62,770 bases of DNA from Nitrospirota bacterium. Lineage in GTDB: Bacteria; Nitrospirota; Thermodesulfovibrionia; Thermodesulfovibrionales; JdFR-88. The notes beneath the pieces are model-generated. The model worked only from the letters and a program-made list of their open reading frames with translations, was not told the origin of the DNA and searched no databases. Below are positions 1 to 62,770 of this stretch, one piece after another. Both the position numbers and the translations under genes were made by a program. Each line of letters starts with the position of its first letter. The first letter of the stretch is position 1. Location: positions 1 to 62,770 of the forward strand of contig JAKAKS010000008.1 of the NCBI GenBank assembly GCA_021813405.1, read 5' to 3'.

Positions 1-2
1 TC

Positions 3-27
3 ATTCCCGCATGTCTTATGCGGGAAT
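3..27. repeat. REP-like palindrome
   Basis: A perfect 10-bp inverted repeat (ATTCCCGCAT / ATGCGGGAAT) with a 5-nt loop lies at 3-12 and 18-27 and is followed by CCAGCGACG. It resembles the widespread CGGGAATCC-type extragenic palindromes. It sits just upstream of the ~215 bp dispersed repeat, as a similar palindromic block does at the second copy. It is probably non-coding and may be a transcript end or REP element. The function is inferred only from its structure. Confidence 0.6.
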
Positions 28-89
28 CCAGCGACGTAGACTTTTCTTAGATGGTATCGCTTCTGTCATCTCTTGATACATTTGCCCGA

Positions 90-304
90 AGCCGGTTTGC
101 TTATCTATTTTTTTCGCGGGCGGTGTTTGCTCCGTTAGGCTCTCGTCTCGAAAGGCCCCGTTTTTTCAAATCCTGCGGCGCGGCTCAAACGATTACGGCA
201 AACGGCCAACGCCGCGCCGGGTTTTCAGTTGCAATAATGTGTCAGGCTCCGCCGGGACTCGGTCGGCCACTGCGCTCATTACCTACCCGCTTTGTCTGGG
301 TACG
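90..304 (+). repeat. Dispersed intergenic repeat, copy A
   Basis: About 215 bp shared in inverted orientation with 28151-28345. Two exact blocks anchor the match: 23 nt at 105-127 (equal to the reverse complement of 28302-28324) and 25 nt at 194-218 (reverse complement of 28213-28237). The block spacing is almost equal, 89 nt against 87 nt. Flanking parts are diverged but alignable, including a GCCCGCT/CCCGCTT-type segment and a GGGTACG end. It contains a long open frame (51-626), but I regard that as spurious because the similarity is nucleotide-level and both ends run into low-complexity DNA. No transposase is present, so it may be a MITE or a REP-associated element mobilised in trans. Confidence 0.75.
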
Positions 305-339
305 TCAAAGACTTAAAAATTACGACTCAAGGGAAAATG

Positions 340-422
340 GTCGCTGTCCCTATTTTTATTCTACCTATTTTTATTCTATTTTTTCCCTATTTTTTCCTAG
401 TCCCTATTTTTTCCTATTCATC
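340..422. repeat. Pyrimidine-rich imperfect tandem repeat
   Basis: The unit CCTATTTTTATT / CCCTATTTTTTCCTA is repeated about five times between 340 and 420. It makes a strongly T-rich, strand-asymmetric tract unlike the GC-rich surroundings. No gene is visible here, and the stretch from 305 to 633 holds nothing else recognisable except the -10 box of dtd. It may be decayed mobile-element DNA or a slippage-prone spacer. Confidence 0.6.
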
Positions 423-621
423 CGCCAATCATTTATACCATTTATGCCCAGTAGGAGGGGGACTCTAAACCAAGGCCCGAACCGTCAAAAGCGTCTCTTC
501 CCTGTGGAAACCTTCGGTTTTGCAGGCCGGGGCTATGCGGCACCTCCTGTGAGGATTAAACAGCAAATTCGGGTGGGGCAAGCCCCCGCCCTGCGCCCGT
601 CCCTGCAAATCGCCTTGCGGT

Positions 622-627
622 TATAAT
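622..627 (+). promoter_or_regulatory. -10 box of dtd, possibly leaderless
   Basis: A perfect TATAAT lies at 622-627, and the dtd ATG starts at 634, about where transcription from this box would begin. No Shine-Dalgarno sequence precedes the ATG. The -35 region is poor. If the box is real, the dtd message would be leaderless. This is sequence-based inference only. Confidence 0.4.
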
Positions 628-633
628 AACCCA

Positions 634-1077
634 ATGAAAGCCCTGATCCAGCGCGTCTCATCCGCGTCGGTGCGTGTGGAAAACAAAACCGTTTCCCGAA
701 TCGGCAAGGGGCTGCTTGTGCTGCTCTGCGTGGAAAAGGGCGACTCCGAAGCCGATGCCGCCATGCTTGCCGGCAAGGCCGCAAGGCTCCGGATATTTGA
801 AAATGCGGAAGGCAAGATGGGCCTTTCGGTGCTGGATATACATGGCGAGGCGCTCGTAATATCACAGTTCACGCTGGCGGCCGATATGTCAAAAGGCAAC
901 CGGCCTTCGTTTGAAAAGGCAGAAGCTCCGGAGAAGGCAAAACAATTGTATAAGCTTTTTGTGAAAGAGCTTTCAAGCGCCGGGGTTCCCGTGAAGGAAG
1001 GCGTTTTCGGTGCGCACATGGACGTGGCGCTTGTAAACGACGGCCCCGTTACCATCTGGCTTGAGACCGGGGAATAA
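634..1077 (+). CDS. dtd: D-aminoacyl-tRNA deacylase
   Basis: A 147-aa protein of full family length. DTD hydrolyses D-amino acids (and glycine from mischarged tRNA-Ala) off tRNAs in the cytoplasm, enforcing chirality in translation. Both family signature segments are present: SQFTL near residue 78 and the C-terminal NDGPVT (Gly-cisPro) near residue 135, which together form the active site at the dimer interface. The start begins MKALIQRVSSASV, the canonical N-terminus. The ATG follows a TATAAT box by 6 nt. The gene stands alone ahead of a minus-strand lipoprotein, with 56 bp between the stops. Confidence 0.95.
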   Translation: MKALIQRVSSASVRVENKTVSRIGKGLLVLLCVEKGDSEADAAMLAGKAARLRIFENAEGKMGLSVLDIHGEALVISQFTLAADMSKGNRPSFEKAEAPEKAKQLYKLFVKELSSAGVPVKEGVFGAHMDVALVNDGPVTIWLETGE

Positions 1078-1133
1078 GTGTTCAATTTGAGATTTGAAAT
1101 TCAGCTGCCCGGACGCACTGGCTGCAACTTTTT

Positions 1134-1568
1134 TTATGGAAACAGAGGCGGGCTGTACCTGTCTATCTGGCCGCATATCTGATGTGCCTGGTCGCTGTCG
1201 CTAAAATCCGTATCCGCCCAGTCTGTAACCTCCATTGAGTAATACCAGGGCTCGCCGTATTTTTCGGGAAGAAAATCGGAAACATAGATAACGTTTCCGT
1301 CCGTGCATCCTCCAACCGATGGCGCCTCGCTGCCGCATGGTATATCGGCATTTGTCACGATCACGTGGGGATAACCGCCCTGGGGATTGTTTCCGAGGTT
1401 TTGCAGGCATGCGCGTATTGCGTCCGTTTCCGATTGCAAAACCGCGTTTGCATCTGCATCCCCGCTCCAGACGATTTCATTTTGCGGAATGTTAAGCGGA
1501 TTGCCGGGGTCTTTTGCCCCGCATGCGGACAAAACGCAAACAAGAACAAGCAAGGCCGGGTATTTCAT
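1134..1568 (-). CDS. Predicted lipoprotein of unknown function
   Basis: 144 aa. The N-terminus is a lipoprotein signal peptide, a hydrophobic stretch ending in the lipobox LSAC with the lipidated Cys at residue 16, so the mature protein is probably membrane anchored in the periplasm. The mature part has several cysteines (near residues 54, 78, 87 and 132) that could form disulfides, and an acidic tail. I do not recognise the family. A segment near residue 110 (MEVTDWADTD) sits where some similar small lipoproteins carry HExxH, but no such motif exists here. It is transcribed convergently with dtd. The 306 bp upstream (1569-1874) contains no other gene that I can support. Confidence 0.65.
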   Translation of the reverse strand: MKYPALLVLVCVLSACGAKDPGNPLNIPQNEIVWSGDADANAVLQSETDAIRACLQNLGNNPQGGYPHVIVTNADIPCGSEAPSVGGCTDGNVIYVSDFLPEKYGEPWYYSMEVTDWADTDFSDSDQAHQICGQIDRYSPPLFP

Positions 1569-1874
1569 TTCCCCTCGTCTCCTTGTCTGCTACGATTTAC
1601 TCCCTTTTTCGCTTCAGAATCAATTGTGAGATAGGTTCTGGATAAAACTGGCTACCCGGAAAATTGCAATCCATGTGCCCGGCTTTTTTTGAAGTGAAAT
1701 CAGCGGTTTGTCATTTGAAACAGACGTGGGGACCTTTTCATCGGGTAAAAAGGAAACATAGTGCTTATTTGTGATGGCTATTCAGGATACATGGGCCCCC
1801 GTGAACTCCAGGGCCGGTTTCAGTTGTTTTAATTGCGGTGCAAAAGGAAATTGCGGGGATGCGCAGTCAAGGCC

Positions 1875-2297
1875 TTATTTTACGATTACCACGCTACAGG
1901 GCGCCTCTGCCGCCACCCTTCTGGATACGGACCCAAGCAGCAGCCCTCCCAGCATCGATTTACCCGTATGCCCCACCACGATAAGGTCACAGTTTTTCTC
2001 GCCGGCGAACTTCACTATCCGCTCTGCCGGGTGGCCCACTGTAACAACCGTCCGGACCGCGATATTCTTTGCCTTCGCCTTTTCAGCCAGCCCTTTTAAT
2101 ACTGCCTCAAACTGTTTGGAGGCCGAGTCTACAAGGGAATCCGTTTCAACCAGGTACAGCGATTCCGGCGGCTGGACTACCGCGAGCAGATGGATAAGCG
2201 GTGCGGCGTTGCATGCGGCAGCCATATCAAGCGCAAAATCAAACGCTTCGAAAGATTTGGGCGAGCCGTCGATGGCTACAAGCATGTTCTTTATCAA
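1875..2297 (-). CDS. Universal stress protein UspA family
   Basis: About 140 aa, a single Usp domain. The N-terminal strand NMLVAIDGSPKS and the C-terminal nucleotide-binding loop VVGHTGKSMLGGLLLGSVSRRV match the G-2x-G-9x-G(S/T) ATP-binding signature of the ATP-binding Usp subgroup. Start choice: a TTG at 2297 sits 6 nt after AAGGAGGCCTGGA and gives M-I-K-N-M-L-V-A-I-D, the usual Usp N-terminus. The ATG four codons later (2285) is the alternative, and longer upstream frames are not Usp-like. It is probably cytoplasmic and stress-linked. No operon partner is visible. Confidence 0.88.
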   Translation of the reverse strand: MIKNMLVAIDGSPKSFEAFDFALDMAAACNAAPLIHLLAVVQPPESLYLVETDSLVDSASKQFEAVLKGLAEKAKAKNIAVRTVVTVGHPAERIVKFAGEKNCDLIVVGHTGKSMLGGLLLGSVSRRVAAEAPCSVVIVK

Positions 2298-2445
2298 TCC
2301 AGGCCTCCTTGGGTGGTGCTGCCTTGAAAACGTCAATAAGATAGCAGTACGCAGGCCCCTGCGTCAACCTGGAAGGCCTTGACACGGCATGGCCGATAGG
2401 TTAGTTTCAAATCAATCCGCAAATGAAAGAGTGAAGGAGAATAAA

Positions 2446-2859
2446 ATGCCCAATGTGAAAGTGAGATTCGAAGGCGGTATGAGGTTTGTTGGGGAATGCG
2501 AGGGCGGCAACGTGATAATGGATGCCCCCACGCAGGCAGGCGGGACCGGAGGGCCCACTCCCATGAACGTGCTGCTGGCCGCCCTGGGAGGGTGCACCGG
2601 GATGGACGTAATATCCATATTAAGGAAGAAGCGGGCCGAAGTGACAGGGTTTGAGATGAATATAGAGGGGCAGAGGGCCGCCGAGCACCCGAAGAAATAC
2701 ACGGGCATCAATATCGAATTTGTCTTGAAAGGCAAAGGGCTTAAAAAAGAGGACGTGGAAAGGGCGATAGAGCTTTCCATGGACAAATACTGCTCCGTGA
2801 AGGCCACCATAGAAGGGGGTGCGTCCAAGGTCAGTCACAGCTACCGGATAGAAGAGTGA
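2446..2859 (+). CDS. OsmC family protein
   Basis: 137 aa, OsmC/Ohr fold. The conserved central helix GGCTGMDVISILRKKR carries the first family cysteine (near residue 48), and DKYCSVKATIEGG near the C-terminus carries the second. In peroxidatic OsmC/Ohr proteins this Cys pair reduces organic hydroperoxides. Members of this shorter YhfA-like branch are less well characterised, so the exact substrate is unclear. The start is the ATG at 2446 because GAAGGAGA precedes it by 5 nt. An in-frame ATG at 2389 lacks both a Shine-Dalgarno and homologous sequence. The stop TGA overlaps the pgpA start (TGATG), implying translational coupling. Confidence 0.88.
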   Translation: MPNVKVRFEGGMRFVGECEGGNVIMDAPTQAGGTGGPTPMNVLLAALGGCTGMDVISILRKKRAEVTGFEMNIEGQRAAEHPKKYTGINIEFVLKGKGLKKEDVERAIELSMDKYCSVKATIEGGASKVSHSYRIEE

Positions 2860-3335
2860 TGCCGGGGGAAAAATCCTCACGCCCGCTTAAATGGACGGCC
2901 ACGCTGCTGGGGCTTGGGTATGTGCCGTTTGCCCCCGGGACGGTCGGCACGGCGGCTGCGGCCATATTTACATGGGCCGCAAGGCCGGGCATGTATGCGC
3001 TTCCTGCTATCGCGGTAATAATAACCGTGTTCGGGGCTGTTGCGGCCGGGAACGCCGAAAAGGAGCTTGGGAAAGACTCCAGCCGGATAATAATAGACGA
3101 GGTTGCGGGTTATCTGGTGACGGTTTTGTTCCTGCCGCTTTCGCTTGGCGTAATAATATGGGCATTTGTCCTTTTCAGGCTTTTCGATATTCTGAAACCG
3201 CCGCCCATTAACCTGCTGGAGCGGCTTCCGGGCGGGATTGGGGTAATGGCGGACGATATAGGGGCCGGAGTGTTTGCTAATATCGTCCTAAGGGCCGCAA
3301 CACTGTATTGGGGGGCCCGGCTTGGAATCGGTTAG
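2859..3335 (+). CDS. pgpA: Phosphatidylglycerophosphatase A
   Basis: 158 aa integral membrane enzyme of the PgpA family. It removes the phosphate from phosphatidylglycerophosphate to give phosphatidylglycerol at the inner membrane. Diagnostic segments are GYVPFAPGTVGT near the N-terminus, IIIDEVAGYLVT mid-protein (acidic metal/phosphate site), and FRLFDILKPPPI followed by GGIGVMADDIGAG. About four hydrophobic segments are visible. The ATG at 2859 overlaps the osmC stop; a GTG one codon earlier is possible. The 3' end overlaps the thpR start by 14 bp, so osmC-pgpA-thpR are packed as one unit. Confidence 0.93.
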   Translation: MPGEKSSRPLKWTATLLGLGYVPFAPGTVGTAAAAIFTWAARPGMYALPAIAVIITVFGAVAAGNAEKELGKDSSRIIIDEVAGYLVTVLFLPLSLGVIIWAFVLFRLFDILKPPPINLLERLPGGIGVMADDIGAGVFANIVLRAATLYWGARLGIG

Positions 3336-3918
3336 GTCTTTCATTGCGGTGGAATTGCCTGATGATGTACGGCAGGAGATATACCGGCAGATGGAGCAAT
3401 TGAGGGCGCTGGCCGGCCGCCTGGTAAAATGGACCCCTGCCGGAAACCTTCATGCCACCATGAAGTTCCTTGGCCCCGTGCCCCTGGATAAAATCGATGA
3501 ATTGCATGAGCTGTTAAAAGGGGCTGTCTCCGGTTTCTCCCCCTTTCATCTGGAGGCGCACGGGACGGGCGCGTTTCCGGGCGGCAAATTCCCAAGGGTG
3601 TTATGGGTGGGGCTCAAGGGGCCGTCTTATGAAACCCTCAGTAGTTTAAGAGACAGTATTGAAGACGCCTGCGAAAAGGCCGGGTTTGAGCGTGAGACAT
3701 CCGCTTTCAAGGCGCATATCACGCTAGGCAGGGTGAGGCCGGAAGGGATGAAAGACCGCAGGGCTTTGGCCGGGCTGACGGAAGGGCTTGCTACCCTTCA
3801 GGCACACTCTTTTGGTATGATAGAAATCGGAAAAATAACGCTCATGAAGAGCGTTTTGAAGCCCGGCGGGCCTGAATATTCCTTGCTTAAAGAAATATAC
3901 CTGGGCCGGCAAGGATAA
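3322..3918 (+). CDS. thpR: RNA 2',3'-cyclic phosphodiesterase (2'-5' RNA ligase family)
   Basis: 198 aa, a two-lobed 2H phosphoesterase. Both catalytic HxT motifs are present: HATMKFLG near residue 51 and HITLGRV near residue 130. ThpR opens 2',3'-cyclic phosphate ends of RNA and in vitro can join tRNA halves. Translation starts at a TTG at 3322 inside the end of pgpA and gives MESVRSFIAVELPDD, the normal family N-terminus. It directly precedes recA, a synteny seen in many bacteria that have pgpA, cinA or thpR before recA. Confidence 0.93.
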   Translation: MESVRSFIAVELPDDVRQEIYRQMEQLRALAGRLVKWTPAGNLHATMKFLGPVPLDKIDELHELLKGAVSGFSPFHLEAHGTGAFPGGKFPRVLWVGLKGPSYETLSSLRDSIEDACEKAGFERETSAFKAHITLGRVRPEGMKDRRALAGLTEGLATLQAHSFGMIEIGKITLMKSVLKPGGPEYSLLKEIYLGRQG

Positions 3919-3951
3919 CACATGGGGGAATACCCAAGAGAGGTGGACCAG

Positions 3952-4962
3952 ATGAGCAAGGACAGGACGAAGGCGCTGGAGATGGCCATAGCCCAGATAG
4001 AGCGCAATTTCGGCAAGGGCGCCATCATGAAGCTGGGCGCCCAGGGGGCGGCTGAGGCCGCGCAGGTGATCCCTACCGGGTCCATTATGCTGGACGTGGC
4101 CACCGGAATCGGCGGGTTCCCAAGGGGCAGGGTGGTTGAGATATACGGGCCGGAATCATCAGGCAAGACCACGCTTGCGCTATCCGCGATAGCCCAGGCC
4201 CAGAAGGCGGGCGGGGTTGCGGCTTTTGTGGACGCCGAGCATGCACTGGATGTAAATTACGCCGCCAAGCTTGGTGTGAACATAGAGGAATTATTAATAT
4301 CCCAGCCCGATACCGGTGAGCAGGGGCTTGAAGTGGCCGAAACACTGGTAAGAAGCGGTGCGGTGGACATAGTGGTAATAGACTCAGTTGCCGCCCTTGT
4401 CCCCAAGGCGGAAATCGAAGGGGACATGGGGGACTCGCTTCCGGGGCTTCAGGCAAGGCTGATGAGCCAGGCGTTAAGGAAGCTGACAGCGGCGATAGCC
4501 AAATCCTTTACCACCGTTATCTTTATAAACCAGATAAGGATGAAAATTGGGGTGATGTTTGGCAATCCCGAAACCACCACCGGGGGAAACGCCCTTAAAT
4601 TCTACGCCTCGATGAGGCTGGACATAAGGAAGATAGAGAGCCTGAAGGACAACCAGGAGGCTGTGGGCGGACGCGTAAGGGTTAAGGTGGTTAAAAACAA
4701 AATGGCCCCGCCTTTCAAGCAGGCCGAGTTCGATATCTACTTCAATGAAGGCATATCCAGGACCGGGGAGATCATAGATCTGGGCGTGGAAAAAAGCCTG
4801 ATAGAGAAGTCCGGCGCCTGGTACAGCTACGCAGGGCAGAGAATAGGGCAGGGCAGGGAAAACGCCAAGGAATTTCTTAAAACCCATCCGGAGGCCGCGG
4901 CCGAGATCGAGGAGAAACTTCTCGAATCAATAGTGCCCGGAAGGCGCAGTGGAGATAAATGA
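3952..4962 (+). CDS. recA: Recombinase RecA
   Basis: 336 aa. RecA polymerises on single-stranded DNA, drives strand exchange and triggers the SOS response. It shows the N-terminal [17 protein letters not shown], Walker [12 protein letters not shown], Walker [13 protein letters not shown]-binding loop L2 [16 protein letters not shown] and the C-terminal domain. The start is placed at the ATG at 3952 ([10 protein letters not shown]), which is preceded by AGAGGTGG. An upstream in-frame ATG at 3922 adds ten residues that do not look like RecA. No clear SOS operator is seen upstream, and the gene probably depends on transcription from the osmC-pgpA-thpR unit. Its last 14 bp overlap pilT. Confidence 0.97.
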
Positions 4963-6082
4963 TCTTTTAAAGAAGGCCGTTGATGCGGGCGCGTCGGACC
5001 TGCACATAAAAGTAGGCAGTCCGCCGGTTGCCAGGATAAACGGCATATTGAAACCGATTGATGAAACCCGCCTGACCAGGGAAGAGGCCCTCAGGCTGGC
5101 CTTGTCCGTGATGAGCCCCACCCAGAAAGAGACCTACAAAAAAGAGCTTGATATAGACTTTGCCCATAGCGTGCCGGGGCTGGGGCGGTTCAGGTGCAGC
5201 GCGTTTCTCCAGCGCGGGGCCGTGGGCATAGTGTTCAGGGTCATCCCGACAAGAATACCTGATTTTGACGAACTGAATCTCCCCGATGTGCTGAGGAAGC
5301 TTGCCGCCGAGGAGAGGGGGATGGTGCTGGTCACAGGCACAACCGGAAGCGGCAAATCCACTACGCTTGCCGCGCTGATAGACCAGATCAATGCCACAAA
5401 GACGGTCAATATAATAACCATCGAGGACCCGGTGGAGTACCTTCACAGGGACAAGAAAAGCCTGATCAACCAGCGCGAGATTGGTGCGGACGCCAGGAGT
5501 TTTGCAAAAGCGCTGAGGGCTGCGCTCCGCCAGGACCCGGACGTGATACTGGTGGGCGAGATGAGGGACTTCGACACCATCCAGACGGCGCTGATGGCCG
5601 CTGAAACGGGCCACCTTGTCCTAAGCACGCTTCACACCCTGGATGCCCCGGAGACCATAAACAGGATAATCTCGTTCTTCCCTCCTTATTACCAGCAGCA
5701 GGTGAGGGTGCAGCTTGCCACGGTGCTCAAGGGGATAGTATCGATGAGGCTTGTGCCCAAGCCCGATGGCAAGGGCAGGGTGCCCGCAGTGGAGGTGATG
5801 CTGGCCACCGCTACGGTAAAAGACTGCATAATGGACCCGGCAAAAACAAAATTCCTGCCGGACGTGATAGCGCAAGGCAATGTCCATTACGCCATGCAGA
5901 CGTTTGACCAGTCCCTTTTCAGTCTTTTAAAACAGGGGCTTGTGACGCAGGATGACGCCTTGAGGAATGCCAGCAACCCGGACGATTTCATGCTTAAATT
6001 GCGGGGCGTGCATAATACTGCGGAGACCTTCGACCAGAAAAAGGGCGGCGACGACCCCCTGGTTGAAAGATTTGCAAAGTAA
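4949..6082 (+). CDS. pilT: Type IV pilus retraction ATPase PilT
   Basis: 377 aa, GspE/PilT secretion ATPase. PilT is the cytoplasmic hexameric motor that depolymerises type IV pili for twitching motility. Visible features are an N-terminal domain with [12 protein letters not shown], Walker [10 protein letters not shown], the Asp box ITIEDPVEY, Walker [11 protein letters not shown], and the His box [15 protein letters not shown]. The C-terminal extension is somewhat longer than in PilT of about 345 aa, so the paralogue PilU is an alternative. It starts at GTG 4949 within the end of recA. The window has no other pilus gene. Confidence 0.93.
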
Positions 6083-6084
6083 AA

Positions 6085-6537
6085 ATGTCTTCGGGTGCGT
6101 TCCGGTATGCCCTGCGGCTTTTAAGTTACAGGGGCAGAAGCAGGGCGGAGCTCCAGAAAAAACTGGCCGGAAAAGGTTTTGGGCCGCAGGAGGCCGGCGA
6201 GGCCCTCAGCAGGCTGGAAGCGCTGGGGTATATAGATGACAGCGCTCTGGCCGAATCGCTTTCCGGGCAGGCGCGTGAGCGCAAGCTGCTTGGCAGGCGG
6301 GCGGCAGCTGCCTTTATGGCGGCGCGCGGGGTGCCAAAGGGGATAACCCAGAGCGCGCTTGAGGATTATGACGAACTGCCCGGCGCCCTGAAGCTTGCCG
6401 GAAAGAAGCTCAGGGCCATGGATGGCCTTGCCCCTGAAGTACAGGCCAGGCGGCTTTCAGGCGCCCTTGCAAGGCGGGGCTATTCAACGCAAACTATAAG
6501 AAAAGTCTTTTCAACAAGGAGGATTTCAGATGAATAA
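6085..6537 (+). CDS. recX: Regulatory protein RecX
   Basis: 150 aa made of three-helix RecX repeats, with the hallmark RYALRLLSYRGRSRAELQ near the start and GYIDDSALAESL. RecX binds RecA filaments and inhibits their growth. Its place two genes after recA, with pilT between, fits the family. It starts 2 nt after the pilT stop and overlaps the next gene by 8 bp, so it is part of the same operon. The C-terminal RGYSTQTIRKVF matches the family end. Confidence 0.92.
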   Translation: MSSGAFRYALRLLSYRGRSRAELQKKLAGKGFGPQEAGEALSRLEALGYIDDSALAESLSGQARERKLLGRRAAAAFMAARGVPKGITQSALEDYDELPGALKLAGKKLRAMDGLAPEVQARRLSGALARRGYSTQTIRKVFSTRRISDE

Positions 6538-6886
6538 AGCAATTGCGGCAGCCGCTCTTGTTGCGGCCATATTTCTGGCCGGGTGCCAGACCGAGGTGCG
6601 GTATTCGCCTTCGGAGATATCCAGATATCCGGCGGATGTGCAGGCCCATATCCGGGCTGGCGAGGTCACGATGGGCATGACGCCTGACGAGGTGCGGTTT
6701 GCCTGGGGCTCTCCTTCCGACATTAACGTGCAAACCCCCGCTGCCAACGGTGACATGAGGGAGCAATGGATATACAAGGACATCGCTTCCAGCACAACCC
6801 TGCAGTTTACAGCTGGCAAGGTAACCGAGATGAGTTCTTCCGGCATAAGCGGTAAAAAATTCGTGGAGCCTAAATCGGGGCAATGA
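6530..6886 (+). CDS. Small BamE/SmpA-like lipoprotein
   Basis: 118 aa. It has a lipoprotein signal peptide ending FLAGC with the lipidated Cys near residue 19. The mature domain contains MGMTPDEVRFAWGSPSDIN, the motif shared by BamE/SmpA/OmlA-type outer-membrane lipoproteins, in which a helix pair packs on a small beta-sheet. BamE itself assists beta-barrel assembly, but the similarity here is only to this fold motif, so the function is unproven. It has a good AAGGAGG site 7 nt before the ATG. It overlaps recX upstream and alaS downstream (ATGA), so all three are translationally coupled. Confidence 0.8.
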   Translation: MNKAIAAAALVAAIFLAGCQTEVRYSPSEISRYPADVQAHIRAGEVTMGMTPDEVRFAWGSPSDINVQTPAANGDMREQWIYKDIASSTTLQFTAGKVTEMSSSGISGKKFVEPKSGQ

Positions 6887-9534
6887 AAAGCGGCCAGATA
6901 AGAAAGGCGTTCCTCGACTATTTTAAGGAAAAGGCCCATGAAACCGTAAGGAGTTCTCCGCTTATCCCTGCTGAGGACCCAAGCCTTCTTTTTACAAACG
7001 CGGGCATGGTGCAGTTCAAGAAGGTGTTTCTGGGGGAAGAAAGCCGCCCTTACAAGCGGGCCGCAACGTGCCAGAAGTGCATGAGGGCCGGCGGCAAGCA
7101 CAACGATATAGAAAACGTTGGCTACACGGCCAGGCACCATACGTTCTTTGAGATGCTGGGCAACTTTTCCTTCGGTGACTATTTCAAGCGCGAGGCGATA
7201 GGGTTCGCCTGGGAGTTGCTCACAAAAAGGCTCGGCCTTCCGCCTGAAAAGCTGTGGGTAACCGTGTACGAGGAAGACGATGAGGCCGAGATGCTCTGGC
7301 GCGAAGTGGCGGGTATTGCGCCTGAAAGGATTGTGCGGCTTGGGGCCAGGGACAATTTCTGGCAGATGGCCGATACCGGGCCCTGCGGGCCATGCTCCGA
7401 GATAATATACGACCAGGGCGGGGAAGTTGGCTGCGGCAAGCCCGGCTGTGCCGTGGGCTGCGACTGCGACCGCTACCTGGAGATATGGAACCTCGTGTTC
7501 ATGCAATACAACCGGGACGAGGCGGGCAATCTCGCCCCGCTTCCAAGGCCAAGCATAGATACCGGCATGGGGCTGGAGAGGATAGCCGCCGTGCTCCAGG
7601 ACAAACGGAACAATTTTGATACGGACATATTCGCAGGCATCATCTCATCCATAGAAACCATAACGGGGGCCAGGTACGGGGCGGACCCCCGCAAGGACAC
7701 GGCCATCCGCGTGATAGCCGACCATATGAGGGCCATAACTTTTCTTATAGCCGACGGCGTCACCCCTTCCAACGAGGGCCGGGGTTATGTGCTTAGAAGG
7801 ATAATCCGCCGGGCCGCCAGATACGCAAGGAAACTGGATGCCCATGGGGGTAAAGGCCAGGGCGGGCCTGTTCTGTGGAAACTGGTTGATTCCGTTGCGG
7901 GTTTTGCGGCTGATGTGTACCCGGAGATTGGCAAAGAGTCCGCCAACATAAAAAAGACGCTCCGGTTCGAGGAGGAGCGGTTTGGCAACACCCTGGACCA
8001 GGGCATGCGGATACTGGAGGACCTGCTTTCCTCACTGCGCGGTTCCGGCGGCAAACTAATCTCCGGCGCGGAGGTCTTCAAGCTTTACGACACTTTCGGG
8101 TTCCCCGTGGATATAGTGCGCGACGTAGCGTCTGAAGAGGGTTTTACCGTGGACGAGGAAGGGTTTAACGAGGAGATGCGGGCCCAGAAGGAGCGGGCCA
8201 GGGCCTCATGGGTAGTGGAAGAGGGCGCGGCCGAATCCGTTTACAAGGAGCTTGCCTCCGAGGTGGGGCCGGTGGCCTTTGCCGGGTACGACACTCTTGG
8301 CTTCGATACGGTTGTAAAAGCGATAGTGAAACATGGGCATGCGGCCGAGGAGATATCCGAAGGCCAGGAGGCCGAGGTCATCGTTGAACGTACCCCGTTC
8401 TATGCCGAAAGCGGCGGGCAGACCGGGGACACTGGAGTGATCACCACAAGCAATATGGCCGCCAGGGTGCTGGACACCAGAAAGCCGGTTGAGGGCCTTA
8501 CAGTTCAGCATGTCAGGATGGAGCGGGGCCGCCTTAGGGTGTGGGACAGGGTTTCCTGCCATGTGGACGTGGAAAGGCGCGCGGCCATTACGCGCAACCA
8601 TACGGCAACCCACCTGCTGCACGCTGCGCTGAAGGAAGTGCTGGGGGACCATGTAAAGCAGGCCGGCTCCCTGGTGGAACCCGACAGGCTCCGGTTCGAC
8701 TTCACGCATTTCACCGCCCTTACGCCGGAGGAGATAACGGCAGTTGAGGACATTGTAAATTCAAAGGTGCTTGAGGACATGCCGGTAAAAACCGACGTTA
8801 TGCAGACGGACCACGCCATAGCGGCGGGGGCCACCGCCCTGTTTGGAGAGAAATACGGCGATACGGTGCGTGTGGTTGCCGCGGGGGCTTTCAGCCGGGA
8901 GCTGTGCGGCGGCACCCATGTGCAGAGCACCGGAAACATAGGGCTTTTCCTTGTGACTTCCGAGGGCAGCGTTGCCTCCGGGATAAGAAGGATAGAGGCG
9001 ATCACCGGGCTTGGCTCGCTGGCCTTTGTGCGCGACAGGAAGCGTGAATTGAAAGAAATAGCCCAGGCCCTTAAAACGGACAAGCCGCTTGAGAAGGCCC
9101 AGGAGCTTCTGGAGAAGATGAAGGCCCTCGAAAAAGAGATGGAGGGCATCAGGGCCGCGGGGGCGAAGGATATTGCCAAAGACCTGGCTGGCAAAATAAA
9201 GATGGTTGACGGCGTGAAGGTGCTTTCTGAAAAGGTTTCCGGGCAGAACTTTGGCCAGAAGGAACTGAGGGAGCTTGCCGACGTGCTGAGGGACCGCATA
9301 GGCTCCGGCGTGATAATGCTTGCAAACAGCGAGGGCGCCCTGCTGGCCACGGTAACCAAAGACCTTTCAGGCAGGGTAAAGGCCGGGGACATACTTGGGG
9401 AAGTTGCCAGGCTTGCAGGTGGCAGGGGCGGGGGCAAACCAGAGCTTGCCCAGGGCGGCGCCAAGGAGCGTGAAAAGCTGGACAGCGCACTGGAAAAGGT
9501 ATACGATATTGTCGGAAGTGCCCTGAAAAAATAA
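6883..9534 (+). CDS. alaS: Alanyl-tRNA synthetase
   Basis: 883 aa, full length. It charges tRNA-Ala in the cytoplasm and edits Ser/Gly mischarging. The N-terminal class II catalytic core starts IRKAFLDYFKEKAHETV with motif 2 around RHHTFFEMLGNFSFGDYFK. The editing domain carries zinc ligands HTATHLLH (HxxxH) and CGGTH. The C-terminal half has coiled-coil heptads (near residues 715-760) and a glycine-rich C-Ala domain ending GGGKPELAQGG. The start ATG overlaps the stop of the upstream lipoprotein. Long open frames on the opposite strand here are shadows of its codon bias. Confidence 0.98.
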   Translation: MKSGQIRKAFLDYFKEKAHETVRSSPLIPAEDPSLLFTNAGMVQFKKVFLGEESRPYKRAATCQKCMRAGGKHNDIENVGYTARHHTFFEMLGNFSFGDYFKREAIGFAWELLTKRLGLPPEKLWVTVYEEDDEAEMLWREVAGIAPERIVRLGARDNFWQMADTGPCGPCSEIIYDQGGEVGCGKPGCAVGCDCDRYLEIWNLVFMQYNRDEAGNLAPLPRPSIDTGMGLERIAAVLQDKRNNFDTDIFAGIISSIETITGARYGADPRKDTAIRVIADHMRAITFLIADGVTPSNEGRGYVLRRIIRRAARYARKLDAHGGKGQGGPVLWKLVDSVAGFAADVYPEIGKESANIKKTLRFEEERFGNTLDQGMRILEDLLSSLRGSGGKLISGAEVFKLYDTFGFPVDIVRDVASEEGFTVDEEGFNEEMRAQKERARASWVVEEGAAESVYKELASEVGPVAFAGYDTLGFDTVVKAIVKHGHAAEEISEGQEAEVIVERTPFYAESGGQTGDTGVITTSNMAARVLDTRKPVEGLTVQHVRMERGRLRVWDRVSCHVDVERRAAITRNHTATHLLHAALKEVLGDHVKQAGSLVEPDRLRFDFTHFTALTPEEITAVEDIVNSKVLEDMPVKTDVMQTDHAIAAGATALFGEKYGDTVRVVAAGAFSRELCGGTHVQSTGNIGLFLVTSEGSVASGIRRIEAITGLGSLAFVRDRKRELKEIAQALKTDKPLEKAQELLEKMKALEKEMEGIRAAGAKDIAKDLAGKIKMVDGVKVLSEKVSGQNFGQKELRELADVLRDRIGSGVIMLANSEGALLATVTKDLSGRVKAGDILGEVARLAGGRGGGKPELAQGGAKEREKLDSALEKVYDIVGSALKK

Positions 9535-9548
9535 AGGGAGGTCCCCTT

Positions 9549-9899
9549 ATGCTTACCGATATGATCAGAAAGGCCCTGCTGGCGGGGGTGGGCATCCAGG
9601 AAAAATTCAACGACTACCTGGACGACCTTGTAAAAAAAGGCGAACTGAGCCAGACCCAGGCGGCCAAATTTGTTAAGGAATGGACCAGCATCGCCGAAAA
9701 GAGCACCGGCGAAGTCAGCAAAAGCATCAATGAAATGGTTGAAAAGGCCATGCGCAAGATGAACCTGCCCACCGCCGAGGACATTGAGCGGCTTAACAGG
9801 AAGGTGCAGTCGCTTTCCGTGCGGGTAAAAAGGCTTGAGACCAAGGCTGGGGAGCTTTCCGAGAGAACGGCGGAACTGGCGGAAGAAAAGGAAGCCTGA
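9549..9899 (+). CDS. Phasin-like coiled-coil protein
   Basis: 116 aa, mostly helical. It resembles the poly(hydroxyalkanoate) granule-associated/phasin-like family common in Geobacter relatives. The N-terminus MLTDMIRKALLAGVGIQEKF is amphipathic. The C-terminal half (about residues 75-114) is a heptad-rich coiled coil, with leucines in AEDIERLNRKVQSLSVRVKR. No PHA synthase is present in the window, so a role in granule coating is not supported here; a general scaffold role is equally likely. GGGAGGTCC precedes the ATG. It lies between alaS and ubiB in the same direction. Confidence 0.7.
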   Translation: MLTDMIRKALLAGVGIQEKFNDYLDDLVKKGELSQTQAAKFVKEWTSIAEKSTGEVSKSINEMVEKAMRKMNLPTAEDIERLNRKVQSLSVRVKRLETKAGELSERTAELAEEKEA

Positions 9900-9907
9900 C
9901 CCGTTTT

Positions 9908-11608
9908 TTGGACCTGTTCAGATTTAGAAAAACAAGGATATCCAGGGCCCGAAGGGTCCAGCAGATAATAACCGTTTTCCTCGGGCACGGCTTCGGCCGC
10001 CTCATCGACCAGATAAGGCTTGGCCGTTATATCCCGTTTCTAACCAGGCTCCGCAGTTTCGGCCAATGGCCCGCCCTGAAACCTCCCGGCACGGCTGAGC
10101 GCCTCAGGCTTGCTTTTGGCGAGCTTGGGCCAAGTTTCATCAAGCTTGCCCAGATACTTGCCTCCAGGCCGGACCTTATCGGCGAGGAGTTTGCCGATGA
10201 GTTCAGAAAGCTCCAGGACGAAGTCCCCCCGTTTGGCCCGGAAGAGGCCAAACAGATAATTGAGCAGGAACTGAAAAGGCCCGTCTCCCAGATTTTTGCC
10301 AGGTTTGACGAAAACCCTATCGCCGCCGCCTCTATCGCCCAGGTGCATATGGCCACGCTGCCGGACGGAACAGAGGTGGCGGTAAAGGTCCAGCGCCCTG
10401 GAATAAAGGAACAGATAGAGACCGATATAGAGATACTCTCGTTCATCGCCCGGCAGATGGAAAAGTATGTAAGCGAGGCCAGGTTTTTAAACCCAAAGGG
10501 CGTTGTGGAGGAGTTTGCGCGCACCGTCCACAGGGAGATGGATTTTACCGGGGAGGCCAGCAACTGCGAACGCCTCAGCAAAAATTTCGAGGGCAGCCAG
10601 GACGTTTATTTTCCGAAGGTGTATTCTGATTACCTCACTGAAAAAGTGATAGTGCTGGAGCGTATACAGGGCATCAGGATAGACCACAAGCAAGAGCTGG
10701 AAGCGGAGGGGTTCGACACCCGGGCCCTGGCCCGCCTGATGGCCCAGGCGTATTTCAAGATGATCTTCGATGACGGCTTTTTCCATGCGGACCCGCATCC
10801 AGGCAATCTCTTCGTTACAGGCGCCGGCCAGATAGCGTTCATTGATTTTGGCATTGTGGGCAGGGTAAGCGAGGAGTTGCGCAATACGCTTGCCAATACA
10901 TTCATTTCGCTTATAAACCAGGACTTCGACGGCCTTATAGACAGCTATATAGAGCTTGGGTTTGCGCCGCAGGAGGCGGACCTGGACGAGTTCCGCCGTG
11001 CTTTCAGGCGGGACCTGATAGACCTGCTGGAACCCATCTACGGGAAAACACTGGGCGAAATAGATTTCCCTAAATACCTGAGCGCTTTTCTCACCCTGGC
11101 GGTAAGGCACAACCTGCGCATCCCATCCGAACTGCTGCTGATAGACAAATCGCTGCTTATTTTGCAGAGCATCGCGCTTAAGCTGGACCCCGCTTTCGAT
11201 TTCATGGCCGTCTCCGAACCTTACGCGGAGCGTCTGGTGCGGCGCAGATACAATTTCTCCAGCATCGCCGGTGGGCTGAAGCGGGAGTTCATGGAGGCCG
11301 GCGAGTTTGCCTACAAGCTGCCCAGGAATTTAAAGAACCTGATGAACAAGGCGCTCAGAAACGACCTGCATATGAAACTTCACCACCTGGGGCTGGAAAA
11401 CCTTATCAAGGACATGGACCGTTCCAGCAACAGGCTTGCCTTCGCCATGGTAATCTCCGCAATGATAATAAGCGGCTCCATAATGCACGCGATGCAGGTC
11501 CCTCCAAGAATATTCGGCTTGTCCGTGCTTGGGTTTTTAAGCTTTTTCTTCGCCGGCATCCTGGGGATATGGCTGGTCATCTCGATAATCCGGTCCGGCA
11601 GGCTTTAA
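9908..11608 (+). CDS. ubiB: ABC1/UbiB family atypical kinase
   Basis: 566 aa. UbiB/ADCK proteins are membrane-bound protein-kinase-like ATPases that support quinone biosynthesis. The kinase-like core shows the family KxxQ helix (SFIKLAQILASRPDL), the Ala-rich loop AAASIAQVH, the ATP lysine in VAVKVQRPG, the catalytic segment FFHADPHPGNLF, and the metal-binding IDFGIVG. Two C-terminal transmembrane helices (about residues 510-560) anchor it. It starts at a TTG at 9908 with only a weak Shine-Dalgarno; no better start is visible. In anaerobes the partner is likely menaquinone synthesis. It is the last gene before the low-GC island. Confidence 0.9.
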   Translation: MDLFRFRKTRISRARRVQQIITVFLGHGFGRLIDQIRLGRYIPFLTRLRSFGQWPALKPPGTAERLRLAFGELGPSFIKLAQILASRPDLIGEEFADEFRKLQDEVPPFGPEEAKQIIEQELKRPVSQIFARFDENPIAAASIAQVHMATLPDGTEVAVKVQRPGIKEQIETDIEILSFIARQMEKYVSEARFLNPKGVVEEFARTVHREMDFTGEASNCERLSKNFEGSQDVYFPKVYSDYLTEKVIVLERIQGIRIDHKQELEAEGFDTRALARLMAQAYFKMIFDDGFFHADPHPGNLFVTGAGQIAFIDFGIVGRVSEELRNTLANTFISLINQDFDGLIDSYIELGFAPQEADLDEFRRAFRRDLIDLLEPIYGKTLGEIDFPKYLSAFLTLAVRHNLRIPSELLLIDKSLLILQSIALKLDPAFDFMAVSEPYAERLVRRRYNFSSIAGGLKREFMEAGEFAYKLPRNLKNLMNKALRNDLHMKLHHLGLENLIKDMDRSSNRLAFAMVISAMIISGSIMHAMQVPPRIFGLSVLGFLSFFFAGILGIWLVISIIRSGRL

Positions 11609-11786
11609 GACGCTTTTTATGTGCTCACTAAAGGTGCGCGATTTCCACGTTTTTGGATAAACTTGCGCAGGTGCTTGTTTTACGTGAAACCGCTCACATT
11701 AATATCTCTTCGGCAAGATGCGGTGTACCCCTTCTAACGCCCACTCCTGAGTAGGGAAGGTGCGTACTAAAGTACGCCCTAAATCT

Positions 11787-12131
11787 ATGCCTTCCAAAAT
11801 CGCTGTAAAAGGTGTAGAGTACTACCGATATACGGTGGTACATGCTATGGCAATAATGCGTAATGAAAAGGGCTTCGCAATCGTTTGGCAAAGGATTCAA
11901 TCCTGTGCAAGCGAAGAATTTCATACAAAGACGGGCGTATCTTTCTCCTACAGTGCTTTTCGAGGATACGTATCTCTGCATAATACAAATCGGACTATAC
12001 CCATTTCAGATTTCAGAAAAGCTTTCACCCGTATGCCGTCGGAATTGGTAACTACACTAAATGATCTGCAGGGATATGCCTATGTCTGGGGAATTATGAT
12101 GGATCAAAGAATTCGACAAGACTTCTGGTAG
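11787..12131 (+). CDS. Hypothetical protein in low-GC island
   Basis: 114 aa, not recognised. It is a compact soluble protein with aromatic-rich segments (VEYYRYTVVHAMAIMRNEKG, YAYVWGIMMDQ), no signal peptide and no membrane segment. The composition looks like genuine coding sequence, but base composition is much lower in GC than ubiB upstream, suggesting acquisition. A GTG at 11760 would extend it by nine residues, but those overlap a perfect 7-bp hairpin (11762-11768 / 11771-11777), so the ATG at 11787 is preferred. No Shine-Dalgarno is evident. Small orphan genes of this kind are typical of gene-cassette or phage cargo, but I see no attC site. Confidence 0.55.
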   Translation: MPSKIAVKGVEYYRYTVVHAMAIMRNEKGFAIVWQRIQSCASEEFHTKTGVSFSYSAFRGYVSLHNTNRTIPISDFRKAFTRMPSELVTTLNDLQGYAYVWGIMMDQRIRQDFW

Positions 12132-12243
12132 TTTTTCCTCCAGCCGGAAATATTGGGGATGCGTCTCTAATAAATTCGTCCTGGATGGAGGTATAAATTG
12201 AGGCCTCCAGAATTAGGATGTCCCCACAATTAGAAATTTAGAA

Positions 12244-13023
12244 ATGTACCGTTCCTTTAAACTATTGATATTCGCGCTGATAGCCGGCATAGCCATATTG
12301 TCCAGCGTCGTTGCGCTCGCCAATGAGCCGTTTAGAGTGCATAAAGAAAAACAATTCCGGTTTGGATATGTCGGGCCCTGTAATGAGTTTAAAGCGCACA
12401 GTGGTCTTTGCATTTCTGGCACTGAGGATTACGAGCCCTCTCCGGTCTCTTCATCGGGGCAACTTATTACTATTCTGGCTGATAAAGGAGATGGCTTGTG
12501 TTATGCCAAGTCCGGCAGGGCGGTAGATGTCATAAGCTCTATAGGGGATCAGGCTGGAAACAAATTGACAGGCATTACCTGCAAACAACCATTGGGAGAA
12601 GTTGCCGTTGCCGGTTATGTCAAGATTTATAGAAAACTCAATTTCAAGCCGGTAAAGGACGAGGCTTTTATTTCGGCGATTGACGGCAGAATAAGAAAGA
12701 AAGGACTTTTGAATATATTTTATAGGAGCAAAACGAGTTCGGTCGATGTGCTAATCAAGAGGCCCGAAATTTTTCAATATCCATTTCCGGGAAAGAAAGT
12801 CTATTTCGCATTGTATAAAATATCGGGGGATACTCGAATTCTGATAATGAGCATAAATGATCAGTATAAAGTATTGTCTGATATTAAAAATTTTAAAGAT
12901 GGGTGGTGCATGGATTACGGACTGGACAGAGCCTTCCTGTTAAATGGAAAATATTATGTCTGGTTTTCATGGTGTGTTTGCGAAACCGATGGTTGCGGAG
13001 ACGAGATTATCGAGATTAAATAA
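12244..13023 (+). CDS. Hypothetical exported protein
   Basis: 259 aa, not recognised. The N-terminal hydrophobic stretch (about residues 7-27) ending VALANE looks like a signal peptide, so it is probably periplasmic or secreted. The mature part has paired cysteines (near residues 43, 53, 83 and 104) and a Cys-rich tail WFSWCVCETDGCGDE, consistent with disulfide bonds. There are no catalytic motifs that I can name. Base composition is AT-richer than the flanking housekeeping genes, with AAA, ATT and GAT codons common, which fits recent acquisition. No strong ribosome-binding site is visible. The gap 12132-12243 contains nothing else. Confidence 0.6.
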   Translation: MYRSFKLLIFALIAGIAILSSVVALANEPFRVHKEKQFRFGYVGPCNEFKAHSGLCISGTEDYEPSPVSSSGQLITILADKGDGLCYAKSGRAVDVISSIGDQAGNKLTGITCKQPLGEVAVAGYVKIYRKLNFKPVKDEAFISAIDGRIRKKGLLNIFYRSKTSSVDVLIKRPEIFQYPFPGKKVYFALYKISGDTRILIMSINDQYKVLSDIKNFKDGWCMDYGLDRAFLLNGKYYVWFSWCVCETDGCGDEIIEIK

Positions 13024-13087
13024 ATACGAAAATAGAGTCAGCGTCCATTAAGAAGACAACTCAAAGAAAGCACAGGAGGTAAAAAAT

Positions 13088-13276
13088 ATGCAAATCTTAA
13101 AGTCAAAGCTTGAGGACCTTTTGAAGGGGTTGCCCGAAAAAGTCGACGTGGAAGACATCATGTACAGAATATATCTTCTTCAGAAGATCGAGGCTGGGGA
13201 AAAGGATGTTGAGGAGGGCAAAGTGGTTTCTCATAAAGATGCCATTGAAAGGCTCTCGAAGAAATGGCAGAACTGA
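13088..13276 (+). CDS. Antitoxin of ParE-type addiction module
   Basis: 62 aa, acidic and helical (KVDVEDIMYRIYLLQKIEAG, VVSHKDAIERLSKKW). This is the size and layout of the small antitoxins that accompany RelE/ParE toxins: an N-terminal dimerising region and a C-terminal helix ending SKKWQN that would wrap the toxin. The excellent site GGAGGTAAAAAAT lies before the ATG. The 3' end overlaps the toxin start by 13 bp, so the pair is translationally coupled. Antitoxins of this class usually repress their own promoter. Confidence 0.8.
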   Translation: MQILKSKLEDLLKGLPEKVDVEDIMYRIYLLQKIEAGEKDVEEGKVVSHKDAIERLSKKWQN

Positions 13277-13569
13277 GATGGACCGAAAGGGCGCTATCAG
13301 ACCTGGAAGACATTTATGACTATATAGCGTCGGGCTCCGCCGTTTATGCGCGTTATACCATCCAGGATCTGCTTACATCCGGAGAAACTCTTAAAATGTT
13401 CCCTGAGTCTGGCCGTCATCTTCCGGAGTTCCCTGAACTGCCATATAGAGAATTGATTTCGGGTAATTATCGGACCATTTATCGTTTTGATAATGAACGG
13501 AACACGGTTGTAATTATTACGATTGTACACGGCAGCAGATTGCTAAAGGAAACCTATCTTTCGGAATGA
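13264..13569 (+). CDS. ParE/RelE family toxin
   Basis: 101 aa, RelE/ParE fold. Seen in the sequence are the N-terminal WTERALSDLEDIYDYIA, the central FPESGRHLPEFPELPYRELI and the terminal YRTIYRFDNERNTVVIITIVHGSR, in the order typical of ParE-type toxins. ParE members poison DNA gyrase while RelE members cleave mRNA on the ribosome. The RELISGNYRTIYR pattern is closer to ParE, but the target cannot be decided here. It overlaps its antitoxin and sits just left of the IS91-family element. Confidence 0.87.
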   Translation: MAELRWTERALSDLEDIYDYIASGSAVYARYTIQDLLTSGETLKMFPESGRHLPEFPELPYRELISGNYRTIYRFDNERNTVVIITIVHGSRLLKETYLSE

Positions 13570-13813
13570 TTAGGTGCATAGGAGAGCCCAATTCCGGAGC
13601 CCTTACTTATCCCGGTGTCCCTTTCAACCAGTAGAACTAAACCGCTGCGCGGTAGATTCGTTTTCCACGCCTGTTCCGATTAAGACCACGCCTTTTCTTG
13701 TTCGATCCGCATAAAGGCATCCTTCAAGTCTGACCGGCAGTTTTCATACAATCTTCTTTTGATGCGCCGCCCGCATGAGCTGGCGGATTTTTGCTCAAGA
13801 AGGAGATTGTGTC

Positions 13814-14644
13814 ATGGGTGAATTGAGAGATCAGATGATCACGGAGCTTCAGTTGAGGGGGTTTCAAACGAGGACGCAGAGGTCGTATCTGAGAGAAGTA
13901 AGGAATATGGCGCTTTATTTCAACAAGTCTCCGGAACAACTGAGCGAGAACGAGATCAAGGAATACCTGCTTTTTCTTAAAGACAAGAGAGAACTGGCTG
14001 ACGGAACATTCCGGTTTTATTACAGCGGCATAAAATTCCTGTACAAGCAAGTACTGAAACGGGATGTTGTAGAGAGTATCCGCGTCTCCAGGAGGAACAA
14101 AAAGCTCCCTGTTGTTCTGGACCTTTCTGAGGTTGAGGCCCTTTTAGGCGTAACGGAGAATATCAAGCATAAGGCAATCCTGATGCTCACATATTCCGCA
14201 GGGCTCAGGATAAGCGAGACGACCCACCTGAAGATAACCGACATCGACAGCAAACGCATGATGGTGCATGTGCGGCAGGGCAAAAGGGGCAAGGACCGCT
14301 ACACTATTCTGTCCCGGAGGGCCCTTGAGTGCCTGAGGGAATACTGGAGGCAATGTCGTCCGAAGGAGTGGCTGTTCGAGGGGCAGAAAGAAAATACTCA
14401 TATAACCGTAAGCGCCATAAATGGGATTTTCCAGAAAGCCAAAAAACGCGCGGGCATAACAAAGCCGGCATGTGTGCACACCCTGAGGCATTCTTTCGCC
14501 ACCCATCTGATCGAGGCCGGAACGAACCTTCACCATGTCCAGCTGCTCCTGGGCCACAGTTCCCCGAAAACGACAACCGTTTACCTGCACGTGAGCCAGG
14601 TTAATCTTTCGCAGGTAACAAGCCCAATCGATAAAAAGCTTTAG
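13814..14644 (+). CDS. Tyrosine recombinase of IS91-type element
   Basis: 276 aa phage-integrase family protein. It has an N-terminal SAM-like core-binding domain (about residues 1-90) and a catalytic domain with all the expected residues: R in SAGLRISE, K in QGKRGKDRY, HxxR in HTLRHSFATH, H in LLGHSS, and the nucleophile Y in TTTVYLHV. Such recombinases accompany the transposase in one branch of IS91-family elements; their role in transposition is not settled. The start is ATG 13814, 7 nt after AAGGAGA. An upstream in-frame ATG (13775) lies in a GC-rich hairpin and is rejected. The stop is 11 bp before the transposase start. Confidence 0.92.
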   Translation: MGELRDQMITELQLRGFQTRTQRSYLREVRNMALYFNKSPEQLSENEIKEYLLFLKDKRELADGTFRFYYSGIKFLYKQVLKRDVVESIRVSRRNKKLPVVLDLSEVEALLGVTENIKHKAILMLTYSAGLRISETTHLKITDIDSKRMMVHVRQGKRGKDRYTILSRRALECLREYWRQCRPKEWLFEGQKENTHITVSAINGIFQKAKKRAGITKPACVHTLRHSFATHLIEAGTNLHHVQLLLGHSSPKTTTVYLHVSQVNLSQVTSPIDKKL

Positions 14645-14655
14645 AAGCCACGGGG

Positions 14656-15843
14656 GTGCGCGCCTCACACGGGGTTGAGGTGGCGGACATATTCCGCAAG
14701 CACAGCCCTGATTACATGGAATCCCATAAACTTCCGCGCAATCAGCTCAGGGCCATGCGTGCCGTAGAGACATGCAGGACCAAGGAACTGGGCGGCCACG
14801 TGGATGAATGCGACAGTTGCGGCCATTTGGAGATATCGTATAACTCCTGCAGGAACCGCCACTGCCCAAAATGCCAGACCTGGAGAAAAGAAAAATGGAT
14901 CCAGGACCGGGCCGCTGACCTTCTGCCCATCCAGTACTTCCACGTGGTCTTTACCATACCAGCCGAGCTAAATCCCCTTGTTCAGAGAAACCAGAAGGTC
15001 ATGTATAACATCCTTTTCCGCTCGGTATCTGAAACGCTCATAGAACTGGGCAATGATCCCAAGTGGTTGGGTGCGCGCATCGGCTTCATCTCGATCCTCC
15101 ACACCTGGGGACAGAACCTCATGGACCATCCTCATATCCATTGTGTTGTAACCGGCGGAGGTCTGTCCCCTGAAGAGGATAAATGGATATCATGCCGGAA
15201 TGGGTTCTTCATACCCGTCCGGGTGATGTCAGAACTGTTCAAAGGCAAGTTCCTGGATTATCTGAAGGATGCCTATGATAAGCTCGCATTCCCTGGTGTT
15301 ATCGGACACCTTGAAAACCCTCATACCTTCGAGTCTTTCAGAAGACAGTTTTACCATAAGAAGTGGGTTGTCTACTCCAAGCCCCCGTTTAATGGCGCTC
15401 CCGGCGTCCTTCAATACCTTGGCAGGTACACACATAGAATAGCCATCAGCAATGAACGCATCCTGAAACTGGAAGACGGGAAGGTGTCCTTCCGCTGGCG
15501 GGATTACGCGGATGGGGACAAAACCAAGATAATGGACCTTGCAGCCGACGAGTTTATAAGGAGGTTCCTCCTACATGTGCTGCCGGACAGGTTTGTGAAA
15601 ATCCGCCATTTCGGCCTGTTGGCAAACAAACGCCGCAAATACTCTATAGGCCTGTGCCGGTTGCTTCTGGACCTCGGCGAATCAGAAATGAAAGCCAGGC
15701 CGAAGGAGACATGGCAGGAGTGGCTGCTCAGGGTCATGGGTATCGATGTATCAGTCTGTCCCGTCTGCAAAAAAGGCCGGATGATCACAGTGGAGATATT
15801 GGACCCCTCCTGCAATGGGCCCCCAAGGGAATGCCGCATATGA
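14656..15843 (+). CDS. IS91 family transposase (Y2 HUH)
   Basis: 395 aa. The N-terminal zinc-binding domain has a Cys series (CDSCGHLEISYNSCRNRHCP, then CQTW). The catalytic domain has the HUH motif DHPHIHCVVTGG, near residue 158, and the paired tyrosines of a rolling-circle nuclease in YLGRYTHR near residue 255. A short CPVCKKGRM zinc knuckle is near the C-terminus. The full length suggests an intact, potentially active copy. Translation probably starts at GTG 14656, since no ATG is available nearer than the YMESHKLP segment. Enzymes of this family nick at oriIS and replicate the element as a single strand. Confidence 0.93.
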   Translation: MRASHGVEVADIFRKHSPDYMESHKLPRNQLRAMRAVETCRTKELGGHVDECDSCGHLEISYNSCRNRHCPKCQTWRKEKWIQDRAADLLPIQYFHVVFTIPAELNPLVQRNQKVMYNILFRSVSETLIELGNDPKWLGARIGFISILHTWGQNLMDHPHIHCVVTGGGLSPEEDKWISCRNGFFIPVRVMSELFKGKFLDYLKDAYDKLAFPGVIGHLENPHTFESFRRQFYHKKWVVYSKPPFNGAPGVLQYLGRYTHRIAISNERILKLEDGKVSFRWRDYADGDKTKIMDLAADEFIRRFLLHVLPDRFVKIRHFGLLANKRRKYSIGLCRLLLDLGESEMKARPKETWQEWLLRVMGIDVSVCPVCKKGRMITVEILDPSCNGPPRECRI

Positions 15844-16340
15844 GAATAAAAAGAAAAAAGATCAGCTCTCGCGAAAAAAATAAAACCGTTCGCCGTGGCT
15901 TTCTATTGCCCGAAAAACACTCTTTGCGCCCGCTCCAATACGTTCCCGGGAGCCCAGCTCTCCATAAGGCCCTATTCGTAGCCCGGATTTGGCAAGATGG
16001 AGCCTCGATAATGTCCCGACCGTTTCCGCTCCAGTAAAAAAAACAAGCCAGGTCGTAATCGAAATCCCATAGACCGACGCAGCGGCATAGTTCTTCTGGC
16101 TTCATTCCGCAATTCCACTGACGGAATGAAGCTTACTCGAATATGAGAGTCAGCGGACCTTGAAGAGGCGCGGACTTGAGGGCGAAGCATGCTATGGAAA
16201 GTTCTCCTAAGTTCGTTCGGTATCCTGGACGTAACTGAACGTAATTTCTGGCTGCGGCCGAGTAATACTTTCTGTAAGAAGAACTCGTCAGCTGGCCTGG
16301 TCAAGCTGCGACAGGCCCTGCAAGGCCACAGTAAAAACGT
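15844..16340. other. Non-coding stretch: IS right end and flank
   Basis: No gene is supported here. It contains the right inverted end of the IS (16073-16094) and a perfect 11-bp hairpin just outside it: GCTTCATTCCG at 16099-16109 pairs with CGGAATGAAGC at 16122-16132 across a 12-nt loop. The remaining 200 bp up to the zinc-ribbon gene has mixed composition and no recognisable motif. The short open frames here lack ribosome sites and family resemblance. Confidence 0.6.
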
Positions 16341-17801
16341 CTAAAACTGAAGCAGGTTCTTTAAAATGCCCGGCCCGCCAAACGGCGGCAGCAGATATTC
16401 CCCCTGCTCCTGGAAGGGAAACCAGGTAAGCACCGCGTTTGCCAGCGGAGCGGCGGGGCCGTTTTCATTCAGACCCATCTGCTTGTTGATAGCCGGGTTT
16501 TTCAGGGATTGGAGTGCCGCCTGGGCGAATCCGGCCAGGAGCGCCGCCTCGTCTTCGTCATAGTAGCACCCCGAAAGGTCCTTTTTGCCGCCCTCATCAT
16601 TATAGTTATATGAAGGCTGCACCCTTGAGACGCGCATCGCCAAATCCAGCAGCACCTTCAGCCTCCGGTACCTGAAAACCGGTATGAAAAAACGGAATGG
16701 GTTTGTACCTTCCACGGGTTTCTGAAAGACCCAGAAAGGAAGATACTTTACCTGTGCGCCGCCTGGCAACTGGAATCCCGCAATCCTGCAGGGGATTTCA
16801 TTCAGTTCACTTCCACTTAATCGCCAGGCCTTTCCGCATGACGTGCAGCAAAACACGGAATCGTCGGCCCTTAAAGGAAAATCCCAGCCGCAGTTGGGGC
16901 ACGTTAGCGGGCGGAACCCCACGGTAACAGGCTGGCCCTGCAATTTTTCATCCAGAATCCGGTAGATGGTTTCTGGCGCGTCCGCCTTTATTACGGACTG
17001 CGACACGGCATCTATTATGGCCAGAAGGGCTTGCCCCCTGCTTGCCATCTCCACCAGCCAGAAAGGAAAATAGATTATCGAAAGCACCTTGCCGATAACA
17101 AGCCTGTTTAAAATGGCGGGGTCCGCAAAGGTTTTCATTCCGGCCCTTTCGGCTTCTTCCGGTGACAGTGAAGGGTTTACAACTTTCCCTAGCGCATCAA
17201 CTGTTTCCCGCTGGAAGAGTTCCAGCTTCAGCACCGCCGGCCTTACGCCAAGGGAATAGATGCCAAGCCCTCCAAGATTGCACGCAAGAAAGCTTTTTTC
17301 CACATACCTGTCGTTAAACAGGGCCTCCCCCCTGCTGTTCGGGTTTGCCGGTAGTGACGGGCCCGCGGCAGGCTGGTCATTTTCCGCCAAAAACAGCTTG
17401 AATTGGCTAAGGAAGCTGCCGCCGCCCTGGCGGGCAAACGGGTTGTTGAAATTATACGGATCGGGTGCTTCCCCGCTGGAATCATCCTCTTGCATTGCGG
17501 GCTGCGGGGCCTTTTCAATATCGAACTCCTGACCGGTTAGTCTGTAGTAAGGGATGAAATAGAGCTGCGATTTTTTCCCGCTGAACCCGTCGAAACCCCT
17601 TTCTTTCTGGGCCAGAAAGGCCTTGGCTTCCGCCATCCTGGCATCTAGTTTGGGGCGCACAAAATAGCTCAGGGTCTGTTTTTTACCGGTGACCAGCAGG
17701 TTGGATTTGCAGCTTTTACAGGTTATGGCGTTGGACCCCTCGGTGAAATCAAGGGGCGCGCCGCACGACGGGCATTCGGCTGAGATGACAAGGCTATTCA
17801 A
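16341..17801 (-). CDS. Zinc-ribbon protein paired with SPFH protein
   Basis: 486 aa, family not recognised by name. A zinc ribbon opens the protein (C10-x2-C13, then C28-x2-C31). A second, CPNCGWDFPL then CCTSCGKAW, lies near residues 300-325. Between and after them a short motif recurs: FIPYYR, YFPFWLVE and YLPFWVF, each an aliphatic/aromatic-Pro-Phe/Tyr-Trp-like element, suggesting a repeated beta-rich module. No clear membrane helix is present. It lies 109 bp downstream of an SPFH/zinc-ribbon gene on the same strand, so the two probably act together in a membrane-stress or vesicle-like scaffold, comparable to zinc-ribbon partners of YdjI in the PspA network. The role is inference. Confidence 0.7.
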   Translation of the reverse strand: MNSLVISAECPSCGAPLDFTEGSNAITCKSCKSNLLVTGKKQTLSYFVRPKLDARMAEAKAFLAQKERGFDGFSGKKSQLYFIPYYRLTGQEFDIEKAPQPAMQEDDSSGEAPDPYNFNNPFARQGGGSFLSQFKLFLAENDQPAAGPSLPANPNSRGEALFNDRYVEKSFLACNLGGLGIYSLGVRPAVLKLELFQRETVDALGKVVNPSLSPEEAERAGMKTFADPAILNRLVIGKVLSIIYFPFWLVEMASRGQALLAIIDAVSQSVIKADAPETIYRILDEKLQGQPVTVGFRPLTCPNCGWDFPLRADDSVFCCTSCGKAWRLSGSELNEIPCRIAGFQLPGGAQVKYLPFWVFQKPVEGTNPFRFFIPVFRYRRLKVLLDLAMRVSRVQPSYNYNDEGGKKDLSGCYYDEDEAALLAGFAQAALQSLKNPAINKQMGLNENGPAAPLANAVLTWFPFQEQGEYLLPPFGGPGILKNLLQF

Positions 17802-17910
17802 ATTTTTTGTTACACCTTTTTCCCATCCCTATCCATCAGAGGGGGGACGAATTGCGGCAAATTACCTGCTGTCTTTGCAATCCACCAATCTCAAATTTGG
17901 AATCTCGCTG

Positions 17911-19074
17911 CTACCGCGTGTCCTCCGGTATCTTTTCGCCGCATTGCAGGCAGAATTTGGTGCCCGGAGGAAGCTTTGCCTGGCACTTGGGGCAGCGCAG
18001 TTCCGAGGACAGGTCCAGCCCGCAGGAGGGGCAGAACTTGTCGCCCGCGGCAACGTTTGTGCTGCAACGCGGGCATTTCCTTATCACTACAAGCTGATGC
18101 CCGCACGAAGGGCAAAAACGGCTGTTAACTGGCACTTCGCCATGGCATGCCGGGCAGTTCACGGTTGCACTCTCTTGGGCCTGCCCTGCGCCGGCCCCGG
18201 CGTTTGGACCGCCGTTTGCGCCGCCTGCAATAGTTTTATAAATCATGCCCGGTATCATCATCCCCATGCCCGCGCCCACGCCCAGCCCCATTCCTGCTGT
18301 TGCCGCCCCTGGCGCGCCCGTTCCGGAAGCCCCGCCCAGGGCCTTTGCGGCCTCAAATTTCATGAAATCATCCAGGTTGCCCACCGCTGCCATTCCCGAC
18401 TTTTCGTCAATCATCTTCTGTACGTCTTCGGGAGGGGTGATGCGGTTTATGTAGAAGTCCGCCAGCTGCATCCCGTATTTCTGAAAATCCCCGGCCAGGC
18501 GGGCCTTTACCTCCGAGCCTATCTTGTCATAATACTGAGGCAGGTTTGCCAGCGTGTCCACCGTCTCGCCCAAAAAGTCGTTGAGCCTGGAGACAATGAT
18601 CTCGCGCAGGTAATCCTCCACGTTGGCTGTCTCGTAGGACCCCTGAGTGCCCACCAGCGTATTTATAAACAGAAGGGGCTGCGTAACCTGCATCGTGAAC
18701 GTTCCGAAGGCGCGCAGGCGTATGAGGCCGAACTGCTTGTCCTTGAACGCAACCGGGTCCCTGGTGCCCCAGCGCATGTTGGTATAGATTTTCTGGTTGA
18801 TAAAGCAGACCTCGCACCTAAACGGGCTGGTAAACCCGAATGGCAGGGACAATATTTTGGTAAGTATCGGGAGGTTTTTGGTTGAAAGGGTGTGCCTGCC
18901 GGGGCCAAACACGTCCAGGCCTTTGCCATCCTTGAAGAATACCGCGGCCTGGTTTTCCCGGACTACGAGTTGTGAGCCGAACTTTATCTCTGCCGAGCCC
19001 TGTGGCGGGTACCTGTGGACAATCTCCTCACCAGTCTCGTCAAACCACTCTATAACGTTTATGAATTCAGACAT
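17911..19074 (-). CDS. SPFH-domain protein with C-terminal zinc ribbons (YdjI-like)
   Basis: 387 aa. Residues 1 to about 225 form an SPFH/band-7 domain of the virion-core/YdjI type ([55 protein letters not shown]). A Gly/Ala/Met-rich segment follows at about residues 245-295, possibly membrane-associating. Three to four CxxC pairs close the protein ([48 protein letters not shown]), forming double-zinc-ribbon modules. Start 19074 is preceded by GGAGGCCTGGC; an upstream GTG/ATG frame is rejected. In Bacillus, YdjI recruits PspA to membranes. No pspA gene lies in this window. Confidence 0.85.
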
Positions 19075-19249
19075 GCCAGGCCTCCTGCCCTCCACGCTGA
19101 TTATAAGTACCCGCCCGGATTTAAGTCAATCGGTGGAGACCTGGGAAAAATTCGATGCCCAGCGATTAAATAATTGAAATTACGGCTGGAATATTGGTAC
19201 AAAAGAGAGGGGACGTAATTCTGATAAGGACCAAAGGGGATTTGTAAAA

Positions 19250-20341
19250 ATGAGGCGGGTATTCATTTGTCTGGCGCTGGGATTAATGTTGTTGCCGGCT
19301 CTGGCGGCCAGCACCTTTGCGGACAAGGGGCTTGACGCAAGGCTTGCCAGGGCGGCCTATGATTGCAACAACAACAAGGTGTTGGACCTTATCAGCCAGG
19401 GCGCAAACCCGGATGCGGAAGTGTGCGGCGCCAACGGAAGTAAAGTTTGCGAAAAAATATCGGACTGGGCAAACTGGGGAGAGTTAATAACCAATCTCAG
19501 GATGGCGGCGGATGCCAGGGACAAGGCGGTTTATCAGGAAGACCTGGAAGCTGCCAGGAAATGCGAAACTGTAATCGATATGGTCAAGGCTGCTGCTGCG
19601 CTGGACCCTTCCGCGCAGGAAAAACCCTCGCGTTCGGACAGGCTGATTTTAGCGGCTGCGGCCGGAGATGAGGCCCTGGTAAAAACCCTGCTTGCCAAGG
19701 GGGCGGATGTTAACGCAACAAATGACCTGGGATATACGGCGCTGATAGCCGCGGTTAAGGGAGGGTATTCCGGCATCGTTCATCTGCTTATTAAAAAGGG
19801 CGCCAATGTGAACGCGGAAAAGGACGGTGAGACCACGCTTATGTATTCTATCAGGGGCAATCACGCGGGCGCGGCGCGGCAGTTGCTGGATGCCGGTGCG
19901 GACTCACAGTTGCTGGACGACGATATCCTGGCGGCGGCGGCCATCGGCAATGCTGAGATTGTTGATTTTTTGATAGAAAAAGGGGCGGATGTCAATACGA
20001 AGGATGATTCCTGGACGGTGCTGTCCAGTGCGGCATATCACGGGCATGCCGGTGTTGTGCGGTTGCTGCTGGCTAAGGGCGCTGATGTGAACGACAGCAA
20101 CAGCAATGGAAATACGGCGCTGATGCAGGCAGCCAGCGCCGGGCATCCCCGTATTGTAAAGCTTCTGCTGGATAAGGGCGCGGATGAAAGAGCGGTAAAT
20201 AATAAAGGATGGACGGCACTGGATGAGGTGGAATACAGCAGGCAATTGGACGGGCAGTATGGATTGCCACCTGCCAAATATGACGAAACCATGCGCCTCC
20301 TCATGGAGGCAAGGCACAGTAAAAAAAGACCTGCCCAATAG
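19250..20341 (+). CDS. Exported ankyrin-repeat protein
   Basis: 363 aa. The signal peptide (about residues 1-25, ending TFADK) is followed by a degenerate ankyrin unit, a helical linker (about 60-125) and then six ankyrin repeats to about residue 330. The repeat consensus is visible in GADVNATNDLGYTALIAAVK, GANVNAEKDGETTLMYSIR and GADVNDSNSNGNTALMQAAS. Ankyrin arrays bind proteins, so this is probably a periplasmic or envelope interaction module. It stands alone between divergent and convergent neighbours. The ribosome site is weak (GGGG 13 nt upstream of the ATG). Confidence 0.9.
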   Translation: MRRVFICLALGLMLLPALAASTFADKGLDARLARAAYDCNNNKVLDLISQGANPDAEVCGANGSKVCEKISDWANWGELITNLRMAADARDKAVYQEDLEAARKCETVIDMVKAAAALDPSAQEKPSRSDRLILAAAAGDEALVKTLLAKGADVNATNDLGYTALIAAVKGGYSGIVHLLIKKGANVNAEKDGETTLMYSIRGNHAGAARQLLDAGADSQLLDDDILAAAAIGNAEIVDFLIEKGADVNTKDDSWTVLSSAAYHGHAGVVRLLLAKGADVNDSNSNGNTALMQAASAGHPRIVKLLLDKGADERAVNNKGWTALDEVEYSRQLDGQYGLPPAKYDETMRLLMEARHSKKRPAQ

Positions 20342-20437
20342 AAACTTCATGCCCTGAAATCTTTTCGCCGGGCCGTAATATGCTGTTGGGTATGCCGGCC
20401 AGAATTTGAAGGCCATGCCGGATTCTTTTAAGTCCGC

Positions 20438-21865
20438 TTATTGCCGGTTGCCCGCCTTGATTTCAAGGGCCGGGGCCGCCTCCAGGTTTTCTATGTAGTT
20501 TGTTGTGTAGTTTACGGCCTGCTTCAGTGTTTTGCCCATTATCCTTCTGCCCAGCAGGCCCACCGCCGTATAATGCAAATCTAACCTTGCGAGGCTCCTG
20601 AGGATATATTTCCAGGAGTAAAACCGCTTGTTGGCCTTTATTGTCTCCATCTGAAGGGTGGAGGGGCTCATCTGCTGCGGCCTGAAGACCACGTGCTGAA
20701 GATTGTACTTGCTCCAGTCCGTGTGCAGCAGCCGGCCCTGGCCCCTTATCTCCTCGAAAAGCCTGGTGCCGGGCAGGGGCGTAAGCGCAATTATCTGCAC
20801 CGTTTCTATCCCGCTGTTGGCGGCAAAGTCGGCGGTCTTTTTTATGGTGTCCAGGTCATCGGTGTCCGCACCCAGTATGAACATCCCGTGTATATGCATG
20901 CCATTATCCCTGATTATATTTATAGAGGACACTATATCGGACAATTCCTGTTTCTTGTTGAACTTCTTCAGTGTTTTGGGGTTTATCGACTCAAAGCCTA
21001 TGTAAATGGTGTGCACGCCCGCATCGGCCATCAATCTTATAAGTTCCGGGTCCTTTGCAACATCCGTCCTGGCCTGTACCACCCAGCAGTCCCTGAGCCC
21101 TTCTTCGATAATGGCCCGCAGCAGTATTTTGGACCGGGCCTTGTTTGCCGTGAAGTTATCGTCCACGAAAAACCTGGTGCCTTTTTTTATGCTTTTTATA
21201 TACCGGAGCTCGGCAAGTGTCCGCCCGACGGACTTGAACCTGTATTTTCTTCCAAACATCGGCACAACGGAGCAGAAGTTGCAGTCGAACGGGCACCCCC
21301 TGGAGGTTGAAACCGGGTAAACATATGACGGCTTCCAGCCATGCACCAGCCTGAAGTCCGGGTCCGGCAGGGCGTCCAGTTCAATATCGTCCAGGATGTC
21401 TTCTTTCCGGGTATGGATTATTTTTTTGCCGGGGTCTCTATATGAAATGCCCTTTATCCCGGAAAGCGGCGGGCTGCCGGCATCCAGGCTTTCAACCAGT
21501 GAAAGCAGAGGCCGCTCTCCTTCGCCCCGTACCACATAATCCGCGTACTCCAGCGCCTCGGATGGCATGTAAGTGGGGTGCACCCCTCCCATCACCACTG
21601 GGATGCCCAATGCCCTGACCCTGGAGGCTATGGCATATGCGCGGATGGCCGTATTTGTAATAGTGGAGATGCAAACCAGGTCCGCACCGCGCACGTATTG
21701 CCAGTCCACCGGGGCGATGTCTTCCACAAAGGCGCGCACCTGGTAGCCCATGTCCCTTAGCATGGTGGCCAGAAGAGCGCTGCCCACACGCGGCATCTTG
21801 AACTTGCCAAGCATCTGAAAATCCGGGGTGCCGGCTTCTATGAAGGCTATCTTTTTTATATTCAT
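20438..21865 (-). CDS. B12-binding radical SAM protein
   Basis: 475 aa. The N-terminal cobalamin-binding domain (about residues 1-140) shows GADLVCISTITNT and GIPVVMGGVHPTYMP. The radical SAM core has the cluster motif SRGCPFDCNFC (CxxxCxxC) near residue 195, then FVDDNF and GIETVQIIALTPLPGTRLF. The C-terminal 90 residues are helical and basic. Such enzymes methylate or rearrange unactivated carbons (hopanoids, bacteriochlorophylls, natural products); the substrate cannot be told from this sequence. It lies downstream of dedA on the same strand with a ~200 bp gap (21866-22062) in which I see nothing. Confidence 0.88.
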   Translation of the reverse strand: MNIKKIAFIEAGTPDFQMLGKFKMPRVGSALLATMLRDMGYQVRAFVEDIAPVDWQYVRGADLVCISTITNTAIRAYAIASRVRALGIPVVMGGVHPTYMPSEALEYADYVVRGEGERPLLSLVESLDAGSPPLSGIKGISYRDPGKKIIHTRKEDILDDIELDALPDPDFRLVHGWKPSYVYPVSTSRGCPFDCNFCSVVPMFGRKYRFKSVGRTLAELRYIKSIKKGTRFFVDDNFTANKARSKILLRAIIEEGLRDCWVVQARTDVAKDPELIRLMADAGVHTIYIGFESINPKTLKKFNKKQELSDIVSSINIIRDNGMHIHGMFILGADTDDLDTIKKTADFAANSGIETVQIIALTPLPGTRLFEEIRGQGRLLHTDWSKYNLQHVVFRPQQMSPSTLQMETIKANKRFYSWKYILRSLARLDLHYTAVGLLGRRIMGKTLKQAVNYTTNYIENLEAAPALEIKAGNRQ

Positions 21866-22062
21866 TTCACTCCTGCCGGGCAGGGTTATTTGCCCAGGTG
21901 CATTTTCACATGCTTGTCATTCGTTTTTGACCACCAGGGGGAAAGTTTTCACCAGCGCGGCTTCATGGGACACAAGGAAAAAAGATGCCTGCTTCAAATC
22001 TAGCATTGTGGGAATCAAAGTCAAGGGGGCATTGGCCCTGGAAGCCGGACGGCGGGAACTGG

Positions 22063-22719
22063 CTAGTTTTTGACGGCGGCGCTGCGGTGTTTTATGTACG
22101 CTATCACGCTTGGCATCATGGATATTACAATTATCACCATTATTACCACGCTGAAATTGTGCTTTATAACGGGGATGTTCCCAAAGAAATATCCGCCAAG
22201 CACAAACGCCCCAACCCATGCCAGGCAGCCGGCAAGGTTGTATATGGTGAACCGGATATATGACATCCTGCCTATGCCCGCAAGGAAAGGCGCGAAGGTG
22301 CGGATGACGGGCATGAACCGGGCTATAACTATGGTTATGGGGCCGTAGCGCTCGAAATACCGGTGAGTGCGTTCAAGGTATTCTTTCCTGAAAAAACGCA
22401 CGTCCTTCTTGTGGAATACCTTTGGCCCTATAAAATATCCTATCTGGTAATTGACCATGTTCCCAAGTATGGCGGCAGCGCCAAGCACTATTAACAGGGT
22501 GGTTAAGTCAAGCGAGGCGGAGTTATTTGCCGAAACCGCCGAAAGCGCGCCGGATGCAAACAGCAATGAGTCCCCCGGCAGAAACGGGGTGACCACCAGC
22601 CCGGTTTCGCAGAATATGATTACAAAAAAAATCGGATATATCCAGAAGCCATACTGGCCTATAACAACGGCAAGGTGCTTGTCCAGATGCAGAAATATGT
22701 CTATAAACTGGTGTAACAT
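22063..22719 (-). CDS. DedA/SNARE-associated family membrane protein
   Basis: 218 aa inner-membrane protein with about five hydrophobic segments. The DedA signatures are ETGLVVTPFLPGDSLLFASG near residue 40 and the basic-aromatic segment RFMPVIRTFAPFLAGIGRM near residue 135 with the conserved arginines. DedA proteins flip undecaprenyl phosphate or phosphatidylethanolamine-type lipids and influence membrane potential. It follows the ABC permease by 24 bp, suggesting one operon with the exporter. Confidence 0.92.
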   Translation of the reverse strand: MLHQFIDIFLHLDKHLAVVIGQYGFWIYPIFFVIIFCETGLVVTPFLPGDSLLFASGALSAVSANNSASLDLTTLLIVLGAAAILGNMVNYQIGYFIGPKVFHKKDVRFFRKEYLERTHRYFERYGPITIVIARFMPVIRTFAPFLAGIGRMSYIRFTIYNLAGCLAWVGAFVLGGYFFGNIPVIKHNFSVVIMVIIVISMMPSVIAYIKHRSAAVKN

Positions 22720-22743
22720 GGGGATTTTTATTATAACAGAGCC

Positions 22744-23511
22744 TTAACCCTTCCTTCCGGAAGCGGCAGTGGCGGCGAAAACCAGCACGGCGGAGCAGGA
22801 AATTATTACGGCAATGTCGGTGCCCAGCGGGAAATCGGGGCCCATCGGGCCGGCCTGCAACGCGAATACCGAGTTTTTAAGCGCGTCCACCCCGTAGGTG
22901 AGCGGGTTCAAAACCGAGGCCGCCTTAAGCGCGGGGGGAAGCATCCGCACCGGGTACATCGCGCCGGACAGGAAGAACATGGGCATGATGATAAAGTTCA
23001 TTATCACGCTGAAGCTCTCGTAGCTTTCATAGAAGGAGGCCAGAAGCAGCCCGAATGACGATATGGAAAAGGAAACCATCATGCAGATGGCCAGCGTCAA
23101 TGCGAACCTGGCCGGCCCTATGTGAAGGCCTATGGCCGGGGCCACCAGGAGTATTATCGCCGCCTGTATGCTGGATACCGCCGTTCCGGAGAGCGCCTTG
23201 CCTATTATTATCGAGGAGCGCCGCACCGGGGCCACAAGTATCTCCTTTAAAAAGCCGAACTCCTTGTCCCAGATTATCGATATGGAGGAAAACATCGCTG
23301 AAAAAAGTATGGTCATCCCCAGGATGCCTGGGAATATGAACTGTGTGTATGCTATGCCGGAGCGGGCGGTGACAAGCCTGCTTAATCCGCCCCCCACCAT
23401 GAATAGCCATATAAGCGGCCTTGCTATGGACGACACAAGCCTGCTTTTTTCCCTGACGAACTTCTTCAGTTCCCGGAGAACTATCACATATATGGCACCC
23501 AGATCATTCAT
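22744..23511 (-). CDS. ABC-2 type exporter permease
   Basis: 255 aa with six predicted membrane segments. The ABC-2 signature is around FIIMPMFFLSGAMYPVRMLP (near residue 180), typical of drug/daunorubicin-type exporters. It starts 1 nt after the ATPase stop, so the two form one transporter. The substrate is unknown; the neighbours purC, dedA and a B12 radical SAM enzyme do not decide it. Confidence 0.9.
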   Translation of the reverse strand: MNDLGAIYVIVLRELKKFVREKSRLVSSIARPLIWLFMVGGGLSRLVTARSGIAYTQFIFPGILGMTILFSAMFSSISIIWDKEFGFLKEILVAPVRRSSIIIGKALSGTAVSSIQAAIILLVAPAIGLHIGPARFALTLAICMMVSFSISSFGLLLASFYESYESFSVIMNFIIMPMFFLSGAMYPVRMLPPALKAASVLNPLTYGVDALKNSVFALQAGPMGPDFPLGTDIAVIISCSAVLVFAATAASGRKG

Positions 23512-23512
23512 G

Positions 23513-24493
23513 CTAGCGCTTTCTCCTCCAGGCCCGCACCTCTTCCTTGATGCTGTCTGCGTTCTTGGCCTCCTCAGGCCTTATCTCACGGCCGGTAAGC
23601 TTCAGGAACACGTCATTCAGCGTGGGCGTTTCAACCCTTATTGACAGCACCTTGTCCGCCAGGGTTTTGATTATGGCGGGCATAACGGACTCCGGCTTTG
23701 CCGCGGTGATTTGCAATCCATCTTCTGTTGCCCTGGCATCAATGCCCGCCTGCTTTAATTCCGCAGCCGCCTTTGCGTTATCCGCCGTTTTTAAACAAAT
23801 TACGTCCCCGCCGATGGCGGCCTTCAGTTCCGCGGGGGCGCCGCCGGCGATGATCCTGCCGTGGTCTATAACCGCAAGCCTGTCGCAGACCTCGGCCTCC
23901 TCAAGGTAATGCGTGGTCATGAAAACGGTTACGCCATGCTCTTTGGGCAGCCTGGTTATCGCCTCCCACAGGTTGGCCCTGGACTGGGGGTCCAGCCCGA
24001 GGGTGGGCTCGTCCAAAAACAGCACTTTGGGCCTGTGCATAAGCCCGCGCGCCACTTCCAGCCTGCGCTTCATCCCGCCGGAGAACCGCTTCACCAGATC
24101 GTTTTTCCTGTCATGCAGGCCAACAAACCTCAGCGCCTCATCCGCCCTGTTTCTTGCCTCGGACCCGCGTATGCCGTATATGTAGCCGTGGAAGGCAAGG
24201 TTTTCGTAGGCGGTAAGGTCCTTGTCCAGCGTGGTGTCCTGGAAGACTATGCCTATGGATTTTCTTACCATGCGGGGGGCTTTCTGGCAGTCATGCCCGT
24301 CCACCACGGCCCTGCCCGACGTTGGGGCCATAAGCGTGCAGAGTATATTTATTGTGGTTGTCTTGCCAGCCCCGTTTGGGCCAAGAAAGCCGAAGATGCT
24401 CTCCTGCTCCACGTCAAAAGATATATTGTCCACGGCAACAAGGCGGTCTGAAAATTTCTTGGTAAGCCCCTCAACTTTTATGATTGCGGCCAT
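23513..24493 (-). CDS. ABC transporter ATP-binding protein (DrrA-like)
   Basis: 326 aa. The nucleotide-binding domain shows Walker A GPNGAGKTTT, Q-loop VFQDTTLD, signature KRFSGGMKRRLE, Walker B VLFLDEPTLGLD and the H-loop MTTHYLEEAE. The C-terminal ~90 residues (about 220-310) match the regulatory DUF4162-like tail found in DrrA-type exporter ATPases. It is coupled to the following permease and starts 9 bp after the purC stop, so purC may share the transcript. Confidence 0.93.
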   Translation of the reverse strand: MAAIIKVEGLTKKFSDRLVAVDNISFDVEQESIFGFLGPNGAGKTTTINILCTLMAPTSGRAVVDGHDCQKAPRMVRKSIGIVFQDTTLDKDLTAYENLAFHGYIYGIRGSEARNRADEALRFVGLHDRKNDLVKRFSGGMKRRLEVARGLMHRPKVLFLDEPTLGLDPQSRANLWEAITRLPKEHGVTVFMTTHYLEEAEVCDRLAVIDHGRIIAGGAPAELKAAIGGDVICLKTADNAKAAAELKQAGIDARATEDGLQITAAKPESVMPAIIKTLADKVLSIRVETPTLNDVFLKLTGREIRPEEAKNADSIKEEVRAWRRKR

Positions 24494-24502
24494 GAGGGGC
24501 AG

Positions 24503-25384
24503 TTAAGCGGTAAGTATGTCCAGTATTTCTTTGTATCTGCCTGCGGCCTTTTCCAGAATCTCCGCTGGCAGCCTTGGGGCCGGGGCCTTCATGTTCCATG
24601 TAGTGCTCAAAAGGTAGTCCCTGATTATCTGCTTGTCATAGCTGTCCTGCCCGGCGCCTTCCTTGTAGGCGGCGGCGGACCAGAAACGGGAGGAGTCCGG
24701 CGTCAAAAGCTCGTCCACCAGAATCATCTCACCATCCAGAAGGCCGATTTCCATCTTGGTGTCCGCTATGATTATCCCTTTCTTTGCGGCAATGGAACGC
24801 GCCTTCTCATATACGGCAAGCGATATCTCCTTGAGCCGCGGCGCGTAATTTGCGCCCGCTATGTGTGCGCACTGCTCCATGGAGATGTTCTCGTCGTGCC
24901 CTTCGGTTGCTTTTGTGCTTGGCGTGAAGATGGGCGGGTCCAGCCGGGACGATTCCTTCAGCCCCGAGGGAAGTTTTATGGCGCAGACGCTTCCGCTCTC
25001 CTTGTAAGCCTTCCATCCGCTGCCGGAGAGGTATCCGCGCACGATGCACTCCACCGGGAACACGGACGCTTTTTTGGCCAGGATGCTTCTGCCTTCAAGC
25101 AGGGCCGCATGCTGGTTGAACGGGGCGGGGAAGTCCTTTACGTCCGCCGATATTATGTGGTTTTTGATTATGTCTTCCACCTGCCGGAACCAGAATAGCG
25201 ATATCTGGTTAAGTATCTTGCCCTTGTCCGGGATGGCGTCCGGCAGTATAACGTCGAACGCGCTTACCCTGTCCGTAGCCACGATAACCAGTTTGTCCCC
25301 AAGGTCGTAAACGTCGCGCACCTTGCCGCGCCTGGGCTCCGGCGCTCCGGGTATCTGGGTTTTATATACTGGTTCTGAAGACAT
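24503..25384 (-). CDS. purC: SAICAR synthase
   Basis: 293 aa. It ligates aspartate to CAIR with ATP in de novo purine synthesis. Motifs visible are RRGKVRDVYDLGDKL, ATDRVSAFDVIL, ECIVRGYLSGSGWKAY, ADTKMEIG and DELLTPDSSRFW. The length matches the long (about 290-300 aa) PurC subgroup. The start is the ATG at 25384 (MSSEPVYKTQ). A longer in-frame extension to 25483 runs into the 3' region of the kinase gene and is not PurC-like. No other purine gene is nearby. Confidence 0.95.
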   Translation of the reverse strand: MSSEPVYKTQIPGAPEPRRGKVRDVYDLGDKLVIVATDRVSAFDVILPDAIPDKGKILNQISLFWFRQVEDIIKNHIISADVKDFPAPFNQHAALLEGRSILAKKASVFPVECIVRGYLSGSGWKAYKESGSVCAIKLPSGLKESSRLDPPIFTPSTKATEGHDENISMEQCAHIAGANYAPRLKEISLAVYEKARSIAAKKGIIIADTKMEIGLLDGEMILVDELLTPDSSRFWSAAAYKEGAGQDSYDKQIIRDYLLSTTWNMKAPAPRLPAEILEKAAGRYKEILDILTA

Positions 25385-25445
25385 CGAAATGAAATGATAA
25401 CTTAATATCTGTACGAGAATCAATTGCCCGAGCGCGGCGGAAGCG

Positions 25446-27320
25446 CTACGCCCCGTTTTTTTCTTCCAGGCGGGCCTGGTCAAACCGCACGGTTATCCTG
25501 GCCCCGCTATCATTTTTTATTTCAAGGCTGCCCATAAGCTGTTTTTTGGCCAGGTTGTTTACCAGCTTCAGCCCCAGGGAACTGGCTTTTTCTATGCTGA
25601 AACCATCAGGCATGCCCCTGCCGTTGTCCGAGTAAGCCAGTTCCACTTCATGCCCGTTTTTGCGCAGGGCAAGCGTTATCTCACCGGCTGAGCCGCCCGG
25701 GAAGGCGTGCTTTATCCCGTTTGAAAGAAGTTCATTGATTATCAGGCCGCACGGCACGGCGGCATATAGCGAAACCGGCACGGATTCAAGCTGGAGGCCC
25801 AGTTTTATGTTGCCGGCTTCCTTGTTGCCGGACATGATGTAGCCGGCAAGCTCCCCGATGTAGGATTTCAAATCCAGCACGGAAAGCTCCCTGGTATTGT
25901 AAAGCATCTCGTGCACCAGCGACATGGAGTGAATCCTGCCCTGGGCCTCCTGGAAAACCCGGCGCAGTTCCGGGTCCTTTATGGAATTCATCTGCATAAG
26001 CAGCAGGTTTGAGATAACGTTTATATTGTTTTTTGTGCGATGGTAAAGCTCCTTGATGAGCACTTCCTTTTCTTTCAGCGAATCCTTTAGCTGCTGTTCG
26101 GCTTTTTTAATTGCGGTGACATCCAGGAACGCGCCCACCGCGCCGCGCGGCTTGCCGTTCTCATCAAAAAGAGGCGCTGTATTGCCCATCATCTCCAGTA
26201 CAGTGCCGTCCTTGCGCCGGACCTCCAGGTTCATATTTTCAACCGGCACGCCCAGTTTAGCGGTAGTCTGCATCGGGAGTTCCTCCGGCGGCAGTTCCCG
26301 GCCATCCCGGCATATCTTGAATGCTGTTGGCCTCTCCCCCTGCGGGGCTGTTTTGGACATGTTATGGCCATAAGGCAGCGACAGCAGCCTGGAGAAGTAG
26401 GGGTTTGCCTCCATGTGCGTGCAATCCGGGTCATAAGATATGGCAATGCCGATAGGGGCTGTTTTTATAATGGCTTCCACTTCATGTATCTTGCGGGCCA
26501 GGGCTTTATTCAGCCCGGTTATCTGGTCGTTAGCCGTTTTCCGTTCCGTTATGTCCTGGAATATCGTATAAATCTGGTACGGCGTGTTTTCACCAGGCCG
26601 GAAAAGAGGCACGGCGGAAACATTTACCCAGCGGCGGGCCTGCTCCTCAGCATTAATAAATCCCAGTATAAAATTGTATACGGGGCGGCCGGTGCGCCTG
26701 GCCACTGCATACGGGTGGTCCTCGGATTTCAGAGGCACGCCGTCCTCGTCCACCGCCTCCATTTCAATCAAATCCATGCTCCCGGTTGTAAGTTTGGCCG
26801 GGGCCGAACCCAGGATTTTTTTAGCGGCAGGGTTTATAGATAAGACTTTTCCGTTGGCATCCCGGTAAACAACGCCCTGCACCATGGTGTCGAACAGCGT
26901 GTGGTAATGCCGCTCCGATTTCTCAAGCGCCTCCCTGGCATCTTCCAGTTCCTTCAGTTTGCCGTCGCGCGCCCGGCCTTGCCAAACCAGGAAATAGGCC
27001 GCCCAGGAGCTGCCGATTATCAACCCCCTGTGCGCGGCGGCAAGTGTAAATTTTATGTCTGCATGCGAGATGAAAAGGCCGGTAAGAATAAAAGCCATAT
27101 TCAATATCATCAGGGCCAGGGATTGTTTTTTGGAAAGATTATAGAAGGCATATATAAGGAGAATGGGATATAGAATCATATCGGGAAAACTGAGAGGCGT
27201 ATTTATATCTATCCAGAAGAGAACGGCGCTGGCGGCCAGGGCAAAAAAGAATTTTAACTTCAAATCCTTACCCGTGTGGGATTGCAGCGTTCCCTTTATC
27301 TGCCCCCGCTCAAGCTGCAT
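25446..27320 (-). CDS. PAS-domain sensor histidine kinase (HisKA_2 type)
   Basis: 624 aa. About four N-terminal membrane segments (residues about 20-115) form a MASE-like input region. A short coiled coil and two PAS domains follow (about 130-255 and 275-405, with FQDITERK and GAFLDVTAIKKAEQQ as their C-terminal ends). The HisKA_2 phosphoacceptor segment KELYHRTKNNINVISNLLLMQ has its His at residue 427. The HATPase has INELLSNGIKHAFPGG (N box) and YSDNGRGMPD (G1). Kinases of this type often act on stand-alone receivers. No response regulator lies nearby. It is divergent from the fabG-like gene. Confidence 0.92.
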   Translation of the reverse strand: MQLERGQIKGTLQSHTGKDLKLKFFFALAASAVLFWIDINTPLSFPDMILYPILLIYAFYNLSKKQSLALMILNMAFILTGLFISHADIKFTLAAAHRGLIIGSSWAAYFLVWQGRARDGKLKELEDAREALEKSERHYHTLFDTMVQGVVYRDANGKVLSINPAAKKILGSAPAKLTTGSMDLIEMEAVDEDGVPLKSEDHPYAVARRTGRPVYNFILGFINAEEQARRWVNVSAVPLFRPGENTPYQIYTIFQDITERKTANDQITGLNKALARKIHEVEAIIKTAPIGIAISYDPDCTHMEANPYFSRLLSLPYGHNMSKTAPQGERPTAFKICRDGRELPPEELPMQTTAKLGVPVENMNLEVRRKDGTVLEMMGNTAPLFDENGKPRGAVGAFLDVTAIKKAEQQLKDSLKEKEVLIKELYHRTKNNINVISNLLLMQMNSIKDPELRRVFQEAQGRIHSMSLVHEMLYNTRELSVLDLKSYIGELAGYIMSGNKEAGNIKLGLQLESVPVSLYAAVPCGLIINELLSNGIKHAFPGGSAGEITLALRKNGHEVELAYSDNGRGMPDGFSIEKASSLGLKLVNNLAKKQLMGSLEIKNDSGARITVRFDQARLEEKNGA

Positions 27321-27394
27321 GCATTATTCTAAGCTAAAACTTTATAAAAATTCCCGCATTCCTTATCAATAACGGCTGTGTGCTATATTTCCAT

Positions 27395-28111
27395 ATGGCG
27401 GAAAAGGTTGTTTTTGTGACCGGCGGGACGGGAGGTTTTGGGGCAGCCCTTGTCCACTTGCTTGCCGGAAACGGCAGCAAGGTGGGGTTTTCCTGGTTGA
27501 AAAACAAGAAGCGCGCCTGTGCGCTTGAAGAGGCATGGCCGGGCAGGGCGGAAGCAGTACGGGCGGATGTTTCAGATTTTGAAAATGCGCGGGCAATGGC
27601 CAAATTCATTTCAGATAAATGGGGCAGGCTGGATGCCCTTATAAATTGCGCGGGGATTACCAGGGACGGGCTTCTGGTGAAAACAAGCGTTTCGGACTGG
27701 CAGGAAGTAATGGATGTAAACCTTAAAGGGGTTTTCAACACCATCAGGGCCTGCCTGCCTCTGCTGATCGATTCCGGCGGCGGGCACATCATAAACATCT
27801 CCTCCTATTCCGGGGTGAAGGGCAAAAAAGGCCAGGCTGCATACTCGGCCAGCAAGGCCGCGCTTATCGGGCTTACCGTTGGCGCGGCGGCGGAACTGGG
27901 GCAATACGGGATAAGGGTGAACGCGGTGCTTCCGGGCTATTTGCCAACTGGCATGGGCCCAGCGGCGGGCGAGGCGATGGAGAAGGCCAAACAGGCAAGC
28001 ATGCTTGGCGTGCTGTCCTTTCCCGAAGACGCCGCCAGGATTGTTGCCGGCCTGCTTGAGACCAGTTCCATAACCGGGCAGGTTTTTCCGGTGGAAAGCA
28101 GGGTTATTTAA
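27395..28111 (+). CDS. Short-chain dehydrogenase/reductase (FabG-like)
   Basis: 238 aa SDR. Cofactor motif TGGTGGFG replaces the more usual TGxxxGxG. INCAGIT is the NNAG equivalent, and the catalytic S-Y-K are in NISSYSGVKGKKGQAAYSASK. The C-terminal FPVE segment also matches FabG-like 3-oxoacyl-ACP reductases. It probably reduces a 3-oxoacyl chain or similar with NADPH. The ATG at 27395 (MAEKVVFVTGG) is chosen over an upstream GTG. No fatty-acid genes are adjacent; bioD lies downstream beyond the repeat element, so a biotin-precursor role is possible but not shown. Confidence 0.85.
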   Translation: MAEKVVFVTGGTGGFGAALVHLLAGNGSKVGFSWLKNKKRACALEEAWPGRAEAVRADVSDFENARAMAKFISDKWGRLDALINCAGITRDGLLVKTSVSDWQEVMDVNLKGVFNTIRACLPLLIDSGGGHIINISSYSGVKGKKGQAAYSASKAALIGLTVGAAAELGQYGIRVNAVLPGYLPTGMGPAAGEAMEKAKQASMLGVLSFPEDAARIVAGLLETSSITGQVFPVESRVI

Positions 28112-28150
28112 AAATCCTTAACAGAATTGAAGTTATACTTTTATAAATTG

Positions 28151-28345
28151 CCGTACCCGGGGAAGCGGGCAGGTAGCGGGCGTAGCGGCCGGGCTAGCCA
28201 TTTCTGCCCAGTGGCGCGGCGTTGGCCGTTTGCCGTATTCATGTGAGCCGCGCGGTAAAACGGTAATATATGGCAACAGAGACGAGGCCTACGCGTAGAC
28301 GAACACCGCCCGCGAAAAAAATAGAGAGCAAGCTGGCTCGGTTTA
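28151..28345 (-). repeat. Dispersed intergenic repeat, copy B
   Basis: The inverted counterpart of 90-304. Exact blocks are 28302-28324 and 28213-28237 (reverse complements of 105-127 and 194-218). It fills most of the 28112-28610 gap, in which I see no gene. Just beyond its outer end, 28378-28403 reads on the minus strand as a GGAACTCATCCCGGCGAA-type block, whose translation gives the IPAKTGI string typical of widespread REP palindromes. So both copies have a REP-like palindrome on the same relative side. Confidence 0.75.
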
Positions 28346-28610
28346 ATGAATAAAAAGTGGCGGGACCAAAGTTGCCGGATACCGGTTTTCGCCGGGATGA
28401 GTTCCCCGGGCACGGACATCCTTCCCATTGACAATGTCATATATTGCCGGTTTATTGTATGGCGGCCGGACTAGAGACTGAAGCGGTTTTGGAAATTGAA
28501 ACAGATGGAACAAACGGAACAAAAAATCCGGCCTAAGCAGCTGTAAAAAACAAGCGAAATCCTGAAAAGGATGGAACATATAAAAAGAAAGGGGCAATTC
28601 TGGTTCTTTT

Positions 28611-29324
28611 ATGGGCAGGGCAAAAGGTTTCTTTATAACGGGCACTGATACCGGCGTTGGAAAGACCATAGCCGCCGCCGCTATTATCCGGCTGCTTATG
28701 GGCAACGGGACAAAAGCCTTCGGCATGAAGCCAATCGAGACGGGCTGCAAAGCCAGCATCTACGGCGATCTGCTGCCGGAAGACGGGATGATCTTAAAGG
28801 AAGTTGCGGGCATGAAAGAGGACATCCGGGAGATAGTCCCTTATCCCTTCCGCACGCCGGTTGCCCCGCTTGTGGCCTCACGCGAGGAAGGCAAGGAGAT
28901 AAACATTGAAGTCATTAAAGAGCGGTTCGATGCCCTCTTAAAAAAATACGATGCCGGGATAGTGGAGGGCGCGGGCGGGCTGCTTGTTCCGGTAAAAAAG
29001 GATTTCTTCATGCTGGACCTGGCCAAAGAGCTAAACCTTCCAATATTAATAGTCTCACCCAACCGGCTTGGGACGCTGAACCATACGCTGCTTACGGCCA
29101 GGTACGCGCTGGACCACGGGGCGGAGGTGGCCGGGATAATCATGAACACGCCAAATCCGGGTGGGGCAGGCGTGGCGGAGAAGACCAATACGGATGTATT
29201 GAAAGAGTTGTCGCCGGTCCCTGTAATCGGGGAACTGCCGTATATTGAAGACATCTGCAATGAAAGCCTGGCCGCTATTGCGCAAAAAGGGATTGATTCC
29301 GGCGCGCTTGCCGGGCACATCTGA
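28611..29324 (+). CDS. bioD: Dethiobiotin synthetase
   Basis: 237 aa. It forms the ureido ring of dethiobiotin from DAPA, CO2 and ATP, the penultimate step of biotin synthesis. The P-loop FITGTDTGVGKT is at residues 8-19, MKPIETGC near 41, and VEGAGGLLVPV near 119. The NRLGTLNHTLLTARYA and MNTPN segments fit the nucleotide/base site. No bioA, bioB or bioF is present in the window, so the gene is separated from the rest of the pathway here. It has no strong Shine-Dalgarno before the ATG. Confidence 0.95.
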   Translation: MGRAKGFFITGTDTGVGKTIAAAAIIRLLMGNGTKAFGMKPIETGCKASIYGDLLPEDGMILKEVAGMKEDIREIVPYPFRTPVAPLVASREEGKEINIEVIKERFDALLKKYDAGIVEGAGGLLVPVKKDFFMLDLAKELNLPILIVSPNRLGTLNHTLLTARYALDHGAEVAGIIMNTPNPGGAGVAEKTNTDVLKELSPVPVIGELPYIEDICNESLAAIAQKGIDSGALAGHI

Positions 29325-29382
29325 TGACCTTGCAAAATGTTCCAGGCTCCGCCGCCGGCCTGCACTTAATTGTATGTTCAGG

Positions 29383-29388
29383 TATAAT
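29383..29388 (+). promoter_or_regulatory. Putative promoter -10 of the 29.4-33.0 kb operon
   Basis: A perfect TATAAT lies 30 nt before the start of the synthase gene, with CTGCAC 17 nt upstream as a weak -35. A normal AAGGAG ribosome site then precedes the ATG at 29419. It would drive the synthase, dehydrogenase and CorC-like genes, which are tightly spaced. Confidence 0.45.
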
Positions 29389-29418
29389 ATATCCTTATTT
29401 TGAACTTAAGGAGCGTGC

Positions 29419-30657
29419 ATGGGCGACAATAAGGTCTATCTTATAGACGTAACCAACCGGGACGGGGTGCAGACTTCGCGCATCCTGCTTCCAAAGCTCT
29501 CAAAGACGATGCTCAATCTTTATCTGGACGAGATGGGCGTCTTTCAGAGTGAAGTTGGCTTTCCCACGCTCAAGCACGAAATCCACTACATAAACGCCAA
29601 CCTGGACCTGGCCAAAAAGGGTGTGATAAAGAACCTTCACCTTGAAGGCTGGTGCAGGGCGCTGCCGTCGGACATCGAACTTTCGTTCAAGAACTGCCCG
29701 GATTTAAAGCACATAAATATCTCCATGTCCACTTCGGAGATAATGATACAGGGCAAGTTCCAGGGCAGGATGGTATGGGGCGACATACTTAAATCCCTCC
29801 AGCAGGCGGTGAGGCTGGCAAAGCAGCTTGGCGCAAAAACCGTGGGCGTAAACGCGGAGGACGCCTCCAGGACCGAACTGGGCAAACTTGTGGACTTCAT
29901 CAACGCGGGCAAGGAAGCCGGGGCGGACCGCTTCCGTTACTGCGACACGCTTGGGCTGGACGACCCCATTACAAGCTACGAGAGAATACGGGAATTGGCC
30001 CGGACTACAAAATTCCCGATAGAGATGCACTGCCATAACGACCTGGGCATGGCCGAGGCCGTGTCCGTGGCCGGCGCGCTTGGCGCAATAGAGGCTGGCG
30101 TGGACAGCTACATAAACACCACTGTAAACGGTTATGGCGAACGCTGCGGCAACTGCGATCTGGTGTCTACCATACTGGCCCTGAAATACTCCACCAAGCT
30201 GGCTGAGAAGGCCCCGCTTCATAATACCGTGGACCTGAAGATGGCATGGCGGATAGCAAAATACGCGTCCAAGGCATTCAATCTGCCCATTCCCATAAAC
30301 CAGCCCGGCGTGGGCTCAAACGCCTTCGCGCACGAATCCGGCATCCACGCGGACGGCGCTTTGAAAGACAGGCGCAATTATGAGCTGTACGACCCCGAAG
30401 ACGTTGGCCGCGGCGAGCCCGAGCTTACCGAGACCGGCAGGGTGATAACCACCGGCGCGTACGGCGGCATAAAAGGCTTCAGGCACGTATACGACAAGCT
30501 GGGCGTCCACTTCAAGGACGACGACGAGGCCCGGATGATACTGGAGCTGGTGCAGTACGCAAACCTTCACACTCAAAAGCCGCTCACCGATGACGAGCTG
30601 CGTTTTATCGCAAGCCATCCGGAGGCGGCAAGGAAGATAATGACGGTGACGCTGTAA
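29419..30657 (+). CDS. Homocitrate/citrate synthase-type DRE-TIM metallolyase
   Basis: 412 aa, of the isopropylmalate/homocitrate synthase family, which condenses acetyl-CoA with a 2-oxoacid. N-terminal VTNRDGVQTSR holds the catalytic Arg-Asp, MHCHNDLGMA gives the HxH metal ligands, and GYGERCGNCDL is the family GxGERxGN loop. GVGSNAFAHESGIHADG marks the C-terminal lid region. It lacks the LeuA regulatory domain. The start codon of the next gene overlaps its stop (TAATG). That gene carries an isocitrate-type substrate loop, so the product may be citrate (a Re-citrate synthase analogue) rather than homocitrate. The substrate is not resolved by sequence alone. Confidence 0.82.
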   Translation: MGDNKVYLIDVTNRDGVQTSRILLPKLSKTMLNLYLDEMGVFQSEVGFPTLKHEIHYINANLDLAKKGVIKNLHLEGWCRALPSDIELSFKNCPDLKHINISMSTSEIMIQGKFQGRMVWGDILKSLQQAVRLAKQLGAKTVGVNAEDASRTELGKLVDFINAGKEAGADRFRYCDTLGLDDPITSYERIRELARTTKFPIEMHCHNDLGMAEAVSVAGALGAIEAGVDSYINTTVNGYGERCGNCDLVSTILALKYSTKLAEKAPLHNTVDLKMAWRIAKYASKAFNLPIPINQPGVGSNAFAHESGIHADGALKDRRNYELYDPEDVGRGEPELTETGRVITTGAYGGIKGFRHVYDKLGVHFKDDDEARMILELVQYANLHTQKPLTDDELRFIASHPEAARKIMTVTL

Positions 30658-31742
30658 TGTACAAGGTGACCCTTATACCCGGAGACGGCGTAGGCCCGGA
30701 GATAGCCGCCGCAACCCGCGCGGTCCTGGAGGCCACCGGCCTCAAGTTTGAATGGGACGTGCAGGACGCGGGCGAGGACGTTTATGCCAAAGAGGGCAGC
30801 CCCCTGCCGGACAGGGTCATAGAATCCATAAAGAAAAACGGCATAGCCATAAAAGGCCCCGTTACCACCCCGGTTGGCAAGGGGTTCAGAAGCGTGAACG
30901 TTTCACTGCGCCAGGCGCTGGACCTGTATGCCTGCCTTAGGCCGTGCATTACGTTCAAGGGCGTAAAATCCCTTTACGACAATATAGATATAGTGATAGT
31001 CCGCGAGAACACGGAGGACCTTTACGCCGGGATCGAGTTCCAGAAGGGCGCCCCGGATACCTTGAGCATCATAAAAACCATAAACGGGCTTTTCCCAGGC
31101 AAAACGATAACCGATGACGCCGGGATAAGCATAAAGCCCATAACCGTGCACGGCACGGAGCGCATCGTCAGGTTCGCATTCGAGTACGCCCGCAAGAACG
31201 GGCGCAGGAAGGTAACGGCCGTCCACAAGGCCAACATAATGAAGTTCTCCGACGGGCTTTTTCTTGAGGTGGCGCGGGATGTGGCCTCCAGGTATTCCGA
31301 TATAGAATTTGAGGACAGAATAATAGATAATATGTGTATGCAGCTTGTTCAGAAGCCCCAGCTTTACGATGTGCTGGTGCTGCCCAATCTTTACGGGGAC
31401 ATAGTCTCGGACCTGGGGGCCGGGCTTATAGGCGGGCTTGGGATGGCGCCGGGGGCCAACATCGGGGAAAAATACGCGGTGTTTGAGCCTACCCACGGAA
31501 GCGCGCCCAAGTACAAGGGCCTGAACAAGATGAACCCCTTTGCGATGATGCTGTCGGGCGTTATGATGCTTACCCATCTGGGGGAGCAGAAGCAGGCCGG
31601 AAGGCTCCGCAAGGCCATAGCCGCCGTGATAGAGGAAGGCAAGTATGTTACGTACGACATGAAGCCGTCCCCGGACGACCCGTCGGCCGCATCCACTTCC
31701 AGGGTGGCCGAAGCGGTGATCGCGAAGATGCAGTCCATTTAA
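30657..31742 (+). CDS. Isocitrate dehydrogenase-type beta-decarboxylating dehydrogenase
   Basis: 361 aa, of the isocitrate/isopropylmalate dehydrogenase family. IPGDGVGPE opens the protein. The substrate loop SVNVSLRQALDLYACLRP (S79, N81, R85) matches the Ser-x-Asn-x-x-x-Arg pattern of isocitrate dehydrogenase rather than that of isopropylmalate or homoisocitrate enzymes. The metal site (NLYGDIVSDLGAGLIGGLG) and cofactor loop HGSAPKYKGLNKMNP follow. The cofactor loop has the HGSAPK form, seen mostly in NAD-dependent members. It starts inside the upstream synthase stop and is 3 bp from the CorC-like gene. Confidence 0.88.
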   Translation: MYKVTLIPGDGVGPEIAAATRAVLEATGLKFEWDVQDAGEDVYAKEGSPLPDRVIESIKKNGIAIKGPVTTPVGKGFRSVNVSLRQALDLYACLRPCITFKGVKSLYDNIDIVIVRENTEDLYAGIEFQKGAPDTLSIIKTINGLFPGKTITDDAGISIKPITVHGTERIVRFAFEYARKNGRRKVTAVHKANIMKFSDGLFLEVARDVASRYSDIEFEDRIIDNMCMQLVQKPQLYDVLVLPNLYGDIVSDLGAGLIGGLGMAPGANIGEKYAVFEPTHGSAPKYKGLNKMNPFAMMLSGVMMLTHLGEQKQAGRLRKAIAAVIEEGKYVTYDMKPSPDDPSAASTSRVAEAVIAKMQSI

Positions 31743-31745
31743 TAT

Positions 31746-33002
31746 ATGGAACCTCCAAGTACGCTGGCCATATTCGTAATTCTTTTTTGCGTTTTTCTTC
31801 TTGCCCTGCTGTCCAGTTCCGAGGCGTCCTTCATCTCCGCCAACCGCTTCAGGATAAGGGGACTGATAGAGAAGGGCGACAAGAGGGCGCGCACGCTGAA
31901 GGAGATTTTAGAAGAGCACGACAGGTTCTTCAGCGCCGTTGTGGTCTCGGCCACGCTCTTTACCATCCTTGCCACCTCGCTTGGCACGCAGATAGCAATA
32001 AGCCTGTTTGGCCCCGGCCCAAGGGGGATAGTAATCATAACCGTTGTCCTTACGTTTGTGATCGTAATATTTTCCGAGCTGATACCCAAGACGCTGGCCG
32101 TTACCTACGCCGACGCCTTTGCGCTGAACCTTGCCAGGCCGGTTCGCGCGTACATGAAATTCATATCGCCGCTTGTCAGCTTCTTCAGCTGGATTATCCG
32201 GATGTTCGGGCTGAAGCGCGAGCCCCTGGCCGCCTATATGACCGTTGACGAGATAAAGGCGATGATAACCATAGGCGAGGAAGCCGGGACAATCGAGGAA
32301 GAGGAGAAGGAGCTTCTGCACAGGGTTTTCGAGTTCGGGGACAAGATGGTGTCCGAGGTGATGGTGCCGCGGACCGAGATCGTCTCCATCCCCGGCACGT
32401 CGGACATCTCCCAGGCCATGGCCCTGGTTAAGGATGAAGGGTATTCAAGGTATCCAGTTATCGGGGAGAGCATAGACGAGATACTGGGCATACTTTACAT
32501 GAAGGACATACTTATAAAGCTGGCCGAAGGGGCCGTAAACGAAAGCTCCCCGGTAACCGGGATAATGCGTGAGGCGTATTTTGTGCCGGAAAACAAGATG
32601 GTAAGCGAACTACTGGACGAAATGCAGAAGAGGAAGTTCCAGATAGCCGTTGTGATGGACGAGTACGGCGGCACGGACGGCCTTATCACGTTTGAGGACA
32701 TAGTAGAGGAGATTGTGGGCGAGCTTAAGGACGAATTTGAGGAGATTGAGGCCGGGCGCGAGGTGGAAAAGATAGACGAACGGACCTTCATTGTTGCAGG
32801 TTCGGCCAGCGTTGACGAGGTGAACGGGCTTGTTGGGGTGGAGCTTTCCAGCAAGGATTTCCATACCATAGCCGGTTTTGTCTTCGGGCTTTTCGGCAGG
32901 CTGCCCAAAGTGGGGGAGCAGGTGCGGTTTCAGGACTTCCGCTTCCTTATCCTTGAAATGGAGGACAGAAAGATAGTGAAGGTGAAAATTACAAAGCTTT
33001 AA
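31746..33002 (+). CDS. CNNM/CorC-HlyC family CBS membrane protein
   Basis: 418 aa. DUF21 transmembrane domain (residues about 5-185) with four hydrophobic segments and the SSSEASFISANRFRIRGL motif. Two CBS domains follow (about 205-325; VMVPRTEIVSI, MKDILIKLAEG, VVMDEYGGTDGLITFEDIVEEIVG). A C-terminal CorC_HlyC domain (about 345-415) ends the protein. Such proteins are implicated in magnesium/cobalt export and resistance. It follows the dehydrogenase by 3 bp, so it is cotranscribed, but a metabolic link is not evident. Confidence 0.92.
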   Translation: MEPPSTLAIFVILFCVFLLALLSSSEASFISANRFRIRGLIEKGDKRARTLKEILEEHDRFFSAVVVSATLFTILATSLGTQIAISLFGPGPRGIVIITVVLTFVIVIFSELIPKTLAVTYADAFALNLARPVRAYMKFISPLVSFFSWIIRMFGLKREPLAAYMTVDEIKAMITIGEEAGTIEEEEKELLHRVFEFGDKMVSEVMVPRTEIVSIPGTSDISQAMALVKDEGYSRYPVIGESIDEILGILYMKDILIKLAEGAVNESSPVTGIMREAYFVPENKMVSELLDEMQKRKFQIAVVMDEYGGTDGLITFEDIVEEIVGELKDEFEEIEAGREVEKIDERTFIVAGSASVDEVNGLVGVELSSKDFHTIAGFVFGLFGRLPKVGEQVRFQDFRFLILEMEDRKIVKVKITKL

Positions 33003-33061
33003 GGGTTGTAAACAGAAATGTCTTTTTGCTCACAGCGCCTGAATAACTTTGGTTTGTTATA

Positions 33062-34141
33062 ATGCAGCATTCCATGATGGAAAAACGAATACATAGTTTT
33101 ACTTTTCTGGTCTTTCCGGCGCTGCTGGTATTTCTGCAGATGGCTGCCATTTCTTTGCCGCAGCAGGCCGTGGCCGCCAACGCCTATGTGGGGCCAAACG
33201 GCCAGATATATATGGGGGACTCGCTTCCCAGGGAACTTCTGGACAAGGGTTATGTCCCGATGGGCTCCAGGCGTGAGTCGCTTTATCCAACACATGGCAA
33301 ATTCAAGGATTTCATGTGGAAGGTCTCTTCCGGCACCACCACGGTTTATATCCTGGGCTCCGTGCATACGGCCAGAAGCAACGTTTACCCGCTGCCAGAC
33401 GGGATTGAAAACGCTTTTGATGGCTGCAGCGTACTTGCGGTGGAGGCCGATTTGAACCCCGGCAAGCTCATGAGAAATGCCGTGGACATAACAAGGGAGA
33501 TTCTGCGCGGAATCACGTACCCTGGGGGAGATACAATAGAAAACCACATCTCCGCTCATACCTACGCCCTTACCAAGGCCAGGCTGGAAATGTTCGGCGT
33601 CTCCATGGACCAGGCAAAATATTTCAGGCCATGGGTGCTGGCCTCCATGGTAGAAGGCTTGTCCGATATGGGGGAAGGCTTTTCGGTCAATTACGGGATA
33701 GACAAGCACTTCATGGACGAGGCGGCCGGCAAGAAGCGCATCGTTGAGCTTGAGGGCATTGCCTTCCAGATAAACCTGTTTAATAATCTCTCCGGCAAGG
33801 AGGAAGAGGCGATGCTGCTTGGCACGCTTAACGAAAAGCAGGGCGAGCTGAAAACACTGCTTTCCTATTGGGCAGTGGGGAACGCCGCCAGGATAAACGC
33901 GCTTATTTACGGAGACATCGAAAAGAATCCTGATATGGCGTCATTCTACAAAAAATTCCTGTGGGACAGGAACCGGGGGATGGCCGAAAAGATAGAGAAA
34001 TTCCTGGACGGCAGGGAGAAGGTGTTTGTGGTTGTTGGCGCGGCCCACCTTGTTGGGGACAAGGGCGTGCTGTCGTTGTTAAGGCAGAAGGGTTACAAGG
34101 TAGAGCAGATGGAATCCGAAGCACGGCCTGCATCGTTTTAG
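33062..34141 (+). CDS. TraB/GumN family protein (signal peptide)
   Basis: 359 aa. N-terminal signal peptide (about residues 6-38, VFLQMAAISLPQQAVAA), then a TraB/GumN domain with the two family GxxH motifs: ILGSVHTARS near residue 98 and VVGAAHLVGDKG near residue 327. Conserved acidic AVEADL lies between them. TraB-fold proteins resemble metalloproteases that use GxxH and Glu residues; activity is shown for few. ATGs at 33062, 33074 and 33077 are possible starts. A TATAAT at 33058-33063 overlaps the first, which if functional would favour the later two. It ends 14 bp before the convergent dehydrogenase. Confidence 0.85.
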   Translation: MQHSMMEKRIHSFTFLVFPALLVFLQMAAISLPQQAVAANAYVGPNGQIYMGDSLPRELLDKGYVPMGSRRESLYPTHGKFKDFMWKVSSGTTTVYILGSVHTARSNVYPLPDGIENAFDGCSVLAVEADLNPGKLMRNAVDITREILRGITYPGGDTIENHISAHTYALTKARLEMFGVSMDQAKYFRPWVLASMVEGLSDMGEGFSVNYGIDKHFMDEAAGKKRIVELEGIAFQINLFNNLSGKEEEAMLLGTLNEKQGELKTLLSYWAVGNAARINALIYGDIEKNPDMASFYKKFLWDRNRGMAEKIEKFLDGREKVFVVVGAAHLVGDKGVLSLLRQKGYKVEQMESEARPASF

Positions 34142-34155
34142 GCCCCTGTTTAAGA

Positions 34156-35265
34156 TTACGCCCATTCTATTACCGCTTTAATCTCGTCCGGGGAATGCCT
34201 TGTAAAAACATCGTTGAACGCCTCTGCCTTGTAGCGGTTGGTGATTAGCTTTTCAGCGTGGTCTCCCCACATGGCGGCGGACTGAAGCAGGTCGTTTGCC
34301 GCCATCCGGAAGTGGCCGTGCGCCGCATTAACGCTGCCTGCAACTGCCTGATTGTAAAGCACCAGCCTGCGCATCATCTCTGCGCCGGGGATTTGCAGTG
34401 GGCGGCCGCCGCCGGGGATGCCGGTTAGCACGTAAATTCCATCATGGGCCAGAAAGTCCAACAGGCTGAAATCCAGTGAGGCGATGCCCGCAGCCTCAAA
34501 CACCATATCCATCTGCCCCGCGCCGCCGCCTGTTTTGCCGGAAGCCGTATTTGCATTGCGGCCGTTTATATAATGCCCGCCGATCTTTTCAATCCATTGT
34601 GGCCGTGCCGTTTCCGGGGCCACGATATCAAGCCCGTAAACCTCTGCCCCCCGCAGCCGCAGCGCAAGCGCGGCCAGAAGGCCTATAGGCCCCAGCCCGG
34701 CCACAAGGCATTTCTTCCCGTACAGCCATTCGGGTGTTGAATATGCGTCCGGCAGGCGGGCGAACTGGATGCGCACGGCTTCTTCTATCGCCTTTTCGGC
34801 AACCGAAAGCGGCTCCAGCAGAACGCCCGCCTTTTCGATTTCAGCGGGCACCTTAACAAGATATTTTACCCTGTCCGTTACGTATTCAGTCTGATAACCG
34901 TCCAGCCCCCAGATGCCGCGCTCCATAAATTGGCCTGTGCGGCACATATCAGGGCGGTCCATCTGGCAGGGGAGGCATTTCCCGCAGCCGCGGCGCACTG
35001 TGAACACCGCGAAATCACCTGCCTTTACGCTTTTTACGTCTTTGCCTGTTTCAACCACTTTACCGAACATCTCATGGCCGATAATTAAATCCTGCCGTCC
35101 GGCGGGGGCCATGGCGCGGCCGCCTGCGGCCTCTTCGCGGTCCGTGCCGCATATGCCAACCCGCAGCACCTGCAATTTGACCTCGTCTGGCGCAGCTATG
35201 GAAGGCTCGTCCCTTGATGTGAGTTGCAGGGCAGTGGTGCCGGGCTTTAACGAGATCGCCTTCAT
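34156..35265 (-). CDS. Zinc-dependent glucose 1-dehydrogenase-like enzyme
   Basis: 369 aa medium-chain dehydrogenase close to the archaeal-type glucose/aldose dehydrogenases. The catalytic zinc ligands are in GICGTDRE and IIGHEMFGKV. Structural zinc cysteines are in RRGCGKCLPCQMDRPDMC. The Rossmann motif GLGPIGLLAA starts near residue 197. The C-terminal VAGSVNAAHGHFRMAANDL matches the glucose dehydrogenase subfamily. It probably oxidises a sugar with NAD(P)+. It lies 20 bp after an F420-type reductase gene on the same strand. Confidence 0.87.
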   Translation of the reverse strand: MKAISLKPGTTALQLTSRDEPSIAAPDEVKLQVLRVGICGTDREEAAGGRAMAPAGRQDLIIGHEMFGKVVETGKDVKSVKAGDFAVFTVRRGCGKCLPCQMDRPDMCRTGQFMERGIWGLDGYQTEYVTDRVKYLVKVPAEIEKAGVLLEPLSVAEKAIEEAVRIQFARLPDAYSTPEWLYGKKCLVAGLGPIGLLAALALRLRGAEVYGLDIVAPETARPQWIEKIGGHYINGRNANTASGKTGGGAGQMDMVFEAAGIASLDFSLLDFLAHDGIYVLTGIPGGGRPLQIPGAEMMRRLVLYNQAVAGSVNAAHGHFRMAANDLLQSAAMWGDHAEKLITNRYKAEAFNDVFTRHSPDEIKAVIEWA

Positions 35266-35285
35266 TAAAATTTTTCTGGCTGGCC

Positions 35286-35939
35286 TTATTTTAAATTCAG
35301 TTTTTGCCTTATTTCCTGCGCCGAAGCGCTGGTTGCATAAACGGCTGTTCCCACGTCGAACGTCTTGGACTTGTTCAGCCCTCCAACTACAACGGGGTCC
35401 AGCCCCGCGTGCTGCACAAGCTCCACCGCGGCGTTCACGCCTTCTTCGTCATCGCCCGCTATCGGGATGCCGATCTTCTCTCCGTACTGGTTCACCCGTT
35501 TTTTAAGGTCTTCAAAATAAACAGTGTTGAAGGCGCGCACTATCTTTGCCCCGGGCAGCAGTTTGGAGACAAACACGCCCATGCCGCCAGGTTCCATTAA
35601 CGCCTGGTTTGCGATCTCCCCGTCCCTTTCCGGGTAAGGGTTTGAAGTGTCTATCACTATTTTGCCCTTCAGTGCGTTTTTTGTATTTTCATCCAGTTCG
35701 GGTATGGCTTTTAGCGGCACGGATAAGATGACCACGTCTGCAGATTCGATTGCCTCCGGCACGCTGCCAGCCCGTGCCTTGGTCCCTGTGGCGGTGGCAA
35801 GCCCCTTTAATTTTTCCGGGTGCCTGGAACTGTAGAAAATCTCGTAACCGGCCTTCCCAAGCAGCAATCCCAGATTACCGCCGATATGGCCTGAACCTAT
35901 TATCCCTATCTTTTTTATTTTCGTGGCTACGGCTGCCAT
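35286..35939 (-). CDS. NADPH-dependent F420 reductase-family oxidoreductase
   Basis: 217 aa. An N-terminal Rossmann fold with KIGIIGSGHIGGNLGLLLGKAG (GxGxxG) and SSRHPEKL (likely NADP phosphate contact) places it in the F420_oxidored / NAD-binding 2 group. Many bacterial members do not use F420 and are ferric- or quinone-type reductases, so the coenzyme is unproven. AGGAGGCAAAT lies upstream of the ATG. It heads a two-gene unit with the glucose dehydrogenase-like gene. Confidence 0.85.
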   Translation of the reverse strand: MAAVATKIKKIGIIGSGHIGGNLGLLLGKAGYEIFYSSRHPEKLKGLATATGTKARAGSVPEAIESADVVILSVPLKAIPELDENTKNALKGKIVIDTSNPYPERDGEIANQALMEPGGMGVFVSKLLPGAKIVRAFNTVYFEDLKKRVNQYGEKIGIPIAGDDEEGVNAAVELVQHAGLDPVVVGGLNKSKTFDVGTAVYATSASAQEIRQKLNLK

Positions 35940-36033
35940 ATTTGCCTCCTTTGGAAAGAATAATCTTCTGATTAAAAGCTATTCCAGGACAGCCGGACAG
36001 TCAAGTGGATGCCGGCTGATGTTAAAATGATGG

Positions 36034-36375
36034 ATGCCTGACGATAAATCAAGGTTGGTATTTTCCACTGACAACCCCCTCCCTGGGAAAGAAAAATCCG
36101 TGCAGAAGACTCCTCGGGCAGGCCTGCCCGCCGCGCAGAAGAAAATGACCGTTCGGCTGGAGAGAAAAGGCAGGGGCGGGAAAACGGTCACCGTAATAGA
36201 CGGCCTTCGTATGCCTATGGGGAAAATGGACGAGCTTTTAAAGCAGCTTAAATCCAGGCTGGGCACAGGCGGCACGGTAAAGGATGAATCCCTTGAAATC
36301 CAGGGCGATCACCGCGATAAGATAATTGTGGAATTAAGCGGGATGGGGTTTGCGCCTAAAAGATCGGGCGGATAA
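36034..36375 (+). CDS. SUI1/YciH family translation factor
   Basis: 113 aa. After a charged, variable N-terminus (1-40), residues 41-110 form an eIF1/SUI1 domain (VTVIDGLRMPMGKMDELLKQ; GTGGTVKDESLEIQGDHRDK; LSGMGF). Bacterial YciH proteins modulate start-site selection on the 30S subunit and are largely dispensable. It stands alone between divergent genes, and its N-terminus is longer than in many homologues. Confidence 0.9.
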   Translation: MPDDKSRLVFSTDNPLPGKEKSVQKTPRAGLPAAQKKMTVRLERKGRGGKTVTVIDGLRMPMGKMDELLKQLKSRLGTGGTVKDESLEIQGDHRDKIIVELSGMGFAPKRSGG

Positions 36376-36393
36376 GAGCTTCAATCAGTTCGT

Positions 36394-36780
36394 TTAGCCG
36401 TTTTCGATTGTCTGGTGGCCGGCGCCCAGTTTTATAAGCTGGGCCTTGTCAGCCCCCATCAGCCCCACTTTAATTCCTTTGCCCCTTATAATGCCGGTGG
36501 CCTTGCCGTTGACGGCCAGCAGCAAAATGATATTTACGATCGGGACAAGCATCGCAACTACAACGCCCCATACCAACCCGGTCCTCAAGTTAAGCGCCGT
36601 GGCCAGCTGGTAGATAAAAACAAGGTTGATGATATTGATGGATAACTGCATAAGGGACCATATTACATGCCCAATGCCCAGGATGCGCGCGAATAAAATA
36701 GCTATCGAGGCAAGTATCAGCCACAGCAATACCTTCTGTTTTTTTGCGATTGTCAGCACCTGCGCGTCGGTGTATTCCAT
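36394..36780 (-). CDS. Hypothetical membrane protein
   Basis: 128 aa with three hydrophobic segments: VLLWLILASIAILFARIL, a middle one around INIINLVFIYQLA, and GVVVAMLVPIVNIILLLAV. A short Gly/Lys-rich cytoplasmic tail follows. I do not recognise the family. It lies convergent to the SUI1 gene with 18 bp between stops. The upstream gap 36781-37143 holds only the promoter of the POR operon and no gene that I can support. Confidence 0.65.
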   Translation of the reverse strand: MEYTDAQVLTIAKKQKVLLWLILASIAILFARILGIGHVIWSLMQLSINIINLVFIYQLATALNLRTGLVWGVVVAMLVPIVNIILLLAVNGKATGIIRGKGIKVGLMGADKAQLIKLGAGHQTIENG

Positions 36781-37083
36781 TATTATCCTTTATATTCCGT
36801 TATTTAATATCTTACTCCAGGCCAGCGGCATTATAACAGAATTCCGGAAATGCCGGTATGGACTAAGGACTTTAAAAACTGAAAGGCCACTTTCTTTGAA
36901 CATAATGAACAGCCGAAACTATAAAAGCTTAAAAAACAACCAGTTGTAAGGTTCAGTTTAAAAAGGATTACCCCAAGAAGGTGGCCATGCCAGCCAGCGG
37001 CCTCCGGCAATTCGTGCAGCACAGGCAAAAACAGGTGCAAATTGGGCCGGGTTATGGCATTATATTTCTCTTACGGGGCCTGT

Positions 37084-37113
37084 TTGAAATAGCCGCGAAA
37101 CATGGCTTAAAAT
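37084..37113 (+). promoter_or_regulatory. Sigma-70-like promoter of the POR operon
   Basis: TTGAAA at 37084-37089 and TAAAAT at 37108-37113 are separated by 18 bp. The predicted start is near 37120, followed by the ribosome site CTGGAGGAC and the ATG at 37144. It is the only good promoter seen ahead of the six-gene unit. Confidence 0.55.
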
Positions 37114-37143
37114 AAAAAGATTATTTTTCTGGAGGACTTCTAT

Positions 37144-37719
37144 ATGGCTGAAACCCTGGAGATGAGATGGCACGGCAGAGGCGGGCAGGGCACGGTCACT
37201 GCGGCCAAGGTGCTTGCGGATGCATGCCTTAGCGGCGGCAGGTACGTGCAGGCTTTTCCTGAATACGGGCCGGAGAGGGCTGGCGCGCCCCTCAAGGCAT
37301 ATAACCGGATCAGCGACAAGGAACTGAGGATGCACTGCCCCGTTACCCATCCCAAGGTGGTCAGCGTGGTGGATGCCAGCCTTCTGGACGCCATGGACGT
37401 AACGGAAGGCGCAACGGAAGACGCCTTTTTTGTCATAAACACGTCCAAAGACCCGGCCGATATAAGGAAGGCCATGAAGGTGAAGCCAGGGCAGAGGGTA
37501 TTTACGGTGGACGCCACCAAGATAGCCCTGGATGAGATAGGCAGGGCGCTTCCAAACTCCCCCATGCTTGGGGCCATAGGGAAGATAACGGGCCTCGTAA
37601 CGCTTGAGCATATGCTGGACGAGGTGAAAAAGAGCTTTGGCAAAAAGTTCTCCGAAAAGATAATCACCGGCAATTTGAAGGCCGTTGACAGGGGATACAA
37701 GGAGGTCAGGGAAGGATGA
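37144..37719 (+). CDS. porG: Pyruvate:ferredoxin oxidoreductase gamma subunit
   Basis: 191 aa. The 2-oxoacid oxidoreductase gamma domain shows MRWHGRGGQGTVTAAKVLA near the start and AFPEYGPERAGAPLKAYNRI. POR converts pyruvate and CoA to acetyl-CoA, CO2 and reduced ferredoxin in the cytoplasm, reversibly. Gene order gamma-delta-alpha-beta and subunit sizes (191, 95, 398, 310 aa) match the four-subunit POR of Thermotoga rather than 2-oxoglutarate oxidoreductase. A strong GGAGG precedes the ATG, and the stop overlaps porD. Confidence 0.92.
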   Translation: MAETLEMRWHGRGGQGTVTAAKVLADACLSGGRYVQAFPEYGPERAGAPLKAYNRISDKELRMHCPVTHPKVVSVVDASLLDAMDVTEGATEDAFFVINTSKDPADIRKAMKVKPGQRVFTVDATKIALDEIGRALPNSPMLGAIGKITGLVTLEHMLDEVKKSFGKKFSEKIITGNLKAVDRGYKEVREG

Positions 37720-38003
37720 AGAAATGGAAGGAACTTGTGCCCGGCGCGGTAGTGCTGGAGGCCGGCAGTTCCGAAAAATTCAAGACCGGCTCGTGGAGAA
37801 GTTTCCGGCCCCGCTGGATAGAGGAAAACTGCATACAGTGCCTTTTCTGCTGGCTCTACTGCCCGGACATGGCCGTGAAGGTTGTTGAAGGGAAAATGAC
37901 CGGCTTCGACTACGACTTTTGCAAGGGCTGCGGCGTGTGCGCGCGCGAGTGCCCCGGCAAGAAGGGCCAGAAGGCCATAGTAATGGAACCGGAGGGCAAA
38001 TAA
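37716..38003 (+). CDS. porD: Pyruvate:ferredoxin oxidoreductase delta subunit
   Basis: 95 aa ferredoxin-like subunit with two [4Fe-4S] motifs: CIQCLFCWLYCP (CxxCxxCxxxC) near residue 40 and CKGCGVCARECP near residue 69. It passes electrons from the TPP site to external ferredoxin. It overlaps porG by 4 bp (ATGA) and the porA ATG by 1 bp. Confidence 0.94.
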   Translation: MKKWKELVPGAVVLEAGSSEKFKTGSWRSFRPRWIEENCIQCLFCWLYCPDMAVKVVEGKMTGFDYDFCKGCGVCARECPGKKGQKAIVMEPEGK

Positions 38004-39199
38004 TGGGCAAGATAGCGGCTGTAACCGGAAACGAAGCAGTAGCAAACGCCCTCAGGCAGGCTAACCCGGATGTCTGCTCCCTTTATCCCATAACTCCCCA
38101 GACCGATATAGTGCAGAGGTTTGCAAGCTATGTGTCTAACGGCCAGGTGGACACCGAGCTGATAAACGCCGAGAGCGAGCACTCCTCCATGTCTGCCGCC
38201 ATAGGCGCTTCCGCAGCGGGCGGGCGCGTTGTTACGGCCACGTCTTCCCAGGGGCTTGCCCTGATGTGGGAGATGCTGCACATCGCGTCGGCAACCAATC
38301 TTCCCATAATAATGCCGCTTGTAAACAGGGCGCTTTCGGCCCCGCTTAACATACACGGGGACCACTCAGACGGCATGGGCGCAAGGGACACCGGGTGGAT
38401 ACAGCTTTGGAGCGAGAACGCCCAGGAGGCCTACGATAACACCGTACAGGCCTTCAGGATAGGCGAGCACAAGGACCTGAGGCTGCCCGTGATGGTCTGC
38501 ATGGACGGCTTTATAATAAGCCATTCCATAGAGAGAATAGAGTACCTGGAAGACAAGCAGGTAAAAGACTTCATAGGCGAGTTCGTGAACGTGAACCCGC
38601 TTCTGGACCTGGAGCATCCCAAGAGCTACGGCCCGCTGATACTTACGGACCTCTATATGGAGTTCAAGAGGCTCCAGCACGAGATCATGGGGCGCGTGAA
38701 GAAGGTTGTGCTGGATGTTGCGGAGGACTTCTACAAGCTCTCCGGCAGGCGCTACGGGCTATTCGAGAGCTACAGGCTGGAGGACGCGGAGATCGGCATG
38801 GTTGTTATGAATTCCGCCGCGGGCACGTCCAAGGATGTTGTGGACGCTTTCAGGGACAAGGGGATAAAGGCCGGGCTCTTAAAGCCAAGGCTGTTCAGGC
38901 CTTTCCCTTACACCGAGATTGCGGACGCGCTAAAGCATCTGAAGGCGGTTTGCGTGATGGACAGGGCGGACTCATACGGCGGCTACGGGCCGATGTTCAT
39001 GGAGATAAGCTCCGCGCTGTATCAGGTAACCGGTAACGGCAGCGGCGTTGCAAAACCAAAACTGATAAACAAGATATACGGACTGGGCGGCAGGGACTAC
39101 ATGCCCGAACAGGCCGAACAGGTCTTTACGGAGCTGGACGCGATAGCCAAGGGTGCTCCGGTAAAGCTGGTAAAGGACTATATAGGGGTGAGAGAATAA
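38003..39199 (+). CDS. porA: Pyruvate:ferredoxin oxidoreductase alpha subunit
   Basis: 398 aa. The N-terminal domain has the substrate/CoA-side segment SLYPITPQTDIVQRFA, the conserved NAESEHSSMSAAIGASAAGGR and TSSQGLALMWEMLHIA. The C-terminal domain contains GLLKPRLFRPFPYTEI. The start is at ATG 38003, overlapping the porD stop (TAATG). An open extension upstream inside porD is only frame overlap. It ends one base into porB. Confidence 0.95.
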   Translation: MGKIAAVTGNEAVANALRQANPDVCSLYPITPQTDIVQRFASYVSNGQVDTELINAESEHSSMSAAIGASAAGGRVVTATSSQGLALMWEMLHIASATNLPIIMPLVNRALSAPLNIHGDHSDGMGARDTGWIQLWSENAQEAYDNTVQAFRIGEHKDLRLPVMVCMDGFIISHSIERIEYLEDKQVKDFIGEFVNVNPLLDLEHPKSYGPLILTDLYMEFKRLQHEIMGRVKKVVLDVAEDFYKLSGRRYGLFESYRLEDAEIGMVVMNSAAGTSKDVVDAFRDKGIKAGLLKPRLFRPFPYTEIADALKHLKAVCVMDRADSYGGYGPMFMEISSALYQVTGNGSGVAKPKLINKIYGLGGRDYMPEQAEQVFTELDAIAKGAPVKLVKDYIGVRE

Positions 39200-40131
39200 T
39201 GGCAACCGAACTGAAACTTAAAGAACTTTCAAAGAAACCGGACATCTTCTGCCACGGGCACAGGATGTGCTCCGGATGCGGCGCGCCTACTGTTGTGAAA
39301 ATGGTGCTGCTTGCAACCGAGTACCCCGTGGTCATCTCCAACGCAACCGGCTGCCTTGAGGTGTCCTCCTGCATACAGGACCTTACCGCCTGGAAGACCC
39401 CGTGGATACACTCTGCCTTTGAAAACGCCGCGGCCACAATCGCCGGGGTGGAGACCATGTACAAGTCCCTTCTTAAAAGAGGCAAGATGCCGGAGAACGT
39501 GAAGTTCATAGCCTTCGGCGGCGATGGCGGCACATACGATATAGGGTTCCAGAGCCTCTCTGGCGCAATGGAGCGCTGGCACGACATGCTCTATATCTGT
39601 TACGATAACGGCGCATACATGAATACAGGAATCCAGCGTTCAAGCGCCACTCCGCTTGGGGCGGACACCACCACCTCCCCGGCAGGCTCGGCCATTCCGG
39701 GCAAACTCCAGCCCAGGAAAGACCTTACAAAGATAATGGCTGCCCACGGCATACCTTACGCCGCGCAGGCCAGCCCTTCGCACTGGATGGACCTTATGAA
39801 GAAGGTGCGCAAGGCCCATGAGATAAAAGGCCCCAAATTCATGAATATCATAGCTCCGTGCAACAGGGGCTGGAGAAGCCAGACGGACGATTCCATACTG
39901 CTTTCAAGGCTTGCCGTGGAGACCTGCTACTGGCCGCTTTATGAAGTGGAAGACGGCAAGCTGAAGATAACCAGCAAGCCCAAGGAAAAGAAGCCTGTGG
40001 CGGAATTCATGAAGCCGCAGGGCAGGTTCAAGCACCTTTTTGCCCCCGGCAACGAGGCCTTGCTTGAAAGGGTGCAGCAGGAGATTGATAAAAACTGGGA
40101 ACGGCTGCTGAAGGAAGACGCCGCGGAATAG
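39199..40131 (+). CDS. porB: Pyruvate:ferredoxin oxidoreductase beta subunit
   Basis: 310 aa TPP-binding subunit. CSGCGAP near residue 28 and a downstream Cys (CNRGW near residue 221) provide cluster ligands. GGDGGTYDIGFQSLSGAMER and YDNGAYMNTGIQRSSATP form the thiamine diphosphate/Mg site. The length of about 310 aa fits POR beta rather than the shorter KorB. The stop is 9 bp before the Roadblock gene, so the GTPase pair is in the same operon. Confidence 0.95.
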   Translation: MATELKLKELSKKPDIFCHGHRMCSGCGAPTVVKMVLLATEYPVVISNATGCLEVSSCIQDLTAWKTPWIHSAFENAAATIAGVETMYKSLLKRGKMPENVKFIAFGGDGGTYDIGFQSLSGAMERWHDMLYICYDNGAYMNTGIQRSSATPLGADTTTSPAGSAIPGKLQPRKDLTKIMAAHGIPYAAQASPSHWMDLMKKVRKAHEIKGPKFMNIIAPCNRGWRSQTDDSILLSRLAVETCYWPLYEVEDGKLKITSKPKEKKPVAEFMKPQGRFKHLFAPGNEALLERVQQEIDKNWERLLKEDAAE

Positions 40132-40140
40132 ACAAGGGAC

Positions 40141-40635
40141 ATGCCTGATTTTGACCTGGTAATGTATGAAGCCGAGTTCCGGCGCATTGATGAGGAGCTT
40201 AAAAAGCTCTATCACCAGGCCAATGCCAAAGTGGTCTTTCTTGTGGACAAGAACGGCCAGCTTGTGGCCTCAGCCGGAGATTCTTCCGAGATAGATACCA
40301 CCTCGCTTGCCTCCCTTACGGCCGGAAACATAGCCGCAACGGGGGGCATAGCGCGGCTGCTGGGCGAAAAGGAATTCTCCATACTTTTCCACGAAGGCGA
40401 GAAAGACAACATACATATATCCTTGATCGGCCACAGGATAATCCTTGTGGTGATATTCGACAACCGCTCCTCGATAGGGCTGGTCAGGCTCCGGGTAAAA
40501 AAGAGCACGGAGGCCCTGGCGGCAATCTTTAACGAGATCACGTCCAAATCCGAAACGAAGAAGCAGGAAAAGGTAATTGACGACTCGCCTTTTGCCGAGA
40601 TAACGGACGAGGACATAGACAACCTGTTCAGGTAA
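40141..40635 (+). CDS. Roadblock/LC7 domain protein (MglB-like)
   Basis: 164 aa. A Roadblock domain at about residues 10-120 (VVFLVDKNGQLVASAG, LFHEGEKDNIHISLIGHRIILVVIFD) is followed by an acidic tail ending DEDIDNLFR. In Myxococcus the Roadblock protein MglB is the GTPase-activating partner of MglA at the cell pole. The acidic C-terminal EITDEDIDNLF motif recurs in bacterial MglB-like proteins. It lies 9 bp before mglA and 9 bp after porB. Confidence 0.9.
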   Translation: MPDFDLVMYEAEFRRIDEELKKLYHQANAKVVFLVDKNGQLVASAGDSSEIDTTSLASLTAGNIAATGGIARLLGEKEFSILFHEGEKDNIHISLIGHRIILVVIFDNRSSIGLVRLRVKKSTEALAAIFNEITSKSETKKQEKVIDDSPFAEITDEDIDNLFR

Positions 40636-40644
40636 GGAAACGGC

Positions 40645-41232
40645 GTGTCTTTCATAAATTACTCCTCGCGTGAGATCAACTGCAAGATCGTTTACTACGG
40701 CCCGGGCCTTTGCGGCAAGACCACCAATCTCCAGCATATTTACCGCAAGACCAACCCGGACCAGAAGGGCAAGCTTATATCGCTGGCCACCGAGACGGAA
40801 CGGACGCTCTTCTTCGATTTTCTGCCCCTTGCCCTTGGCGACATTAGGGGCTTCAAGGTGCGTTTTCATCTGTATACCGTTCCGGGGCAGGTTTTTTACG
40901 CGGCCTCCCGCAAGCTTATCCTGAAGGGCGTTGACGGGGTGGTGTTTGTGGCGGACAGCCAGGTGGAGCGCATGGACGCAAATATCGAGAGCGTTGAGGA
41001 CCTTACCCTTAATCTTCAGGAGCAGGGATATGAGCTTTCCAAGCTGCCTTTTGTAATCCAGTACAACAAGCGCGACCTTCCCAATGCAGTGGCCCTGGAG
41101 GAATTAAACAGGGCGGTAAACCCGGATGGCATCACGTGGTTTGAGGCTGTGGCCACCAAGGGCAATGGCGTGTTTGAGACCCTGAAGGGCGTTGCCAAGC
41201 TTGTCCTGATGGAACTCAGGAAAAACTACTAG
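40645..41232 (+). CDS. mglA: MglA-family small Ras-like GTPase
   Basis: 195 aa. P-loop GPGLCGKTT near residue 19, switch region YTVPGQVFY, and NKRD near residue 132 for guanine specificity. The N-terminal [21 protein letters not shown] is typical of MglA. MglA-GTP sets the leading pole for type IV pili and gliding motors; PilT is encoded at 4949. It starts at GTG 40645 with TAAGGAAA upstream. It is the last gene of the porGDAB-Roadblock-mglA unit. Confidence 0.94.
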
Positions 41233-41496
41233 CCCCCCAGGTTCTAATACCACGGCAGAGTACCACGGGCATGCCCATGGGTGTCTATAAAACAAGGTTC
41301 TTCAGGATTCCTTGTGTAAAACAAGGCCCATTTTATTGGCTGTTTGGTTTGCCTTACCCTGGGGAAGCGAACGGTTCAGCCCATTTGCCCGGTGGGCAGT
41401 GCCAGAAACTAACCACCAGGCGCCGCTTTCGCCCGGTATGGCACTGTGGCAATTCGGTCCGTCCTATACCCGCAGAAATACGCAGAGCTAAAACAA

Positions 41497-41525
41497 ATTG
41501 CCGGGCAGTCGTGCTGTCCGGCAAT
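41497..41525. terminator. Strong 12-bp hairpin between convergent genes
   Basis: ATTGCCGGGCAG (41497-41508) pairs with CTGTCCGGCAAT (41514-41525), with one G-U pair in one strand's RNA, around the loop TCGTG. It lies in the 330-bp gap (41233-41562) between the mglA operon and the convergent PRC-barrel gene. It lacks a following T-run, so it may act as a bidirectional RNA end stabiliser or as a repeat unit rather than a classic terminator. The gap holds no gene that I can see. Confidence 0.5.
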
Positions 41526-41562
41526 CCGGGTGGGCGCTTACTCTGCTTTGTTTCCCCTGGCC

Positions 41563-42063
41563 TTAGTAATTCTCTTCATTTTCCTCTTCCGGGGAAGATT
41601 TTTCCATGGATTTTTCCTCCCAGTAAGGCGCCAGGCCGTAGTACTTGAATATCTTTGTTCCGTAGGTCCTGCTTGCCATATCGGGCCATTTTTCGTTTTC
41701 ATTGAAACTGGGAGCTTTTTCCAGTTTGCTTTTGGAAATGTCCAAAGACAGCGTAGTGGCCGTAGTGCCGGTCTTCAGGGCCTTCCACGGCACCGCGAAC
41801 AGTTTGTTTTTGGCCCCGGACACGCCCGTTATAACCGCATACGCGATCTGGCCTGTATCGTGGTCGATCACGATGTCTTTAACTGTGCCAAGTGATTCGC
41901 CCTGCGGATTTTCAACATCCGCTCCTATTATGTCGCTTGCCCGTTCCAACGGCGCGTTTACATTGGGTGTGGTTGTGCCCATTGGGGTCATTTGCGCCGC
42001 GGCGCCGAAAGCCGTAAGCAGCACCAGTGCAGAGGCCAGTGCAATTATCCTGTAAAGTTTCAT
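41563..42063 (-). CDS. Exported PRC-barrel domain protein
   Basis: 166 aa. Signal peptide (residues 1-23, ending GAAAQ), then a PRC-barrel domain (about 40-115): ASDIIGADVENPQGESLGTVKDIVIDHDTGQIAYAVI. The acidic Glu-rich tail is EEENEENY. PRC barrels bind RNA or proteins and occur in envelope stress proteins of this exported type. AGGAGGAAACC lies upstream of the ATG. The gene is monocistronic and convergent to mglA. Confidence 0.88.
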   Translation of the reverse strand: MKLYRIIALASALVLLTAFGAAAQMTPMGTTTPNVNAPLERASDIIGADVENPQGESLGTVKDIVIDHDTGQIAYAVITGVSGAKNKLFAVPWKALKTGTTATTLSLDISKSKLEKAPSFNENEKWPDMASRTYGTKIFKYYGLAPYWEEKSMEKSSPEEENEENY

Positions 42064-42182
42064 GGTTTCCTCCTTTTTGGCCCACCATGGGGAGACGCAT
42101 TGAAAAATGGCGGTATTTGCTTGAAAACGTCTTCGGGCTGCAATTAAAACTTACCAGAATTCCATATGTTGTCAATCGCGTT

Positions 42183-42212
42183 TTGACTTTTTGGAATTTT
42201 CTTTGCTAGACT
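42183..42212 (+). promoter_or_regulatory. Promoter upstream of aroD
   Basis: TTGACT (42183-42188) and TAGACT (42207-42212) are 18 bp apart, with predicted transcription start near 42219. That lies at an in-frame TTG (42220) and 30 bp before the ATG at 42250. No Shine-Dalgarno is seen before either, so start choice is open. Confidence 0.5.
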
Positions 42213-42249
42213 CTGACGTTTGGGTGCGAAAATCCGCCCTTCGTTAATC

Positions 42250-42975
42250 ATGTTGAAACTGGGCAATTTAATACTGGGACAAAGGCCCGCGGTGGCCGCT
42301 ACGATATCAGGGCGCGTGGATGTGCCGGCCGGCCTGCTGGATGAGATAGATCTTTTCGAGGTGCGCATAGACATGCTGCCGGAGGATGCGCGCGCGGACG
42401 CCCGCGGTTTTATAGACGGGCTGAAGCGCAGATACGGAAAGCCGGTATTGGCCACCATAAGGTCCACGGATGAGGGCGGCGCAGTCCGGCTAGAGGACGA
42501 AGACAGATACCGGCTTTTTGAATATGTTGCTCCCGTTGCCGATTGCATGGACGTGGAGATAAGCTCCGGGAAGCTGCTGGCCAGGGTGAATGAGCTTTGC
42601 AAGAAAAAAGGCAAACTGCTGATAGCCTCGTTTCACGATTTTGTCCAGACGCCTTCTGATAACGAGCTCCGCAAAATCCTCAGGGCCGGGCTGCACGCAT
42701 CAGCGGACATTGTAAAGATTGCCGCAAAGGCGCAGAACAGGGAGGACCTGTCCAGGCTTATTGCTTTCACCATCGCCAACAGGGACAAGGGGCTTATCAC
42801 GATCTCGATGGGCGAGATCGGGCTTATCTCCAGGATAGTAAATCCGATGATCGGGTCCCTGATAACCTATGCCTTCATCGCCAACGCCGCAGCGCCGGGG
42901 CAGCTGCCGGTTTATGAAGTGGCCGGGTTCCTCAATACATTCGATCCGGACTTCAGGCGCAGAAACGGGTTTTAA
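42250..42975 (+). CDS. aroD: 3-dehydroquinate dehydratase type I
   Basis: 241 aa, TIM-barrel class I enzyme of the shikimate pathway. It dehydrates 3-dehydroquinate through a Schiff-base lysine. FEVRIDML near residue 36 supplies the substrate-binding acidic/Arg segment. The catalytic His is in IASFHDF near residue 130 and the Schiff-base Lys in ADIVKIA near residue 157. ITISMGEIGLISRIVNPMIGS carries the distal substrate Arg. The ATG at 42250 (MLKLGNLILG) is preferred; a TTG 30 bp upstream is the alternative. There are no other aromatic-pathway genes nearby. Confidence 0.93.
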   Translation: MLKLGNLILGQRPAVAATISGRVDVPAGLLDEIDLFEVRIDMLPEDARADARGFIDGLKRRYGKPVLATIRSTDEGGAVRLEDEDRYRLFEYVAPVADCMDVEISSGKLLARVNELCKKKGKLLIASFHDFVQTPSDNELRKILRAGLHASADIVKIAAKAQNREDLSRLIAFTIANRDKGLITISMGEIGLISRIVNPMIGSLITYAFIANAAAPGQLPVYEVAGFLNTFDPDFRRRNGF

Positions 42976-42995
42976 AAAAGGTTAAACCCCGCCCC

Positions 42996-43886
42996 TTATT
43001 TATTTAAAGCGGCCAGGCCAGTTGCCTGCAATACTGCCCGGTCTGATGCGAGGCCCGCAGGGACAATCACCACCACGCCGTAGCCCAGCCTGGATACGTT
43101 CAGGCCCGCCGAATAATCCCGGTAATCCGCCGGCGCAAAGAGCGGGGCTTCTATATTTATACGTCCCTTTTCAAGGAATCCGATAAGCTCCTTCAGATGT
43201 GCCAGCCCCACCGTCATTATGGCGCCATTTGTTTTTATGAGGCCGTCCGAGCAGTCTTTATCCGTTACCTCCGGGGCCTTTTGAAGCATGCAGGCGGTGC
43301 GCATGCGCTGGAGGTATTGCAGGTTCAGCATTGTGAAATAATCTGGCTGGCCGCTTTGTTCCAATATACCAAGCTCTTTCTTGTACAGGTCAAGGTCTTC
43401 CACCTGCGCCAGGATGAAACCGAGGTGTTTTTCAATGAGCATCTCCGCATTTACATAAACATCAGGGTTCAAAACAAATTTTGCGATGGTTTTGCCGGGC
43501 AGGTTTTTGCCTGTATCCATCGCCTGTGCCTGTGCCGGGGTTTTTGCAGGCGACGCAATTTTTTCATTTAAAGCAGTTCCGCTCAATTGGAAAAAACCTT
43601 CCGGCAATAACAGATGGACGCCGGATTGTGCCAGGTACTGCCCTATCTTATAGACCTCCGCCTGGGCCTTTACGGTATCCGGGCCGTCTTTCATTGCAAC
43701 GGCGTCCTTGTGGCTTGTCCCTATAACGTATATGATGCGGGGGCTATTTGCATTCCAGCTGTATATCACCTTGCCAAGATTGGCCGGCAGGGTGAACGCA
43801 AAACAGAATGCAGGCGCAAATACCGCCGCCGCTGCTGCAATGAACAGTGCCGTTACGAACGCGCCGCTTCGCATCCGGGCTTTCAT
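42996..43886 (-). CDS. Divergent TraB/GumN-like exported protein
   Basis: 296 aa. Signal peptide (about residues 10-32, ending CFAF), then a domain with two GxxH motifs: VIGTSHKDAVAM near residue 57 and TVGLAHLKELI near residue 230. This pair is the fingerprint of TraB/GumN proteins, though the rest is diverged, lacks the usual EAD motif of close homologues, and carries LLLPEGFF instead. Paired Cys residues (near 201 and 214) may bond. Its ATG overlaps the stop of the upstream DnaJ/TPR gene (ATGA), so it is translationally coupled to it. Confidence 0.65.
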   Translation of the reverse strand: MKARMRSGAFVTALFIAAAAAVFAPAFCFAFTLPANLGKVIYSWNANSPRIIYVIGTSHKDAVAMKDGPDTVKAQAEVYKIGQYLAQSGVHLLLPEGFFQLSGTALNEKIASPAKTPAQAQAMDTGKNLPGKTIAKFVLNPDVYVNAEMLIEKHLGFILAQVEDLDLYKKELGILEQSGQPDYFTMLNLQYLQRMRTACMLQKAPEVTDKDCSDGLIKTNGAIMTVGLAHLKELIGFLEKGRINIEAPLFAPADYRDYSAGLNVSRLGYGVVVIVPAGLASDRAVLQATGLAALNK

Positions 43887-45604
43887 GTTCTGCCGCTTTT
43901 TATCATCAGCAGCGCGTTTACTACCTCCCGGTTGGAGGGGTCTTTCCGGAGGGCCTGTTTCAGGTAGTGTTCGGCGCGCTCCGGCAGGCCCAGCTTCAGG
44001 TAAACCAGCCCCACTTCCGCCAGGATGGCCGTACTCTCCCGGTTTAACGAGAGCGCCCTGTGCAATATCCTTATCGCTTCCTTGTCCTTGCCCAGCCGCC
44101 TTAAAGTGGAGCCGTAATACAGCAGGTATTCCGGTTTCCTGGCGTCCAGCCCCATGGCTATCGCGAAGAACAACCCGGCCTTTTTGAAGTCCCTGTTCAG
44201 GTAACAGGCCTTGCCATGGTTGAAGTTCTCCTCGGCGGATTTGGGGTCCGGCGCAAGTTTTACGGAAGTCCCCTGCCGCAGTGAGGCATCGTAATTCATG
44301 CGCTTGACGGGGTCGCTTAACGTGGCATATGCGGCTGAGATAGCGGCGAAGATTTCATTCAGCTTGCCGGTAAGCTCTGCCGGGAGGTAAAAATTCCTGT
44401 CCGGGTGGAATTCCATGGCGGCCCTGTAATACGCTTTTTTTATCTCGGCCGGCCCTGCCCTCCTGTTATAAAGCCCAAGTGTTTCGTAATGGTTGTGCCT
44501 GGCTGCCAGGCTGTGCATTTCGTTTATCCGGGCCACCTGTTTCCTGGAAATTTCCGGTCCTGTCTGGTTTACGTCTTCATCGGCGCCGGACTCAAAGGCC
44601 GGTGCTTCGGCGGAATAAGCTGAGGCCGCGCTTTCAGGAGCTTCCACCCGCAGCACGTTCGTGTACAGAAGGGCGTAGATGGTCTCAAGCGTCCGCCTCT
44701 CCGGTAGCTCTGAGGCCTTAAGGATGTCCCGCAGGCTCCGTCTTCCGTCGGCCAGCGCTATTATCTTCCGGTCCTCCACTGGCAACTTCATGTCCTGAAA
44801 CAGGTTTAGCGGATAAGGGCATGGCGCAATAACCCAGTCCGCCCGGATATCGCTCTCCAGGTTTTTATCCTGCGGGGCCATTCTTTTGATCCCCCTGTAT
44901 ATCAGTTCCGGGGCGGAAATTTTCAGCCTGATCCGGTTTTCGGGGGGCAGGCCATGGTAAAACCTGAATGAGCCGTACTTGAAGGCAAAGGCGCCCAGGC
45001 AAATCTCCTCCAGTTGCCTGCAAACGGAGGAAATCATCACCTCAGGGGCAAGGCATCCCATTTCCACCAGGATTTCGCCCTGCTTCCTGCCGGTCTCTTT
45101 CAGCAGTTCTATGGATTTTTCATGCTGCTGCCGGTTGATCCTGCCTTCCCGAAGGAGCATGTCCCCAAGGCTGTCGTATGGGTCATTAGAGGCTGAAAAG
45201 ACGATCTCGCCCTGTTGCAGGTATATTTTTTTAACCGCCGGGCCTTCCGTGAATTCCAGCACGCCGGTCTGGCCGGCCGAGCAAAGCCCGATGAAAATGT
45301 CCGGGACGCCAAAGAGGGATATCTCGCCCTGCACCGCCTTGTACAGGGAAACCCCGGCGCGCTGTCCGGTGGTCCATATTATTTTTGCCGTGCACTGGAA
45401 GGCCGGGTGCTCGCAGGAGACGTATACCGTTTGCCCAACGGACACGTGGTGTTCCTTGTCTATGAGGATGCCAGCCCCAAGCACAGAGTAATCTTGCAGG
45501 GCGGCTGCCGCCAGTTCCGCGTCAATAGTGATAACGAGCGGACGGCCTTCGCCGTTTTTCCGCCTTAAAAAGGCCTCTTTTTCCAGCAGGCTGCGATTGC
45601 CCAA
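43883..45604 (-). CDS. DUF4388 (PATAN)-DnaJ-TPR fusion protein
   Basis: 573 aa. The N-terminal ~100 residues are PilZ-like (VGQTVYVSCEHPAFQCTAKI; RAGVSLYK). A DUF4388/PATAN region follows (about 110-225; GQTGVLEFTEGPAVKKIYLQ, LGDMLLREGRINRQQHEKS). Then comes a J-domain (about 375-440) with HYETLGLY and an intact HPD in FHPDRNFY. At least three TPR units (about 455-570) close the protein, for example AEENFNHGKACYLNRDF and AILAEVGLVYLKLGLPERA. PATAN proteins belong to motility and signalling networks; the intact HPD suggests it stimulates a DnaK-type chaperone. It is coupled to the TraB-like gene. Confidence 0.85.
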   Translation of the reverse strand: MGNRSLLEKEAFLRRKNGEGRPLVITIDAELAAAALQDYSVLGAGILIDKEHHVSVGQTVYVSCEHPAFQCTAKIIWTTGQRAGVSLYKAVQGEISLFGVPDIFIGLCSAGQTGVLEFTEGPAVKKIYLQQGEIVFSASNDPYDSLGDMLLREGRINRQQHEKSIELLKETGRKQGEILVEMGCLAPEVMISSVCRQLEEICLGAFAFKYGSFRFYHGLPPENRIRLKISAPELIYRGIKRMAPQDKNLESDIRADWVIAPCPYPLNLFQDMKLPVEDRKIIALADGRRSLRDILKASELPERRTLETIYALLYTNVLRVEAPESAASAYSAEAPAFESGADEDVNQTGPEISRKQVARINEMHSLAARHNHYETLGLYNRRAGPAEIKKAYYRAAMEFHPDRNFYLPAELTGKLNEIFAAISAAYATLSDPVKRMNYDASLRQGTSVKLAPDPKSAEENFNHGKACYLNRDFKKAGLFFAIAMGLDARKPEYLLYYGSTLRRLGKDKEAIRILHRALSLNRESTAILAEVGLVYLKLGLPERAEHYLKQALRKDPSNREVVNALLMIKSGRT

Positions 45605-45735
45605 GTTGCTTCCGTTACCTTCCAGTTGCCCATTTTCTTGCGGTCAATAACAATCCTGGGCAAATTTATTAAGCGCCGGGAATTGACCGGAAGCAATTCC
45701 CAGGGATAGTATAAACAAGGTTTAACGGAGGTTCT

Positions 45736-46485
45736 GTGAGCGGAAGCATAAAAAAGCGCCTGGATATAGTGGTTTTTGAGCGCGGGCTTGCCGAAAGCAG
45801 GCAGAAGGCGGCGTCTATGGTGCTTGCCGGGATGGTGCTGGTGGACGGCATGCCGGTTTCCAAGGCGGGTGCCCAGATAGGGCAGGACGCGGCCGTGTCG
45901 CTGAAAGAGCGGGGCCCGGCATATGTGGGCAGGGGGGCATTGAAGCTTGAAGGCGCGGCCTCTCATTTTGGCCTTTCTTTTGAGGGCAAGGCGGTAATGG
46001 ATGTGGGGGCTTCCACCGGAGGGTTTACGGACTATATGCTGCGCCGGGGCGCCAGAAAGGTTTATTGCGTGGACGTGGGCCATGGCCAGCTCCATATCTC
46101 CCTCCGCAACGACCCCCGCGTTGAAGTGCTTGAAAGGACCAACATCAGGCATCTGGAAAGGCAGCGGATACCGGAAGAGCTGGATATGGCCGTTATAGAC
46201 GTCTCGTTCATATCCCTGAGGCTTGTGCTTCCGCCTGTTGCTGCTTTTATCAAGCCTGGCGGCGAGGTAATTGCGCTTGTAAAACCCCAGTTCGAGGCGG
46301 GGCGCAGGGACGTGGGCAAAGGCGGCGTGGTAAAGGACCAGGCCGTAAGAGACGCCGTGCTGGGCTCCGTAGCGGCTTTTGCATCGGAAACGGGATTTAA
46401 TGTAACAGGCTCCGTCCAAAGCCCGGTTGAAGGGCTGAAGAAGGGCAATGTAGAATATTTCCTGTATATGAGGAAAGGTTTTTAA
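45736..46485 (+). CDS. tlyA: TlyA family rRNA 2'-O-methyltransferase
   Basis: 249 aa. An N-terminal S4 RNA-binding domain (KKRLDIVVFERGLAESRQKA, VLVDGMPVSK) precedes a class I methyltransferase (VMDVGASTGGFTDYMLRRGA; DVSFISLRLVLPP with the catalytic Lys-Asp-Lys-Glu surroundings, LVKPQFEAGRRDVGKGG). TlyA 2'-O-methylates 16S/23S rRNA; some members were first described as hemolysins. It starts at GTG 45736 after ACGGAGGTTCT. Its stop overlaps the ATG of the next gene by one base. Confidence 0.94.
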   Translation: MSGSIKKRLDIVVFERGLAESRQKAASMVLAGMVLVDGMPVSKAGAQIGQDAAVSLKERGPAYVGRGALKLEGAASHFGLSFEGKAVMDVGASTGGFTDYMLRRGARKVYCVDVGHGQLHISLRNDPRVEVLERTNIRHLERQRIPEELDMAVIDVSFISLRLVLPPVAAFIKPGGEVIALVKPQFEAGRRDVGKGGVVKDQAVRDAVLGSVAAFASETGFNVTGSVQSPVEGLKKGNVEYFLYMRKGF

Positions 46486-47246
46486 TGGACGGTAAAGAGA
46501 CGCCGCAAGCACCGCAAAAAGCAGGCGATCTGCCGCAAAGCCATAATATGCTGCCAGATATCGTGCCGGAGCTTGACAGCCTTTCGGTTGAGGTGCTTGA
46601 ACTGCTGCTGGATGAGGCCGAAGACCAGGACATATTCAGGGAGGTGCTGGAGTTAAACAGGGACAACCCTGTCATATTAAGGCTTATTTATTCGCACGCT
46701 AATTGCCCCGGACAGATAATGAACGAGGTGGCCGGGCGCCTGGGCCTGCCGCCCAGGAAGACGGCCGAACTGGAGACCGTAAGGAAAAACTGGGAGCAGC
46801 AGAAGGCCGCCCAGCCCGAGGATGTCCGCCAGGAGCGGCTGGCCACCAGGATTAAAAAAATGAGCATGGGAGAGAAGATCAGGGTTTCCATGAAGGGCAA
46901 TAAGGAGGTGCGGAGCATCCTCATCAGGGAGACCACCAAGCAGGTGGTGGTGGGCGTGCTTTCAAACCCAAAGATAACAGTTGGCGAGGTAGAGGCGGCG
47001 GCCCGTTCCCGCACAGTGCCGGATGATGCCCTGAGAATGATAGCCAGGAACAGGGAATGGGTAAAAAACTACGCGGTTATGTATAACCTGGTGTCCAACG
47101 CCAAGACCCCGGCGGGGATTGCAATTGGTTTTTTGCCTTACATAAAACCCAAGGACCTTCAGCTTATGGACAAGAACAAAAACCTTCCGGACGTAGTGCG
47201 CTCCAACATAAAGAGAATTCTTACCGAAAAGAAAAAGGCGAAATGA
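46485..47246 (+). CDS. Conserved helical protein of unknown function
   Basis: 253 aa, soluble, without signal peptide. The acidic N-terminus (residues 1-70) is followed by a conserved core: MSMGEKIRVSMKGNKEVRSILIRETTKQVV, LSNPKITVGEVEAAARSRTVPDDALRMIARNREWVKNYAV. It is helical and HEAT-like, with repeated short NP-x-I/T turns. I have seen this arrangement in deltaproteobacterial hypothetical proteins but know no function. It is translationally coupled to tlyA (TAATG), which suggests a ribosome- or RNA-linked role; that is inference. The gap 47247-47494 holds no gene. Confidence 0.75.
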   Translation: MDGKETPQAPQKAGDLPQSHNMLPDIVPELDSLSVEVLELLLDEAEDQDIFREVLELNRDNPVILRLIYSHANCPGQIMNEVAGRLGLPPRKTAELETVRKNWEQQKAAQPEDVRQERLATRIKKMSMGEKIRVSMKGNKEVRSILIRETTKQVVVGVLSNPKITVGEVEAAARSRTVPDDALRMIARNREWVKNYAVMYNLVSNAKTPAGIAIGFLPYIKPKDLQLMDKNKNLPDVVRSNIKRILTEKKKAK

Positions 47247-47494
47247 GCTTGCCGTGGGTTTTCTGCCTGAATGCCCCTGAGCTGTTCTGCCAGGCAACCC
47301 ATTGCAGGATTTGCATATGGCATTTTCAGTAAGCGGAGCTTTCATGTTATGTTCTCACGGGAGCTCTCTGCAATTACTCACAGGAACCCAATTACAGTCC
47401 AAAGCTGCAATTCAGGGCGAATTTCTCCAAAAATAGTCATCCTATTTTCCTGAATCCTTGGTATCATAGTCTGTTCGTTTTACGGGGGGAAAGC

Positions 47495-49021
47495 ATGAAG
47501 GTGTTTCTGGTCTATGTCCGTGATGAAGACTACTATAGGCTGCTTCCTCCAGGGCTTGTGGGGTCGCGGTTCGATCAGGGACGAGTGCAGGTGATGGCGT
47601 TTCCTCCGCTTGGTATAGAGACCCTGGCTCCGGTCATACGCGAGCATGGCCACGATGTCCGGATGTTCGACACATGCCACCCCCGGATGAAAGAGGAACA
47701 CATCGCAGAGGCTGTCTGTGAAGAAAGGCCGGATGTCATCGCTCTCTCATTTCTGTCGGCAACTGCCTATCCTGCCACCCGCAACATGGCGCTCCGGCTG
47801 AAGAAGGCGGCCCCTGGCACGCCTGTCATCCTTGGCGGCGTCTTTGCAACCATAAACGCGAAAGAGATTCTTGCAGACTGCCCTTGCGCGGACTATGTCT
47901 GCAAAGGCGAGGGTGAGGAATTCTTCCCGGACTTCCTTGAGAACCTGAACGATCCCGGGAGGGTCCGGGGCCTGGCCTGGCGCTCCGGGGGCCAGATAGT
48001 AGAGAACGAACCACGTCCGCTGATTGATGATCTCGATCAGTTTCCTTATCCCGACCGCACAAGCCTTCCGATCGACTACATAGAGTCCATGCCGCTTGAC
48101 GTTCCGGCAGTCCTTTCCCTGGACCGGTTTTGCACCATGCAGACTTCGCGCGGCTGTCCCTATCAATGTGTTTACTGCGATATCCCCACCGCAGATGGCA
48201 AGTGGCGCTCCCGCTCCCCCGGGCGTGTGTTGGGCGAGATGCAGCAACTGAGCGACGCCGGCTATCGCTCGATCTATCTCACCGACAACCATTTTTTGTT
48301 GAATCGCAAGCGCATCAACGAGATTTGCCAGGGGATCATCGCCCGCGGGCTCCAGTTCCACTGGGGCTGCGAGGGCAGGGTAGACTCGGTTGCCATCGAC
48401 CAGTTCCCGATCATGGCGAAAGCCAACTGCAACTTCCTTGCCTTCGGAGTGGAGGCCGGCACCCAGAAAGTGCTCGATCGCCTTGGGAAAAAGCAAACGC
48501 TTGAACAGATCGAGCATGCGGTCAGCGAGGCCAAGCGCCATGGAATCGGAACCATTCACGGTTTTTTTCTGGTAGGTTCTCCGGGAGAGACGGAGGCTGA
48601 TATTTTAGAGAGCTTCCGCTTCGCGGCCCGCCTTAAGCTGGACACTTTTGGCTTCAACAGGCTTTCCGCCTACCGCGGCACGCCGCTTTGGAAGGAGTAC
48701 GTTGAGCGGGGTATAATCGACGACGCGCGTGACTGGCACAAGTTTTTTAAGTGCGCAGACATTGACCCTATGGTCCTTCCGAATGAGGTGGTGAACCGGA
48801 CCCGCCGTAAAGGGTACCTTATGCTTTTTGCCCATAGGCTCTTCCTGCGTCCGGTCCAGACTTTCAAGCTGCTGCGCAAGTTCGGACGGCACATGAAAAC
48901 GGCAGACATCCTTAGGCTGCTCTGGAGCCCATTCCGCAGGCGTACCCTGACGCGAAAGCCTGAACTGCCCGCATCAGCAATTCCCGATGCCAAGCCTGTT
49001 ACCGAAACATCCCGAAATTAG
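47495..49021 (+). CDS. B12-binding radical SAM protein (atypical codon use)
   Basis: 508 aa. N-terminal cobalamin-binding domain (about residues 20-155: PPLGIETLAPVIREHGHDV, IALSFLSATAY, VILGGVFATINAKEIL), then a radical SAM core with TSRGCPYQCVYC near residue 213 and GCEGRVDSVAI. Its reading prefers CGC/CGG and ATC over the AGG and ATA that dominate neighbours such as speE, so it may be horizontally acquired. The substrate is unknown. A GGGGGGAAAGC site precedes the ATG. It is separate from the polyamine operon downstream, which has its own promoter. Confidence 0.88.
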   Translation: MKVFLVYVRDEDYYRLLPPGLVGSRFDQGRVQVMAFPPLGIETLAPVIREHGHDVRMFDTCHPRMKEEHIAEAVCEERPDVIALSFLSATAYPATRNMALRLKKAAPGTPVILGGVFATINAKEILADCPCADYVCKGEGEEFFPDFLENLNDPGRVRGLAWRSGGQIVENEPRPLIDDLDQFPYPDRTSLPIDYIESMPLDVPAVLSLDRFCTMQTSRGCPYQCVYCDIPTADGKWRSRSPGRVLGEMQQLSDAGYRSIYLTDNHFLLNRKRINEICQGIIARGLQFHWGCEGRVDSVAIDQFPIMAKANCNFLAFGVEAGTQKVLDRLGKKQTLEQIEHAVSEAKRHGIGTIHGFFLVGSPGETEADILESFRFAARLKLDTFGFNRLSAYRGTPLWKEYVERGIIDDARDWHKFFKCADIDPMVLPNEVVNRTRRKGYLMLFAHRLFLRPVQTFKLLRKFGRHMKTADILRLLWSPFRRRTLTRKPELPASAIPDAKPVTETSRN

Positions 49022-49061
49022 AAATTCAGCAATCTCCGGCTATTGCAACCGGTTATTGTGT

Positions 49062-49091
49062 TTGATAAAAGGGCTGTCAGCATTTTATAAT
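49062..49091 (+). promoter_or_regulatory. Sigma-70-like promoter of the polyamine operon
   Basis: TTGATA (49062-49067) and a perfect TATAAT (49086-49091) are 18 bp apart, about 45 bp before the decarboxylase start. It would drive the decarboxylase, speE and STAS genes. Confidence 0.65.
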
Positions 49092-49135
49092 CTATTTTTC
49101 ACTGGATTTATTACTGCTTAGGGAGGAATGATTAT

Positions 49136-50332
49136 TTGGCAAAGCCGTCTAAGCCTTCTACAAAGATATTCAGGATAGAGCCGCATCACAGAAAGCTGAT
49201 TTCCAAGACCACGCTGCTTAAATTCCTTACCGCGATAGACAAGCCGAAACTTCAGACCCCGGCGCTGCTTCTGGACAAAGAGCATATAGAAAAGAAGATG
49301 GAGGTAATAGGCTCCAATATTGCCAACTCCAGGGTCTTTTATGCCGTTAAGGCCAATCCATCGCCCCTGGTGATAAAACTGCTTGCCAAACTGGGCGCGG
49401 GTTTCGAGATTGCCTCCGACGGCGAACTGGCCCTCTGCGCAAAAGCGGGTGTAAAGCCGGACAGGATAATAACCAGCAACCCGATAAAGACGTTCAAGTT
49501 CCTGAAGGCCGCCGCCAAATACGGCGTGCAGTATTACGCATTTGATTCCATGGAAGAGGTGGACAAGATAGCCCGTTTTGTGCCGGGGGCCAGTGTTTAC
49601 GTCAGGCTGTCCGTTCCAAACGAAGGCAGTGAATGGCCACTGAGCAAGAAATTCGGGGTGGAGGTGGAGGAAGCGGTCGACCTTGTTACCTATGCCAAAC
49701 AGAAGGGGCTGGACCCGTGCGGCATCACATTCCATGTAGGCTCCCAATGTACAAATGTGTATAACTGGGACAACGCCATCTACAAGGCCCGCATACTCTG
49801 GGACATCTGCGCCAGGAAAGGATTGAAGTTCCGCATGATCGACATAGGCGGCGGATACCCCGTAAGCTATACAAAAAGCGTGGTTGGCATCGAGGAAATA
49901 GAGAAGAACATAGACAAGCTTATCAAGGAGAATTTCCCGCCTGGCGGGGACGGCCCGGAGATATTCATAGAGCCAGGCAGGGCGGTAGTGGGCGATGCCG
50001 GGATGTACGTAACTTCCGTGATAGGGAAATCCAAGAGGGCCGATGAGGACTGGCTCCATATAGACGTGGGCGTTTTCAACGGACTTATGGAGAGCATCGG
50101 CGGGATCAAATACAGCTATATAGTTGAGGACAACAGGAAGGCCGGGGTGCACAGGAAGCATTGGACAATTGCCGGGCCAAGCTGTGACAGCATGGACGTG
50201 ATAGACCAGAATGTGGAGCTGCCGGAGCCTTCCGTGGGGGACATCATACTTATACTTTCCTGCGGGGCCTATACACTTTCTTACGCATCGGAGTTTAACG
50301 GGTTCTCGATGCCCGATACACTCCTTGTTTAA
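49136..50332 (+). CDS. PLP fold-III ornithine/lysine-type decarboxylase
   Basis: 398 aa. It decarboxylates a basic amino acid, probably ornithine, to a diamine for polyamine synthesis. The PLP lysine is in FYAVKANPSP near residue 70, HVGSQ and DIGGGYPVSY bind the cofactor phosphate, and EPGRAVVGD follows. The GPSCDSMDVI cysteine near residue 343 is the equivalent of the ODC active-site Cys donated across the dimer. An N-terminal basic extension (1-35) is longer than usual. The start is TTG 49136, 8 nt after GGGAGG; the nearby ATG is out of frame. The next gene is speE, supporting ornithine to putrescine to spermidine. Confidence 0.88.
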   Translation: MAKPSKPSTKIFRIEPHHRKLISKTTLLKFLTAIDKPKLQTPALLLDKEHIEKKMEVIGSNIANSRVFYAVKANPSPLVIKLLAKLGAGFEIASDGELALCAKAGVKPDRIITSNPIKTFKFLKAAAKYGVQYYAFDSMEEVDKIARFVPGASVYVRLSVPNEGSEWPLSKKFGVEVEEAVDLVTYAKQKGLDPCGITFHVGSQCTNVYNWDNAIYKARILWDICARKGLKFRMIDIGGGYPVSYTKSVVGIEEIEKNIDKLIKENFPPGGDGPEIFIEPGRAVVGDAGMYVTSVIGKSKRADEDWLHIDVGVFNGLMESIGGIKYSYIVEDNRKAGVHRKHWTIAGPSCDSMDVIDQNVELPEPSVGDIILILSCGAYTLSYASEFNGFSMPDTLLV

Positions 50333-50355
50333 AGAGGGGAGGGGAAAAACCTGAA

Positions 50356-51216
50356 ATGATCAAATTTTACGAGAACGCGCCTTACGTACCCGTGCAGACG
50401 GGGTATGACGTGGAAAATATATTGTACAAGGGCAAAAGCCGCTTCCAGGACATCATGGTGGTTGAAAACGCGGATTTCGGGAAGATGCTGCTGCTGGATA
50501 ACGTTGTTCAGCTTACCGAGGCCGACGAGTTCTTCTACCATGAGATGCTTGCCCATGTGTTGCTGCATGCCCAGCCAAACCCGAAAAAGGTTGTGGTGAT
50601 AGGCGGAGGCGACGGCGGGGTTGTAAGGGAGGTCCTTAAACACAAGAGCATAGAGAAGGTCTGGTTCATCGAGATAGACGAAGAAGTCATAAAGGTAAGC
50701 GAAAAATTTTTCCCCCAGGTGGCCTCCGGCAACAAGGACCCGCGGGTGGAGATTAAGTGCATGGACGGGGCGGAGTTCGTGAAGATGCTGCCCGCCAAGG
50801 ACATAGACGCAATAATAGTGGACTCCACGGACATCATAGGGTTTGCCCGCACGCTGTACACCAAGGAGTTCTTTGCCGCGGTAAGAAACTGCCTGAAGGA
50901 CACCGGCATGTTCGTGACCCATTCGGAGTCCATAATTTTTCACCGGGACACGGTTGTAAAAGTGCAGAACATACTCTCAAGGGCCTTCCCGGTAGTCGAT
51001 CTTTATACCGCCGCCATAGCCACATATCCGGGCTACTGGTGGAGCTTTTCCATAGGATCCGTCTCTCTGGACCCAAGGGAGGTGCGCCAGCCATTCAGCA
51101 TAGAAACAAAGCTGTATGATGACGAGATGCACAAAAACGCCTTTCTGCCCCGCAAGTTCTACAAGAAACTGGTGGAGGGCAAACTGGGCTGGGAGATAAG
51201 GGGGATTTTCGAATGA
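50356..51216 (+). CDS. speE: Spermidine synthase-type aminopropyltransferase
   Basis: 286 aa. It transfers aminopropyl from decarboxylated SAM to a diamine. N-terminal QDIMVVENADFGKMLLLDNVVQLTEADEFFYHE and the SAM-fold GGGDGGVVREVLKH are standard. The active-site strand reads IIVDSTDIIGFARTLYT, whereas most spermidine synthases have DSTDPxGPA, so both prolines are replaced. The Asp residues are kept, so activity is likely, but amine acceptor specificity may differ. No speD is seen in the window. Its end overlaps the STAS gene by 4 bp. Confidence 0.92.
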   Translation: MIKFYENAPYVPVQTGYDVENILYKGKSRFQDIMVVENADFGKMLLLDNVVQLTEADEFFYHEMLAHVLLHAQPNPKKVVVIGGGDGGVVREVLKHKSIEKVWFIEIDEEVIKVSEKFFPQVASGNKDPRVEIKCMDGAEFVKMLPAKDIDAIIVDSTDIIGFARTLYTKEFFAAVRNCLKDTGMFVTHSESIIFHRDTVVKVQNILSRAFPVVDLYTAAIATYPGYWWSFSIGSVSLDPREVRQPFSIETKLYDDEMHKNAFLPRKFYKKLVEGKLGWEIRGIFE

Positions 51217-51581
51217 GCGGAGGGGAGCTGGTCGTTTTTATTGAGCACAGGGGCAAGCGGATACTGCTTCTGGACTGCAAGAACGGCGGGCCGGATGTTG
51301 TTATGGATATGATCCAGAAGGCAAAACCAATAATCTCGGCACAGCCGCCCGAGTCTCTTCTTACTCTTACGGATGTAAGAGGCATTCACTTCAACAAGGA
51401 AGCCACTTCGGCAATAAAGGAGTTTGCCAGCCAGAACAAGCCTTACGTGAAAGCGGCCGCTGTGGTTGGCATAAGCGGACTGAAGGAAGTAGTCTTCAAG
51501 GCGGTTGCCGCATTTACGGGCAGGCAGATTGCCACTTTCGATTCCATAGAAGATGCCAAAGACTGGCTTTCAATGCAGTAG
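51213..51581 (+). CDS. STAS/SpoIIAA-like domain protein
   Basis: 122 aa. Single alpha/beta domain (ILLLDCKNGGPDVVMDMIQ, LLTLTDVRGIHFNKEATSAI, VKAAAVVGISGLKEVVFKAV, FDSIEDAKDWL) of the SpoIIAA/STAS-like type seen in free-standing bacterial proteins. It overlaps speE (ATGA), so it is made with the polyamine enzymes. Whether it regulates them or acts elsewhere is not visible. There is no signal peptide. Confidence 0.75.
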   Translation: MSGGELVVFIEHRGKRILLLDCKNGGPDVVMDMIQKAKPIISAQPPESLLTLTDVRGIHFNKEATSAIKEFASQNKPYVKAAAVVGISGLKEVVFKAVAAFTGRQIATFDSIEDAKDWLSMQ

Positions 51582-51588
51582 GACAAAA

Positions 51589-51942
51589 ATGAGGAAACGG
51601 CAATTTTCAATTTTTTTTCTGGTTTTGGCGTTATCGCTGCTTCTGCCTGTTCTTCAGCGCAGCGCCCCGGCCTGAGGATGCAGCAGCGCTTATATCACCA
51701 GGAAGGGGTTCCTGGCAGGCTCTACTCCCGAAAATCTGACGCTGGCCACGGGGTATGAAAAGAATGGCAATGAGAAACGGCTTGCGGCTTTTATTAAAGA
51801 CGGGCGTGCTGTAAGGTTGGACGGCAAGACTACAATACAGGTGATCGAAAGATCCATCAAACTGAAGATGATCGAGATAAAACTGCCCGGCCGGAACGGC
51901 CCTTATTGGGTGCCGGCCGACTCTCTTGCGCCTCTGAAATAA
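51589..51942 (+). pseudogene. Lipoprotein/exported gene interrupted by one in-frame TGA
   Basis: A 118-codon frame that is open except for a TGA at codon 29 (51673-51675). Before it is a convincing signal peptide (MRKRQFSIFFLVLALSLLLP, ending SAPA). After it come 88 codons of coding-like sequence beginning GCSSAYITRKGFLAGSTPEN and ending PYWVPADSLAPLK, resembling small SH3-like periplasmic lipoproteins. No alternative start follows the TGA, so the frame needs the stop read through or repaired (TGG Trp or TCA Ser by one change). A perfect 7-bp hairpin with loop GGGG (51698-51715) begins 22 nt after the TGA. It may be a recent nonsense pseudogene or a selenocysteine gene. Confidence 0.6.
51698..51715 (+). 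promoter_or_regulatory. Hairpin downstream of in-frame TGA (bSECIS-like)
   Basis: CCAGGAA (51698-51704) pairs perfectly with TTCCTGG (51709-51715) around the loop GGGG. The loop starts 29 nt after the TGA. From memory, the bacterial SECIS model needs a 4-16 bp upper stem, a loop of 3-14 nt with a G in the first two positions, and 16-37 nt between UGA and loop; all are met. Short hairpins also occur by chance in GC-rich coding DNA. Confidence 0.35.
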
Positions 51943-53067
51943 TCAGCTGGCAGGCTTTGCGGACATTAACTCGTCTATGCTGGCCGGCGCGGTGCCCAGG
52001 GAATGAGCAAGCGCCGGATGCACCACCCGTCCCCGGTATATGTTCAGGGCCGTCCGCAGCGGGGTAGAGTTGACCACGGCCGCTTCCACACCTTTGTCAG
52101 CAAGCATAGTGATATAGGGCAGGGTTGTGTCGGACAGGGCTATGGTGGATGTGCGCGGATACGCACCCGGCATATTGGCCACGCAATAATGCACAACGCC
52201 CTCCGCTACATATACGGGGTCTTCATGCGTAGTAGGCCTGGAGGTTTCAAGCGTGCCGCCCTGGTCTATCGATATATCCACCACCACGGCGCCTTTTTTC
52301 ATTGTCCTTAACAAGTCCCTGTTTACAAGCACCGGTGTCCTGGCGCCCGGCACCAGTACGCAGAAGATTGCAAGGTCCGCATCCCTGAGAGCGCCTTTAA
52401 GATTGCCTTCCGTCATGGCGGCAGTGCGCACTTTGCCCATGAACATCTCATCCAGTTTTCTGAGCCTGTCCATCCCCTTGTTGAGCACCAGTGTTTCCAT
52501 GCCAAGTTCCGAGGCAACCCTGGCTGCATTGGTGCCGGCGGTCCCGGCGCCCGCTATCACGCATACCGCGGGCTTTACGCCTGCCACGCCCGGCGGAAAT
52601 ATCCCGCGCCCGCCGTACCTTCTTTGCATGTAGAACATGCCCATCAGCGGGGCCATGCGGCCCGCTATCTCGCTCATCGGGGCCAGAAGCGGCAGCCCGC
52701 CTTCCGCCTCGAGGGTTTCGTATGCAAGGGCTGAAATGTTTTTCTCCAGCAGCATGCCAATAAGCTCCGGGTTGGGGGCCAGGTGCAGGAACGTAAAGAG
52801 CGCCTGGCGCTGCCTGAATAATCCAAACTCTTCCTTTACCGGCTCTTTTACCTTGATGATAAGGTCCGCGCCGTTAAAGACAGCAGCCCTGTTTACAACA
52901 GAGGCCCCCGCCTGTGAATACCCGGTATCCGGGAAGCCGCTGCCCTCTCCGGCGCCTTGCTCAACCAGCACCTGATGGCCTTTTGACGCAAGCTCGCGCA
53001 CTGCTTCGGGCGCCATGGCCACCCTGAACTCGTCTTTCTTTATCTCTTTTGGAACCCCTAAAATCAT
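51943..53067 (-). CDS. ald: Alanine dehydrogenase
   Basis: 374 aa. NAD-dependent interconversion of alanine and pyruvate plus ammonia. N-terminal MILGVPKEIKKDEFRVAMAP carries the substrate Arg, KVKEP the catalytic Lys, and AHLAPN-like FLHLAPNPEL and the dinucleotide-binding VIAGAGTAGTNAARVA segment follow. The C-terminal STPLRTALNIYRGRVVHPALA is family-typical. The stop is adjacent to the end of the convergent interrupted lipoprotein gene. It could feed pyruvate to POR. Confidence 0.95.
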   Translation of the reverse strand: MILGVPKEIKKDEFRVAMAPEAVRELASKGHQVLVEQGAGEGSGFPDTGYSQAGASVVNRAAVFNGADLIIKVKEPVKEEFGLFRQRQALFTFLHLAPNPELIGMLLEKNISALAYETLEAEGGLPLLAPMSEIAGRMAPLMGMFYMQRRYGGRGIFPPGVAGVKPAVCVIAGAGTAGTNAARVASELGMETLVLNKGMDRLRKLDEMFMGKVRTAAMTEGNLKGALRDADLAIFCVLVPGARTPVLVNRDLLRTMKKGAVVVDISIDQGGTLETSRPTTHEDPVYVAEGVVHYCVANMPGAYPRTSTIALSDTTLPYITMLADKGVEAAVVNSTPLRTALNIYRGRVVHPALAHSLGTAPASIDELMSAKPAS

Positions 53068-53154
53068 GGCCTTAATTTACCAGAACAAGATGAAAGCGGC
53101 AAGGTATTCAAAGAGCGCAATAACTGAAGATTGCCGGCCGTCTGTGCGCATTGA

Positions 53155-53188
53155 TTGACATTGACAACTAACCTGTCTTTTATAGAAT
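53155..53188 (+). promoter_or_regulatory. Promoter of the PilZ-HExxH operon
   Basis: Tandem TTGACA boxes at 53155-53160 and 53161-53166 precede TAGAAT at 53183-53188; the second box gives a 16-bp spacer. The leader to the ATG at 53310 would be about 115 nt, long enough for regulation. No known riboswitch motif is seen in it. Confidence 0.5.
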
Positions 53189-53309
53189 TTGCTTGTACCC
53201 TCTTGTTGTAAGCCTCACTTAAAGCCAATTTTAAAAAACTTCCGGGGTGTCTTTTGCCCTTGAGCTCTGCGGAGCCGAAGATGTGCCCGTGCGTTTGCAA
53301 GGAGAAGAA

Positions 53310-53609
53310 ATGGCCGAAGGCGAACAGCTGGCGGAAAAGCGAGACAGCAAGAGAGATCTTGTCACGGTGCCCATATCCTATAACTATTCAATCCAGGAGC
53401 AGGGCGAAACCAGGAATTTCACCATGAGCGGCATCTCCCTGAACTTAAGCGACGCCGGCATCTGCTTTTATACCCATGTGCGTCTTGAGGACGGCACGGC
53501 ATTGAACGTGTACGGCAGGGCCTTATGGGACGGGGCAAGAAAAGGCACCGTGAAGTGGTGCAGAAAGATAACAGAGGGCCTGTTCAGGGTGGGGGTGCAG
53601 CTCATATGA
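53310..53609 (+). CDS. PilZ domain protein
   Basis: 99 aa, single PilZ domain. RDSKRD near residue 11 supplies the RxxxR c-di-GMP loop and LNLSDAGICF near residue 50 the (D/N)xSxxG motif, so ligand binding is plausible. The C-terminal KGTVKWCRKITEGLFRVGVQL completes the barrel. The start is ATG 53310, with AAGGAGAAGAA immediately upstream; the open frame extending to 53247 is rejected. The stop overlaps the next gene's ATG (ATGA). Confidence 0.9.
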   Translation: MAEGEQLAEKRDSKRDLVTVPISYNYSIQEQGETRNFTMSGISLNLSDAGICFYTHVRLEDGTALNVYGRALWDGARKGTVKWCRKITEGLFRVGVQLI

Positions 53610-54352
53610 GAATAAAACGGCCCACCCGCGCAATTGTATTTTGCGCCGTCCTCTGCCTGCTTTGCTCTTGCGGCTCCATAGGCACTATAAAAGGCATGAC
53701 CGGCTCCCAGGCTTTCCAGGCGCAGAACCTGCCGGTAAGGAATTTGAGAGTGGCAGTATTCACTGATGGCAGCAAGCCTGATAAAGAGATAAAGCGGACT
53801 ATTGCCCAGGCATCGCTCAGCCTGAGAAAACAGGTGGGCATTGCTCTTGTTCCGGTCTCATGGCAGAAGATACAGTTTAAATCTTCCGGCAAGGCCGCAA
53901 TGATAAACCAGCTTTACAGGCGCACCCTTAAAACGCTTCCGGGCAACAGCTTCGATATAGCTGTGGCCTTTACCTCTTACAACACCATGGACGATCTGAA
54001 ATTTGTCTTTTCGATGCTGGTTATGCCGGTTCCGGTGTGGGCCGGGGTAATAGATGACACTTACAGGCGCTACATCGTAATGAAGAGCATGGATAAAGAC
54101 AATCTTATTCACGAGGTATGCCATGGTTTTCTGTTCGAGTATGTCCATAGCTCCAGGGGGGTGATGCAAGGGACCAAACTGGTGCTGCTGCCCTTTACCC
54201 CGCCAATAAACGAAACTCAGTATCTCACTGCCCAGGACCGCAACAATATTCTTAAACACAAGTTCAGGGATTTCAGCAGAAGGCCCCGCCTGAATCTGCC
54301 GGATGGAGACCTGCTGAATACCGGCCAGTCCGCGGCCAGTTCCGTGCAATAA
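53606..54352 (+). CDS. Putative zincin (HExxH) lipoprotein
   Basis: 248 aa. Signal peptide with lipobox-like LLCSC (Cys 22), so it is probably a membrane lipoprotein. Near residue 169 lies LIHEVCHGFLFEYVH, containing HExxH (H169, E170, H173), the zinc site of many metalloproteases. The G at position 3 of the metzincin consensus (HExxHxxGxxH) is absent, so the third ligand is unknown. A hydrophobic stretch MLVMPVPVWAGVI precedes the motif. I do not recognise the family. It is translationally coupled to a PilZ protein, suggesting c-di-GMP-linked envelope proteolysis; that link is inference. Confidence 0.7.
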   Translation: MRIKRPTRAIVFCAVLCLLCSCGSIGTIKGMTGSQAFQAQNLPVRNLRVAVFTDGSKPDKEIKRTIAQASLSLRKQVGIALVPVSWQKIQFKSSGKAAMINQLYRRTLKTLPGNSFDIAVAFTSYNTMDDLKFVFSMLVMPVPVWAGVIDDTYRRYIVMKSMDKDNLIHEVCHGFLFEYVHSSRGVMQGTKLVLLPFTPPINETQYLTAQDRNNILKHKFRDFSRRPRLNLPDGDLLNTGQSAASSVQ

Positions 54353-54359
54353 GTTCTTT

Positions 54360-55886
54360 TTATCTGGCAAACGCCTTTATAATCCCGTCCGCCGCGATGT
54401 AAATGCGGCCGCCCGCCAGGACAGGACTCTGGAACCGCCTTACCTTGCCGATTACATTTCCGCTTCCACTTCCGGAATAAACCACCCTGCCGGTGTTGCC
54501 GTCAAAGCCGTGCAGGCGGTTATCGCCTTCCGCTCCTGCGCTCCATACAATTGCCTCGGAATGCCCGTTTGTGGTGGTGACCATCGGGGACCCTCTGCCG
54601 TTCTGCCAGGCGCACCACGCCGTGCGCACCGAGGGCGGCGCGCCCGGTATAATACGCACCGCCATGAAATCGCCGGACTGTCCGGCAGGACAAAGGAGGC
54701 CTTTCCCGGCAAAGGCCACATATGTGCCTTTGTCTGTGGTGTATGCCGCTGCGCTGCCGATGAGGGCGTTTCCGGCAACCCTTGCAACGGCCACCGGCCT
54801 TCCAATCCCGCCCATGTTGTCACGGTTTATCAGGTAAATTTTGCCGTCTTTGCCCAGCGCTATTATTAGCCTGGTAGGTCTTGAGCCTGGCAAATCCACC
54901 AGAACGGGGCCCTCCCCACCAAGGTCCGTATCCGCTGCATCAAGCTGCCGCCAGTTTTCAGGTGCGAAGAAATCTTTTGGAGAACCGCTAAAGACCGGGC
55001 CGCCACGGAAACGGATAACCGCCTCCCCGCCGGCCCACTTTGCGGCGTTTGCCGTGTTCTTTGTATTGCCGGTTGAGATGAATACATCGGAGCCGTCCGC
55101 GGCAACTCCCCCCGGCGCCCAGCTTCCGCCGCCCTGTGCGCCTGTTGCCCATGCCTTTATATTAGCCGGATGGGAGACCGGGATGCTCACAAGCCATCCG
55201 TGATAAGGACCGCAGTCGCCGAAATGCCCCCCGTACGGCACGTAAAGCGTTCCTTTTACAAGGGCAAGAGCGCCGCGCTGGTTCTGGTATCCGGAATTGA
55301 ACCGGAGTTTTCCGTATCTGGCCCTGGCCGATATATCCACCGGCCAGCCGCGCAACACATGGCCGTCCTTTAGCGAAAGCGCGAACACCAGGTGCTTTTT
55401 GGTTTTGCCTCCGTCTGGCGTGACCATCGCATCCAGATAAATTGTGCCGTTTTTTTTGCTTATTACGGGAGTGCCGGTTATGCCGAGGGGGTCTATATCG
55501 CCGCATGGCAGACGGGAGAGCGGGACCGGATGGCCCAGTTTTTTCTGCCAGAGCGTCCGGCCTGTTGCCGCATCGAAGGCGGCCACAACGTCCTGCTCGC
55601 TGGCGGCGATGATCTCTCCTTTCCCTCCGGGTCCGGCAAAATAAAGCAGCTGCGCATACACTGCCCCGGGGATGCGCGCTTTAAATGCCGGGTCCGCATG
55701 GAAGCCGGCTGCGGACGCCTTTGTAAGTGACGGGTCCGCGTAAACGCCGTCCCGCTCCAGGCCGTTATGATACTGCCGGACGGATTTGCCTGCGCTGGCT
55801 TTCAATGCGTAACCTGAGGAAAGGAAAACGAAAGCACCTGCCGCCAGTACGCCAATTAAGATTGCAACCAATCCTTTCTCCCTCAT
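54360..55886 (-). CDS. Exported PQQ-like beta-propeller protein
   Basis: 508 aa. An N-terminal membrane/signal segment (EKGLVAILIGVLAAGAFVFL) precedes PQQ/pyrrolo-quinoline-type propeller repeats, each with a tryptophan-docking-like core: VVAAFDAATGRTLWQKKLG, GKIYLINRDNMGG, NRLHGFDGNTGRVVYS. The pattern is that of outer-membrane or periplasmic propellers rather than a full PQQ dehydrogenase. A quinone-binding Cys-Cys pair is not seen. The start 55886 follows AAAAAGGAGCGCGAT. It is convergent with the HExxH gene and 90 bp from the divergent aldo/keto reductase. Confidence 0.85.
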   Translation of the reverse strand: MREKGLVAILIGVLAAGAFVFLSSGYALKASAGKSVRQYHNGLERDGVYADPSLTKASAAGFHADPAFKARIPGAVYAQLLYFAGPGGKGEIIAASEQDVVAAFDAATGRTLWQKKLGHPVPLSRLPCGDIDPLGITGTPVISKKNGTIYLDAMVTPDGGKTKKHLVFALSLKDGHVLRGWPVDISARARYGKLRFNSGYQNQRGALALVKGTLYVPYGGHFGDCGPYHGWLVSIPVSHPANIKAWATGAQGGGSWAPGGVAADGSDVFISTGNTKNTANAAKWAGGEAVIRFRGGPVFSGSPKDFFAPENWRQLDAADTDLGGEGPVLVDLPGSRPTRLIIALGKDGKIYLINRDNMGGIGRPVAVARVAGNALIGSAAAYTTDKGTYVAFAGKGLLCPAGQSGDFMAVRIIPGAPPSVRTAWCAWQNGRGSPMVTTTNGHSEAIVWSAGAEGDNRLHGFDGNTGRVVYSGSGSGNVIGKVRRFQSPVLAGGRIYIAADGIIKAFAR

Positions 55887-55976
55887 ATCGCGCTCCTTTT
55901 TGATTAAATTATATTCCGGTCCCGCTGTATTCAAAGGTGTTTTGTAATGTACGGTGTTTTGTGGTAATCCTTTTGT

Positions 55977-56927
55977 ATGGAACTGCGCGCTCTTGGCAAC
56001 TCCGGTTTGAAAGTTTCAAAGCTGGCACTGGGCGGCAACGTATTTGGCTGGACCGCCGATGAGGCCACGTCATTCAAGCTGCTGGATGCGTTTGTGGCTG
56101 CCGGCGGCAATCTCATAGACACGGCGGATGTCTATTCAAGGTGGGCCCCAGGCCATAAAGGCGGAGAGTCGGAGACCATCATAGGCAAATGGCTGGAAAA
56201 AAGCGGCAAGCGCAAGCAGGTGGTGATCGCAACAAAAGTAGGCTTTGATATGGGCGATGGCAGGAAGGGCCTTTCAAAATCCTACATCCTGAGCGAAGTG
56301 GAGGAATCCCTGAAGCGGCTCCGGACGGATTACATAGACCTTTATCAATCTCACGGCGATGACACTTTCACGCCAATTGAAGAGACCTTGCAGGCGTATG
56401 ACCGGTTGATAGAGCAGGGCAAAGTAAGGGTGATAGGCGCATCAAACTACGCGGGCGAAAGGCTCTCCATGGCGCTGGAAGCAAGCAGAAAATATAAGTT
56501 CCCCAGCTATCAGTGCCTTCAGCCCCTTTATAACCTGTACGACCGGAGCGAATACGAGACCACGCTGGAGCCTGTCTGCAAGCAACACGGGCTGGGCGTG
56601 ATAACCTATTATTCGCTGGCCAGCGGGTTTCTGACCGGCAAATACCGCTCTGAAAAGGACCTTTCCAAGAGCCCAAGGGGCGTGAAGGCCAGCGGGTATA
56701 TGAACCAGCGCGGGTTCCGCATACTTAAGGCGCTGGACGATGTTGCGGCCAAAATGAACTCAACGCCGGCCAGCGTAGCAATTGCCTGGATAATGGCGCG
56801 TCCAAGCGTCACTGCTCCCATTGCAAGCGCAACCAGTCTTGGGCAGTTGAATTCGCTAATCGAGGCGGCCAGGCTAAAGCTGGACACGGCTGAAATGGAG
56901 CTCCTTAACCAGGCAAGCGCATATTAG
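55977..56927 (+). CDS. Aldo/keto reductase
   Basis: 316 aa TIM-barrel NADPH oxidoreductase. DTADVYSRW supplies the catalytic Asp and Tyr, VVIATKVGF the Lys, and YQSHGDDTFTPIEETL the His. APIASATSLGQLNSLIEAA is the cofactor-binding C-terminal loop. It is close to the YajO/Tas-type subgroup. Substrates are unknown. It ends just before the convergent tRNA-Leu gene; no Shine-Dalgarno is evident. Confidence 0.93.
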   Translation: MELRALGNSGLKVSKLALGGNVFGWTADEATSFKLLDAFVAAGGNLIDTADVYSRWAPGHKGGESETIIGKWLEKSGKRKQVVIATKVGFDMGDGRKGLSKSYILSEVEESLKRLRTDYIDLYQSHGDDTFTPIEETLQAYDRLIEQGKVRVIGASNYAGERLSMALEASRKYKFPSYQCLQPLYNLYDRSEYETTLEPVCKQHGLGVITYYSLASGFLTGKYRSEKDLSKSPRGVKASGYMNQRGFRILKALDDVAAKMNSTPASVAIAWIMARPSVTAPIASATSLGQLNSLIEAARLKLDTAEMELLNQASAY

Positions 56928-56946
56928 CACATGCGCCTTTTCAAGC

Positions 56947-57031
56947 TGGTGCGAGAGAGGGGATTTGAACCCCTACAGGTTTCCCCACTGGATCCTAAGT
57001 CCAGCGCGTCTGCCAGTTCCGCCACTCTCGC
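56947..57031 (-). tRNA. tRNA-Leu (UAG)
   Basis: Minus-strand class II tRNA of 85 nt including an encoded CCA. Acceptor GCGAGAG pairs with CTCTCGC; the discriminator base is A, followed by CCA (57031 is the 5' end). The anticodon stem-loop CTGGACTTAGGATCCAG gives anticodon TAG. The long variable arm (TGGGGAAACCTGTA) is typical of Leu. The T-arm GGGTTCAAATCCC is standard. It overlaps nothing and ends 19 bp from the aldo/keto reductase stop. Confidence 0.96.
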
Positions 57032-57038
57032 TGATTGA

Positions 57039-57067
57039 TTTTAAAGGGTCTTTTGGTTTGAGGTCAA
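57039..57067 (-). promoter_or_regulatory. Putative promoter of tRNA-Leu
   Basis: On the minus strand TTGACC (57067-57062) and TTAAAA (57044-57039) are separated by 17 bp. The predicted start falls at 57032-57033, only 1-2 nt before the mature 5' end, which would give an almost leaderless tRNA. The match is moderate. Confidence 0.35.
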
Positions 57068-57151
57068 ACAAACCCCATCCTTAAAATAAAACGCCCCGGG
57101 TTTTTATAACCGCAATGGGTTAAAAACGAAAATTACCGGACGAAATAATTT

Positions 57152-57484
57152 CTAGTGCAGCGGGCCGGAGGAGATTATCTTCTCCACTTCGGTCTTTATG
57201 AGGTAAGAGGGAATGCCTCCATGCATCTTGGGCACTCCGTTTATAAGCACGATAGGCGCGGTTATCAGTCCCTGGTGCAGAAGCTCCCTTATCTCCGGGA
57301 AGCTCTCCTCGTCACCCTCAAAAAGGTCTATATACTCAACGCTTGTGACAGAGGGGTAATTGTAATTAAGGTCGTTCCTCAGTTCCGCGGCTATGGATTC
57401 GTTGTCCACCGGCCTGGAAGGCGCGGCCCCGCCGGACCAGTAGGCCGGATTGTCCAGAATCTGTATGATCACCCTCTGCAGCAT
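57152..57484 (-). CDS. Thioredoxin-fold protein without CxxC
   Basis: 110 aa. Beta-alpha arrangement VIIQILDNP, SVTSVEYIDLF, LITAPIVLINGVPKMHGGIPSYLI resembles thioredoxin-like/YuzD-type small proteins. The cis-Pro loop (APIV) is kept but no active-site cysteines exist, so it is unlikely to be a classic redox enzyme. I do not know its function. It ends the mltG-ispG-panC run, starting 4 bp after panC. Confidence 0.65.
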   Translation of the reverse strand: MLQRVIIQILDNPAYWSGGAAPSRPVDNESIAAELRNDLNYNYPSVTSVEYIDLFEGDEESFPEIRELLHQGLITAPIVLINGVPKMHGGIPSYLIKTEVEKIISSGPLH

Positions 57485-57488
57485 GATT

Positions 57489-58343
57489 TTATTTTAGTTC
57501 ATTGACAAGAACATTGTCTATAAGCCGCGTGTCCCCGATTTTAATCGCGCCGGCCAGAAGTACGGGTGTTTTTTCGATGACGGAAAGCTCCTCCAGGGTC
57601 TCCGGATTATAAACAGAGGCGTACTGGATTTCACTTATAAGTGGCCGTGAAGAAAGGATTTTCTGCATCTCCATTTTTGCTTTTTCCGGCCCGGCCCCGC
57701 TTCTTACCAGCCCGGCGCCTGCCTGGAGCGCCTCGTAAAGCGCGCGGGCCGCTTCCCGCTCTTCCGGAGCAAGATATGAGTTCCTGGAACTCATCGCAAG
57801 CCCGTCTGGCTCCCTTATGGTGGGGCAGAGGACGATGTCTACGGACAGGTTCAGGTCCGATGCCATCTTCCTTATGATTACGGACTGCTGATAATCCTTC
57901 AGGCCGAAATAGGCCCTGTCCGGCTGGATGATATTGAACAGCTTCAGCACTATTGTGGCCACACCTTTGAAGTGGCCCGGCCTGAATGTGCCGCAGAGTT
58001 TCCCTTCGGAAAGTCCTTCCACATACACCCATGTGTTGTACCCGGAGGGATACAGCGCCCCGGCTTCGGGCGCAAACAGGTAGTCCGCCTTATCCTGTAT
58101 CATCCCTGCGTCAGAGGCCAGGTCGCGCGGGTACTTGTTAAAATCCTCTCCGGCGGCAAACTGGGCGGGGTTTACGAATATGCTTACCACTACAATATCG
58201 TTTTCTGCCCTGGCCCTCTTTATAAGGGACATGTGCCCGGCGTGCAGCGCCCCCATCGTTGGCACAAGCCCAACAGAGCGCCCGCGGCGCCTCTCGCGCG
58301 ATGTTATGTCCTGCAACATCCGGGGCAGCCTTATGGTTTCCAG
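57489..58343 (-). CDS. panC: Pantothenate synthetase
   Basis: 284 aa. It condenses pantoate and beta-alanine with ATP. VPTMGALHAGH (HIGH-like), VSIFVNPAQF, YFGLKDYQQ and MSSRNSYL are the ATP and pantoate site motifs. The first ATG (58319) would cut off residues matching the family N-terminus (TIRLPRMLQ). A CTG at 58343 gives that stretch and sits 7 nt after a perfect GGAGG (58355-58351), overlapping the end of ispG, so I place the start there. The CTG start is inference from spacing and homology; ATA at 58334 is another non-standard option. It is coupled to ispG. Confidence 0.9.
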   Translation of the reverse strand: METIRLPRMLQDITSRERRRGRSVGLVPTMGALHAGHMSLIKRARAENDIVVVSIFVNPAQFAAGEDFNKYPRDLASDAGMIQDKADYLFAPEAGALYPSGYNTWVYVEGLSEGKLCGTFRPGHFKGVATIVLKLFNIIQPDRAYFGLKDYQQSVIIRKMASDLNLSVDIVLCPTIREPDGLAMSSRNSYLAPEEREAARALYEALQAGAGLVRSGAGPEKAKMEMQKILSSRPLISEIQYASVYNPETLEELSVIEKTPVLLAGAIKIGDTRLIDNVLVNELK

Positions 58344-59386
58344 GACTCTACCTCCAGCATCAGCTCATCTATCAGGCGGTCCGCCGGAACGGTGCGCAGT
58401 ACCTTGCCCTTTTTAAAAAGTATCCCGGCCCCCTTGGAGCCGGCAATGCCAAGGTCCGCCTCCCGCGCTTCTCCCGGCCCGTTTACCGGGCAGCCCATAA
58501 CTGCCACTTTCAATTTCTTGCCGGATTTTGCCAGCCTTTTTTCCGCTTCCCTGGCCAGCTTGCGGATGGCGATGGAGGTCCTGCCGCATGTGGGGCAGGA
58601 GATTATCTCCGGGCCCGATACCAGCTCTAGGCTTTGCAATATCTGTCTGGCCGTCCTTACCTCGTCACAGGGCGGCCCTGTAAGAGACACCCTCATAGTA
58701 TCCCCGATGCCTTCGGAAAGCAGTATCCCAAGCCCTGCCGCGCTCTTGACGATGCCTGCCGGGGCGGGGCCAGCCTCCGATATGCCGATGTGAAGCGGAT
58801 AGTCCGCCTTTTTGGAGAATGAGCGGTAAGCTTCCACTGTCATCGGCACGGAAGACGCCTTGATGGACACCTTTATAAGGCCAAAACCAAGCCGCTCCAG
58901 CATCTCTATCTGGTTGAGCGCGCTTTCAACCAGCGCCTCAGGGTGCGGTCCGCCGAATTTGGCCAGCACTTTCTTGTCCAGAGACCCCGCGTTTACACCC
59001 ACCCTTACAGGCACGGGCCTGTCCTTGAGGGCATCCACAAGTTCCTTTATTTTCCAGCTTGCACCGATGTTGCCAGGGTTTATCCTCAACCCGTCAACAC
59101 CTTGCCTGTGGGCCTCCAGCGCCAGCCTCCAGTCGAAGTGAATGTCCGCTATAACAGGAATCGGGGATGATTTTGCTATAGGCCCAAGCGCAATGGCTGC
59201 ATCCATGTCCGGCACGGCTACCCGTATTATCTGGCAGCCAGCCTTGTGAAGGGCGCGTATCTGGGCGGACGTGGCCTTGATATCGTGCGTATCTGTTTTT
59301 GTCATTGACTGAACGGAGACTGGATTGCCTCCGCCAACAGGAACTTGCCCAACGTGAATCAGCCTGGTATGCTTTCTTTTTTTCAT
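58331..59386 (-). CDS. ispG: 4-Hydroxy-3-methylbut-2-enyl diphosphate synthase
   Basis: 351 aa, the short bacterial GcpE form. It uses a [4Fe-4S] cluster to make HMBPP in the MEP isoprenoid pathway. N-terminal VGGGNPVSVQSMTKTDTHD, RINPGNIG, and GISEAGPA and TGPPCDEVRTAR follow. Cluster cysteines are in ISCPTCGRTS and MGCPVNGPGE. It overlaps mltG upstream by 4 bp and panC downstream. Together they form a compact mltG-ispG-panC operon. Confidence 0.97.
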   Translation of the reverse strand: MKKRKHTRLIHVGQVPVGGGNPVSVQSMTKTDTHDIKATSAQIRALHKAGCQIIRVAVPDMDAAIALGPIAKSSPIPVIADIHFDWRLALEAHRQGVDGLRINPGNIGASWKIKELVDALKDRPVPVRVGVNAGSLDKKVLAKFGGPHPEALVESALNQIEMLERLGFGLIKVSIKASSVPMTVEAYRSFSKKADYPLHIGISEAGPAPAGIVKSAAGLGILLSEGIGDTMRVSLTGPPCDEVRTARQILQSLELVSGPEIISCPTCGRTSIAIRKLAREAEKRLAKSGKKLKVAVMGCPVNGPGEAREADLGIAGSKGAGILFKKGKVLRTVPADRLIDELMLEVESWKP

Positions 59387-60432
59387 TTATTAGGCCTCGA
59401 TACCGGGGTCCCGGAATTTGCATTTGCGATGCTGGACTCGGCCATCTGCTCCAGCACGCGCGAATTCTCCACGGCCTTCAGATGGTTGTCGTAATTTGAG
59501 GAAAAAGTATGTGTGCCGTCGTAGTTGGCCACAAAATACAGGTAATTTACCTTGGCCGGGTACAGCGCGGCGTTTATCGAGCTTAAGCCAGGGCAGCAGA
59601 TAGGCCCCGGCGGCAGACCTTTGATCAGATAAGTGTTATAGCTGCTGTTCCTCAGCAGGTCGGCCTTGGTCACTTTGTCCGTCCTCAGCCCGTAAACGGC
59701 TGTGGGGTCGGACTGAAGCGGCATCCCTATCTTCATCCTGTTGTAAAAAACCGCGGATATCAGCGGCATCTCCTTGTCTTCCATCGCTTCCTTCTGTATC
59801 ATGGAGGCAAGCGTAAGCACGCTCTTTGTATCAAGCCCAAGCTCGCCCGCCCTTGCTGCCATCGCGCTTGTATATACCTCCGAAAGCCTCTGCACCATGG
59901 TGGTAAGCACCTGCCGCGGCGAGGTGCCTTTCGGGAACCAGTAAGTGTCCGGGTAAAGATAACCCTCCAGCGAAGGTGCGTCCACCTTGAGTGACTCCAG
60001 GAAATTCTTGTCGGTGGACAGCTGGTCGAAATCGGCGCCGTTCATGATGCCGCGTACAATCATTTTTTGTCTTATGTCGTACAGGTTTTCGCCGGGGACG
60101 ATGGTGATCTCATCCTGCACAAGCTGCCCGCCCCGGAGCATATCCAATATTGACCAGGGGCTTAACCCTCCGTTAAGCGCGTAATATCCGGGCCTCACCC
60201 TTCTGTCTGCGCCAAGCAGCCTTCCCATAATCGAGAAAAGCCGCCAGTCCCTTATATATCCCTTTCCGGCAAGCAGCCTTGCCGTCTGCCTGAAAGTGAG
60301 CCCTTCTTTTATGTATACCTCTTCCGGCCCCTTTCCGGGGCTGGCCGGAATGGCAAGTTGAAAGAACATATAAACAAGCATTATCCCGGCCGATACGGCC
60401 GCGAAAAAAGGCAGCTGTGCCCTTGCCCTCAT
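59383..60432 (-). CDS. mltG: Endolytic murein transglycosylase MltG
   Basis: 349 aa. A single N-terminal membrane anchor (residues about 8-26, FFAAVSAGIMLVYMFFQLAI) precedes the periplasmic YceG domain. EGLTFRQTARLLAGKGYI is the LysM-like segment. The catalytic region LASMIQKEAMEDKEMPLISA contains the conserved Glu, and FYNRMKIGMPLQSDPTAVYGL is the family tail. It cleaves nascent peptidoglycan strands. ATG 60432; the gap to the next promoter is about 110 bp. Confidence 0.95.
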   Translation of the reverse strand: MRARAQLPFFAAVSAGIMLVYMFFQLAIPASPGKGPEEVYIKEGLTFRQTARLLAGKGYIRDWRLFSIMGRLLGADRRVRPGYYALNGGLSPWSILDMLRGGQLVQDEITIVPGENLYDIRQKMIVRGIMNGADFDQLSTDKNFLESLKVDAPSLEGYLYPDTYWFPKGTSPRQVLTTMVQRLSEVYTSAMAARAGELGLDTKSVLTLASMIQKEAMEDKEMPLISAVFYNRMKIGMPLQSDPTAVYGLRTDKVTKADLLRNSSYNTYLIKGLPPGPICCPGLSSINAALYPAKVNYLYFVANYDGTHTFSSNYDNHLKAVENSRVLEQMAESSIANANSGTPVSRPNK

Positions 60433-60545
60433 CTTACGCCTTCTTTCCGGTTTGGTTTGTACTCGGTCTGCGCCGGGGTAAATCGAAGCATCAGCTTATT
60501 GTAGCAAATTTGCAGATTTGAACGTTGCCGCCGCAAAAAAAAGCA

Positions 60546-60574
60546 TTGACAAAACTATGCGGGTCTGCTACATT
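60546..60574 (+). promoter_or_regulatory. Near-consensus promoter of the short unit
   Basis: TTGACA (60546-60551) and TACATT (60569-60574) are exactly 17 bp apart, the best promoter in the window. The predicted transcript begins at about 60580-60582. Confidence 0.75.
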
Positions 60575-60580
60575 GAGACC

Positions 60581-60734
60581 AAATGTTCGGCAAAGGACTG
60601 ATGCTTATAGCCGGTAAACTCGTTGGCGCATGGCTCCGCAGGGGGCCGCGGCCGGAGGGTCCTGTTTAGGCAAAAAAGCATCAGGCATACAGGAAAAACC
60701 AAAGGCCGCGGAATAAAACCCCGCGGCCTTTTTT
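60581..60734 (+). ncRNA. Candidate small RNA or leaderless small-protein unit
   Basis: About 154 nt from a near-consensus promoter to a strong intrinsic terminator. CTGATGCT (60598-60605) pairs perfectly with AGCATCAG (60678-60685), enclosing an inner CTCCG/CGGAG hairpin (60634-60638 / 60653-60657), as in a structured RNA. The same DNA has an ATG at 60583, at the predicted 5' end, opening a 44-codon frame to the TAA at 60717 (MFGKGLMLIAGKLVGAWLRR then a basic tail). It has no Shine-Dalgarno, so it would be leaderless. I cannot match it to 6S, SRP RNA, RNase P or a known riboswitch. Confidence 0.5.
60705..60734 (+). terminator. Intrinsic terminator
   Basis: GGCCGCGG (60705-60712), an 8-nt loop, CCGCGGCC (60721-60728), then six T residues (60729-60734). 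The A-tract before it extends the stem by three A-T pairs. It ends the short unit 27 bp before the methyltransferase start. Confidence 0.88.
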
Positions 60735-60761
60735 ATTGTGCGCAAAAAAGGAGGTGTGCCT

Positions 60762-61559
60762 ATGAGATGGGACCCGGAAACGTATGATTCCGTAAAGGCG
60801 CCGCAGGTGGAGGCTGGCAGGGAGTTGGTAAAGCTTGCATGTGTAAAGATCGCCGATTCGATACTGGATATCGGCTGCGGCACGGGCAAGCTTACCATTG
60901 AGCTGGCGCGGCTTGCCCCGGCGGGGAGCGTGACGGGGCTGGACCAGTCCGATGACATGCTGCTGAAGGCGGCGGCAGTGTCGTCCAATGTTGCCAACGT
61001 AAATTACATGAAGGGGCTTGCCCAGGGAATGGATTTTAAAGGCTGTTACGATCTGGCTTTTTCCAACTCGGCCCTTCACTGGATCAGGCAGCCGGAAGGG
61101 CAGAAGGCCGTAATCGAAAGGACTTTCAAGGCGCTCAGACCGGGGGGCAGGATAGCCTTTCAGATGCCGGCGATGGATTTCTGCCGCGAGTTTTTCGAAT
61201 ACGCGGGCCGCGCGATAAAAGCAAATGGACTGGAGCGGTTTTTCATGGAGTTCGAAATTCCCTGGTATTTTCCTCCGGTAAAGGAGTATGAGGCGTTGCT
61301 GCAGGAGGCGGGGTTTTCGGCGGTAAATGTTTATTACAAGGATTACAGGCTGGCCTTTGGCTCAATAAAGGAGGTGCTGGACTGGTGGAGCTCGGCGGGG
61401 CTCCGGCCGTATCTGGCCGTGCTGCCGGAGGCGGAGCAGGCAAGGTTCAAATACGCCTTCGCCATGGAATTTGAAAACAACAGGACCGCAAGGGGGATTG
61501 AGCTTGATTTAAGGAGGCTCTTCGCCTTTGCCGAAAAACGGAAAGGAGCGTTTGCCTGA
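60762..61559 (+). CDS. Class I SAM-dependent methyltransferase
   Basis: 265 aa. Motif I DIGCGTGKLTIELARLAP near residue 38, motif II region GLDQSDDML, LAFSNSALHWI, and the post-III RPGGRIAFQMPAMDF place it near trans-aconitate methyltransferase/BioC-like enzymes. The substrate is unknown; a malonyl-ACP (BioC) role is conceivable because bioD is in the window, but the genes are 30 kb apart. The start is ATG 60762 after AGGAGGTGTGCCT; an upstream in-frame start lies inside the terminator tail. It is followed 2 bp on by a second methyltransferase-like gene. Confidence 0.85.
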   Translation: MRWDPETYDSVKAPQVEAGRELVKLACVKIADSILDIGCGTGKLTIELARLAPAGSVTGLDQSDDMLLKAAAVSSNVANVNYMKGLAQGMDFKGCYDLAFSNSALHWIRQPEGQKAVIERTFKALRPGGRIAFQMPAMDFCREFFEYAGRAIKANGLERFFMEFEIPWYFPPVKEYEALLQEAGFSAVNVYYKDYRLAFGSIKEVLDWWSSAGLRPYLAVLPEAEQARFKYAFAMEFENNRTARGIELDLRRLFAFAEKRKGAFA

Positions 61560-61561
61560 AA

Positions 61562-62269
61562 GTGAACACAGCCAGCCGCATGGATTTAAACGAAGTGGCG
61601 TTCATTGGGCGCACATACAGCGAATATATGGACATATTCGGACTGGACGAACATGCGCTCTTAAACGGCCCTGTGCTGGACTGCCCGGCAGGGGCGTCCT
61701 CTTTTACAGCCGAGGCGCGCAGAAAGGGCCTTGATGTTACGGCCTGCGATATATTATATGATCTGCCAGCTGATAAACTGGTGGCAAAGGGCAGGCAGGA
61801 CCTTGCCATTATCGAACAGAAACTGGAGGAGACGGCACATCTTTTCAACTGGGGCTATTATGGGGACAGGCAAAGGCATATGGGGACCAGGGCCGGGGCA
61901 TTCGAACTGTTCATGGCCGATTATCCCGCCGGAAAGACAAGCGGCCGTTATGTCTGCGCGGCGCTGCCAGGCTTGCCTTTTAAAGACAAACACTTTGCGC
62001 TTGTGCTTTCAAGCCATTTCCTGTTTCTCTATGGAGTCAGGTTTTTCAGCCCCGGGTTTCACGCCGGAAGCCTGAAGGAAATGGCCAGGGTTTGCAGCGG
62101 GGAGGTGAGGGTATATCCGCTTCTGGGGCTAAACGCCAAACCATATCCGCATATGCAGCAGGTGCTGGATATGGTCAGGCGGGATGGTATACGGGCGGAG
62201 ATCAGGGCGTCGCGGTTTGAATTCTTCAAGGGTGCGGACAAGCTGCTGATTTTGAATCCGGCAAAATAA
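61562..62269 (+). CDS. SAM-methyltransferase-like protein
   Basis: 235 aa. The N-terminal VLDCPAGASSFTAEARRKGL near residue 44 is a variant of methyltransferase motif I (E/DxGxGxG replaced by DCPAG), and VTACDILYDL could be motif II. LPGLPFKDKHFALVLSSHFLFLYG is motif IV-like. The weak motif I casts doubt on SAM use. It starts at GTG 61562, with an in-frame ATG at 61580 as an alternative. It is probably cotranscribed with the methyltransferase and PLP-enzyme genes around it. Confidence 0.7.
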   Translation: MNTASRMDLNEVAFIGRTYSEYMDIFGLDEHALLNGPVLDCPAGASSFTAEARRKGLDVTACDILYDLPADKLVAKGRQDLAIIEQKLEETAHLFNWGYYGDRQRHMGTRAGAFELFMADYPAGKTSGRYVCAALPGLPFKDKHFALVLSSHFLFLYGVRFFSPGFHAGSLKEMARVCSGEVRVYPLLGLNAKPYPHMQQVLDMVRRDGIRAEIRASRFEFFKGADKLLILNPAK

Positions 62270-62293
62270 AACGCGGGGGGAAAGGGGTCAATA

Positions 62294-62770
62294 ATGAGAA
62301 AAGAGACAAAATGCGTTCACAGCGGCACGATAGACGACATAATGGCCGGAGGGGTAAACTCGCCCGTCTTCCCGTCAACAGCGTTTAATTACATGGACAG
62401 GCAGGACATCCCCTATCCAAGGGCTTACAATACACCCAACCAGAAGGCCGTTGTGGAAAAGATATGCGCGCTGGAGGGCGCCGGAGAGGGCGGGGACGGC
62501 GTGCTCTTCAGTTCCGGGATGGCAGCCATAAGCACGGCAATACTTGCCTTCGCGCAGCAGGGCGATCACGTGGTTTTGATGGACGAGCTTTACGGCGGCA
62601 CCCATTCCTTTGCCACGGAGCAGTTTAAAAGGATGGGCATCGGTTATACGTTTGCGGCAACCGGTGCCGGGGCCATCTGCGCGGCAATAGGCGAAAACGA
62701 AAACACAAAGGTTGTGGTCATAGAGTCCCCTACAAACCCGCTTTTAAGCGTGATAGACATACGCAAGGTG
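62294..62770 (+). CDS. Cys/Met-metabolism PLP enzyme (partial, runs off the end)
   Basis: The first 159 residues of a trans-sulfuration family enzyme (cystathionine gamma-synthase/lyase, methionine gamma-lyase or O-acetylhomoserine sulfhydrylase). TKCVHSGTIDD opens it, SSGMAAISTAILAF is the substrate/PLP phosphate loop, DELYGGTHSF is next, and VVIESPTNPLLSVIDI is the PLP-ring contact. The PLP lysine would lie beyond the end of the window. The window ends in the coding sequence, so specificity cannot be set. AAAGGGG precedes the ATG by 8 nt. Confidence 0.9.
   Translation, partial: MRKETKCVHSGTIDDIMAGGVNSPVFPSTAFNYMDRQDIPYPRAYNTPNQKAVVEKICALEGAGEGGDGVLFSSGMAAISTAILAFAQQGDHVVLMDELYGGTHSFATEQFKRMGIGYTFAATGAGAICAAIGENENTKVVVIESPTNPLLSVIDIRKV

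Follow-up and report, generated by a model that had tools for sequence, protein, structure and literature searches.

A candidate selenoprotein family of Nitrospirota with selenocysteine predicted at the mature N-terminus

A catalogue of prokaryotic selenoproteins from 2026 comprises 119 families, and the majority of these proteins are thought to have redox functions (PMC13188914). The published limits for a bSECIS hairpin are a spacing of 16–37 nt, a stem of 4–16 bp and a loop of 3–9 nt, with a G within the first two loop positions and an MFE of -7.5 kcal/mol or lower (PMC13188914). A UGC motif is found in the catalogued DUF1573 and TlpA-like selenoproteins (PMC13188914). Here we report a gene on a 62,770-nucleotide stretch of DNA from a Nitrospirota bacterium (contig JAKAKS010000008.1; hereafter the window), which is like those of bacterial selenoproteins in its in-frame UGA, in a hairpin within the published limits, in a host with complete Sec machinery and in homologues that carry Cys at the Sec position. 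It differs in that its family is absent from the catalogue and in the prediction that cleavage of a signal peptide leaves Sec as residue 1. With the DUF1573 (PF07610) and TlpA-like selenoproteins the encoded protein shares a UGC motif (U-G-C), but it has no Pfam match, and the other genera with Sec forms have U-x-x-x-x-C.

The periplasmic mer accessory proteins MerP and MerG offer a second comparison; MerP has a two-cysteine motif. The family described here is likewise small and exported, and its gene lies beside merB in three relatives, but it has no Pfam or NCBIfam mer match and a predicted N-terminal Cys or Sec in place of the two-cysteine motif of MerP.

The interrupted gene and its homologues

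The gene occupies positions 51589–51942 (+ strand) and has 117 codons counting Sec, the last three nucleotides (51940–51942) being a TAA stop. Translation gave a single frame, MRKRQFSIFFLVLALSLLLPVLQRSAPA-TGA-GCSSAYITRKGF...SLAPLK-TAA, in which the TGA is codon 29 and is followed by 88 codons, and so bore out the initial annotation, which had described a signal peptide and an 88-codon domain split only by this TGA. Its statement that no start codon follows the TGA was right in that there is no ATG soon afterwards, but in-frame TTG and GTG codons do occur far downstream, within the conserved domain. Nearby, TGA is used as an ordinary stop, in line with what had been noted for recA and osmC: speE ends with TGA at 51214–51216.

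A SpoIIAA-like gene (PF11964; 51213–51581, +) ends 7 nt upstream of the ATG and likely shares one transcript with the selenoprotein gene. It overlaps by 4 nt with the spermidine synthase gene speE (PF01564; 50356–51216, +), which is preceded by a gene of the ornithine/arginine decarboxylase family (PF02784; 49136–50332, +). The decarboxylase gene is likely the first of the transcript, and a promoter-like match (11/12) lies upstream of it at 49062–49091. This tightly spaced order of four genes is kept in one relative (G001) and not elsewhere. The context in G004, another genome with a Sec form, is unlike that in the window (L044, 7786–10370): the gene is followed by genes for a DUF4390 exported protein and an apparent sensor kinase.

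Family matches were obtained in 8 of 121 relatives, counting the genome of the window itself (G000), and in 13 of 396 genomes across the phylum. The TGA is shared, at one and the same alignment column, by G000, G001, G004 and G006, four genomes that represent three genera; identities to the window protein are 91%, 45% and 43% for G001, G004 and G006, respectively (lowest values about 42–45%). The more distant homologues (n = 6; G003, G099, G014, G171, G344 and G183) are Cys forms with TGC or TGT in that column, and one divergent member (G355) has neither Sec nor Cys there. The initial annotation had left its reading to be judged by the residue that homologues align with position 29; among the homologues found, G355 apart, this is TGA or Cys, and none has Trp or Ser. 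At the level of the alignment, the alternation of TGA and Cys is a classical Sec/Cys pair.

The Sec forms have a second Cys, located at +3 in the genus of the window and at +6 (U-x-x-x-x-C) in the other two Sec genera, and the Cys forms have none at either position; in three of the latter (G171, G344, G183) a Cys is found near the C-terminus. The U-G-C arrangement beside the cleavage site, to which attention had been drawn initially, therefore holds for the genus of the window but is not a motif of the family. All four Sec-form genomes belong to one family-level lineage, and a search for further Sec forms in the class of G183 and in the order found none. The protein tree resolved neither the relations among the Sec-form genomes nor how often, and in which direction, Sec and Cys have replaced each other. 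A scan of genome contigs returned one relative only, a Nitrospirae MAG, which is the nearest named relative; DNA and tblastn searches of a plasmid collection gave no match, and an Rfam search over the window gave tRNA only.

Evidence for recoding of the UGA

The host assembly (2.9 Mb; estimated 100% complete) contains selA, selB, selC and selD, the four genes whose presence the initial annotation had left to be checked. The tRNA-Sec (selC) has a UCA anticodon and scores 69.6 bits, and profile matches were obtained for SelB (356 bits), SelA (582 bits) and SelD (356 bits); all four scores exceed the curated cut-offs. The host selD itself has an in-frame TGA (L040, 1531–1533) with a strong hairpin after it and therefore provides an internal positive control for UGA recoding in this organism. 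All ten U/C-bearing genomes have selA; the search for tRNA-Sec gave no clear hit in G099 or in G001, whose assembly is in 220 contigs.

The hairpin (51698–51715, +) consists of CCAGGAA (51698–51704), a GGGG loop (51705–51708) and TTCCTGG (51709–51715). Its stem starts 22 nt and its loop 29 nt after the TGA, and with a local MFE of -10.7 kcal/mol it lies within the published bSECIS rules for stem, loop, spacing and energy, so that the perfect 7-bp stem at SECIS spacing that had been described initially holds up against those rules. Watson-Crick stems of at least 7 bp under the bSECIS rules follow 0.3% of the 1583 TGAs in the window, and 7.8% of synonymous shuffles of the window peptide also yield such a stem, a rate that is high because the peptide itself favours pairing. 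The window contains 60 pairs of frames joined by a TGA, and a 7-bp stem is present in one of them besides the selenoprotein gene. This second candidate (33931–34246, +), although its TGA is followed by an open frame and a SECIS-like hairpin, lies out of frame inside a gene at 33062–34141 and was rejected as a chance occurrence. Taken alone, the hairpin of the selenoprotein gene is suggestive only; what decides the case for selenocysteine is the comparative evidence.

The only difference in the hairpin region between the three Sec genera is at one loop base (GGGG or CGGG). Where G000, G004 and G006 have the same amino acid, the codons are identical in 6 of 6 cases in the hairpin versus 8 of 26 elsewhere (Fisher p = 0.003), and the hairpin codons are thus kept beyond the constraint on the protein. 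A homologous stem was sought in the Cys homologues and is absent. The stem is invariant across the Sec forms, so its pairs provide no evidence from covariation, and none was seen. Between G000 and G001, the sequence after the TGA has a dN of 0.036 and a dS of 0.116, which shows the region to be under selection and, by implication, translated. The resulting dN/dS of about 0.3 (13 changed codons) exceeds the range of the neighbouring genes measured (0.03–0.14), which indicates a purifying selection laxer than that on these neighbours.

Conservation of the Sec/Cys pair and of the hairpin, the presence of the Sec machinery and purifying selection after the TGA together make it very probable that the UGA at 51673–51675 is recoded as selenocysteine. 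It would be decoded by the SelB and tRNA-Sec of the host, with the hairpin at 51698–51715 as guide. Near-cognate readthrough of the UGA as Trp or Cys, independent of SelB, is most improbable: insertion of Cys would suit the Cys found at this position in homologues, but the Sec pathway is complete, the hairpin at SECIS spacing is conserved in the TGA forms only, and no homologue has Trp at the UGA position. That the TGA is a nonsense mutation in a pseudogene or a sequencing error, with a peptide that stops after the signal sequence, is hardly credible. Pseudogenes are admittedly common in bacteria, and chance does produce hairpins this strong (in the shuffles and at 33931), but the TGA recurs at one column in three genera (four genomes) and is followed there by open frames, alternates with Cys, and precedes a sequence under purifying selection with a hairpin conserved beyond the protein. 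The recent nonsense mutation or base-call error that the initial annotation had put forward as the competing reading is excluded, as this TGA is shared by three genera whose genomes were assembled independently.

Export, fold and novelty of the protein

Residues 1–28 (51589–51672, +) form a predicted Sec-pathway signal peptide that ends in A-P-A. The residues before the U or C are A-x-A or A-x-G in nine of ten homologues and V-Y-A in the tenth. Such a site is like that of signal peptidase I, so the Sec or Cys would become mature residue 1, and in the window protein residue 29 (Sec) is predicted to be the first residue of a mature protein of ~89 residues. We infer both the cleavage site and a periplasmic location; the product would be exported via the Sec translocon and cleaved after A-x-A.

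The lipobox of lipoproteins has Cys at +1 and usually Leu at -3. A loose four-residue version of this pattern fits eight of the ten sequences, and in G099 (L048, 2768–3673) translation suggested an lgt-like gene (prolipoprotein diacylglyceryl transferase) after the Cys form in another frame, both of which speak for a lipoprotein family in which the Cys or Sec at +1 is lipid-attached and the Sec forms would have diacylglycerol on selenium. Lipidation is nevertheless unlikely, because Leu is absent at -3 in all ten sequences (nine have Ala there) and the Pro at -2 in G000 and G001 misfits the lipobox; the polar c-regions of the signal peptides of the family are, moreover, typical of signal peptidase I. 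Cleavage by signal peptidase I, with a free Sec or Cys at the mature N-terminus, is the reading followed below.

The mature domain (51673–51939, +; 89 residues) is predicted to be an SH3-like barrel with two inserted helices (AlphaFold2, Foldseek). The AlphaFold2 model has a mean pLDDT of 89.1, and Foldseek aligned this predicted model with SH3 domains over 43 columns at E values of 0.02–0.03, a probability of about 1.0 and target-normalised TM scores of 0.55–0.59, so that confidence in an SH3-like fold is moderate. The predicted barrel of strands resembles SH3-fold domains in the PDB such as that of Abl, but the E values are only 0.02–0.03, there is no similarity at the level of sequence profiles, and the window protein has a pair of helices ahead of the barrel.

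No meaningful match to the window protein was found among the sequence profiles of Pfam, NCBIfam and PDB; selenoproteins are represented in the NCBIfam set by one model or more (NF040728), and the set picks out selD, selB and selA. The catalogue of 119 families contains nothing alike by domain or motif (PMC13188914), and a literature search found no description of the gene family. In view of the missing profile matches and its absence from the catalogue, the gene is a candidate for a new selenoprotein family.

Mercury-related context and possible function

Nitrospirae from mine sediments have been reported to carry merB together with hgcAB (PMC9948709). In three Nitrospirota genomes, a Cys-form or remnant gene of the family lies directly 3' of merB (L050, 3250–6625; L051, 120–2217; L053, 6731–8646). 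The gene orders are merR-merA-merB-[Cys form] in G344, where MerA was confirmed by TIGR02053, merA-SHOCT-merB-[Cys form] in G183, and merR-merB-[remnant] in G085. The remnant (L053, near 6731–6920, - strand) has lost its N-terminal half and was rejected as an intact member of the family; it is an apparent pseudogene. The small protein encoded between merA and merB in G183 has a SHOCT domain, and a similar one is found in G099 (L060). The mer-adjacent Cys forms and the SHOCT proteins are possibly undescribed mer accessory proteins.

MerB was detected in 4 of the 32 genomes tested, all of them carriers of the family (p about 0.014, with kinship ignored), and in none of the Sec-form genomes among these 32. 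Linkage to mer genes is confined to the three relatives with Cys or remnant forms; the contexts of the Sec-form genes differ, and the family member of G099 is not adjacent to merB. Horizontal spread of a single unit could account for the merB clusters. Since the Sec-form genomes have no MerB, any role of the protein there would be independent of organomercurial cleavage.

The position of the Cys-form genes directly after merB leads us to propose, tentatively, that the N-terminal thiol or selenol captures soft metals, probably mercury. According to the proposed mechanism, selenocysteine would form the N-terminus of a mature, SH3-like periplasmic protein of ~89 residues that has Cys in the same place in the relatives. 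The most likely chemistry would involve the N-terminal selenolate or thiolate and the alpha-amine, in the Sec forms also the Cys at +3 or +6, and would serve either the capture of soft metals (Hg(II), organomercurials) or a reversible Se-S redox step.

Metal capture has its main rival in a purely redox function. In this reading the Sec form would work as a thiol/peroxide redox protein that forms a selenenylsulfide with the nearby Cys and has no role with metals. This is quite conceivable, if short of probable: every Sec form has, at +3 or +6, a second Cys without counterpart at those places in the Cys forms, and such a function would agree with what is thought of most prokaryotic selenoproteins (PMC13188914). 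On the other hand, the predicted fold is SH3-like and not thioredoxin-like, a UxxC or CxxU motif is absent, and the proximity to merB speaks for metal handling rather than for a role in redox chemistry only. The more specific form of the metal-capture proposal, in which a free N-terminal Sec acts as a selenolate and alpha-amine chelate that scavenges periplasmic mercury or other soft metals and in which the Cys versions were recruited to organomercurial-lyase operons, is speculative and has to be regarded as rather doubtful.

This study would add a new family to the bacterial selenoproteins, from a lineage of largely uncultured Nitrospirota, whose gene standard annotation would cut down to nothing but its signal peptide. 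Should the mature protein indeed begin with Sec, this placement would be unusual, with a selenol and an amine both on offer for chemistry. The fact that Cys-form genes are linked to merB suggests that mercury detoxification has a further, new component in the periplasm.
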